In this document: positions 1 to 64,000 of the stretch, one piece after another
Position numbering within the stretch: the first letter of the stretch is position 1
Layout of the letters: every line of letters starts with the position of its first letter
Origin: Arctopsyche grandis
Taxonomy: Eukaryota; Arthropoda; Insecta; Trichoptera; Hydropsychidae
Length of the DNA: 64,000 nt
Direction: 5' to 3'
NCBI RefSeq assembly: GCF_051622035.1
Contig: NC_135356.1
Location: 10,514,579-10,578,578 of the forward strand
The notes under the pieces: generated by a model
Told to the model about the DNA's origin: nothing
The model's input: only the letters and a program-made list of their open reading frames with translations
Database searches by the model: none
Translations under genes and position numbers: made by a program

Positions 1-2025
1 TGAAAATACTTTTTATGACATATGTATAAATTAAAAACGCTTATTAGTAATGTGGTTTGATCATTTACTATACTATTTTCAATTTAGAATGTAAATTAGG
101 GATTTGAATTATCCTGCTTGTTAGCCTACTTTATCAGTAAATTTGTAATGGCCATAATTTTACTGACACAGTGGAGTACCACAGCATTAGTGGTGATAAA
201 GCCATTTTAATTTAATATTGCTTTAATATGGTGATTTTGTTTGTAAATAATATTCTATGAAAAAAATAATATTTCAATCAAAATTTTTAAGCAATTTCAG
301 AAAATAATAGAATAATATTTCTTAAATGGGAATTATCCAAATGAAAAAGCAGTATTTGAAATGAGAATTTTTATTTTCCAAACGAAGCCAAAAATTTTCT
401 ACACAGAAATTATATGTATAATGCAAAGTGGTGCTATAATCATCATAATATATAATCAAAGCTATTCCTCTAGATTTCATTACATCAAATTTTAAAATGC
501 AGAATATTTCTTTTAGTATTCACACTTTTCACAGGTATTTTTTATATATGTACATAGATAGATGAATATTTTATATTATATTACAACAATTCTCAGATAT
601 TTACATTTCATAATATGTACATATATGGTATGTGAGTAAAATTTTTATTCCAATTTTTAGAAGCTATTAAACGCGATACAGTTTTCTACAAAAATAACGT
701 GTATATGTATCGATTTCATTACCAATAATTCAATAAATTGGGTTACATGTCAATTTAGTGATTTTTTGAATTCCTTTAATTTTTTATAATTTGAAAATCA
801 CTATTATTTTTAGCACTTACAATTTTATACGTTGGCAATAAAAATTGTTGAAGTCGCAGTTGGTGTTGAATCATGAAATAAAGTCAAAGCCGGAGTCGGT
901 AAATTTTGAAGTGACTCTACGCTTAAAAATTTTGATAATTCAATGGAATATTTCTGAGAAAAAATAAATGCTAGGGAAATATTATCGTGTTTTTGAATTT
1001 CAATGGAGGATCCTGAATTTTTAATGTCCAATTGTTCATTTATTATTCCTGAAAAAAACTCTTACTTCAGCCATTTCTATACAACTGCAATGACTATAGA
1101 TAAATTGTACCAGATAAAAGCCCAATCATGTAACATCTGAAAAATAAAGTAAAAATGATAATAATTATATTAAATTAACTGTATTAAATAAAAAATGATA
1201 GTAAAAATAAAGTAATAATTTTGAATATTATTAGACTTAAAAAGAAAATCTAATATGATAGTGTTGCGTAGGGGTGGGTGGAGGATCCAAGTAAAAGGCC
1301 AACAGTCGTTTCACAGCATTTATTGATGATTCAGGAGATACACGCAGTGTCACTGCTAAGTCCAGAATGACCTGAGATCGCTTACGTACCGCCTTATAAG
1401 GGGTAGATCTCTCAGGACGTCTAATCTGTTTACCTACTGTATAGTCACGTATTCGGATATATATTCCCACGGTATGAGAAGTGCAATAATTGTTTCATGC
1501 ACTTAGCTTGTCGCTAATCCTTAAAACCCACTTATACCAGTCGCACGGTATGCATTTAGTTAATCCGTTAACAGATATCCGTTACAGATAATCTTTGAAC
1601 GGTCACACAGTCTCTGGGATTCTATTCGCTTGACGCTTTCGTGGACACTTCAAAATTACTTGCGCCTCGCGTGGGACACCAATTATCGATGCATTTCATG
1701 AACATTTAAAACATAGATAAACCATCACTAAAACCCACAATTATCGTATATCGCTTAAAGTCGCTTCTACTTCGCCAGAAGGCCACCGGTCGCCGTTGCG
1801 AATGGTCGTGCTTGGTGATCGTGGTCATATCGTATTTGATTTGATGTTTGATTTCAGCATGGGGGCGTACAACTTCGTAATTTTAATTTCTAATTTCTAA
1901 ATAAAATAAATTAATTTTGATGAATAATTTGATTTTTGCGATACATCGACTTGGAGTACATACATATTATAAACATCAACTAGTAGTAAAAGTAATAATA
2001 ATCAAAAGCAGTTGTTCTAACTTTT
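1..2025. other. AT-rich intergenic DNA, no gene recognised
   Basis: No open frame here has recognisable protein similarity. Positions 840-900 hold a stretch rich in 'ggagtcgg'-like words that resembles the repeat at 54310-54545. From about 1250 to 1860 the base composition becomes more balanced than the flanks, which suggests an old transposable-element piece, but I found no terminal repeats or coding motif to name it. Confidence 0.5.
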
Positions 2026-2027
2026 TT

Positions 2028-2119
2028 ATTTATACAAAAAATCGTATTTATACAAAAAATCGTATTTATACAAAAAATCGTATTTATACAAAAAATCGTA
2101 TTTATACAAAAAATCGTAT
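2028..2119. repeat. 18-bp tandem repeat, about 5 copies
   Basis: The unit cgtatttatacaaaaaat is repeated head to tail about five times with almost no divergence. It is in phase with a short open frame (the repeated peptide IYTKNR), but a repeat of 18 bp keeps any frame open, so this is not evidence of coding. Confidence 0.9.
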
Positions 2120-2312
2120 GTATTGTCGTGAAAAACAACTTATGGGGACTAGTCTAGTTGTGAAGGTCTTCTTCACCACCAGTCCGCCATGTATTATAGA
2201 CAGGTTCGTCTGTGTTCGGTATTAATACAGCTATATGTTGAATATGGTATTTATTTGGTAGTAACACGTATACACAAGTATGATTAATTGTTGGCAAAAG
2301 TATGTCGTTCAG

Positions 2313-2605
2313 CGGTCTCTGGATATGGTAGAGTGTCGCTGGCTCGGCATTCGTTTATGTTCAGAAGGTCTCTGGATGCGGCAGTGTGTTGCTGGCTCGT
2401 TGTTCGGCTATGTTCGGAAGGTCTCTGGATACGGCAGTGTGTTGCTGGCTCGTTCGGCTGGTTGATCTTCCAAGTCCGCGTGGTGTAGTGGTGGCAGGTC
2501 AGGAGCTGGATGTTGATTGGTCTGCTGCTGTGTGTCGGCGCTTGCTGCTGTGGGTCGACTGGTCTGTTGCTGTGTGTCGACGCTTGCTGCTGTGGGTCGA
2601 CTGGC
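2313..2605. repeat. Two adjacent minisatellites (about 60 bp and 42 bp units)
   Basis: From 2313 to about 2460 a unit built around 'ggtctctggat.cggcagtgtgttgctggctcgtt' occurs three times with drift. From 2522 to 2602 a 42-bp unit containing 'gctgctgtgtgtcg.cgcttgctgctgtgggtcgactgg' occurs twice. The surrounding 2120-3060 is more GC-rich than its neighbours and may be part of a larger unnamed element. Confidence 0.7.
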
Positions 2606-3362
2606 GTTGTTTGGGTTGTACCTCCTTTTATAGTGTTTCTGGAATCACCTGACCCATGGTGGTGGTTTGTTGATGCGTAAGCGAGGAATGTTCTTTTGTC
2701 GAGGGGTGGACTTTTCTGGAACGATTGGCGCCGTTCCGCTCGATGTAGTTTAATGGTGGCGGCGTGTTTCGACCGTTTTGGTTCTGCTCGACTGGTAGGG
2801 GCGTTCCGCTTGAGTTTAATATAATGACTGCAGGTGTGCGTCGTCTGGGTTTCGTTCCGCTTGTTTACGTGTGTGAGTTCTGCAAGGAATGTGGTTTGTT
2901 GTTGCGGAATATTCTCGAATGTTTCGATGACGATGACGATGACGAGATTCCTACAAACTGAAAAACACTATTGTGAAAAACAACTGAAATACACTGTTGT
3001 GATGTGTAGGCATACCAACTTACTTTTTCACTCGCGCCTGTAAACACCGACTTGTCGGGCGCAGTAAACATGTATATGTACATACATATGTAAAAAAAAA
3101 CAAGTGGACGGTCCGTTACAAACGGTTTCGCGACAACTGACTCACGGACTCAACGGTGTTACGCGCACGAAATTTCACTCACGCGACAACAGCTCACAAC
3201 AGTTATTTTGACAAATCTGCGGATTTTCAAAAGCATTTGTTTAGTTTGTAGTACCGGTAGTTCCAAAGGTTTATTTTCGGTCAAATACTGATACCACCAG
3301 TATCGGCACATTCGGTAATGCCCGTGAGCCAGTTGTCGCGTGATTGAAATTTTGTGCGCGTA

Positions 3363-3745
3363 ACACCGCACGCACGTACAGACGCACGCACACACACATT
3401 GAAATCGAAATCGCACGGACGCACGCACACACACACACATTGAAATCGCACGCACACACACACATCGAAATCGAAATCGCACGCACGCACGGACGGACGA
3501 ACGCACGCATGCACGCACGCACACGCACACATCGAAATCAAAATCGCACGCATGCATGTACACACACACATCAAAATCGTAGCACGCACGCACGCACGGA
3601 TGGACGGACGCACGCAAATACACACGCACGCACGCACGCACGGATGCACGCACGCACGTACACACGCATGGATGCACGCACACACGCACGGATGGACGCA
3701 CGCACGCCCACACACACGCACGGCCGGACGGATGCACGCACGCAC
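3363..3745. repeat. ACGC/ACAC-rich simple-repeat tract
   Basis: About 380 bp of imperfect (acgc)n, (acac)n and (ggacgg)n, interrupted by recurring 'atcgaaatc' blocks. Long open frames cross it on both strands in several phases (His-Ala-Arg-Thr repeats on one strand, Cys-Val-Arg-Ala on the other). This is the signature of a 4-bp repeat rather than a protein. The recurring 'cacatcgaaatcgaaatcgcacg' block gives a weak higher-order period of roughly 40-60 bp. Confidence 0.9.
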
Positions 3746-3863
3746 ATCGAAATCAAAATGACAACAAGTGACAAAAGTGTGTGTTTGTGGGGGGACGTAA
3801 TTGTTACAAGTTTATACAAGCTTGCAAACTACATAATTGTCACGCGCGCCTCTATGGCACCGT

Positions 3864-3997
3864 CCACACACACGGTATTTACCGGCGAATTTACGATATT
3901 TTCCATATCCAGTTCCCATATTGCAAACTGTGGTTGCTATTTAGGAACTGGTTATGGAAAATATCGTAAATATCGCCGGTAAATACCGTGTGTGTGG
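3864..3997. repeat. Foldback element, about 52-bp arms
   Basis: The left arm (3864-3915, starting ccacacacacggtatttacc) and the right arm (3944-3997, its near-perfect reverse complement) are separated by a 28-bp loop. This could be a small MITE or a palindromic repair product. No clear target duplication was found next to the arms. Confidence 0.8.
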
Positions 3998-4194
3998 AAG
4001 GCGCCTATGCATTGTATGGCTAGTCCGGCACAATAAACAAGTTTTATGTGACGACTGCAATTGCAGTAGTGTCCACCAAAGTGTTAATCCGCGGCGTACG
4101 TTACAATAGTATTGTTTATTTTCCAAATGAATTGTTTAAACTTTGGAATAACCTAACAATATAATAAATTATAAGAATATACATATTTATATGT

Positions 4195-4199
4195 ATATC
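4195..4199. repeat. Target site duplication (left) of BEL element
   Basis: ATATC immediately precedes the first base of the insertion at 4200. The same five bases follow its last base at 8594-8598. Five bp is within the range known for BEL/Pao integrases. Confidence 0.85.
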
Positions 4200-4418
4200 T
4201 GTTCCGACCAAGTCTTCATGGTCAGCTTTCGTGGCGTTACGACCAAAGGAGCCGTTTTGGAGGGAGATCGGCGCCGAGCGCGCGTCCCCGCCTGCTATTC
4301 GTTTTCCGCTTCGGTCGAGTGAACATCTCTGTTCGCTACCGAGTTTGTTCCCACCACCGAGTCCCGATCAGCTCAGCCTGGATCGGCAGACGATACTGGA
4401 AGTACAGCTTCAGTATAC
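4200..4418 (+). repeat. Inverted copy of LTR U3 start (219 bp)
   Basis: By eye this is identical to the reverse complement of 4859-5077, the first 219 bases of the 3' LTR in element sense. It begins with the exact LTR terminus TGTTCCGACC at 4200, directly after the target duplication. Both outer ends of the whole insertion are therefore U3 ends facing outward, instead of one U3 and one U5 end. Confidence 0.95.
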
Positions 4419-4436
4419 ATCCGGCTCGAAGGACCA
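4419..4436 (+). other. 18-nt tRNA-Tyr 3'-end sequence at LTR junction
   Basis: ATCCGGCTCGAAGGACCA matches the last 18 nt (positions 59-76) of animal tRNA-Tyr, including the post-transcriptional CCA. In element sense it lies right after U5 (two extra bases, TG, precede it) and reads as a perfect 18-nt primer binding site, although this is the 3' end of the element. Eighteen nt is the length expected when reverse transcriptase copies a primer tRNA and stops at m1A58. The tRNA identity is recalled from general knowledge of tRNA-Tyr sequences, not searched. Confidence 0.8.
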
Positions 4437-5077
4437 CAATGTACAGACTCCAGGGATGTTCAACTCGAGAGCACCCCGGAAGTCGGTTTCTTAGAAGCTC
4501 GTGGTAAGCGTGGGCGGGACTGGTCTCCTCCAAGGGATCTACAGGTCGTCGTCTGCGGTCTGGTCTCTGCTGATGTCTATCTCTCTCTCTCTCTCTCTCG
4601 TACAGTGTGCGTAAGGGAGTGTGATACAGGACAAAGGCGGGAAATTATACAATAATGATAACAGGTTGTAATTCTGTTTGTATGGTGACTGTATTTTATA
4701 TATGTATAAATACAGAGAATAAGCAGGGGGGGGGGGGGGAGTCCGTCGTGAAATTAGCGCGCACGTGTTCGAGAGGTTATGATAACCTCACTCCTCACGT
4801 GACTACGTGATCTGACTTCGACGAAGAAAGACCAGGATTTCCTCACTTCTCACCGGACGTATACTGAAGCTGTACTTCCAGTATCGTCTGCCGATCCAGG
4901 CTGAGCTGATCGGGACTCGGTGGTGGGAACAAACTCGGTAGCGAACAGAGATGTTCACTCGACCGAAGCGGAAAACGAATAGCAGGCGGGGACGCGCGCT
5001 CGGCGCCGATCTCCCTCCAAAACGGCTCCTTTGGTCGTAACGCCACGAAAGCTGACCATGAAGACTTGGTCGGAACA
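4437..5077 (-). repeat. 3' LTR of BEL element
   Basis: About 640 bp, starting TGTTCCGACC at 5077 in element sense and ending near GTACATTG at 4437. It contains a (ct)n tract (4571-4599), a 14-G run (4726-4739) and a TATATAAAA box. The differences from the 5' LTR that I can see are run-length changes in the G and CT tracts and the last two bases. Confidence 0.9.
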
Positions 5078-5090
5078 TACTCCCCCCGTT
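5078..5090 (-). promoter_or_regulatory. Polypurine tract
   Basis: In element sense this reads AACGGGGGGAGTA and sits immediately before the U3 start of the 3' LTR. This is the expected primer site for plus-strand DNA synthesis and it fixes the element's orientation. Confidence 0.8.
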
Positions 5091-5477
5091 GGAATCCAGA
5101 GGATCGGATTCCAAAACAAATGAATTAATCAAGAGACTAATGAAGAATGACAAATGAGATAACAAAAGAACACAACAAAAAAGACATAAACAATACACAA
5201 TCAGTAATCAAAACAAAGGTTCGTCCACCGTCAATCGTCCGGCTGTACATTAACAGCTGACTAAGCCCGCAAGAAACAACCAACAAGGTAAACAAACAAA
5301 CAAACAAAAAACAATAAAAAACCAACACCAGTGCTAGGTAACAATATTGTTAAGCCGTTACATGTCCCATATGCATTGATAGCTCCATTACCAACACCAA
5401 TCAACAAACAAGAGACAAAAAAAAACTAAATGGAAACACATTTAACTAAATCACAACACAAATTAAAGACGCCAACT
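5091..5477 (-). other. Element 3' untranslated region, no gene
   Basis: A-rich on the + strand with repeated 'aacaaac' words and no coding motif. It joins the end of the coding remnant to the polypurine tract. Confidence 0.6.
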
Positions 5478-7778
5478 TTAATGGGGGACGTTTTGAACGT
5501 TCGCCACACCGTTGCACAAATTCACTGAGTGCTGCTCGACTGGCAGTCTAGCTACTCGCCGGACTGCTCGCTTGGTGTTGCTGATGGAGGAGTAGTAGGA
5601 CCTACTCCTGTGCCCCTGTCTGCCAGGGGCCGCTGCTGCATGTGCTGGTGTGGTAACACCCTCGCTCCGGGCTGATCGACCAGATCCTCCTGCTGTTGCG
5701 CAACTAGTGGTGCGCCAACTAGGAACTGGCCAGGAGTTATGGGAGCTGGGTTGGGAAGGTCGAAAGATGTGAGGGTTAAAGGGCGCGGGTACATTGCGCT
5801 TCGGCAAGCGGAATCTTCGTACCGCGGAAACACGCGATTCGTCCAGGGGACGCGTAACTGTCTTGACTGGACGTCTCGCGCCAAAACAAGATAACGGATC
5901 ACGACCCGTTGTGTGATGGCAATTCCGAGAATCGCTTGAAACTGTGGGCGCTTCTAGAGAGCCACCCAATATCCAGCCGAAAGCTGTATTCATCATCGCG
6001 ATGCGTCCTCCTCTGTCACCGCGTGACTTGGAGGGAACTAAAATGGTACGTTTGCCATTGCGTAACATCGCATGATAGGCGTCGCTGCCTATCACCATAT
6101 CCACTGTACAGGGAATATCGAATGACGGATCGGCAAGGGGGAGATGAAGCGGCAAATGGCTCCGAATCTCGGACACGTTGCGCGATGGAAGTTGATTCGC
6201 GATCTCGGGCATGATTGCGCAATCGAGATCAACACTGGAGCCCTGATTGGGGATGCGCGGTAGAATTCGAATTACCGCGCCACTAGTAATGGACGTCCTA
6301 TTTGAACCTATTCCTACCAGGTTGACGTCCATCCTTTTCGACTTTAAGGCGAGTCGCCTTCTTAAGTCTTCAGAGATGAGGTTGAGTTCGGAGCCGTTAT
6401 CTAACAATGCTCGAACCTTGTGCGAACGCCCATCTCCGCCGCGAACTTGTACTTCCACGGTGGATAACAGGACAGTTCGGGCGTGAGAAGGCGATACGCG
6501 TCTCACCGAGTGTAAAACCAACGATGATTTTACGGGTTTGGCGTTCTCTGATTTCTTTGGGCTCCGATAATGTTTGGCCTTATTTGAAGGCGAAGTTTGG
6601 TATGGAGTTGAGTCATGTAACATGGTGTGATGGGCATGACCGCATTTGAAGCATCTCTGCTTGGTTTGGCACGCGTGAACTATGTGCCCTGGCCTCAAGC
6701 AGTTGAGACATAGTCGACGTTTTATGGCGTTCGACCTACGCTCATCACCGCTCATTTGGCGGAATGATGGACAGGCTAGCAGAGAATGACTTCCGCTGCA
6801 ACTGATGCAGGAGGGGCGTTCCCTCCTCACATGCAGAACTGCTGCCTTCGGATTCGTAATGGTTCTTGGTCGAGGATTCGACTCGCCTTTTAAGACGAAG
6901 TCGGCATTTTCCATCGATTGGCACTGGCACGTTAGAAAATGCATTATTTTGCTAAACGTGCAGTCTTCATACTTGGGAGTCTGAAGCTCCCATTGCTGAA
7001 GTGTACTCCGGTCGAGTTTTCTGGTGATAAACATCACCAGAATCTCGTTCCAGGTCTCGACCCGGACGCCCAAGTTAACGAGCGCACGTACATGCATGTT
7101 GGCATCATCTATGAGACGACGCAGACTGACGTGATTGTTGCTCACGACTGGCTCGGCTTCAAGCAATGCCTGAAGGTGATACTGAACAACAATTTTTTTG
7201 TTGTTATAGCGTTGATCCAAAATGGACCACGCGCTCGTAAATGAATCTGAAGCTAATTCCAAGCCGTCAACTAAACGTTGGGGCTCTCCTTTTAGGCTTC
7301 CTAGTAAGTATTGGAACCGGGCGATTTGCGAACTCTCGCCGGCCATAGCGGCCAAGAAGCGTTGTGAAAAAAGCGGCCAATTTTGGACGTTGCCTTCGAA
7401 GGTGGGCAACTCCAAACGGGGCAATTTTATTGCCGAATTTGATTGCGGTACAGGTGACATTGTGAGGTTAGCGCCATCTAACGGTGAAGCGCTCAATTGC
7501 GGCTCACGCAAATTGATTGCTTCGGTGCATCGCACGAAGGCGGCCATATGCTCCCTATCAAATAGGTCCACGACGGATTCGGAGGCCTGCGCCTCTTCTT
7601 GGTCCAGCTCGTTTATCTGAGCTTGGATCGCTTCGAATTCAGACAGTAATGGTCTGATTGTTTCGAGCCTGATTCTGAGCTCGAAGATGCTCAGATCGTC
7701 CCCCAATTGATTCGCGTTTCTCGTTAACCGAGCGCGAATTCTTTTCCGCGTATTTTTAAGCGTACTCAAAGACGCCAT
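5478..7778 (-). CDS. BEL/Pao Gag-protease fragment, 766-codon open frame
   Basis: The frame starts with MASLSTLKNTRKRIRAR at 7778, shortly after the primer binding site. Residues 1-300 are a gag capsid-like region containing 'LELPTFEGNVQNWPLF', which resembles BEL gag domains. A Cys-rich segment from residue 324 holds a knuckle CLNCLRPGHIVHAC (357-370) and a second partial one, CFKCGHAHHTMLH (376-388). A retropepsin-type active site, LLDNGSE (Asp460), follows, and then 'VIGSD' and 'FGWILGG', known as flap and C-terminal protease-region motifs in this superfamily. After about residue 615 the frame leaves the normal pol order and continues in an unrelated phase, so the last ~150 residues are probably not native. 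Reverse transcriptase is absent. Confidence 0.8.
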   Translation of the reverse strand: MASLSTLKNTRKRIRARLTRNANQLGDDLSIFELRIRLETIRPLLSEFEAIQAQINELDQEEAQASESVVDLFDREHMAAFVRCTEAINLREPQLSASPLDGANLTMSPVPQSNSAIKLPRLELPTFEGNVQNWPLFSQRFLAAMAGESSQIARFQYLLGSLKGEPQRLVDGLELASDSFTSAWSILDQRYNNKKIVVQYHLQALLEAEPVVSNNHVSLRRLIDDANMHVRALVNLGVRVETWNEILVMFITRKLDRSTLQQWELQTPKYEDCTFSKIMHFLTCQCQSMENADFVLKGESNPRPRTITNPKAAVLHVRRERPSCISCSGSHSLLACPSFRQMSGDERRSNAIKRRLCLNCLRPGHIVHACQTKQRCFKCGHAHHTMLHDSTPYQTSPSNKAKHYRSPKKSENAKPVKSSLVLHSVRRVSPSHARTVLLSTVEVQVRGGDGRSHKVRALLDNGSELNLISEDLRRRLALKSKRMDVNLVGIGSNRTSITSGAVIRILPRIPNQGSSVDLDCAIMPEIANQLPSRNVSEIRSHLPLHLPLADPSFDIPCTVDMVIGSDAYHAMLRNGKRTILVPSKSRGDRGGRIAMMNTAFGWILGGSLEAPTVSSDSRNCHHTTGRDPLSCFGARRPVKTVTRPLDESRVSAVRRFRLPKRNVPAPFNPHIFRPSQPSSHNSWPVPSWRTTSCATAGGSGRSARSEGVTTPAHAAAAPGRQGHRSRSYYSSISNTKRAVRRVARLPVEQHSVNLCNGVANVQNVPH
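5552..5902 (-). pseudogene. C-terminal pol (post-integrase) remnant
   Basis: In a different phase from the Gag-protease frame, this stretch contains 'PITPGQFLVGAPL' followed by an acidic/polar tail. In BEL/Pao polyproteins this motif lies downstream of the integrase core. Its position some 100 codons after the protease implies that reverse transcriptase, RNase H and the integrase catalytic core were removed by one deletion, with a phase change near 5780-5930. Exact deletion ends cannot be set without an intact family member. Confidence 0.65.
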
Positions 7779-7931
7779 TATTGAAATGCGACGAAATCAA
7801 ACAAAGGAAAAAATGGACGCGGGAAAAAACAAAATGGACGTTGACGACCAAAAAAATAGCAACAACAACAGAAAAATGCTAATTACGACCAACCTGGATT
7901 CGACGACGTTGACAGACCAGCTCTGGAAGAA
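7779..7931 (-). other. BEL leader region
   Basis: This lies between the primer binding site and the gag ATG. In sense it is pyrimidine-rich with no long open frame. It presumably serves as leader and packaging region; nothing more specific is visible. Confidence 0.5.
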
Positions 7932-7953
7932 ATCCGGCTCTTTCGAAGGACCA
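7932..7953 (-). promoter_or_regulatory. Primer binding site for tRNA-Tyr, interrupted by 4 nt
   Basis: In element sense TGGTCCTTCG pairs with the last 10 nt of tRNA-Tyr. AGCCGGAT pairs with the next 8, but four extra bases (AAAG) lie between the two blocks. The corresponding stretch beside the 3' LTR has no such interruption, as expected if that copy came from the tRNA itself. Confidence 0.75.
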
Positions 7954-8593
7954 ATGTACAGACTCCAGGGATGTTCAACTCGAGAGCACCCCGGAAGTCG
8001 GTTTCTTAGAAGCTCGTGGTAAGCGTGGGCGGGACTGGTCTCCTCCAAGGGATCTACAGGTCGTCGTCTGCGGTCTGGTCTCTGCTGATGTCTATCTCTC
8101 TCTCTCTCTCTCTCTCGTACAGTGTGCGTAAGGGAGTGTGATACAGGACAAAGGCGGGAAATTATACAATAATGATAACAGGTTGTAATTCTGTTTGTAT
8201 GGTGACTGTATTTTATATATGTATAAATACAGAGAATAAGCAGGGGGGGGGGGGGAGTCCGTCGTGAAATTAGCGCGCACGTGTTCGAGAGGTTATGATA
8301 ACCTCACTCCTCACGTGACTACGTGATCTGACTTCGACGAAGAAAGACCAGGATTTCCTCACTTCTCACCGGACGTATACTGAAGCTGTACTTCCAGTAT
8401 CGTCTGCCGATCCAGGCTGAGCTGATCGGGACTCGGTGGTGGGAACAAACTCGGTAGCGAACAGAGATGTTCACTCGACCGAAGCGGAAAACGAATAGCA
8501 GGCGGGGACGCGCGCTCGGCGCCGATCTCCCTCCAAAACGGCTCCTTTGGTCGTAACGCCACGAAAGCTGACCATGAAGACTTGGTCGGAACA
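7954..8593 (-). repeat. 5' LTR of BEL element
   Basis: 640 bp, starting TGTTCCGACC at 8593 and ending GTACAT at 7954 in sense. It includes a TATATAAAA box (8211-8219 on the + strand), a 13-G run and a (ct)n tract. The sequence is nearly identical to 4437-5077. Confidence 0.9.
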
Positions 8594-8598
8594 ATATC
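8594..8598. repeat. Target site duplication (right) of BEL element
   Basis: ATATC, identical to 4195-4199. Confidence 0.85.
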
Positions 8599-8761
8599 TA
8601 TAAAAGAAAACTAAATTTATTCCTCAAAAACAATTAATTCAATTTACTCTTATAAGTGTATTCTTATTTTTAATTTTTGATCTGGTTTTTACAAGCCTCA
8701 TATCAGGTTGTTTATGTATTCTTATTTATTTTATTATAAGTTGATAATAGTTTTTAAAGTC

Positions 8762-8894
8762 ACTCGTATTTACACGAATCTGAATTGAATTGAATTGAAT
8801 GATTTTTCTAAGTGGAATTTTATTTAATTCTCATATAAAGATAATTTAATATATTATCCCTATTAATTCAATTCAGATTCGTGTAAATACGAGT
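8762..8894. repeat. Foldback element with perfect 29-bp arms
   Basis: 8762-8790 (starting actcgtatttacacgaatct) and 8866-8894 are perfect reverse complements around a 75-bp AT-rich centre. The left arm is followed by a short 'tgaat' repeat. It is possibly a small MITE; no clear target duplication. Confidence 0.85.
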
Positions 8895-9712
8895 AAACAC
8901 TAGTACGAGCTTTTTGCTCGAAATTTTACCGATTTAAAGTTCAGCACACTTCCAATTAACCCTTTTAAACGAAAACAAAAAATAGTGTGGTCAGAAAACA
9001 ATCTTAATAAACATATTTCAATTGAAAATACTCAATATAAAATAGTAATAACAGTGGGGAAAAATCTAACTTAAAAATCGTACTTTTGACTTTTGATTTG
9101 AACTGGATGACTACTTAGAGAGATTTTAAAGTTGAAAAGTACTACAAATGGAAGATAAAGTACCCGACTATAGATTCCAATATTCATTTTGAACGGGAAA
9201 TTGACAGATTTTGAGACATCGACCGAACAATACCAAGATATAAAAAAATCGCGCGATTTATAAAACACATACATATGTATATCTCCGAATCTCGAGCCAA
9301 TCAACATTTTTTATTACCAGATTCATGTTCACTGGGCATAATTCTATAAGAAAAGTCATATCTCGTCTCTGAACCATTTTTCGAGTCGAACAGTGTAATT
9401 AATATAGGGGGTGACTCTAATGATATGAAAGATTTTCTGGGTAATGAATCTTCAGCAGGTGACTCGTATGATCATCTACAATACAAACATAAAATTCAGA
9501 ATTAGCACTTTGTTTGGGCAGAATATTTTTAATTAAAATTTAATTGTAATTAAATTTAGAGACTTGGAGTCAAGATTCCAAATATTAATAATAATTTTAA
9601 TAAATGCACGTATTTAAATTACAAATTGAAAATTATATCAAATTTTAAGACTCCAATTTTTCTTTTTTTTCGGATATAAATTGATCGCGGAAAAATGTTA
9701 CAATATAAATAA
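8895..9712. other. AT-rich intergenic DNA
   Basis: No coding similarity, terminal repeats or tandem structure noticed. Confidence 0.5.
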
Positions 9713-9963
9713 ATAGGTTATATTTGAAGTCCAATTTTCAGTTCCAAATCAAAATTTCTGTTTGACTTAATTCACAAATTATTATCACTTATTTTAATTC
9801 GATATGTCTAGAATCTCAGAAAAGCAGAATAAACGTATTACAGACAGTATACCAGTGTTTATAAATATTATTTAACGCAAAACATTAAATATATTGTTTT
9901 GCGAAATATTTCCCGAAAGAAAGAAAAGTGGACTTATGCCACTTTCAAATATAACGGCTTAAA
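9713..9963. mobile_element. Short MITE, family with 'TTATATTTGAA ... TATAACGGCT' ends
   Basis: The left end is gguatatttgaagtcc-like (ggttatatttgaagtcc) and the right end is 'ggacttatgccactttcaaatataacggct'-like. The inside contains 'cttttaattcgatatgtc.agaatctc' and a hairpin around 'aacgcaaaacattaaatat'. Related copies are at 47315-47538, 61483-61695 and 61701-61952. In this copy a Helitron begins right at the distal end. Superfamily not identified. Confidence 0.7.
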
Positions 9964-10421
9964 TCTATATATATCAGCGGTTTCCAAAAGTTACGATATG
10001 AAGTTTTATTTATTTGTAGATATGAAAATTATTTTTTTATTAAAAAATAATTTTCGCCTTTTCGCCTTTCCCCTTTGGACTATTGCCAGGCGCTTCCCCT
10101 GGCAATAGTCCGCGCCTCCCAGTTTGGAAACCGCTGATATATATAAAAATGAATGTCTGTGTGTGTGTGTCTCGAATAGGCTGCTAAACCACTGAACCGA
10201 TTACGATGAAACTTTCGGGATTTGTTGTATGTATGTCCGGGAAGATTACTGTGAAAAAAAAACGAGAAAAAACGGGAATGAGCGTCATTGCAACGCAATA
10301 ATTTCAAATGTGTTCGCTACCTGCGTTTTTCCAACAAATGGGAACGGGAACGAGAACGGGAACGGGAACGGGAATTGCATGCGTTATTACGGCATTGCAA
10401 CGAATGCCGGCGTTCAGCTAG
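9964..10421 (+). mobile_element. Non-autonomous Helitron
   Basis: It begins TCTATATATAT (9964) and, after a nested hAT MITE, continues 'aaaaatgaatgtctgtgtgtg'. It ends with CTAG (10418-10421) next to a host T, with an A before the 5' TC, which are the usual Helitron termini and A/T target. The interior has the 'gctgaaccgattacgatgaaact'-like block and a (gggaac)n run. No Rep/helicase frame is present. A related 3' end is found at 44150. Confidence 0.75.
9975..10136. mobile_element. hAT MITE nested in Helitron 5' end
   Basis: Terminal inverted repeats CAGCGGTTTCCAAA / its complement (9975 and 10136) are flanked on both sides by ATATATAT (9967-9974, 10137-10144), an 8-bp duplication as expected for hAT. 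A second internal palindrome, 'ggactattgccaggcgc ... ctggcaatagtcc', lies at about 10077-10110. Confidence 0.85.
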
Positions 10422-10930
10422 TAATAATAATAAAAACAAAAATAAACTGATTTTATAGCGATGAGTTATAGTATCGATAAACAAACAGATCGGTACTTTT
10501 TCACACGTACTAAATCAACTGAGTGAGACAAAGCAGATCAAATCAGAGGTGACAAACCTATAGCACGCATGCCAAACATAGAGGATTTCTTTGGCACGTA
10601 AATAATTTCTAACATATTGACTAAAATATAATGATTTCGATTTTTAAAAAATTATCTGAGGCGCTTAAAAATTATATAGAGTTAGTTGGATAATCATTTA
10701 ATTAAATAAGATTTAAATAAAAATAAAAATAAATAAGGGTTGCTCGAATAAATATGTGTTATAAAGAGGCTTTCACCGAATGGCTATAAATATTAACGAT
10801 GATAAAAATGCCGGTGATTTTTTACTAGCCTCTTCTTATTTTTTTATTTGAAATTGTATTCGTGCGGAGAAATGATTTACTACGCTATTTATTTATTAGA
10901 CATTTTCTAGGCTGTACAGGAAAAATGCTC
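10422..10930. other. AT-rich intergenic DNA
   Basis: Nothing recognised beyond short A-rich runs. It may contain distal promoter sequence for the GC-rich island that follows. Confidence 0.4.
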
Positions 10931-11430
10931 TGCGGTGACAAGCCAGTGCATTATATGGAGAGCGGTCGGTCGGGGTGGTTGTTCGCTCGGAACGTTTCGA
11001 TTTTTTTTTCAACCGGGGACTCCAGGTCCGTTCGCCACACACAAGAAAGGACGGTGGGGGCGACGCCGAGCGTCCAGGCCGCGGTGGGGCCCCCGTCACC
11101 ATCCCGAGTAAGTATACGAGAAACTAGAGCGCGCACGAGCCTTATGCGCATGCGCGCGCCACAGTTGACTTTTGTGTGTGTCGACCGTCGCCCTCTCACC
11201 ACCCACCACCCACCATTCCCCCGTCGTGCAGAGCTTCCCCCAACCCCAAGGCTCAGCCCTCTTCACAGTGCCTTCGCCCCCAGCGCCCCCTCCCCAGCTA
11301 CCCCCTCCGATGTGACGTGTCAAAGCATGTCCAGTTGTTTACAGTCGAGACATGTCAGATGATCGACGCGCCCTCTCCACCTGACCTCTCCACGCTGACC
11401 CCCTCTCCTCCCCACTGCAATCCCTCCCAT
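10930..11430 (+). promoter_or_regulatory. GC-rich island with a strong splice donor
   Basis: About 500 bp of CpG-rich sequence in a very AT-rich region, ending in a C-rich tract. At 11108 the sequence CCCGA|GTAAGTAT is a near-consensus + strand 5' splice site. This fits a promoter with a non-coding or short first exon ending at 11107. It could be the distal promoter of the protease gene at 19-25 kb, but no transcript evidence is available. Open frames here differ by strand and phase and have no known similarity. Confidence 0.4.
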
Positions 11431-11449
11431 TCTTCGAATACATAAACAA

Positions 11450-14022
11450 AGGAAACGTAAAAACATTAAATATGGCCATCAATTGCAAGGATCGCAGCTT
11501 ATATGGACAGATGTTATTACATCAAATGCTCGATTTACACGGTTTCGACTTAACACGTTCGAATAATATTTTCAAAATTCACTGTTTTTACTTTTTTTTT
11601 GTCTGGTCGTCATTCAACCAACTCATATTTCTAGAACATTTGATCCATCACATTGTATAATAGAGCGTCCTGTAATCTTTATGGGCGAATTACTGACCTA
11701 CATACAACATACCCCCACCATTTATAAAATCGACAACATATTGCTATGTATATATTTATAAATGTATATGTAATTAGTTGAAGTTTTTGTGTGCATATGT
11801 GTAAATATAAGATAACGCTTAATTCCGCTTTCATATGCTAAATATATTCTAGAGAATACCATAAAAAATCGGAACAAATGGGAAAAATGTATCGATCCTA
11901 TTGCTTAATACGCGTATAAACAAAGAAAAAAAAATTTGTTCCTTTTTGATTGCAGTCCGTTTAATCATTGAAATGTGTGCTGAAATTGCACTGCGTAATT
12001 TCGAAATAATTGTCGTAAAACAGCATTTTCCCATTTATGTTGCATGAAAATCGTATAAAATAGACATGTATTACCTGTAAAATGCTATTTTCTTGTTATT
12101 TAGTAATAGCTACTGTACTTATTTATAATAAAAATAGCGATAGATTCATTTTGGGTTTGAATCTGATACATCTTACTGAGATGAACCACAACAAAGAATA
12201 CATAAATCAATACTAACCTAGTCAAAATATTCCAGATTAAAATACTTTAAACAATAATTATATACAGATAAATGAAATGGTTATTCAATAAGAATCAATA
12301 TTACATTCTTAATTTCAAATTAAAAATAATAATATATATATATAATTTATAAAATTGAATACAAACATACGGTTGCAAACATATTGCTAAATTTAATGAG
12401 CTTACTTCTTACATAGTGCATAAAAGATGAACTTATCAGCATATTAGGTCAGATCCTTTATGCAGGACTATATTTGAATTGCAGATATCATTTGAAAACA
12501 GCCACAGTGTTGTTGCAAATGAATAATGCATATTGTTTGACTCAGGCTTAAATAGACATTCAAAGATGCAAATTGTCTCGATTTTCCGAACTGAACGGAA
12601 GCCAATGCGAGATTTCAAAACATGTAAATTGTAGTCTACGAATTGAAAGTATCCATAGTTTAACTCACGTAGACGTGTATAATTCAATGTTCAATAAGTG
12701 TCCATCCTAGAAATTTTTCAATAATACAATTTAGTGTAACATCGTATCATTTGCTTTCATATCTTTCGTTTGCGTCACGGAATAATTGCAATTATATAAA
12801 ACGTGCATATATCTAGATGAAAAAATTGTATTTATATTAAGTGAAAAGGTTTGTGCGAATAAACAACAGCTTAATTACTTTCAAACAAAATGTTAAGGTT
12901 TGCCGCAGCCGTGAAGGCGGGAATCCACATAAATGCCTGTCTTGTTGAGCACATTTACTTCAAAGGAGTTCATGTTGGTTGAATAACCAACAAATTGAAA
13001 ATTTGCCGTTTGAGCTAAGGTTAATTAAAAATTACCAGGTAAAAATGCTTAGAACCGTCTGCACAGTCTGTCTTTCAGTGGTGCCCCAAGTGGACTAGTG
13101 TTTCTCCCGACGATCAAAGACGAATTTAATACATCTGAATCGTTGTCAACAAGGTCAACATCTATCTGGTTTGATTATTCTTTACCCTTGCATTGTACTC
13201 TGGTGCTGATCTTCGCTGCTTTGTGAGATAAATAAATATGCAGCGTGCGCTATCTCACACTCTCAAATTACATGCAACCACATAAATCAGCTTCGTATTC
13301 GTATAAATAAACATTGACATCAGTATATATAAATGAAATTACGATAATCGTCAACAAATAAATCATTGAAACGAGAAAACGTGTCAAGCGTTTACTTTTT
13401 TTTTTTTTGCCATATTACACTAACAAATGAAGCATAATGTCAACATATTGACAGATTTGTAATGGCACCGGAAACGAATTTGAGCGCGTGTTTCAATATG
13501 TCAACATTTTCGATTAATGTTTCAATAATGAGGCGTGTCTATTTTTTTATTATTCCTGGATTGTTTATGTTTGTATATTATTTTGCATTATGTCTGTATG
13601 TATTATACATTTGTATCGACTGCTCTAGCATATGTACGCTTCCATATGCTAGTTTTTTCCATCTTATATAAGCTCTTATTAAAATACATTGACTATTCAA
13701 CGGCTGTAGGATTCTTTGTCTCGAATGAATTAGATATTGATTTTTTTTTTCATGGTATTCCAGTTTTCTTTTGTCTGAACAATCAAAATGCAGAATTCGC
13801 CATTTTCTTAAATATATTTCTATACCAAACCCTTTATATATATATTTTTCGATACTTTTTGTTTATATGGGTGCAACCGAGCATCAAGTATATTATGTTA
13901 CAGTTGAAGTGTATTTTCCAGTTGTAATATATTTTGACTAGTTGGATTTTTTTCCATCTAACCTGTTACCAACTGCCATTATAGTTGAAGTATATTTTCA
14001 GTTGTAATATTTTTAACTTGTC
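11450..14022. other. Intergenic or intronic DNA, no gene recognised
   Basis: AT-rich. Positions 12890-13200 are less AT-rich than the surroundings but carry no frame or repeat I can name. Open frames here are short and have no recognised similarity. Confidence 0.4.
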
Positions 14023-14023
14023 A

Positions 14024-14025
<2 letters not shown>

Positions 14026-14077
<52 letters not shown>
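14026..14077. repeat. (TA)n microsatellite
   Basis: 52 bp of uninterrupted TA, directly abutting the 'atcatcatcat' tail of a LINE fragment. This suggests the array grew from the LINE's own simple-repeat tail. Confidence 0.95.
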
Positions 14078-14079
<2 letters not shown>

Positions 14080-14082
14080 TCA

Positions 14083-14231
14083 TCATCATTTACAGCCATT
14101 CGCCATCCACTGCTGGATGAAGGCCTCTCCAACACACTTCCACTCGTCTCTTTTTTGCGCAACACTCATCCATCTCACCCCACACATTTTTCTAATTTCG
14201 TTCACCCATTTTCCTTGCAGTCTTCCTTGAA
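14083..14231 (-). mobile_element. RTE-like LINE 3' end (tail type 1)
   Basis: On the - strand it reads through 'gaggccttcatccagcagtgg' and 'atggcgaatggctgtaaatgatgatgatg' into a TGA-repeat tail. The same end occurs at 30395, 30700, 35870, 38180 and 62707. Where more of the family is present it encodes a 'KWQW.G..ARRMDERSA' segment, typical of HmRTE-like LINE C-termini. Confidence 0.7.
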
Positions 14232-14610
14232 ATAGCAGAAATAGCCTATGCTATTTCTGCCTTATCACCAGCTAGTTGGAATAATTTTTCGAGTCCCATC
14301 CACGATCTGATGTTCCGGAGCCAAAAAACCCTCTTTCTCCCAAGCCACCGTTTGCCCTCTATTATTGTTTGTAGAAGGCGATACTTGAGGCCACGAATAA
14401 CGTGGCCAAAATTTTCGGCGCTTTACTATATTTACCATTGTTCTATGTTTTTTGTGAAGCAACTGGAGGACAGTTTTGTTCTTCACATGTTCCTTCCAGG
14501 AGATCTTTAATATCTTCCGGTAACACCACATTTCAAAGGAATCTATCTTGTTCAAGCTTGCCACTAATAGCGTCCTCGTTTGCATTTCTATTTTTCTTCT
14601 TATTTCCATT
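14232..14610 (-). pseudogene. RTE-type reverse transcriptase C-terminus (tail type 2)
   Basis: The - strand frame contains 'KIDSFEMWCYRKILKISWKEHVKNK' and 'KRRKFWPR', and in a shifted frame 'GLEKLFQLAG'. These match the conserved C-terminal tail of BovB/RTE reverse transcriptases ('..FE.W.YRR.L.I.W..HV.N..VL..'). At least one frameshift is present. It abuts the other LINE tail at about 14231. Confidence 0.75.
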
Positions 14611-14619
14611 TCCGAACTG

Positions 14620-15870
14620 ATATATGTATGTATAAATCATTGCTTCTAGGTGTATGTAACGAGCAACCTGTTCAACCATTTGTTACACTAACACAATCGA
14701 ATACACGGCAGTTAAATGAACAGCCTCTAGATATCGCAAATAGTTTTAGTAAAGTGACAGTACGCAACCAGTGATTGACGTTACATCGAACAATATACTA
14801 AATTCAGGGACACTCCGACAAAAATAATAACATAAAGCGATTTGATAAAGTCAGGGTTTGTTTCACAGCGAATTTTTAGCGTTCATTGCAATGTAAAAAC
14901 TAAAACGCATTGGTCGGTAACATTTTCGATTTATAGACAAATCTTGAATAAATATTTTTAATTATTTAAATTATAGAACTGTCGGACAGATTGTTGGCGA
15001 ACCTACCAAATTCATGTAACTGCTGTGTATTTATTTGTGTTAGTGTAAATGTGTATATTGAATGCTCGGTTGCGCCCATATAACAAAGAAGTACCCATTT
15101 ATTTATTTTACGAAATTAGCGGTGCTTAATTTTTGTCTTTTGTTATATGTATGCTGATATTTAGAACTACATATGTACATATAAAGGATAAATGAATATG
15201 CATAAAGGATCCGAGCAATATTTCATCTTTTGTACTTTTTGATGCTTATATGCAAAGATCGGCTACATGTGAGTGCGCTATTCTGATATATGGTCAATTT
15301 CTTAGAAAAACCATCAGTGTTCAAAGCAAGGTAGCACAAAAAGCTTGTAAAAAATGTCCTTTCCAAGAAATTAACAATAAAGCACCCAGGTTTAGCTGAT
15401 CTCTGCTTATATGTACATATTATATCACAGATGGTGGTGATCCATTTTTTATAACAGCCGAGTGTCACACAACCCCAAATTAATTTAAAAGACATTTTAC
15501 TGTATTAGATAAACATGGATTAAAAGTGAAAACTACATATGCATATGTGTCTATTATATGCAACTTTTTTTTTCATTTATGACGTAAAAGTAAACTTTTT
15601 TTAAAAATATGTACATACAATCGTTTAACAAATATTTCGCTTTAAGAAAACCAATATTTGTCTGCTTTCAAAAAATAATGCTCTACAGATATGTACATGT
15701 ATAGTATTTATGTATTGGCATCTTAAGTAACTTCATTTTATAAGCTCAAACAAAATGGCGTTTTGCTTACGACGCTATTTTTGTATCACCGCCCTCATTT
15801 GAGGGAGATAAATTCGCAAACGCGAAATTCATTACTTTCAGAGATATGTCACTCACTTCTAGGCTCTATC
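14620..15870. other. Intergenic DNA, no gene recognised
   Basis: AT-rich with no repeat structure or coding similarity noticed. Confidence 0.4.
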
Positions 15871-15876
15871 CTTCAG

Positions 15877-16070
15877 ACGTCAATAAACTGTAAGCAACCG
15901 ACCGTGCTGTAATCAGTAAATATCTTTGACCTTTAGAAATAAATGCGAAATATTTTCACAGTAGGCGTCTTTTGTTGTCAGTCCGTAAGCAACCCGACCG
16001 TTATCAGTAAACATCTTTGACATTTAGAAATGCGGAATATTTTCGCATTAGGCGTATTTTGTTTCGTTTT
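15877..16070. repeat. Tandem duplication, about 100-bp unit, two copies
   Basis: The block 'gtaagcaacc.gaccg ... atcagtaaa.atctttgac.tttagaaat ... aatatttt..ca.taggcgt.ttttgtt' occurs at about 15889-15975 and again at 15985-16065 with small differences. Confidence 0.75.
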
Positions 16071-17214
16071 AATAGACAATAAATCAATGAAAATATATAA
16101 AGAACATCGTCAGGATCAGAATAATATTTCGCGTTACGTGATTTTTCATGAAGCCTTTTCGTGTTATTCGAACATAATGTTTATTACGCGGTTCAGACCC
16201 TTTACGTAGAATTACGAAAAACATTTTTTCAATGCCAAACAACAAATTATGTAAGTAAGCTCGTATTTTGTGCGTGTAACATTTGTACGGTACGTTTTTT
16301 TTTTTAAAAGCAAGATTTGAAAGCATTAATTTGAAAGATTCCGAATATGAAGTCTCGGATACGACATATTTGAAAAGGATCCATATACTTATGCAGCACC
16401 ATGAATATAATATTTATGTTTTATTTCTCTCGTATTTCGATAACATTTTTAGGGGTTTTTTTTTTAATTTAGCATTTTCATGTTTCATTTTAGTAAATTG
16501 AATGTTCAGTTTCAATAGAAATCAATTTCAATGCTCTCTAACACAATTTATAAAATAAATGCAATTTAAAGCCAACATAACAAATGAATATTATAATATG
16601 ACAGTTGAAGCGAGCGACTGGAAAAAATACATTTTTTCGAAAATGTTTTATTCATACGTCTACCGATCTATATTCACTTTTTTTTTCAAATGTAAGTGGA
16701 AGGGGTTCATAATGGTTTGTATGAATTTGTCAGTAGAGTCTAGATACACGTCGGGCGCGGCTGTGTCGTGGACTCGGGAGTAATTAATATTGCTATAGAT
16801 CGCAAGTATAATATAGATATGTATTGTTATATCACTTATCACATAGTGCATTAGTACTTTATTTATTTAGGTCTAATATAAAGTATAACGTATATCTATG
16901 TTCGGCCGCACGCTTCATTTATTATAAAACTAGTGGCTTGTATACACGTAATTGTGCTCTCGGTAAAATATCGCAATTCGGATCAACGGAATTAATAATT
17001 TAAAGTTTAATATGCCGCGTCTCTTTCTACGATATACGATTCGAAATTGATTTTAATATATTATATGTAATAGTACATTTAGGGAAATAATAATTCAATG
17101 TTTTTTTAAATTTGAAATTTGATTCATTGTACTTTGCATTTCGATCGATATATTGAAATCAGGAATGTTTCAATAATTCAAATGTTTACTTTGAAAAAAA
17201 AAATTCTTCCATCT
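16071..17214. other. AT-rich DNA, no gene recognised
   Basis: Short open frames only. The words 'atgcaatttaaag..aacataacaaat' near 16559 and 21904 suggest a shared dispersed repeat of about 70 bp, 'tcaatttcaatgctctgtaacac'-type. Confidence 0.4.
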
Positions 17215-17565
17215 ATTATAGATAGGGTTGCCATACGTTCCAGTTGACGGGGACATGTCCCCGTTTTGAGGCTTGCGTCCCAGTGTCCCAGTTTTCCATA
17301 GATATTATTTAAAATTATATCTTACTGATAATATATAATTAAGTGGGTTTGCACAATGGTAACATACGGCTAGGGGCTATATTTGTCAGATAGGGATTGC
17401 ATCATAATTTGCCTTTTTGTCAAAGTCGGACGGGAGCTCGGTGTTTTCACCAATTTGCGTTGAGATTCGGGAAGACAAGTCGGTTTTTCCAATTTTCTCT
17501 TCAAGTTACCAGGTTACCTACTTATTCATTTCATAATATAGTTGATTCCTTAAACTTTTACAACC

Positions 17566-17685
17566 ATGGGAAGAAGAAAGTGTCACTTTTCTGACGACTA
17601 CACAAAGGAGTGGTCATGTATTAAAAAAGGAAGGAATGAATACAAAGCACACTGCTCAATTTGCAATACTATTATATCAATTCAA
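17566..17685 (+). pseudogene. BED-type zinc-finger transposase N-terminus, interrupted
   Basis: Starts MGRRKCHFSDDYTKEWSCIK and continues 'AHCSICNTIISIQ'. The Cys pair (CSIC) is the first half of a BED-like C2H2 finger. The second half, 'IKEHIKSDTH', lies at about 18072-18105, after the nested insertion. Removing the insertion and one copy of its 9-bp duplication rejoins the two halves in frame. BED fingers bind DNA in hAT transposases and ZBED proteins. Similar N-termini are known from insect hAT-like proteins. The frame then runs out before any catalytic region. Confidence 0.75.
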
Positions 17686-17686
17686 C

Positions 17687-18053
17687 CGGTCTCCCTCACG
17701 GGACCGAAAGTAAAACGCCCGAAAACGCAAATATCGGAAGGCAAAGATCTTAAGTCGAAAGATAAAAAAAAAGGGTGCATGGTAAACGGTACTATGTATA
17801 TATAATATATATCAGTGGCATGCAGTGAAATTATCTCTCTTTTTGTCATACAGCCTTGTTTAATGTGCGCGCGCAGAATACGGGAGGAAAAGGCTGTTCC
17901 TGTTGTATCCTGCTCTCGCAAATTAAGCGAGTATGTACGACGGGGGGAGAGACCCTTTTTTATCTTTCGACTAAAGATCTTTCGATTTTCGATCTTTGCC
18001 TTCCGATATTTGCGTTTTCGGGCGTTTCACTTTCGGTCCCGTGAGGTAGACCC
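17687..18053. mobile_element. MULE-like foldback MITE (copy 1)
   Basis: 367 bp with ~90-bp terminal inverted repeats, beginning cggtctccctcacgggaccg and ending with the complement of gggtctacctcacgggaccg. It is flanked by CAATTCAAC at 17678-17686 and 18054-18062, a 9-bp duplication. Long inverted repeats with a 9-10 bp duplication are typical of Mutator-like elements. A related copy is at 32174-32553. Confidence 0.85.
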
Positions 18054-18267
18054 CAATTCAACACAGCGGAGAATTCAGCATAAAAGAGCATATTAAATCC
18101 GATACTCATAATTCAAGATTGTGTTTGTATCGTCCGCCAAAAATATTTCTTCTTATTTGATTAAGAGTGAAGACACGAGAATGAGTAAAATTAAATTAAA
18201 TTAAACATGATTCAATTTCGTATGTCCCTGTCTATGGTCCGACAATTATGGCAACCCTAATTATAGA

Positions 18268-19056
18268 AGTATACATCTTGTATACAAAATCGAAACGGCG
18301 TCTGTAATTTGTTTCTGATTGGCTGTTGGCAAAGTCGTTTCCGATTGGCTGGATTGGTCCAAGACGTTTGTGTTTGATCGGTCGTTAAATAATGTAAATT
18401 TTTTTCGATCCAAATAAATTTAATAAAAAAACAAATTGAAGATTTTTTCATGCTTCGACGGTGTTCTCACTACTAGACTGCATTTCCATTTACCGAGCGA
18501 CGCCTGGTAGCATCACTTGTACGTATATAAGTGCAGAACAATCTGTGCCTGGAATCATCGTGTATAGAAAAATATATCAGGACTATTTTGTTGTATACAG
18601 AATAATCCTATCCGTAAAAATCACCCAACCATTGATTATGCAGATACGTATAAAAAATATTATTCTATTTCAAACAGTCGCTACAAAAAATCATGTAACA
18701 TTATTTTTAAATGGTTTATACATTTCCGTTTGTTAATAAGAATAGCATATTAATCAACTTTTCAGGTAAACATACATTGTTAATATTAATCAAAGTACGC
18801 TTTGTATGTGTGTTTTAGTGAAGTTTGATTTTTTACTTCAGAATAATTGATTTTTCGAAACTCTGACTCAAGAAATTTATCACATTGATAATTCCACTCC
18901 ACATCCGCTGTATACTATATTATTGACGCAAACGAAAGTACCTGAATCATAATTCCAACTTGTTTTCAGTTTTCGAGCGTTGCTATTTAGCTTATAAGCA
19001 TTAATAAAAATAGTCAATTTATCATTTGTAATAATTATTATCGTTATTTGTTTCAG
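18268..19056. other. Intergenic or 5' intron DNA
   Basis: No coding similarity. Around 18315-18355 the word 'gattggct' recurs twice within 30 bp (inverted CCAAT boxes), which would suit a promoter just upstream of the protease gene, but no TATA box or initiator stands out. Confidence 0.35.
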
Positions 19057-25753
<6,697 letters not shown>

Positions 25754-25759
25754 AGTTTC

Positions 25760-28675
<2,916 letters not shown>

Positions 28676-29165
28676 TTTTTGTTTTTGATATAATTCATAT
28701 TTTAATTATACCTTTATGAACTTTTTGACTACACACGCATAAAAGAGTGATTCTTTGAAGCTGTTATTAAATTGCATAATTTTCTTGTTTGGTGATATAA
28801 TTTAAATTTACCTTATAGATATGTTTACATTAAATAGATTATTTTTAATTATACCTTTATGAACTTTTCGACTACACACGCATAAAATAGTGATTATTTG
28901 AAACTGTTATGAAATTGCATAATTTTCTTGTTTGGTGATATAATTTAAATTTACTTTATAGATATGTTTACATTAAATAGATTATTTTTAATTATACCTT
29001 TATGAACTTTTCGACTACACACGCATAAAATAGTGATTATTTGAAACTGTTATTAAATTGCATAATTTTCTTGTTTGGTGATATAATTTAAATTTACCTT
29101 ATACATGTTTAGATTATATAAATTATTTTTAATTATACATTTATGAACTTTTCGACTACACACAA
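28676..29165. repeat. 143-bp tandem repeat, about 3.4 copies
   Basis: The marker 'cctttatgaactttt.gactacacac' recurs at 28711, 28854, 28997 and 29138, a period of 143, 143 and 141 bp. Each unit also contains 'attaaattgcataattttcttgtttggtgatataattt'-type sequence. Divergence between neighbours is low. Confidence 0.9.
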
Positions 29166-29627
29166 TAAACGATAAAAGAGTGATTTTTTGAAATATTGAT
29201 AAAAAATTTCATCCTCTGGTGATTAAATTGCAAATGCAATGTTTATCGTTTGTTGTTTAATTTTTTTTGTCTATTATTGGTTAACGAATTTTTTTTTTAA
29301 TTTAAATATATCTCTTAAAAGTTGCCAAAGTGTTCCCCATGACAGGCACAAATTAAAGTTTCTGAGTTTTGTGTCATAATGGAGTTTTAATTTGTATATA
29401 TTGTTTCTACAAAATTATGAATGCTGCTATAGTGCTGGCGTCGTCATATGCTACATCACCGGCGACGCGCTTGGAGAAGTGAAATTGTTGATTTCCAATG
29501 TTTGAATTTTTTATGTATATGCAATGGTGGATTTGTATCTATTCCCGTTTAGAGAGAGACTGGACATGTCTAAAGACAGAAGTGTTGTGAACACGGAGGT
29601 GTATAAAGTGAGCTGGAATAGACTACG

Positions 29628-29631
<4 letters not shown>
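29166..29631. other. AT-rich intergenic DNA
   Basis: No gene or repeat named. Confidence 0.4.

Positions 29632-29715
<84 letters not shown>
29632..29715. repeat. (TA)n microsatellite
   Basis: 84 bp of TA. Confidence 0.95.
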
Positions 29716-29718
<3 letters not shown>

Positions 29719-30394
29719 GTGCTTAGTTAATTAATATGCCTATCTTATTTTGTTTTGTTTTAAAGATATATGTGTCTATCTGTAATATTTCGCACACAGA
29801 AAACTTCGATATTATATTCATTTAGTTCTTACTACATATTAATTATAGATGAATTCTATTGAAAAATACATTGTAAATATGCCTATGGTAGATGTGTTTT
29901 ATTTGACAGACCTTGTTTCAGTGACCTTGTTTAGCGAAATTAAGTAAAAGTGTGTAGATGAATTCAAACACGATACAAATGTTAAATAATTATATAAGGT
30001 AAAAGCTATGACCATTCTTATAAAATGAGTATTAACTCATTCCATATTAACGTGTTAATAATACCCGATCATATTATACTTGAATATTTACACATGTATA
30101 TTTATTCAAATATAATACTCGTCCTACTATTGTAACAATTCATATTCAACTTAAGAAAGATACAGATTTATTTATTCAATACAGTCCTGAAAGTAAAGGA
30201 TCAGGTTAGTTGTAGGCTGCCATAATTGTCGAGATTCCAACAGTGACGTTTGAGAAATTCATGATTTCAATTTCAATCAACAAACTTGCAATATTATTTA
30301 AATATTCTTAGCTCATGACCAATTAAATTAAACTATGGAAACGCTTTGTATTTTCATTTTGGTATGGTAAAAGGAAATGCTGGAATGATACCAG

Positions 30395-30525
30395 AGAGAA
30401 TGTAAAAGGGTGGACGTGGAGAAAAATGTGGGGTGAGATGGATGAAAGTTGCGTCAAACAGAGATAAATGTATTGGAAAGGCTTAATCCAGCAGTGGATG
30501 GTGAACGGCTGTAAATAATGATAGT
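30395..30525 (+). mobile_element. RTE-like LINE 3' end fragment
   Basis: Contains 'gagaatgtaaaagggtg', 'gtggggtgagatggatga' and 'atccagcagtggatggtgaacggctgtaaataatga', the tail-type-1 3' end on the + strand. Confidence 0.75.
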
Positions 30526-30699
30526 AAAAACGTCATGGAACTCGAAAGCCTCCTCCTCCACCTTCAAAAATCATATTTAAACTTTAGGAAAAATATAATC
30601 TCATTTTTTCTTAGTTGGGTAGATATGCTACTGTATTATATATTCTTGTTTGTTAGAATAAGATAGATAATGTGTATTATATGTGCAAAAAAATATGTA

Positions 30700-30795
30700 T
30701 CCTTGCTGGATGAAGGCCTCGCCAACACGTTACCATTCGTTTTTGTTAACTCATCCATTTTTTTCTAATTTCATCCATCCATCTTTCTTGTGGCA
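30700..30795 (-). mobile_element. RTE-like LINE 3' end fragment, inverted
   Basis: 'tgctggatgaaggcctcgcc.acacg' and 'ttctaatttcatcc' match the reverse complement of the same tail; it lies 180 bp from the + strand copy, tail to tail. Confidence 0.65.
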
Positions 30796-30799
30796 CATA

Positions 30800-31990
30800 C
30801 ATATATAGTTCGAAAATAATGTTTTATTCAGGTTTGACAATTGTAAATGCAAATTTTATTTAGCATAATATGCACATGAATGTATGTAAACTATGATTAA
30901 TCAAATTTAAAAAGAAAAAAAAAACAATTTTGGGTAATTATTCGTTTTATATATGATACAAATGGACGAGTATAATTGTTGAAATTATTAAAATTTCAAA
31001 GTTGTTTTTTTGGCCTTTGAGGAATCAGTCGTCAATAAGTATAAATCTAAATCTAAGAATTGTGTATGTGTTGCTTTGTTTTCTGTTAAAAGTATACACA
31101 ATTTACTCAGTCTATTCTGCACCATCGAAGATCCTTAATAACTTTTGCATATTTAAAGATGCGGCGATTACTGGAAATTTATATATGCTATCTGCATATT
31201 TTTATAATTTGCTGTCAAATTTAATCTATCATTTTCATTCGAAAGCAGAAACGATATCTTTGCAATTATTAGTTGATATTAAAATTCGGGAATTTTTTGT
31301 ATTCAAAATTTAAATTTGTTATGACGATTTTGGCGCCCTAATATTTTGAAACCCGATACCGTCGTTCCTTCACACGGCTGTGTAGGGAAATAAATATGTA
31401 TGTACGTGTATGCGATTAAATAATTGCAAATCGCTTGTTGAATTGTCCCTACTGGGAAAAGGTCACATGGTTAAAAGGTCACACGTTAAAATGACCGTGA
31501 ACTGAGTGCATAAATGAGGTTACTCTGGTGTCTTGCATTATACTTGTATTTCGAACTTGTCCTTGGCCCCTTGCCGCCCTTTCACCTTTCATAAGTTATA
31601 AAAAAAGGATCAAGGTACTCTTGAATACTATTGCGAAGGCGCTAAATCCAAGTAATTGTGTAGCTATGTCATATTATATAATATATTGTTGTTATAAACT
31701 GATAAAGAAAATAAATTAGTTAAATTTAAAGATTATTCAATTTAACGCGTTGAAAAAGAGAAATATTTTTTTAAGTTTCCCTTCCCAATAAACAGGTCTA
31801 GAATTAAATTTTGGTAAAAAGGCCCATTCTGGGGCCCCCAAAATTCGGAGGCCTCAAGCATGCGTTTATTTTCAAATGTATGTATTATAAACCGTCGCTA
31901 GTCGCGTTATATTCGAGTTGATACCAGTAATTTGAGAGGCAACATTTTAGTTAACATTTTTTATTGGGAAAAATCGACGTGTTTATACCT
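30800..31990. other. AT-rich intergenic DNA
   Basis: No gene recognised; open frames are short. Confidence 0.4.
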
Positions 31991-31997
31991 AACAGAC

Positions 31998-32779
31998 CAG
32001 TGGTGTCATCTTTATGGTTTCCGGGAACCCGTTGTTAAAAATCAAAATTTTCCGGAAACCCATTATTTAACCTAAAAATTCATATAATTTTTGTCAAAAT
32101 GTATACAAATCTTGAAAATGTAATGAACTTTCATGTAAGTGTCATAGGTGAAAAAAAATGTATATAAACATACCGGTCTCCGTGACGAGCCAGAATGTTA
32201 AATTACAGAAAATGCAAATATCGGAAGGCAAAGATCGAAAATCGAAAGCTCTTAAGTTGAAAGATCAAAAAAAAGGGTGCATGGTAAACGGTACAGATTC
32301 ACGTACATATTCACTTAATTTGCGCGAGCAGGATACAAGGGGAACAGGCTTTTCCTCCCGTATTAATGTGCGCGCGCAGAATACGGGAGGAAAAGCCTGT
32401 TCCTCTTGTTCCTGTTGTACCCTGCTCGCGCAAATTAAGTGAGTATGTACCGTTTACCATGCACCCTTTTTTTTGATCTTTTGACTTAAGATCTTTTGAT
32501 TTTCAATATTTGCGTTTTCTGTCGTTTAACATTCTGTCTCGTCACGTAGACCCATAAACATACATATGTATGTATATGTATATATTTTTAAAATAATTAA
32601 AAAAAAAAATTGGAATCCCGTTGTTCCAAAATTGGGGTGACACTATTGCTGACAGTCATCTAAAGTTGATTTAGTCTTTTAATTCAAATTCATAATAATA
32701 CATTAAACAACGTGAATAGTTTCGTTCAAATCTAATAGGGGGGGGGGGGGGGGGTTTCCCACCCGAAATGACACCTCTG
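31998..32779. mobile_element. hAT-like element hosting a MULE-like foldback
   Basis: Ends CAGTGGTGTCATCTT (31998) and, inverted, CAGAGGTGTCATTTC (to 32779) form imperfect terminal inverted repeats that extend to 'GGAACCC/GAAACCC'. Flanking 8-mers TAACAGAC and ATTGATAC agree only in part, so the duplication is eroded or the borders are slightly off. It contains a 17-G run (32738-32754) and a nested element at 32174-32553. Confidence 0.55.
32174..32553. mobile_element. MULE-like foldback MITE (copy 2)
   Basis: 380 bp, long terminal inverted repeats starting cggtctccgtgacgagcc / gggtctacgtgacgagac, same family as 17687-18053. Flanked by ATAAACATAC at 32164-32173 and 32554-32563, a 10-bp duplication. 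The centre holds a second palindrome around 'gaatacgggaggaaaagcctgttcc'. Confidence 0.85.
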
Positions 32780-32780
32780 A

Positions 32781-32816
32781 TTGATACGGTATTTCATTAG
32801 TGAAATACCGTATCAA
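32781..32816. repeat. Perfect 16-bp-arm hairpin
   Basis: TTGATACGGTATTTCA, a 4-nt loop TTAG, and the exact complement. It starts two bases after the right end of the hAT-like element. Confidence 0.9.
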
Positions 32817-32999
32817 TATATACATATCAAAAATAAAAGGTTAAAAACCCCTGCAATAAATAAAACATTTAAAAAGTACAATCCAATTTGCTAATTGAGC
32901 TCGGTGTATCGATCTTCTTCTGGAATATCATAAAATTGGCCGTCGAATAGTTGCAACTGAGTCAAAAAAAAAAATAAAAAATTCATTCAAAATTGGCAT

Positions 33000-33470
33000 T
33001 CTCTTGTTTCGATTGGTAGCCCGCGAAGGTTGCCCTCCGGTCGCGTTTTACTATCCTGGCAACACCCATTCGCTATTGTGTGTGGCGCTGCGTCGATAAA
33101 GTCGAGCGGTGCGGGGCGGCGTCCCGGGAGCTGCGCCCGGCGCCCCGGACCGCAACCGCGTGCACCCCCCCGTTTCCAAGCGCGCATCCGCACACAGGTA
33201 AGCACCAAGACCGCGCGCGACCTTCACGACCGTATTCCGCGGACCCCCGACACGGACAGGGGCGGGGCAGACACCCGAACGGGGGAGGGGAGGAGACCAG
33301 TTCGGAAATCGCCCCCGGAGCAGGTGGCAAGCGCTCCGCAGTCGGGACTCCACCCATCGCGCCCCCATCGAAGGCGGACACGCCCAGGTCAGCGCCCCAT
33401 AGTGTATGCGCGCGCGCGCACGTCCGCTCTTCGCCCCTCCCCCCTCCCCATCATACAACCCGAAGGTTCC
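33000..33470 (+). promoter_or_regulatory. GC-rich island with splice donor
   Basis: Around 470 bp of CpG-rich sequence. CACACAG|GTAAGC at 33198 is a strong + strand donor, so a first exon ending at 33197 is plausible. It is followed by a (tg)n run (33484-33515). No protein similarity in any frame. The downstream exon, if any, is not visible in this window. Confidence 0.4.
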
Positions 33471-33867
33471 CTGTGTATATGCGCGTGTGTATGCGTGTGT
33501 GTGTGTGTGTATGTGGTTTGACACGTATTCGTGTGTGTGTTTTGTTTAATGGAAAGTTGAAGAGTTGACATGTGTGATGTGATGGGATGTCCGTGACAAT
33601 GTGACAGTCAGCTGCTCTACATACTGGTTCGTCTTGCGTACACATCTTGGATGTTCTTGCTCTCGAGCTCGGTTCTACGTGTCAGATTTGCACGTTGGCT
33701 CATGTGCTCTTGCAGTTCTGCGAAAAGGATCCAAGCCACGTGAGTGCCGCAGCAGCCTCGCCGATCTATCTGCCTTGACGTGTTAAAGAAACGGGCTCGT
33801 AAATTCCGTCTTTAGTATTACGGTAGGATTCTATTAAAATCGGAATTAATTTTTATTCCGAAAATAT

Positions 33868-33872
33868 AATTA

Positions 33873-33952
<80 letters not shown>
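33868..33952. repeat. (TA)n microsatellite
   Basis: About 85 bp of TA with one early TG. Confidence 0.95.
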
Positions 33953-33955
<3 letters not shown>

Positions 33956-34135
33956 TTTTTCTTAATCAAAAATCTTAATTTAAACATGAATACAGAATAA
34001 ATAACAAATATAGAAAAAAAATGCAATGAAATGAAATGAATGAGGCAAAAATCAAGATTGTTTGCATTCTAAAATATTGTAAAAGGTGAAATCAAAAATT
34101 AAAAATTATAAAATACAATTGTTAACCCTTTGAGT

Positions 34136-34716
34136 GCTGACGGCTTTTCTGTTGAAAGCCCGCCACAATAAAAACTTCGCCAACATTTCCAACTAGAATT
34201 ATTTAGATATCCAATAGAAAGTAGGTATAAAAATTGTAGCTAATCCAAATAAACCCTAGATAACTGCCGCCTAGGATTTCGAGTTTTGTAAAGGTGTGTT
34301 TAGACTCTCCAATATATCTTGCAACAATATAAAATAATCAAAAGAAGTCATGAATGTATTTTTCCAAAACTAGTTCCATCTACGTCATCGTTGTTAAAAT
34401 GTAATGCTCACAATCTAAATGCCAAGCCACAATCTAAAATACTCAGCAGTTAGGAATATCCAGCGGGTAATTCTGCAATGGCTATAAATTCAGAAATTCC
34501 AGTGTAAGGGAGTCTTTACAAACGTAGACAAATGAATGACACGGATTACACGACCCATGTTTAATGAATTTTTTTTTTCATTGCTACCTTTAAAGGCTTA
34601 GCAGGTAGTATTATTATTTACTTTGTACATGTAAAATTTACAACGCCTATCGGCGCTTTACAGGCCTATGGATTTATCAGCAGAACACCAGTCGGCGTTG
34701 ATCAGCATTCTTGGGG
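34136..34716. mobile_element. piggyBac-like MITE (copy 1)
   Basis: Begins CCCTTTGAGTGCTGACGGC right after TTAA (34132-34135). The right end reads, inverted, CCCCAAGAATGCTGAT next to TTAG, a possibly mutated TTAA. A paralogue of about 550 bp lies at 52557. The CCC start and TTAA target fit piggyBac-like non-autonomous elements. No transposase frame. Confidence 0.55.
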
Positions 34717-34949
34717 TTAGGTAAAAAAGAAAATGTGAAATCAAAAAATCGCTTAACCACACATTCATCTCAGTCAATACTGTTCCCATGATTTGATTTG
34801 ATTTGATGTTGATCATTTTAAGTCTATTCCAATAGCTACTGTTTCTGTGATATTGTTAGTATTTATAATATGATTTAATTTTATGGGCGAATGAACGCCG
34901 TTTTCGAATCTGAAATGATACTTTGTCTGAATAATAAAAGCTTTTAAAA

Positions 34950-35875
34950 ATATCTTCCGTCAATGTGTTTTGCTATAGATGACGTATTGATGCGAAACTT
35001 GGGCATTGAACGCCAGAATGCTGGATAAAGACCAATGCACTCAAGGGAGTATAGAACGCTGTGTTCGGTATAACGAGGAAAGATAAGAAACGAAATACGT
35101 GGGTGAAAAGTATGACGAGGATAGTTGAATAGACGAGAGAATGCAAAAATAACCAACGAAGGCCATAAAGGAGATGGATGGATGAAATTAGAAAGTTGAT
35201 CTAGTGAAGAGATTGAAATGGCAATAGGCCTGTCAAGCAACTAGAAGAATGGACGAAAGCGGTATTCGAGAAATGCAAAAGGGTGCAAGGGAAAGCCAGG
35301 AGATAAATGGATAGGTGACATTAGAAAGTTGATAAGTGATTGAAATGGCAATATGCGGGTCAGGCAGCTAGAAGAATGGACGAAAGAAGTGCTCGAATGG
35401 TACTCCAGAAATGCAAGAAAAGCCCACGCGAGATAACTGATGAAATTAAAAAAAATGTATGACATGGGTAGTTCCTATAGTGGAAAGAGTGATGTTGAAA
35501 TGGCAATGGGTGGGTCAGGCAGCTAGAAGAATGGACGAAAGAAGTGCTCAAATGGTAATCAAGAAATGCAAGAAGGACCCAGGCGAGATAATAGATGAAA
35601 TTAGAAAAATGTATGACAAGGATAGTTCATATAGTGGAGAGATTGGAGGTTGAAATGACAATGGGTGGGTCATGTAGCTAGAATAATGGACAAAAGAAGT
35701 GCTCGAACGGTTTCCCAGATACTGTGAAAGGGTGGGTGCAAGGAAGGCCACAATGGAGATGGGTTAATGAAATAACATAGAAAGATGTGTGGGATGAGAT
35801 AGACGAGAGTTATTCAAAACAGACGAATGGATGCGCGTTGGAGTGGTTTTCATCCAGCAGTGGATGGTCAGTTAT
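34950..35875 (+). pseudogene. RTE-like LINE C-terminal region with internal tandem duplication
   Basis: Broken frames resemble the C-terminal part of RTE reverse transcriptases: 'ETW.LN', 'RNEIRG'-like, then 'LKWQWVGQAARRMDERSAQMV' (in the open stretch 35459-35653). The 3' end 'catccagcagtggatgg' is the shared tail. The 'KWQW..ARRMDERSA' segment is present four times in a row, starting near 35214, 35341, 35495 and 35651 (spacing 127, 154, 156 bp). Confidence 0.75.
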
Positions 35876-36285
35876 CAAACATGTAAATCTGTAATGTGTA
35901 ATATTCTAACAGCCGCAAATGCATACATTTTCTTGAATGTAAAAGTAAACGTATACTTACTTGTATACGTATTACATGTTTGACTACTTGTATACGTATA
36001 CAGATGTATGTAAAAAGATCCACGAAGTAGAAGCAATCAGAATTTCACTGTTGTGGCACGGCTCCATTAGGCAGAACTGTGTATATATGTATGTATGTAT
36101 ATCTCTATGAGAAATTTAATCAAAGTACGCTATTACTCAACAGGCATATTATTTCATCTTGTAGAATGAAATCAACCCTTCCCGGTCCCAAGACACTCTA
36201 TATTAGCGGCTACGTTGAGGTACTCACCAAATGGCTTTTCAACCTCGTGTTTTCATTTTGTTTATTTTTATGCACTGTTTTTTTT

Positions 36286-36470
36286 TTTTACTTTATCTAT
36301 GTACGTAGTAACAATAGATAAAGTTTTGTAATCATGCAAAAATTCGACTTTGAGATTTTGGCTGATTTCAACACAGAATCGATCACTGATCACGTTTTCG
36401 TGCTTTAGAAAAACATGTATGTGTGTCCGTATATTTTGGAGATTTTTTGAATAGCGTTAGTCCTATCAAA
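36286..36470. repeat. Dispersed repeat, inverted copy at 44880-45065
   Basis: Shares 'ctttatctatgtacgtagtaa', 'aatcgat.actgatcacgtttt' and 'ttttgtgatcatgc'-type blocks with the reverse complement of 44880-45065. Unknown family. Confidence 0.65.
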
Positions 36471-36514
36471 CTGAAACTTGGTACCAGTTACTGAATTGCT
36501 TATCGACATGTCGT

Positions 36515-36960
36515 AAGTTGACCGGAAGTGGTCCTCCCCTAATTTGTCTTCTTTTTTTAAGTTTTGGATTCAATTATCTCCTAAGCCACTAAACAAATAA
36601 ATCGTGTTATAATAGGTATAATAAATTACATAAGCTGATATTTTGCCTCAACCGGAAGTAGTACTTTTGCTCTAGAGGTTCGAGGTTTTTTTTATGTTTT
36701 TCTCAGAAACCTTTCGGTGTATTCAACTGAAATTTAATATCTAGAAGTTTACGCTTAATGATAAGTAATATATATAATTTAGTGAAGTTCCGTCAACCGG
36801 AAGTGGCAGTTTAATCTTGTTCGATTTTTCTTCCACTATTTTTTTTGACCCTTTAAATATGAGTGCTCTTCAACAGAAAATTCGAGTATAATCCATGTAT
36901 CAATGTCATGTATATAAATAAAAAAATCAACAAGTTTGATAAACCGGAAGTGAGTTAAAA
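36515..36960. repeat. Degenerate ~130-150 bp repeat with four ACCGGAAGT motifs
   Basis: 'accggaagt' occurs near 36521, 36650, 36796 and 36944, each followed or preceded by a similar 'atcaaactgaaa/caacagaaaa' block. It continues the repeat that begins at 36286. The motif is also the core of ETS-factor sites. Confidence 0.55.
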
Positions 36961-37319
36961 TGTTGTGACCACACAATTTTTCCACACTATTAAACGTATC
37001 AAACAGAAAATTTATATTTGTATTCTTTATGTACTAACTTGAGTTGATAAAGTTGGATAAAAATTAATTATTATATTTTGACCTTTTGAATTATTTCAAT
37101 TTTCTTGATATTGAACATTCTTATTATGATATTTATATCATGTTATTTGTTTCGACTTTTTGTAGAATATGTAAGTTCACTTTTTGTGGTGAAAGCGATC
37201 AAATATATACATATATTTTTATGTACTTACATTTCTCTAAAGTTCGACAATCTCAGCAAGATACGTATGTATTGAATCAATCCGATCTTTTAGCACGAGG
37301 TATTATAAATCGCACTTGA

Positions 37320-37575
37320 AATGCCACTTTGCCCAAATGAAAAGATCTTCGATTAATGTGTTTTGCCAGTGATGACATATTGATGAGAAACTCGGACGTT
37401 GAACTTTGGAATCTTGCATAAAGTCCAATGCACACAATGAAGTATGAAATGCTATGTGTTCGGCATAATGAGGAGATATATGAAACGGAATACACGGGTC
37501 AGAAGTATGACAAGGGTAGTTGAATGGATGAAAGAAATGCTCGAATGGTGCCCGAGAGAAAGAAAGACCATAATG
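37320..37575 (+). mobile_element. RTE-like LINE fragment
   Basis: Parallels 34960-35130 ('atgtgttttgcc.atgatg.catattgatg.gaaactcgg.cgttgaac') and ends in 'ggatgaaagaaatgctcgaatggtgcccgagagaa'. Broken frames only. Confidence 0.65.
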
Positions 37576-37895
37576 GTAAGAACACACTGTTAATACAAGG
37601 ATAAAATATCACCGAAAATACTCCAGGGAGTGGGCACAGACTAAGCATGCAAGCATTTTTTTCATGTGCAAAACTATCTATAACAAAATACGTGCCGTAT
37701 GTATATTCATGTCATTGTTTTATTCGTACGGTTTTATTATTTTGATGAGTTTCACTTCCATTTCTTCAAATATGGAAATTACCACTGTCGGTCACTGTCA
37801 ATAGAAGTATAAAACATCCAAGGGTGAGTTTTGCCATGGATTGCGACAGCTTAGATTATGCGAGGTATCGTTTTTAGACACGTCCAAAAAAACGT

Positions 37896-37933
37896 GCCGC
37901 GTACCACTCTTACATATTAGAGTGGTACGCGGC
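37896..37933. repeat. Perfect 15-bp-arm hairpin inside a dispersed repeat
   Basis: GCCGCGTACCACTCT, 8-nt loop, exact complement. The surrounding words 'acgtgccgcgta' and 'tctgc.cctta' recur near 58950 and 63605, so the hairpin belongs to a dispersed family. Confidence 0.85.
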
Positions 37934-37954
37934 TGTCTTAGTGTCTGCACCTTA

Positions 37955-38205
37955 AGGGAGATGGATGGATGAAAATATAAAGTTGATGTAGTTGCGAGAG
38001 TGAAGAGGTTGAAATGGCAATAGGCGGGTCACGTGGCTAGAATTATGGACGAAAAAAGTGCTCGAATGGTACCTGAGAGAATGTAAAATGGTGCAAGGAA
38101 GACCATTAGGGAAATGGGTGCATGAAATTACATTATCACTACAGAATCGAATACAAGCGTTTTGAAAAGACTTTCGTCCGTGGAAGGCTTTAAATGATGA
38201 TTATT
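37955..38205 (+). mobile_element. RTE-like LINE 3' fragment
   Basis: 'gagatggatggatga', 'ttgaaatggcaataggcgggtcacgtggctag', 'atggacgaaaaaagtgctcgaatggtacctgagagaatg' and an end near 'tggaaggctttaaatgatga'. Same family as 34950-35875. Confidence 0.7.
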
Positions 38206-38870
38206 AATTATTGGATTTTTTGTAGAGATAAACACATTTAAAACCATAAGTTTTTAATAATAATATTTTTCAGTAAAAAAAAGCACTAGTTGTTAAAGAC
38301 CCTCCCCCCTCCCCTGAATTGTAGCCCATTTTCAATCTCAACCGGAATTGACCACCTTTGCAAGAATTGCAGGTATTTTCTCGAATTGTTCAAAGGTTCA
38401 TATACACCTATAAGAAGTCATACAAATAAGCAAAGACGTCAAACATCAAAGTGGTGCGCTTTCCAACTGCCAAAAGTTTCCTAGGCGTTCTTTGTGAGTT
38501 ACATAAAAGCTAAATTTACAAGTGAACCCTTTTTTGTGGACAAAAGAAACTTGTCCGCCGATCTTTGATTATGGGGTTTCACTGATTTCATTATTCTCAC
38601 TAGCGTAGTACGTGAACCGTCAAGTCTATACATACATATGTATGTATGTATGCACATATATATAGGAGATGAGGGGGAACAAATTTTCTTGGTTCGTTTA
38701 TATGAAGAAAAAAAACTAATTAAAAACTTCGCTGTGGTGACGATAAACGTTTCAATTGATACGTATTTTTTTTTTATTTCTAAATTGAAACTTCACAAAA
38801 TTGAATTGAAATACAAACTTCTAATTAGAATTTATATATAACTAAAATTTTATCCCGCTTTTTTTTTATT

Positions 38871-39212
38871 TTGTCTACGGCGCAATTTATTATATAAATC
38901 GTATTTTTTACATTCAAATAATATCTTAAGTAAAGCTTTAAGAATAAGGATAAAAATAAATGCTTTTAACAAAAAGGGACTTACACATGTTCGCTCTTTG
39001 TATGTTCATATGTTTCGATAATAAAATGTATGTAACCTTTGTCTACGGCGCAATTTATTATATAAATCGTATTTTTTATATTTAAATAATATCTTAAGTA
39101 AAGCTTTAAGGATAAAGATAAAAATAAATGCTTTTAACAAAAAGGGACTTACACATGTTCGCTCTCTGTATGTTCACATGTTTCGATACTGAAATGTATG
39201 TAACCTTTGTCT
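38871..39212. repeat. 168-bp tandem duplication
   Basis: 'gtctacggcgcaatttattatataaatcg' starts at 38873 and again at 39041. The two copies differ at only a few positions through 'atgtatgtaacctttgtcta'. Confidence 0.9.
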
Positions 39213-43255
<4,043 letters not shown>

Positions 43256-43258
43256 ATC

Positions 43259-43715
43259 CTTATAAGTAGACTGCGGATAGAGAGCGTGCTTTTTCCAGAA
43301 ATCGGGGCGGTTTGGCTCTATTTACAAAGATAGAGCACAAAAAAAAGGTTGGGTGAACCTTTTACAACAATTGAACAATAAACGGCGCGCTGTGAATCCG
43401 GCCACTACTTATAAGTAGAGGTAGGATAGTCACAGTGCTATCCATTGTTCCATTGTTGTAAATCCTTTGTAAAAAAGGTTCGGCAAACCTTAAACAATGC
43501 ATTTACAACCTTTGAACAATACGCGGCACCTTCTGGGTCCGGTGACTACTTATAAGTAGACTGCGGATAGAGAGCGTGCTTTTTCCAGGAATCGGGGCGG
43601 TTTGGCTCTATTTACAAAGATAGAGTGCAAAAAAAAGGTTCGGCGTATCTTTAACAAAGCATTTACAACAATTGAACAATGAACGGCGTGCTTTGGGTCC
43701 GCTCACTACTTATAA
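43259..43715. repeat. ~150-bp tandem monomers, alternating types
   Basis: 'cttataagtag' marks units at 43259, 43409, 43550 and 43709. Units 1 and 3 share 'actgcggatagagagcgtgctttttccag.aatcggggcgg', whereas unit 2 has 'aggtaggatagtcacagtgctatcc'. Each carries 'ggttcggcaaacctt' and 'tttacaac..ttgaacaata'. Confidence 0.85.
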
Positions 43716-44150
43716 GCAGTCTCCGGCGCTGCGATGCGCCAGCGCCGAAATAAATGGGATCCTTTTGTCAATTTCTATTATTAACCTTTTTTTTTGCTCT
43801 CTAGAGAGCAAAAAAAAAGCCATTCAACAAATTGCGATGAAACTTACAGGAGTTATTGTGTGTATGCCCGCGATGGTTTATGTTAAAATAAATCGCCCAA
43901 TAACGGGAATGAGTGGCATTGCAACGCAATAATTTAAAATGTTTTCGCGTGTCCACCTGCGTTGTTAGGGTAAAATAAACAAACAATTGAATAATTTCAA
44001 ATGTGTTCGCTGCCAGCGTTTTTCCGCTGTTAAAAGACTTTACTCGGGAACGGGAACGGAAAAAAACGTTAGCGTTAACTCGGAAAAAAAAGACCTTAAC
44101 TCGGGAACGGGAAAAACGAAGCGGGAATGGGAATTGCCGGCTTCAGCTAG
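43259..44150 (+). mobile_element. Helitron-like element with central tandem repeats
   Basis: The 3' end cttcagCTAG (44147-44150) is followed by T. The last 350 bp share 'gatgaaactt', 'acgggaatgag.g.cattgcaacgcaataattt.aaatgt.ttcgc' and the (gggaac)n run with the Helitron at 9964-10421. The 5' part is a tandem array (43259-43715). The 5' terminus was not found. Central ~150-bp repeats are known in some non-autonomous Helitron families (Drosophila DINE-TR). Confidence 0.6.
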
Positions 44151-45530
44151 TAATAAATAAAAAATAATACATAACTTCATTTTGTTGCAAAAAAATGTGA
44201 CTTGGCATTTTTTTTTGAAAAGTTGTCTGCATTCTGATTTAATAACTCAACTTAGAAAAGTATGAGGCTGTCGAGAGGTATTAAGTGAGCGCGATAATTT
44301 TTGCGTTTAAATTTAATTCGAGAGTTCATATTACGTAAAAAAAAAATGTCACTTTATACATATATGTAATATCGTACTTCCACGAAGTGAGGTTGATGAA
44401 AATAAATAATAATTTTCAAGTGGAAATTGATATTTTTCCTCAGTTGTACATATATACATAAAAGCGTTCGTTTGGTAATGTGAAGCATATTATATGGCCT
44501 TTTTTGGTATCGAGCGAGCAATATTAAAATATTTTGTAATGAAAAATAGCAAATTTTCGCAGAATCTGAAATGGAAATTGTAGTCGTTAAAGCCGAATGA
44601 CTCTTTTCACCGTTTTGAATCGATTTTTTTTTATTACTCGGTAATGTACGTGAAAATAGGGAATGGGTACCATACATTATGTGTATTTTGAATATTTTTT
44701 GCGTACATGGGGTACTTTTTGTGGGTATTTTCTGTGTTTAAATTAAAGGTATATACCAAAGTAAGCTCTCGACGACTTTTATTTTCAAAATAATCACTGG
44801 AACATGAAAAATAAATTTACGTTGTGTCGATAAGAATTACAGTAACCGATACTAAGTTTCGGTTACTGTAATTCGGTAACAAAAAATCGGTGTTCGGTGT
44901 TCAAAAAATCCCCAAAATACACAGACACACACACACATTTTTTCTAGATATGAAAACGTGATCAGTAATCGATTCTGAGTTCGAATCAGTCAATATCTCG
45001 AGTTCGAATTTTCGCATGATCACAAAACTTCATCTATTTTTACTACGTACATAGATAAAGTAATTAAAATTTTCTGAAAGTAACGCTTCTCCCATTCAAA
45101 AACCTCAAAAGACTTTCGAGCGAAAAGGCGACTCTCAATTCTCGTTTATTAGTCAAAACTTATATTTTCGAAATTTTTGCACAGGACATTGTTTAAAATC
45201 AATAGGTTTTTATTTTGTTTAACGTTCTCTAGATGCGACGAAAGCTTTCCAATTAGGTCCATGGATGAGAATCGAAAATTCGCATTTTTTGCTCCATATT
45301 TTATTTTTATTCAATCAATTATGTACACTCGCCTTAACAGACTTCTCCAATGCGACGAGGGTGCTACACAGATTTATAATTATTATTAATTCAATATAAC
45401 GTACATACTTATTAATTATATATTTACATTAAACACGACATCTACATATAGTCCTAAACATTGTACAGAAGTATTATACAAGGCAAATATAAAAAAACGA
45501 TTAACATCCGCAGAGACATCTATGGAAAAG
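44151..45530. other. Intergenic DNA with a hairpin and an inverted dispersed repeat
   Basis: 44834-44849 and 44859-44874 form a perfect 16-bp hairpin (gaattacagtaaccga). 44880-45065 is an inverted copy of 36286-36470. No gene recognised. Confidence 0.5.
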
Positions 45531-45534
45531 TTAG

Positions 45535-45752
45535 CAGCATTGATCCAAATCAGCAAAAATCGAGATGCTGAATAACTCTAAATTTTGCAAGACAGATAGG
45601 ACAGACTTGCCAATATTTTGGATGAGATCAGATAAATTGGCAAACTCTGATAGGAAACGATCGACCTTGGAGTCACATATACAAGGTCTGGCCAGCAGCA
45701 CACACCAGGGATAGAATCCGTAACCAAGTAATTGATCTATGCTGCTGGTTAA
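45535..45752 (-). mobile_element. tRNA-derived SINE, - strand
   Basis: On the - strand it starts 'aaccagcagcatagatcaatt' and continues 'gtgtgctgctggccagaccttgtatatgtgactccaaggtcgatc.tttcctatcagagtttgcc', the same order as the copy at 55007. The A box is recognisable; the B box is decayed. Confidence 0.65.
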
Positions 45753-45759
45753 CATGTAA

Positions 45760-47314
45760 TGTATATGAGCTTAAACATTCAGGAATACAAAATTTGTATT
45801 CAAATTGAGACATACATTTTCCGTTATCCATACATACATCGAGAAGACACAATTAAATAAACCAAGAGAATACAATTTTAGCTCACTTAAACTTAAACTT
45901 AATTGCGTCATACGTAGAATGTCATTGTCTAATTCCTTTTAAATCGCGGTATTTTCTTAAAACTTTCTATCTTATATATTTTAAAATTATTAAAATATGT
46001 TACAGGATATTGAAATATTGGTGAATTTTTTTCCAAAAAAAATTTGTAATATATAAGCTTTTAAAAATCAATACGATGACAAATCGTAATTTGGTACATT
46101 GTTTCCGGTCATGCTCAGTAACGACCAACACGAGTGACATTCGTTATTGTAGGGCAGAAGGTTAAATGTGATCCTTACTTATTTAATCATTCTTCCTTTG
46201 TTATATTATGTTTGACGTGGTTACAATTATTTTTGTAAATTAGTTTTTTTTACATTACAATTTAATATTATTTATATTAACCTTTTCTACCTATCCTTTT
46301 TCATAACATATGATATCATTACATGTGTACACATTTTTGAACTTTGCCTACCCCCCCTTTTCAAATTGATATTTTTAACTTTAACATAGCAATTCCATTC
46401 ACACCTATTATGTCTATTATACGACGGTACCATACATCAAATATATCATTGAATCGAACTTGCATATTCTCTTGAATCTTTTTCAAGTGCTCAATGTATA
46501 ATATAAATAAATAGATTGTACTTCAATAAGTGTCCATACTTATTTTTCATACATATACTATAATTTTAATATATAATTCTGTGAGTGTGCCCTCGCTCTC
46601 TACCGATACAAAATGTGCGAATTTCAACGCGACTATCTGTCTGGATAAGCGAGCACGTTTACGACTTGGTAATTGGTGATGAATGTGTTGTCTACCTGAA
46701 TGAAGGTTCTGCATTACATATATTTATACATGTGTATATATGTAATATATCCAACGTCGTATTTCTTTTCAAAATATCCATGCAAAGTCTGATTTGTGTG
46801 TTGAAAAAACCAAAGAACCGGTTTACCCGAATGTGCATCCTAATCATTTCATCTGTCGATGCATCGCATCACAGAGTGCACGGGTCTCTAGATGCACGAA
46901 CGGTGTGTTTTTCGAAGCAAGATAAATTAATTTTAACCCCTACCGCTGACTCTACTATTTACATACATGTACATGCATATGTATGCATTTATTTAGAATC
47001 GTGGGCTTTTTTATTTTAGAATGCTTCCACAATTCGATTATTCATCATCGTCGTCATCATCTTTTCGCATTACGCTTTAGCATACCGCTCCGAATTTTCG
47101 TCTACTTAACTTGGCTCAGCATTTACGATATATTTGTGTGGAATCGTATATTTTCTTAGGGCGTATCTTTATGGCAATGATTTCATTGATGGTATCAATA
47201 AACAGGTGGCTATTTCTGAACTGCTTTCAATTGCATACTTGCTGTAGGTCACTTATTTTGAATAATATATACAATTAGTATATTTAATAAGTGGTCAGAC
47301 ATATCCATGTGTGC
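45760..47314. other. Intergenic DNA
   Basis: The + strand frame 46585-47019 is open for 144 codons but shows no known motif. I do not call it a gene. Confidence 0.4.
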
Positions 47315-47538
47315 ATATGAGTCGTTATATTTGAAAGTTGCAGAAAACCAATTTACAGTTCCAAAAATGCTGTTTGACTGAATTCACAAATTTTTATCAC
47401 TTCTTTTAATTCGATATGTCCAGAATCTCGGAAAAGTTAAGTAAACGTATTACAGGCCATCAGTATTTTAAATGCAAAATATTATTATTTAATTAAGAGA
47501 AGTGGACTTATGCCACTTTCAAAAATAACGGCTCATAT
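47315..47538. mobile_element. Short MITE (same family as 9713-9963)
   Basis: Ends atatgagtcgttatatttgaaag and, inverted, atatgagccgttatttttgaaagtg. The interior 'cttttaattcgatatgtccagaatctcgg' is shared with the other copies. Confidence 0.8.
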
Positions 47539-47816
47539 ATCGATTGGCTAGCGTTTTATTTAATTAAATGGTCAGTTTAATTTTATAGAATGGATATTTT
47601 GATGAATTCAATAAAAGTATTCTTTATTGACCGAACTGATAAATAAAGTTAACAAATTCTTAAATATTATACATTGTACAATGTAGATAGCTACTGATCA
47701 AAAAATTGCCGTCATTTTTACTATATTACTGAGCTGTATGTATTGTAGCGCCCCCTCCCCGCCATTATTTATTTATATTTATTCATAATTTACGAATACG
47801 TCTATTAAGTCCATTA

Positions 47817-48075
47817 GCCAGCAGCATAGATCAGTGGTTGCGTTAATGCCAACCACCGAGATGTTCCTGGGTTCAAGCCGTGGGTTAACCTCGATTGAAA
47901 AGAATTTATTCGGTGTTTCTGTAGTGCTGCTGATTAGATTTGTATATTTGTGACTCCGTCGATCATTTCGTCAATTTATCTGATTATTTATCTGACTATT
48001 TGAATATAATTTATTAAGCTTAAGTTTGGACCATTGTGGCATTGCTTGAATCCCTAATTCGCCACAATGGTCGAA
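47817..48075 (+). mobile_element. tRNA-derived SINE with hairpin tail
   Basis: 'gccagcagcatagatcagtggttgcg' (A-box-like) and 'tgggttcaagccg' (B-box-like) are followed by 'gtagtgctgctgattagat.tgtatatttgtgactcc'. It ends with GACCATTGTGGC ... GCCACAATGGTC (48031-48071). Confidence 0.65.
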
Positions 48076-48760
48076 AAATAGATATAAATATAGAGAGTTG
48101 AGGAATTAATAAAAGAAGTATAATATCAAAATTACTGGTTTCTCATTACTGGCTACGATTAAAAAATAAATTAAAATTCAAAATAACAAATTCAGTTAAA
48201 TGGAGAGTATTGTCATTTTCGCAAATACAAATGTGTGCATGTAGGTTCTTTGTAACGTTCTTCTGTATTTTAAATAAACATTAATTTTAAAATATCAGAT
48301 GATAAAAAAATATCCCCTATATTACAAACCGCGTTCTGGCGCCCCGTTCAATCTTGCGTCCAGGGTCATCTACCCACCCCCCACACGCTACAGAACTACC
48401 GTATTGATAGAAATATTTTATGTTATTTCATTTAATTCATCTTTAGAGAATATTTTAAATTAGGTTTGGTTATTTAATCAATAAAACGATTATTTTTTTT
48501 TTTTAAATGCTATTTATTATTCCTAGATTACGTTTACAATACATCTTATATCTATTTTAATAACTAATGATCTACTAATCATATTCTATTTTACAATTTT
48601 ATTTTATTTTTGTTAGTTATAGTATTATATTATTCTAATCTGAAATCAAAGATCTAAAGCCGATTGTGTTTAGGTAATCTGTGCTTATACCTGAAGGGTA
48701 TAGGCATTTTTTTATAATCTTATAATCACCGAGACTCTTCACTAGTGTATTAGTATGGTT

Positions 48761-49110
48761 ATTAGTAGAGGTAGGACCGGAAGCGTGCCGTTTATTGTTC
48801 AATTGTTGTAAATGCTTTGTAAAAAAGGTTCGGCAAACCTTAAACATTTACAACATTTGAACAATAAACGGCCCCCTCAGGGTCCGGGCTTTAGTTATTC
48901 GTAGAGGTAGGATAGTCACAGTGCTATCCATTGTTCGGCAAACCTTTAACAATGCATTTACAACCTTTGAACAATACATGGCTCCCTCAGGCTCCGGTGA
49001 CTAGTTATTAGTAGATAGCGGCGCGGAAGTGCGCCAGGACAGAACAAAATGGGATCCTTTTGTCAATTTCTATTGTTAACCTTTTTTTTGCTCTCTAGAG
49101 AGCAAAGCAT
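48761..49110. repeat. Second locus of the Helitron-like ~150-bp tandem monomers
   Basis: 'attagtagaggtagga' units start near 48761, 48896 and 49006. The array ends in 'gggatccttttgtcaatttctattgttaacc' and the palindrome 'ctctctagagag', exactly as at 43755-43810. The Helitron 3' end is missing here. Confidence 0.8.
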
Positions 49111-49114
49111 TCGT

Positions 49115-49655
49115 CCGCCGAAGACTGGTAATGTCTTAACGATTATATAGTTGTAGCAGATTGTACTTTCACTTATTTTGTTATTTTTGAGCCCTTTCAA
49201 ATGTTTGCCATAGTATTATAATCTTGACATCGCTTTCAGGTTATAAAAGGAAATTAATTTCATGAAATGCGAGCTGCATTTTGTCATTTTATAAAAGTCA
49301 ACAATGCTATTATTGCATGATGATAATAAAAGTATCGACAGTTTAGTCGTGGCACGTGCACGGGGTGTTATAAAACAGTGTTTTCTGAATAAAATGTACA
49401 TAAGGCCATTCTTCAGCCTGCAAATCAATGTAAATCTATTTCTCGATTCGAGAAATCAAAGCTATTAGTATTTATATATTTTATTTGCAGTGGCCAACAG
49501 CGGAATGTACGATAAATTCACCATACATATGTATGTATGTTAAAACAGCGTTTTCAAATTTATGTACATGTATATAGTTTTTTTAAGCATATGTTAGTTC
49601 TGTTTTGCAAATTTCATGATATTTATTCAGTCGACTTAAAAAGCAACAGTTTAAG
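49115..49655. other. AT-rich intergenic DNA
   Basis: Nothing recognised. Confidence 0.4.

Positions 49656-49658
<3 letters not shown>

Positions 49659-49729
<71 letters not shown>
49659..49729. repeat. (TA)n microsatellite
   Basis: About 70 bp of TA. Confidence 0.95.
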
Positions 49730-49731
<2 letters not shown>

Positions 49732-50109
49732 CTATCTTTAAAATCTTTATCTATAAAAGTCGTCATTATTGATGTATACATTCAATCCCAATTTATCGGT
49801 GATGTGTTGCAATAAAACTTTTCCTTGAGTTGCTTATTGATTTATGCTGTTTGGATTTTGAACCAATCGCATAATATTTATGTGTCACCTTATTATATTG
49901 AAATGCAATTTATCGTTTTGATTTTAGGTTTAGTTACATTTTAATTTAATCTCTATATGAGTAGGTAATAAATCTCAGTGAAGCTGTATATTTAATGGAC
50001 GGATTCACCTAGTTTCTCCTCGATGATGTCACATTTTGTCTGTTTACCATTGAATTGATTGTTTATCGTCTTAGTATGTAATGCTGAGTGTATTCTGTAG
50101 ATGAGCTGA

Positions 50110-50290
50110 GTGTCTCGAATTGACCATTATCGATTGGTTTTATTTAGGCTTCGACAAACCGATCCTCAGGATATGATTGATTAGGGTACAAAGTAGCTAT
50201 GAGGTTATACTGGTACGGAATTTGAACCCACGACCTCTCTACTCTAAACAATCGCTTAACCAGCGAGATATGCTGTGGTTCATGTACATA
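50110..50290 (-). mobile_element. tRNA-derived SINE, - strand
   Basis: On the - strand 'atatctcgctggttaagcg' (A box) and 'gtgggttcaaattcc' (B box) are spaced as in a tRNA. They are followed by body sequence ending in 'attcgagacactcag', which resembles the tail region of the copy at 55007. Confidence 0.65.
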
Positions 50291-50859
50291 AATATATATG
50301 TACTTCTGGATAAAATCTTAAAACCGAGGTTTATTCATAATTCATCTGTACAACAACATACAAACACACTTTTAAATAGAATTTTTATATATTTGAAATG
50401 TGTATCCGACATTGAGTACATATATTTTTTAAATTCTGCCTTCAGGGCAACTTTTAGTCTTTGAAATAAAGCTAGATACGCATATTTTATATATTCAAAA
50501 TAATGACGGTAACATGAAGTTTTTGGCAAACTAGCGTTTTCTGCAAAATGCAAAATTCTCATTAATCAGTCCAAACGGATGATTATCCTCTATTTTCAGT
50601 TATTCATTTGATGTTTTCTTATTTGTTGTTTGTATTTTTGTATAACTTTATGTATTAACAAACAAACCCCTTGGATCCATCGACTATTCCATGCCGTCTT
50701 TTCCAAGTATTCTTAAATGAATACAAATAAATAATCGATCGAATTAAACTGCAAAAGGTGATCATTGAGCGTTTATTATTTTTGAAAATAATTAAAAAAT
50801 ATCGGAATTATTCTGAAAAATTATAACAATTAATGATAATTTTTTAAAGTTTCGTCGAG

Positions 50860-51255
50860 ATAAATCGTCGGATGCGTCTATCTATGTCACACAGCCTTTC
50901 TTATTTACGTGCGAGGAGTGTTTCATATGAGCGCCAGCTCTTCTCGGAAACACTGCTCAATTTGGCAACTGATTTGGATCTGACAGGCCGCTACTGCATA
51001 GGACATTTTTTTAAATAGTAAAAAACCGATATATGGCAAAAAAGCCACATTTTTACAAGGTTTTTATTAGTTTTGAATCGATTATTTTAAGGCACGCGAC
51101 CAGTGGCGGCTCGTCAGAAGCTGTCTATCTCCATCACACGGCCCTTCGTAGGAGTGCCAGCTCTTCTCGGAAACACTGCTCAATGGTACCGCACAGGTGA
51201 TTGAGCGATAGAGATACAGCATCTGACTAGCTGCTCCTGCACAGGACATTTTTTT
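50860..51255. repeat. Diverged duplicate pair (~150 bp) with 'agctcttctcggaaacactgctcaa'
   Basis: The block 'gtctatct..atcacac.gccctt.....ggagtg...gccagctcttctcggaaacactgctcaat' occurs at about 50875-51020 and 51120-51255. The second copy is preceded by 'cagtggcggctcgtc', which looks like a transposon terminus. Confidence 0.6.
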
Positions 51256-51287
51256 TGATAGCAAAAAAATCGAAAACAGATGTATGA

Positions 51288-51518
51288 AAAGTACTCACTT
51301 AGAAAATTTTGACTTGATAAATTGAGTGGTTTGAGGCACAGGGCTTTGTTTAACATCGATGAAACTTTTATTTGATACGACACAAGTTTTCTACTAGCTT
51401 CTTCCTTTGAGGCCCAATACTTTAAGGCTACGTAAAAAAAGTTTTTGCTTGCAGCCAATGGTTTTTCTTTCATAATTATAAAAATATCGAATAAAGGTTT
51501 GACCGAACTAGGCGGCAC
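51288..51518 (-). other. Unrecognised open frame ending in a splice donor
   Basis: The - strand frame MPPSSVKPLFDIFIIMKEKP... to LKPLNLSSQNFLS runs into 'tttctaa|gtgagtac' near 51300, a near-consensus donor. Composition is protein-like (balanced, few low-complexity runs). I recognise no family. It could be the first exon of a small gene or of a transposon; no downstream exon was found. Confidence 0.25.
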
Positions 51519-51519
51519 T

Positions 51520-52340
51520 GCACTGTAACGACGCAGCGCGGCCAGATATCTGAATATTGTGGTTTATTTGTAAAATCAGTTTGACTCTTATAGTACTACA
51601 TGTAAAAAAAAACTGTTTTAAATCTATATAAGCGTTTGTAAAAAATGCTATTTTTCAATCGGTTGAATTACGCGCTTTAACTTACGACCTACGACACGCC
51701 CCCTCTTGAAACTTCCCAAGGGCTGCCACAAAATACATCAGTCGAATATAATGTATGCAAATTAATTATTAATTAATTTATTATTGTTTTCACATTATAT
51801 TGATATTCTACTAACCTTTTACGTCATTCTATACGGCCTTGTCCAAACTTTTTGGAATTGGCGATACCAGTGATACTAGCTATTTTTCAGTGACACGTGA
51901 CTTTATGCAATTATTATTTTATTTTGTATTATTTTGTGTTCGTTTGTGTTTTATTATATACTTTTTATTTATACAATTAAAAAAAATCATTTTATAATAT
52001 TTCATAAATAATATCTTGTAATCGTGTGACACACCTATCCATTGCTGACAGTAGACATGGTTTGTTTACGTAAATACACATTGATCGTAAACTATTGGTA
52101 TAAAAATATAGGGGGAAATCAGTGTTATGAATGTGTGAGTGATCAGTCACACACATTTGAAGCCAAAGACCTCGGACATGTAATTAATGAAAAATATAAT
52201 TTAGCTGACACTTTGCAAAACCCTGTGTATTGGTGTGGTATCGCGCTGCGTATATATGTGTGAGTATCTCGCCGCGTCGGTGTGAATATTCGCTCCAGAT
52301 TGACCAAATGTTAAGTGTCAACATTTACTTCGGGTCATAT
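51520..52340. other. Intergenic DNA
   Basis: Nothing recognised. 51680-51725 contains a short piece like the mariner MITE end ('acttacgacctacgac'). Confidence 0.4.
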
Positions 52341-52379
52341 ATCCATCAATACGTTGTAGAGTAACACGTATTGATGGAT
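52341..52379. repeat. Perfect 13-bp-arm hairpin
   Basis: ATCCATCAATACG, 13-nt loop, exact complement. Confidence 0.85.
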
Positions 52380-52556
52380 CAATAGAGAGATTAATATCTT
52401 ATTTATATAGATTCCTATTTTTTAGACAGTAAAATCGCTAATTCTCACAGTAATGAGCGTGTATAGAGATCACGCTACGAAAAAATAGTTTGTTACAAGA
52501 TCATGCCGCAAGGATGGTGAGCTTTCAAAAACTTAGTCTCGCAGGCAAAGGGTTAA

Positions 52557-53133
52557 TCCTTTGAGTGCTGATGTCTTTTCTGTTGAAACCCCGCCACGCT
52601 GAAAATTTCTGCAACATTTACAACTAGAATTATTTAGACATCCAATAGAAAAAAAGGTATAACAATTGTAGCTAATCCAAACAAACCCCAGATAACTACC
52701 ACGGATTTCTATCTATCACGAAGGATTTCTAACTATCACGAAGGATTTCGAGTTATGTAAAGACTCGTTTAGACTCTCAAATATATCTTGCAACAATATA
52801 AAATAAACAAAAGCAGTCTATTAATGAATGTATTTTTCCAAAACTAGTTCCATCTACGTCATTGTTGTTAAAATGTAATGCTCACATTCTAAATGCCAAT
52901 CCACAATCTAAAATACTCAGCAGTTAGGGATATCCAGTGGGTAATTCTGCTATGGTTATAAATTCAGAAATTCCGGTGTAAGCGAGTCTTTATAAACGTT
53001 GACAAATGAATGACACGGATTTCACGACCCATGTTCAATGCTACTTTTAAAGGCTTAACGGGTAGTATTCTTGTTTACTCTGTACATGCTCAAAATGCAA
53101 CGCCTATCGGCGTTTATCAGGCCCATGGACTTG
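52557..53133. mobile_element. piggyBac-like MITE (copy 2)
   Basis: Starts TCCTTTGAGTGCTGATG after TTAA (52553-52556) and runs parallel to 34136-34680. It contains a small internal duplication ('atcacgaaggatttc', about 52718-52750). The right end stops at a TTAA (53134-53137) before the distal terminus seen in copy 1. Confidence 0.55.
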
Positions 53134-53199
53134 TTAAGGGGAATAGTTTTTTTTTCGAATTTTTTTTATATGTATAATCTCTCTGTGGAGAAAAAAAAA

Positions 53200-53830
53200 G
53201 GCCAGATTTCGCTGTCGATAGCCATGGGTAGACCGCATACGACGCAACTTGGTGATGTGGAGCGAAGCGCACTCTGGGTCAGTCGATCACATTCACACAC
53301 AATACATGTAGCCGTGCATTCTGTCCCTACTGTCACTCCCCGGGGACGGGGGCGGTCAGGTGGTCAGATAAACCTCCCCAGCCTCCCCCCAGTTCCCGCT
53401 TTTAGCAGATTGTGTGTGGTGTGTGTGTGTGTGTGTGTGTGAGTGAGGGAGTGAGTGAGCGAGCGAGTGAGCGTTTGCGGTGTTGCCAGTAGCCGTGTTG
53501 TTGCCTGCGCGCCATTGCCGCCTGTACGGACGCGATCGATGTTTCGCTTCTCCTTTCGGCCGCAAGCTCGAAGGGCGGATTCACAACCGATTTGCCCCGC
53601 TATCCGGCTACCGCTATCCGGCTACCGCTACCCGGCTACCGCTATCCGGCCACCACCATCCGTCTCACAATTTCCAGAAACGGGAAATTGCGACTTCCCC
53701 CCGGTCGGATTTGCGCTTCGTCGTTTGCCCAAGCGATGCTTTTCTTTTTTCCTTTTTGCAGTTTCCCAGCGGATAGTAACCGCTGGGACGCCCTTCGATA
53801 CGCCCCGCCCACTTTAATAGGCGGAACGTT
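53200..53830 (+). promoter_or_regulatory. GC-rich island
   Basis: CpG-rich with a (tg)n/(gagt)n run (53410-53470) and a 14-bp minisatellite (53599-53654). The third such island in the window; possible promoter. No clear splice donor and no protein similarity. Confidence 0.35.
53599..53668. repeat. 14-bp minisatellite
   Basis: gctatccggctacc repeated four times with two substitutions, then a degenerate fifth unit. Confidence 0.9.
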
Positions 53831-53854
53831 TGTGATTGGGATTGGCAAATGATG

Positions 53855-55000
53855 CATATTTACGTTACCGGGAATGCAGAATCGTTATGAAAAAATTCGC
53901 CTCCACGATTTTTAAAATGTCGAATTGAATCTTTGTTCCTATATTTTAGGCTCGTAGCTGTTTTCGACCTTTTGAAATACTATACGGCTTATATTTGCGA
54001 CGAAAATAATTAAACAATACCGAATGCCTTTTTCTCAATACCAATAATAGGAAAGAGCCAAACAAATTTTAAGACCTGAAATCCTAATGAAAGTATTGGA
54101 AATTGAAAATAGAGGTAATTTAATTAATCATATATAAGATTTCAACTATTCATAAATATAAAAAGAAATTTGGTGAAATTTTGACTGTATTTATGTATCT
54201 GGAAATGGTCTTACATCCATATGTAATTTTACATTTTGAAATTAGAGCCAGTCGGATTATGGGAAAATGTCCTAATCGGAGTTGTCTTTTTTATCGACTC
54301 TATTAATCTTTTTATATCCCAGTGCCTTTTTGTACGGTTCGTTTAAATAAGTGATGTGGAGTCGGTTCAAAATTTTACTATTTAATTTCAAAATTTTAAT
54401 CCGACTCCGGCTTTAACTTCGAAATCGAAGACATTAGCCTTTTATTTATCCCAGTGCCTTTTTGTTCGGTTCATTTGATCAGTGCTGTGGGGTCAGTTCA
54501 AAATTAACTATTTAATTTCAAAATTTGACTCCGGCTTCAACTTGAACGATTTTAGTGGAATCCTATTTTATTGTCAACGAAAACAATTGTCACGTATTTC
54601 ATGTTTATGAATGTGTATGAATTTCATACGCAAACAAATCAATTTAATAAAAAAAAATGGAAATAAAAAAGTATGAGACGGAGGAAACAATCTGTTTAGG
54701 AAATACATCAAAAGACGTCGACGATTCGACGATTTTAATTTAAATTCATGATTTTTATAAAGAAATTATTATATCTAAATTTATTAGATTTCCTTCAATA
54801 CAATTGGATATACTTATCCAATTGTATATAAATAAAGTTGGCACGTACGATAATACTATTGATAAATGAAAATAATAAAAAGGAATCGGAGTCGGTTGGT
54901 ATTTTACTACTCCGACTCCGACTCCACTGTCTTGATTTTAATTCAACTATGACTTCTAATAGACACATGCTCTTTTCTCTCAAAACAGATTTTGGTTCAA
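53855..55000. other. Intergenic DNA with a ~128-bp duplication
   Basis: 'cccagtgcctttttgt.cggttc.ttt' starts near 54319 and 54450. Both copies continue through 'ttcaaaatt..actatttaatttcaaaatt' to 'gactccggctt.aactt'. No gene recognised. Confidence 0.6.
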
Positions 55001-55006
55001 AATTCA

Positions 55007-55430
55007 GCCAGCAGCATAGCTCGGTCGTTAAGCTTCTGCCTAATACCGAGAGGCGGCGGGTTCGATCCCATGAGCTGACCACGATTGAAAATAATTTTTG
55101 AGTATCTGTAGTGCTGCTGGTCAGACCTGGATATTTATGACTCCAGGTCGATCTTTTCCTATCAGAGTTTGCCAATTTTCTCTGATTTCATTGTTGAAAT
55201 GGTTCCCGATTAAAAATTGGCTAAAAACCTTCCTACCTACTATGTCACCAATATTTGAGTATGATTTATGTACAATTCATAGATGTATCGTTAATTTGCG
55301 AGCTTTCAGTGTCTCGTAATTCAACGACTTGTATAATAAAAATGCTGTATTGTTTGTGATTGACCAGGAAGGCGCATTAGGGTTTACCTGTAACGCCTTC
55401 ATGGTATATAATGTAATAAAAAAAAAAAAT
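55007..55430 (+). mobile_element. tRNA-derived SINE, longest copy
   Basis: A box TAGCTCGGTCGTTAAG (55018-55033) and B box GGTTCGATCCC (55060-55070) stand in tRNA-like spacing. A body containing 'gtagtgctgctggtcagacctgg' follows, and the copy ends in a poly(A) tail (about 55419-55429). RNA polymerase III promoter elements look intact. Confidence 0.8.
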
Positions 55431-55942
55431 CCTCAATTTTAGAATAATTCAAAATATATATTTTTTTTTTAAATCTTAAATTAAATCTTAAGATTTTTAA
55501 AATCTTATTCGTACCACAGTTTGGGTAATACTGAATTATATAATTTGAAAAATAAGGCGCGAAATGAAAATTTCCATCGCAAATTATGCAAGAAGACTTT
55601 ACCATTATTTGCCGCAAATACTGTAGCTGTAAATGTAACAGTCGTGCTAAGGGGCAATAGATCTTTCTCTCTGACCCATCCTGTGTTTGGCAATTTACTT
55701 CTCCATTTTGATATTTCGTATTGCTAAGAAGATATTTGGAGAAGCGACGTTTTTCCCTTTTATGAAGTATGTACGTTGAATCGTGGTAGGAGTTGAGAAT
55801 CGTTTTGCTGATTTTTTTAAAAATGTTTTGGGTCTTGCTTTCTGATTATACAACATTAGACAGCCTTGATTATACTTTTTGTTATTGTTGGTTTTATTGA
55901 TTAAAAATAAAGGAGGATTACTTTAAAATAGCACGTATTAGC

Positions 55943-56188
55943 TTAATGGATAATCCTGAGGATCAAGAGGCATTGAACACTATTGAGTATCCGGCGAACT
56001 GGTTTTAATTTGACACGATGACCCCAAATGCTTGACGCATATATCAAAGAGCCCACAAATATGTCATCGTATGCCAAGCGCCTCTCGTGGAATCCCAGGC
56101 CTAAAGAGCGACCGCAAAGGCGGCTAACACGGTAAAAGGACATTTTTACTTTATCCAAAATGACTGGTAAATGAAACCTCGTCATCAT
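55943..56188 (-). pseudogene. R1/Jockey-group LINE reverse transcriptase fragment
   Basis: The frame 'LCGRSLGLGFHERRLAYDDIFVGSLIYASSIWGHRV ... VRRILNSVQCLLILRI' matches the conserved region after the RT palm in R1-like LINEs ('Y.GVF..SLTYAA.IW....K....R.L...QR..LLRI'). It is truncated at both ends. Confidence 0.75.
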
Positions 56189-56189
56189 T

Positions 56190-56935
56190 GACTACGCCCC
56201 ATATATGTAGACTAATTTACAAACTTAATGTTAGTGTCTTTAAGTTTAATATCAGGGACTGTGACAAGAGATCCCTTCAAGAGTTCCGTGTACGACGACA
56301 TATTAATAAGTTAATAATGTTTTGGATATATATTAGAATTTCATCTAAACTATGTAGTTTTGCGCATTGAACTCCAAGTTACGTGAGCTCTGTATTGGGA
56401 TGTTTCAGATACGTTACACATGCGAAGGGCATACGATAGAATTAATATTGAGTATTTCGTGTTCAACTACACGATGGTGAAAACTATGTATGTAATTGCA
56501 TGTTATATAATTAATCGTGAAATGGAGTAAAAATGTCAAAGGGTTTCCTCGCAGTGTACGTTCTAAGTGCGGTCTCTGTAACATACCTCGTCCTTGATAT
56601 ACGTATGCGCTAGGTATCTACTTATTGGAAAATTCAAGGATGCTCAGTCAATTCACACTTAACCTTATAAAATTTCGCCTTGCAGTCACACCGCGTATCG
56701 AACATGAATGTTTAATATATAGTTATGCCTGACCCACATCCTTAGTTCTTTTACAGCTGTAAATATATTTTGAACAAGTCTAAAAGAACTTTGATAATGT
56801 GCAGTTTAAAACAGAAGAAACAATTTCTTTAAAAAAATGTCTATTTTGGTTGAGATCTGGACTATTTCTGGGCAGTTGTATGTAGTGATCGAATACTGAC
56901 TTCTCCTTTGTATTTATTTGTTTATCTAAAAAAAA
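56190..56935. other. AT-rich intergenic DNA
   Basis: Nothing firm recognised. 56750-56790 may hold the eroded distal end of the Tc1-like element. Confidence 0.35.
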
Positions 56936-56939
56936 TATT

Positions 56940-58080
56940 ACTTTATATTATGAATAAATTGTTATTTTATCGATATCTAATGCACATATTAAAAATGCCG
57001 TTTTTGCCCGGTGACATGGCGCTGAGTCGACGTGGAAAATACAGCTCTTTGATTCCGACAAGGGTTTTTCTATAGACAGCAGTAAACACGACTTTTTCCG
57101 TAATCTTCTGACTTCACTGTTCCATCTATAAAATGGAGTGCTGCGATTCCGTGGAAAAAGCATCACCATATCATTAGACTTCCCGGTTTTTTTACCGTTC
57201 TTCCGATGCGCCTTCCGCCTCACCCAATTCATTCCACAGATGAAATTTAATTTCATCAGAAAATATAGCACTTGTCCAATCACTTTCAGTCAAAGTTTCG
57301 TGAAATTTCGCCCAGTTTAACGGATTTTTTTGTTCTCAGTAAGAAGTCAAGCTGTTTGAATTCGTTTTCGTACAGTTCTGACACTGATTTGTTTTCCTGA
57401 CGCTTAATTGAAGTCCTGCCTAATAACCCATGCAGATTTAAAACGATCAGCCAAACTTGAGCGTTGGAACATCAGATCTTCTTTTTCGTCGTCTTTTTTT
57501 TAAAAGCTTTTTTCCAACTGGGCATCTTAACTTCGGTTTCACACATCACAACTATGCTCCAATTTTGGATTGCAGATAATCCATTGGAAGATTAGCGAAG
57601 TTATTTGTTATCTTTTTTCGACGTCAATTTTGTTCCAAAATACTGTTTTTTTTTTTTTAATCTAGTTGCACAAACCAAAAATGAACGAGAATTAAATAGA
57701 ATACAGATATTCCTCGACTTACGGAACCGTTCTTGCACACCGGTTCCAAGTCGAATTTCATATAAAACGTCAAAATATTAAGATCTTATCAATTTTATTC
57801 ATTTCAAAATCTGCTTATTTACTAATTTCCTCGGAAATATGCGCCATTTCAATTCTCCCAAAGGGCAGTTGCTGTAGTGACGGCAGCCCATGATTTAATA
57901 GTAATTTTCCGAAATTCGTTGTTTTTTTTTCGGTCGTTAACACATATCGTCGTAAGTCGAGGACTACCTTTAGTCTGAAAATATTTGTAACGATGGCCTT
58001 TTTTTAATAAATAAAAAAATAACCTAGAGAGAAATTTCAAAAAAACTTTGAGGGTGTTGCTATTGAGGTGGCCGGCACTG
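56940..58080 (-). pseudogene. Tc1-like transposase relic
   Basis: On the - strand, with several frameshifts, one reads a segment like 'FSDEIKFHLWNE', then 'GTVKSEDYGK', then 'FHVDSAPCHRAKT' (about 56985-57050). These correspond to the second and third blocks of the DDE/D catalytic domain. The 5' terminus CAGTGCCGGCCACCTCAATA lies at 58080 next to TA. A mariner-type MITE is nested at 57710-57964. Confidence 0.75.
57710..57964. mobile_element. mariner-type MITE nested in the Tc1 relic
   Basis: Ends TTCCTCGACTTACG and, inverted, GTCCTCGACTTACG, flanked by TA (57708-57709 and 57965-57966). The centre has no transposase. Confidence 0.75.
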
Positions 58081-58089
58081 TATGCACAT

Positions 58090-60315
58090 TCTATGCTAGG
58101 TACACGTTTATGTCAATATGATAATGCGACACACTTTTCATCAAGTGACAATATGACACGAGACACTTTTTACATTAAGGTCTAGGTATATAAGTGGACA
58201 AAAGAAGTGCTCTAAGTGCGCTTCGTTTCAGCAGTCACACATCAGTCTAGCGATGCTGCGCCTGGTTTCGTTCTGACCGACAAAACGACCTTAATTCGTC
58301 GGATGTTACTTCTCATGCACGTCAATCGAGTTACAAATGGTGGGTGCATACGATTTAACGAAGGGATATCCAAATTTGTTTGACGTGCGATATGACTTTG
58401 AAGATCCCTTTCTATGACATAAAGATATCGTTGATTCGCTGCAATACTACTTTTTAGGGTATCCTTGTACACATAACTGCTTTTAATCTTAGCAAAAAAT
58501 CTTGACCTAATGGACTTCTCTTAATGTTGGCCGAGTCACAATAGTAGATCGCCTTCTGAAACGCATCCTGCTCTCACACGCATCATTTGTTGCACGAAGT
58601 TTTGGTCACGGATTGGCGCCAACATCAAGAACGGTCCTCATCCTCACTCTTCACGTTGGGTCAAAATCAATGTGTTGCCATCCGCTCCGTGTTGGCGATA
58701 TTGGCCCAACGTGAAGACGAGGCATTAGAAGATACTTGGTTGAAAAGGAAAACCTTTTTTAGAATGTGACCTTTTTTGCTTTCAAATCTACATATAACCT
58801 TAAGATACAAACACACTGAATCGTACTACATACAAACCTATGTCAATACAAGTGGAAAATATCAACAAAAAGTCTTCAGAGGAGGGGGTGATTTTTGGCC
58901 TAGGTGCCATATCACGTTTAGACGTGCTCCCGTTTTTTTACATGTGCAAGACTAACACGTGTCATGTACCTCTCTCTATGTCGCCTTAAGCCTCAATTAA
59001 AATCAACATCATTCGATTGTTTTATTTTATTTTTATAAGTTCACATTATATATAGTTATATTTAATCTATTTAAAAATGAATATAAATTATCGGCCCGAC
59101 GTCATTAATCAAATTAAAGACGAATTATTTTAAATACATAATTCAGTTATCACTACGTTTTTTTTCTTTATAATTTACTATCAAAAGGTTCTATCTTCTT
59201 CTATATTTAAGATTTATCATGCAAATTTCATTTGTCATTAGAAATTTATTTTTGAAAGTTTCAGTTTCCCAAGCATTTCAGGTATTGCAATGACGTAATC
59301 TGTTTTGTAATTTCACATCCTTATTTTAATGAATCTGTGTTTTTTGGCGAAAATCTGACTTTTTAGTCGTTCACCACTTCTCGCGTGTGCAAAATATATA
59401 AAACATGTTGATATATAAAATATCTGGTGAGCAAAATATATTATCCTTTATACATTTGATGATATTTTTTGATTTACTGATGAGTTAAAAATTCATTAGC
59501 ATCGTGGAACATTAAGGATTGCCGTAATCCAACAAAGATATATTTGTCAAAGTTTTCTCGTCAGATTGTCAGACTTCTGAGTGGTTTTTGTTGTATTATT
59601 GTTGGATAAAACCAGTGACATTTGGTTTATTATTAACGCTCGCATGAATAAATAAATATTCGAATAAAACTTTACAAACTGAATAATAAATTATATTTCC
59701 AAAAAGACGTTTTTGTGTCAGACTCCTACTCAGTGATAAGAAAAGTTCTCGCCCTTTTGGTACTTGTGACGTCTTCAGTCTTGCGTTGAATTTCAAACAT
59801 CGACGTATCATAAGGTTAATGGTAAAAAAGGGTTAATTGACAATGAACGATTAGAATATGAATAACTTTTAAAAAAAATATGCAATTGTGAACTTTGACT
59901 GCATACAATTGCATATCATTGGTACGCGCGCAGATTTCAGTTATTTAATCGGCTTCGGCGGCCAGAGGGGGCTTGGGTGTCCGACTGGCTAGATAAATTT
60001 AGCTCAGTTTCTTAGATGGTCGGACATCAAACAGCACAATGACCCTACCTATCATCGTCCATCCATGCGGTTGGATGCAAAGGGAAATGGTGTGACTTTT
60101 ATCATTGGTCCCGAAAGTTATTGTTTTAATGTGCATATATTTATCGAAAGCATTGTTGATCGTAAAGGGGCGCATACTTGTCATCCAATAATTACGTACG
60201 TAAACGTTTTATCATTAATATATTATTATACATACCTTTTTTCAAACGTTATAATTACTTTTTGACCCACTACCACAAAGTTTTTGTGATTTTTACATGT
60301 ATATACCGTTTATTT
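58090..60315. other. Intergenic DNA
   Basis: No gene recognised. 58626-58715 has a loose inverted pair (cctc.tcttcacgttggg.ca / tggcccaacgtgaagacgagg). 58860-58990 shares words with 37860-37935 and 63530-63640. Confidence 0.4.
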
Positions 60316-60317
60316 TT

Positions 60318-60478
60318 TGACAATACGCGTCATTATTGCGTATTATTATATTAATCATTATTGAGCATACAATTTAATTAACATAAAAGTGGTTTTATTT
60401 TGTTTATGATAATACGCGTCTCTATTGCGTATATTGAGCACACAATTTAAAAACGTAAAAGTGATTTTATTTTATGTA
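60318..60478. repeat. Tandem duplication, ~85-bp unit
   Basis: 'aatacgcgtc..tattgcgtat...ttgagca.acaattta' and 'aaaagtg.ttttatttt' occur twice. Confidence 0.75.
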
Positions 60479-60479
60479 C

Positions 60480-61480
60480 CGCGCAATTTGCTTTGATGCG
60501 ATACAATCGCCATGGTCGCATGCTATTATATAAATTATGAACCCCTTTATTCGAAAGCGGGGTTGGTCTATTTCTCACTGTTCAGAGAAGGGGTGGGGTG
60601 CCTATCGCAGGTCAATGTAATCACCGTTGACCGCATCGCCCTCGAAATGACCAGAAGGCATGACATGACTGTCATTCCTTTGTGCTTTTGCATCGGTTAA
60701 ATTTTTCAATTCAGGTATGAATTCACCCATAATCTGTTGTTTACTGACATAATAGTTTGTGATATTGTTTTCAAACTGTAAGAATATATTTCTACATACG
60801 TACATAGAACTAAGTGGGTTTGCCCACTGCGTTCAATGAGCGTAGAATTTTAGTCTCAATTTACAAATTATTGCGGAAATGAAAATATCAGAGTTGCTAC
60901 TTTACAAAGATTCATTCATTCGTGTATTGCTTGTACATTTATTTGCTTCGTGATCATCGTTGGAATTAATAATTTCGTTTATTATAGTCATATGTATAAA
61001 ATATTATGCATTACCACAGTCAGACTATACATATAAGTCAGCATGTGAATTTTATCGCATAACTTTGACTGACTAAAATTCAACAGGCCAATTTCATACC
61101 TTTTTCGCATTACTTTGACCAGGCTGATTTCATACAGTTTTCGCATACTGCATACTTGCTCTAAGTCAACGGGTCGATTTCATACATCTTTCGCTTAATT
61201 TTGACGAAATACTGCTGACTGATGTCACCGGGTCAACAAAGTATTGTTAATACATCCTTTATTTATTATTTAAATGCCAGACATGATTTCGAATTTTTTA
61301 ATTATTATTTTTTCCGTGACCCAGCTGCCGCTAATATGTGTACAAATAGGGATAGCTGCGTCAAAATTTACGTCGTGAGCAAAACCTGATCCAGTTAAAA
61401 TTTCGAAAATAAAATATTTCCCGTTTCAGAGGAAAGCATGAACTCCAGGCAAAAAAAATATTCTTGAATATCCTTTATGT
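60480..61480. other. Intergenic DNA
   Basis: 61045-61205 repeats 'cgcat.actttgac....gattttcatac' about three to four times at ~55-60 bp spacing, a degenerate minisatellite. No gene recognised. Confidence 0.45.
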
Positions 61481-61482
61481 AC

Positions 61483-61695
61483 ATATGAACCGTTATATTG
61501 GAATTGTCAGTTCCAAATTGTTATCACTTCTTTTAATTCGATATGTCCAGAATCTAGGAAAATCCGAATAAACGTATTACAGGTCACCAGTATTTTTAAA
61601 TATTGTTTAACGCAAAACATTATATTTAATGTTTTGCGAGATATTTCTATGAAGAAAAGTGGACTTATGTCACTTTCAATTATAACGGCTCATAT
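61483..61695. mobile_element. Short MITE (same family as 9713-9963)
   Basis: Ends atatgaaccgttatattgg / atatgagccgttataattg (inverted). Confidence 0.85.
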
Positions 61696-61700
61696 TATAC

Positions 61701-61952
61701 ATATGAACCGCTATATTTGAAAGTGGCGGAAGTCCAATTTTTAGATCCAAAAATTTTACTTCATTCACAAATTGCTATCACTTCTTTTAATTCGATATGT
61801 CCAGAATCACGGAGAAGAAGAATAAACTTATTATAAGCCACTAGTATTTTTAAATATTGTAAAATGCAAAACATATTTAATGTTTTGCGAGATATTTGTC
61901 GAAATAAAAGAAAGTGTACCTTACGCTGCTTACAAATATAACAGCTCATATG
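61701..61952. mobile_element. Short MITE, second copy side by side
   Basis: Ends atatgaaccgctatatttgaaag / atatgagctgttatatttg (inverted), only about 5 bp from the preceding copy and in the same orientation. Confidence 0.85.
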
Positions 61953-61954
61953 TC

Positions 61955-62700
61955 AAAATCAACTTTTTTATATAAAATGTTCATTTTTTCAAGGTTTATT
62001 TGATGAAAGAAGCCTTTTATAAATTATATATGTACATAGATTTCAATGTACGGTTATCCAGCGAGTGTAGGTTTTTTTTAATATACATATTCTTGTTATA
62101 TGATTTTCTCCAGCATCGGCTCTTCAAATAGCACGAGCCCCAGGAATTTTCCCCCCTCCCCCCTCCCTCGTTAGTTCCGCTCAAGTGAACTAGTTCCATT
62201 GTGCAAAACTACTTCCTTACGTACGTAGTGTGAAATATACCTAGTACATGCGTACTTGAATGTGTCGCATGTTAGCATTGATCATAATTGAACGATGGGC
62301 CTTTGCAAAGGGTTCTCTCGTTGCGCAGGTGCTCCTCAAGTGTGGCTCGCGTTTGTAACGGTGTGACCCAGTTGCGAGTGGCTCGACGTGACAACGCCTA
62401 CGCATACATACATACATACTTATGTATATATTCTAGCTCAATCCGCCTCTCTAAAACCAAAGCCAACATAAATAAAACAAGACCGCTGGAAATGCGCTCC
62501 TCGAAATCTCCAGAGTGGTTTTGTTTCCCTCGTCTAGATCTATGCGTTTTATCTGGCACTGCAATGCTGACCGACTCCTTGCATAACGCACAATGCAACG
62601 ATAATATTATGTATGTATGTTTAACCGTTTTGAATCGCATTGCCGCTCGATCGTTTTGTTTTATTTATACATTTTGTTACTTCTCTTATTATTCATCAGA
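61955..62700. other. Intergenic DNA
   Basis: The long + strand frame that starts at 62288 ends inside an inverted LINE tail and has no known motif. Not called as a gene. Confidence 0.4.
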
Positions 62701-62706
62701 ATCTAT

Positions 62707-62885
62707 AGCCATCCACCATCCACTGTTGAATGAAGGCCTCTCCAACACGCTTCCATTCGTTCTGAGTAACTTGCATCAATCTCATCCCACACATTTTTTT
62801 TTTTATTTCATCCACCCATCTCCCTCGCACCCTTTCAAATTTTCTCGGGTACCATTCGAACACTTCTTCCGTTCATTCTTTTAGG
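62707..62885 (-). mobile_element. RTE-like LINE 3' end
   Basis: 'agccatccaccatccactgttgaatgaaggcctctccaacacgcttccattcgtt', 'tttcatccacccatctccctcgcaccctttcaaattttctcgggtaccattcgaacacttcttc' are the reverse complement of the tail-type-1 3' end. Confidence 0.75.
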
Positions 62886-62889
62886 TACG

Positions 62890-64000
62890 AGACCACCTCA
62901 TTGCAATTTCAGCCCCTACTCCTATATATTATATGTATATTCACATAAATTTCTGTCGATGGGACGTAAATCAGTTTTTGACTTTCTTTTAACTGATTTT
63001 CTTGAAATATTGCACAAATTTATATATGTGACAATTGAGGGTTCCCATAATGGTTTTGGGTGCAAAAATCAACTTTCAATATAAGAGCACGGGCACATTC
63101 TTGGCTTCCTGTGGTGAAAAATCATGCCTCACACCGCAGGGATTTTGACAAGTTTCTCTTAAATTTCTTCAAATATGGAAATCACCGTTATTGACCACTG
63201 GCAATACAAGGATAAAATATCACCAAAAATACTCCAGGGGATGAGGTTGGCGATAGGATCCTACGGTACAGATTTAGCAGCCAGCGATTTTTTGCAAGTA
63301 CGGAAACATCTAAAAAAAAAAACACTTGTCGCTTATCTCCCTGTGTGTCTTGATCTTTAAAGCGCAGACACAATTAATCGCAAGGCACGGCGAGCCTAGG
63401 TAGACCCCAGCTGTGAATCGGCGTGTCTTCATATCATTGTTAATTCGAACGATCTTAATATTTCGACATGTTTCTCTCACATTTCTTCAAATATAGAAAT
63501 CACCGTTATCGATCACTGTCAATTCAAGGATTTTTGTTCTGGGTGCCATAGTTTAGGTGAGGCGTGCTAGCGTTTTTATAGCGTATGCAAAACTATTTAA
63601 AAAAAACACGTGCCGCGTATCTCTGGGTCTGCGCCTTCTCTGATATTACGAAATATTACATTTTCAGCTCTAATTTCTTTCATTATTCGTATTTGGTTTT
63701 AAAATGTCAATAGAGAATAAGATGATACATAATATTATGTATTTTCGAGAAAACAAGTATATATCAGCGCATTAAGCGTAAAATTATAAAAAAAAAGAAG
63801 TAATACATTGTATAAACGACAGGAAGATTATTTAGATGTTTTGCAATTTATTTGTAATCCGAATGTTAATCTAAAATGTATTGCAAATTAATCCATTTTC
63901 ATTTCGCCAATATCTTATGTACATGTATTTATATCTACATATTATGTAAAAGATTTATTATCGGTAGTAGGGAGAAAAAATTTTCGGTAATACCGGTAGT
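62890..64000. other. Intergenic DNA with a dispersed repeat
   Basis: 63165-63240 and 63490-63640 share 'atttcttcaaatat.gaaatcaccgttat.gatcactg.caat.caagga' with each other and with 37760-37820 and 37590-37625. Unknown family, no gene recognised. Confidence 0.5.

Follow-up and report, generated by a model that had tools for sequence, protein, structure and literature searches.

An LTR retrotransposon insertion in Arctopsyche grandis ending in a tRNA-Tyr copy and an inverted U3: a probable integrated product of misprimed plus-strand strong-stop DNA

Introduction

How could an LTR retrotransposon come to carry, beyond its 3' LTR, a copy of a tRNA 3' end and an inverted copy of its own U3, all within a single target-site duplication? 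The question is raised by an insertion in the genome of the caddisfly Arctopsyche grandis, found in a stretch of 64,000 nucleotides (contig NC_135356.1, here C2, positions 10,514,579 to 10,578,578), which we refer to as the window. A sequence-only reading of this DNA had proposed that the insertion is the fossil of a self-primed reverse-transcription intermediate, in which plus-strand strong-stop DNA folded back, primed on its own U3 and was extended to its own 5' end. In HIV-1, plus-strand strong-stop synthesis halts 18 nt into the tRNA due to m1A58 (PMC13191261). Here we analyse the anatomy of the insertion, its relatives, the origin of its tail and further aberrant insertions in the same genome.

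Results

Anatomy of the insertion

The element lies on the minus strand of the window. In its own sense it reads LTR, internal region, LTR, spacer, 18-nt tRNA-Tyr copy and inverted U3 running from base 219 to base 1 (Table 1), and one 5-bp target duplication encloses the whole unit including the tail. The letters thus confirmed what had been described: an exact 18-nt tRNA-Tyr copy with its CCA after the 3' LTR, a 219-bp inverted arm ending at the first LTR base, and the duplication. The LTRs had been drawn as 5077-4437 (641 bases) and 8593-7952 (642 bases).

The single A/G difference reported at 4419 was likewise the only mismatch before the two arms diverge, LTR base 220 being G. The last tail base is T on the minus strand (A on the plus strand), a retained T.G mismatch, and since it marks the end of the tail, T.G-paired when priming, the tail is exactly 18 nt long. 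The spacer before the tail is TTG, compared with T at the element's own 5' junction; in 12 relatives it is TT (8/12), TTT (2/12) or T (2/12). At the other end of the 3' LTR the window reads GGGGGGAG-TA-TGTT, with TA separating the polypurine tract (PPT) from the LTR. The insertion looks young, since a single poly-C base and a single GA unit are all that separates its two LTRs. A CGCACGCACG-type short-repeat array lies beside it at 3354-3767.

Table 1. Features of the insertion, in window positions.
Feature	Position	Strand	Remark
Target-site duplication ATATC, left copy	4195..4199	.	equals 8594-8598
Inverted U3 (LTR bases 1-219 reading on +)	4200..4418	+	219/219 identical to LTR
18-nt tRNA-Tyr 3'-end copy including CCA, TGGTCCTTCGAGCCGGAT	4419..4436	-	
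Spacer TTG, between U5 (...ACA) and tail	4437..4439	-	
3' LTR proper, TGTT...ACA	4440..5077	-	boundaries from relatives
Tail pairing site, LTR bases 220-232, GTCCGGTGAGAAG	4846..4858	-	
Polypurine tract GGGGGGAG before 3' LTR	5080..5087	-	
BEL/Pao-type gag ORF (DUF1759), 766 aa	5478..7778	-	
Own PBS TGGTCCTTCGAAAGAGCCGGAT	7932..7953	-	tRNA-Tyr match with 4-nt insertion
5' LTR, TGTT...ACA	7955..8593	-	base 7954 = 1-nt spacer (T)
Target-site duplication ATATC, right copy	8594..8598	.	

A gag-only BEL/Pao element of mosaic origin

The window element is a gag-only, non-autonomous BEL/Pao copy. Its 766-aa ORF contains PF03564 (DUF1759, E 2.2e-27), which we take to be a marker of BEL/Pao gag, and the near-identical TG...CA LTR pair with its 5-bp duplication (ATATC/ATATC) is of the BEL/Pao kind. 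No domain of pol (RT, RNase H or integrase) was detected in the 766-aa ORF, and the internal region spans only 2.87 kb. Many homologues of this gag also carry PF05380 and some carry PF00078 (RT). Two A. grandis proteins (P0001 and P0002) are 99% and 97% identical to it over 90% and 64% of the ORF, and the 12 other element copies measure 4158-4212 bases, compared with 4157 for the window element. Given these copies of similar length and the near-identical proteins in the same species, gag-only copies have multiplied. Some LTR sites lie approximately 6.4-6.5 kb apart (e.g. C2:33,597,800/33,604,314 and C3:2,323,757/2,330,199), as opposed to approximately 3.5-3.6 kb in gag-only copies; such pairs may represent autonomous partner elements.

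We compared the window element with the 12 copies by identity in 200-base bins. Its LTR was 98.5-100% identical to those of three copies (L011-L013), R/U5 included, whilst the nine others reached only 75-91% in R/U5. In bins 801-1600 the relationship was reversed: the nine others were 96.5-100% identical to the window element and L011-L013 only 70-80%, and in bins 3001-3600 the window element was just 80-91% identical to all 12. Because the nearest relatives switch between bins, the element is a recombinant, a mosaic of two subfamilies, which would be consistent with co-packaged RNAs. In the collection viral_contigs, the gag ORF gave three stretches that fit a pattern, none of them confirmed, and the 18-mer of the tail gave no match.

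The tail is absent from the relatives

An LTR search of the genome (475.7 Mb, 189 contigs; 585 first-look candidates, 40 scored) returned 42 LTR matches, three of them the window's own. Twenty family regions were read, comprising 12 complete elements and 8 solo or partial copies. The 3' LTR of every complete relative (12/12) ends in ...ACA with other DNA beyond, so the tail is not family structure, and an LTR of approximately 880 bp as the normal state of the family is ruled out, in agreement with the earlier proposal. A perfect 5-bp target-site duplication (TSD) flanks 11 of the 12; the PPT is the same in all 12, and LTR bases 212-240 are identical across 13/13 aligned 5' LTRs.

The twelfth complete relative (L010) forms an inverted pair with L029 (C5:8,397,367-8,406,908), two copies lying tail to tail with swapped 5-bp duplications. 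Swapped duplications are expected from recombination between inverted copies, so we regard this locus as an inversion and rejected it as a further reverse-transcription product. Also rejected as a further case was L009, which with L030 and L031 (C1:39,102,000-39,117,000) makes up a long, near-perfect palindrome around one copy, host flanks included, at 99.8-100% identity. This palindrome could be a recent inverted duplication or an assembly artefact.

The tail was copied from tRNA-Tyr

The 18 nt of the tail are the 3' end plus CCA of tRNA-Tyr in the same genome. A 21-nt tRNA piece reaching into the T loop matched eight genomic places, seven of which were called tRNA-Tyr(GTA) by ARAGORN with introns allowed, and the attribution to the species' own tRNA-Tyr was thereby upheld. 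The eighth (L077) was called Asn, though its printed sequence resembles the other seven.

The element's own primer binding site (PBS, 7953-7932) reads TGGTCCTTCGA-AAGA-GCCGGAT. The AAGA insertion is missing from the tail, which was therefore templated by the tRNA and not by this PBS. The exact PBS of another copy, of which the window's family has 16, is conceivable as a template but disfavoured, because a leader follows those sites and nothing in them ends after 18 nt. Three PBS alleles occur among the window element and its 12 relatives: an exact 18-nt match (L014), the form with AAGA inserted (window, L009, L011, L012 and L013) and a form that leaves the tRNA after 11 nt (L010, L015-L018, L022 and L027). 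That mismatched alleles persist in several copies points to a PBS that does not routinely inherit the tRNA copy. At another family locus (L026, C6:4,480,860-4,481,499 and downstream) the sequence after the LTR, TTGATCCGGTTCGAAGGAT, resembles a PBS, either a damaged one or one used by a different tRNA.

By analogy with HIV-1, the tail ends where m1A58 would block reverse transcriptase, a modification that Arctopsyche tRNA-Tyr presumably carries. The sequence switches directly after 18 nt and the inverted arm ends at U3 base 1, as expected of a strong-stop product. We found no open-access literature on BEL/Pao elements with a tRNA-Tyr PBS, and a term search of the main text of a paper on metazoan BEL/Pao elements gave no mention of PBS or tRNA (PMC3118150).

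The same join at a second locus

A search for further LTRs followed by the 18 nt and inverted U3, as the sequence-only reading had suggested, yielded one locus with an identical join and one related case. The identical join lies at C11:1,221,406-1,222,307 (L083 with L088), where an LTR, the 18 nt and U3 inverted from base 219 to base 1 stand inside CTTAT/CTTAT. The LTR of L083 is 90.5% identical to that of the window. Between its U3 and that of the window there are five differences, at bases 87, 94, 95, 147 and 181, and all of these substitutions (5/5) recur in its own inverted arm. Over 225 bases the sole mismatch between the L083 arms is base 220, G to A, exactly as in the window. Since the L083 arm bears all five substitutions of its own U3, the same join formed twice, and L083 is an independent event in which the arm was copied from its own U3 lineage. 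This independence rests on the five substitutions together with the LTR divergence. Base 95 was dropped as a private SNP linking the window arm to its own LTR, as G95 occurs in 2/42 other LTR matches.

No match to the internal region was found within 4.0 kb to the left or 0.2 kb to the right of L083. Lacking this region, the locus may represent the small product as it was inserted, or else LTR-LTR recombination may have shortened what was once an element like that of the window.

The recurrence bears on three rival explanations. One is that the palindrome is false, an artefact of assembly or sequencing, and the same genome does hold the long, possibly artefactual palindrome with host flanks described above. 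Against this stand two loci with an identical join, differing U3 bases and different perfect TSDs, an exact 18-mer that the window element's own PBS does not contain, and inverted arms that stop exactly at U3 base 1 with other DNA beyond. An artefact is thus very improbable. Equally hard to credit is autointegration or rearrangement after insertion, whether by attack of U3 on its own LTR, by a second LTR inserted adjacently or by recombination of copies. Tail-to-tail copies do exist in the family (L010/L029), but here the U5 end is unprocessed and bears the tRNA copy, the internal join has no separate duplication, a single TSD surrounds the whole unit, and the join is identical at both loci. 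Least credible of all is a heritable variant LTR, copied as such; it would account for a join common to two loci, but the variant is absent from the window's own 5' LTR and from all 12 complete elements, is carried by only 2/233 junction-like places, and would not give L083 an arm that follows its own U3 instead of the window's.

In the genome the 19-mer across the junction occurs without mismatch at exactly two places and with up to two mismatches at 231 others (backwards control, 0 and 5). The 98 of these 231 matches that were listed, apparently in order of mismatches, all have two mismatches and read as an ordinary LTR site, with no one-mismatch form among them. The event is rare, with 2 joins against 231 other junction-like places.

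The exact 18-mer was found at 39 places (control, 0), a count of exact copies that leaves older or shorter tails outside. Sorted against reference pieces, 16/39 are ordinary PBS of the window's family, 2/39 belong to a second family and 10/39 to a third (7 with one leader and 3 with another); one of the 39 is L014. Five were assigned to no family (L042, L062, L068, L084 and L085), and six are aberrant: the window (L046), L083, L082, L057, L058 and L044. Downstream of another 18-mer, in an old third-family copy (L063, C7:28,225,412-28,225,429), a weak inverted LTR piece lies approximately 230-330 bases past the 18-mer (72.7% over 99 bases, 85% over 40 bases).

Pairing at position 220

In both the window LTR (624 positions) and the L083 LTR (648 positions), base 220 is where pairing that starts from the 3' end of the tail runs longest, with seven contiguous pairs (5 Watson-Crick and 2 G.T); in the window LTR these are followed by two mismatches and then four more pairs. 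Runs of at least seven pairable bases also occurred in 888/2000 letter-shuffled LTRs, so a site of this strength would not be rare in itself. In an equilibrium fold of the whole strong-stop strand the 220 pairing had p ~0.002 and fold-back was not favoured, and in an artificially isolated flap plus tail it reached ~0.01. Position 220 is the best available site, and nothing indicates strong pairing. The proposed self-priming was borne out in part: priming at U3 base 220 and extension from it gained support from the second locus, whereas folding of the whole strand did not favour the pairing.

The microhomology at this site also allows for host end joining, in which the U5 end of a complete cDNA with an unremoved 18-nt overhang would be joined via TCCGG to a broken U3 end from another cDNA, and the joined DNA integrated afterwards. 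TCCGG is indeed present, and a host polymerase would be able to extend the mismatched terminus as well. Such joining would however require two breaks at one and the same position and, in the case of L083, a joining partner that shares its five substitutions, whilst the observed joins fall on the same base at both loci with each arm matching its own U3. We therefore consider it unlikely, though it is the strongest of the rivals. Extension of the primed end by a host polymerase would give an identical anatomy by just a different enzyme.

Related aberrant insertions

The related case, L082, belongs to a different LTR family and measures 493 bp (C10:27,704,254-27,704,746, minus strand). It consists of an LTR of 235 bases, the 18 nt, 34 nt of normal leader and the LTR inverted from base 206 to base 1. 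The arms are identical (206/206), CCGAG stands on both sides, and the join has an AATGA/TCATT overlap. Its plus strand had here passed beyond the PBS. With neither a 3' LTR nor a PPT present, LTR-LTR recombination does not readily account for the insert. Its pairing site has an equal elsewhere in the LTR, where a second position likewise pairs over a 5-base run.

Three further insertions are less clean than L082 and serve as context only. In L057 (C6:2,077,516-2,078,309) a second-family LTR is followed by the 18 nt, TA and an inverted LTR (365 identities, 4 mismatches, 17 gap positions), and no target duplication was seen. It could be a U5 hairpin whose tail was joined to a minus-strand 5' end keeping tRNA A76. 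L058 with L087 (C6, approximately 3,086,900-3,092,622) reads U5 of the window's family, the 18 nt, approximately 195 nt and then inverted U3, continuing with inverted LTR 1-386. The ~195 nt include, without interruption, the 3' end of the coding sequence for host ribosomal protein L6 (PF01159, E 3.4e-12), a chimera which suggests that a host mRNA may have been copied in the same particle. In L044 the final 35 bases of an LTR recur in direct orientation after that LTR and the 18 nt, and the flanks nearly match (GTATA/GTATC).

Discussion

The insertion is best explained by plus-strand strong-stop DNA that primed with its 3' end on plus-strand U3 and was elongated as far as the U3 terminus, the product then being integrated; we put the probability of this at roughly 0.8. 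On this account plus-strand strong-stop DNA (U3-R-U5 with the 18-nt tRNA-Tyr copy, stopped before m1A58) would form and its tail would be freed by RNase H, whilst normal second-strand transfer to the PBS would be missed. The 3' end of the tail, CCGGAT, would then anneal to plus-strand U3 DNA at base 220, keep its terminal T.G mismatch and be extended to the 5' end of the template U3. Either the U3 flap displaced from the strand itself or another plus strand may have served as template, in cis or in trans; both arms share all U3 variants in the window and in L083, as would equally be the case if two sister strands had been made from one RNA. Given one of the further steps described below, the outcome would be linear duplex DNA that ends in U3 on both sides, which integrase would process and insert with a 5-bp duplication.

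The one-step account given earlier covers the 18 nt, the pairing and the base at 4419. It falls short in that a closed hairpin offers a single DNA end, whereas two are needed for concerted integration, and a further step must be assumed. Two routes would supply it. Two plus strands could pair their complementary 3' ends and copy each other. Alternatively, the U3 flap could be displaced, copied, cleaved and ligated at the right end of a complete cDNA. The first route would fit L082 and L083, which are small inserts, and the second would fit the window. We favour two-strand priming or a cut flap over a pure snap-back in cis.

The exact stop at the U3 terminus probably has a cause outside that single step, too. 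Because TA separates the PPT from the LTR, the stop at U3 base 1 (TGTT) is probably due to end-processing by integrase, and the strong-stop strand very likely started upstream of TGTT. The G of the spacer, in ACATTG-TGG, is not explained by the proposed mechanism and counts against it.

A close parallel is the self-priming of minus-strand strong-stop DNA in HIV-1, which is TAR-dependent and reduced by nucleocapsid (PMC4668388). The two share a strong-stop 3' end that mispairs and primes on retroviral DNA in place of transfer. HIV-1 self-priming, as described there, concerns the minus strand at R, whereas the caddisfly case involves the plus strand with a tRNA tail, at U3, and its product, unlike that of HIV-1, was completed, integrated and inherited. 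Unintegrated circles also resemble the caddisfly insertion in keeping tRNA- or PBS-derived sequence at the U5 end; they differ in not being integrated, and no inverted U3 copy is described in the account consulted.

Olsen and Swanstrom (1985) reportedly described defective retroviral DNA in which strong-stop DNA was misused as a primer. We know of no integrated U3-U3 fossil. A description of an integrated strong-stop fold-back was not found in the open-access literature, and one may exist elsewhere in print. In Ty1, primer tRNA sequence is said not to be inherited (Lauermann and Boeke 1994). Similarly, tRNA-mismatched PBS alleles survive in several of the caddisfly copies; the difference is that the aberrant caddisfly product displays the full 18-nt copy directly.

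More generally, the insertions may reflect a recurrent side pathway of LTR retrotransposons, in which two plus-strand DNAs pair their 3' ends, copy each other and integrate as U3-U3 DNA, pairing either tRNA tail on U3 or leader on LTR. We hold the arguments for and against this wider reading to be about evenly balanced. If it is true, palindromic LTR insertions with tRNA tails would record the sites and frequency of second-strand transfer failure. If the strong-stop reading of the insertion itself holds, integrase would accept two U3 ends, and the full 18 nt of the tRNA would be copied in a BEL/Pao element despite persistent tRNA-mismatched PBS alleles. Strong-stop intermediates do not last long and are mostly examined in vitro or in infected cells, whereas one would be preserved here in the chromosome. 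The signature of failed second-strand transfer, an LTR followed by an 18-nt tRNA copy and an inverted LTR, would be searchable in any genome, and would open the rate of plus-strand transfer failure and the rules of priming to comparative study.
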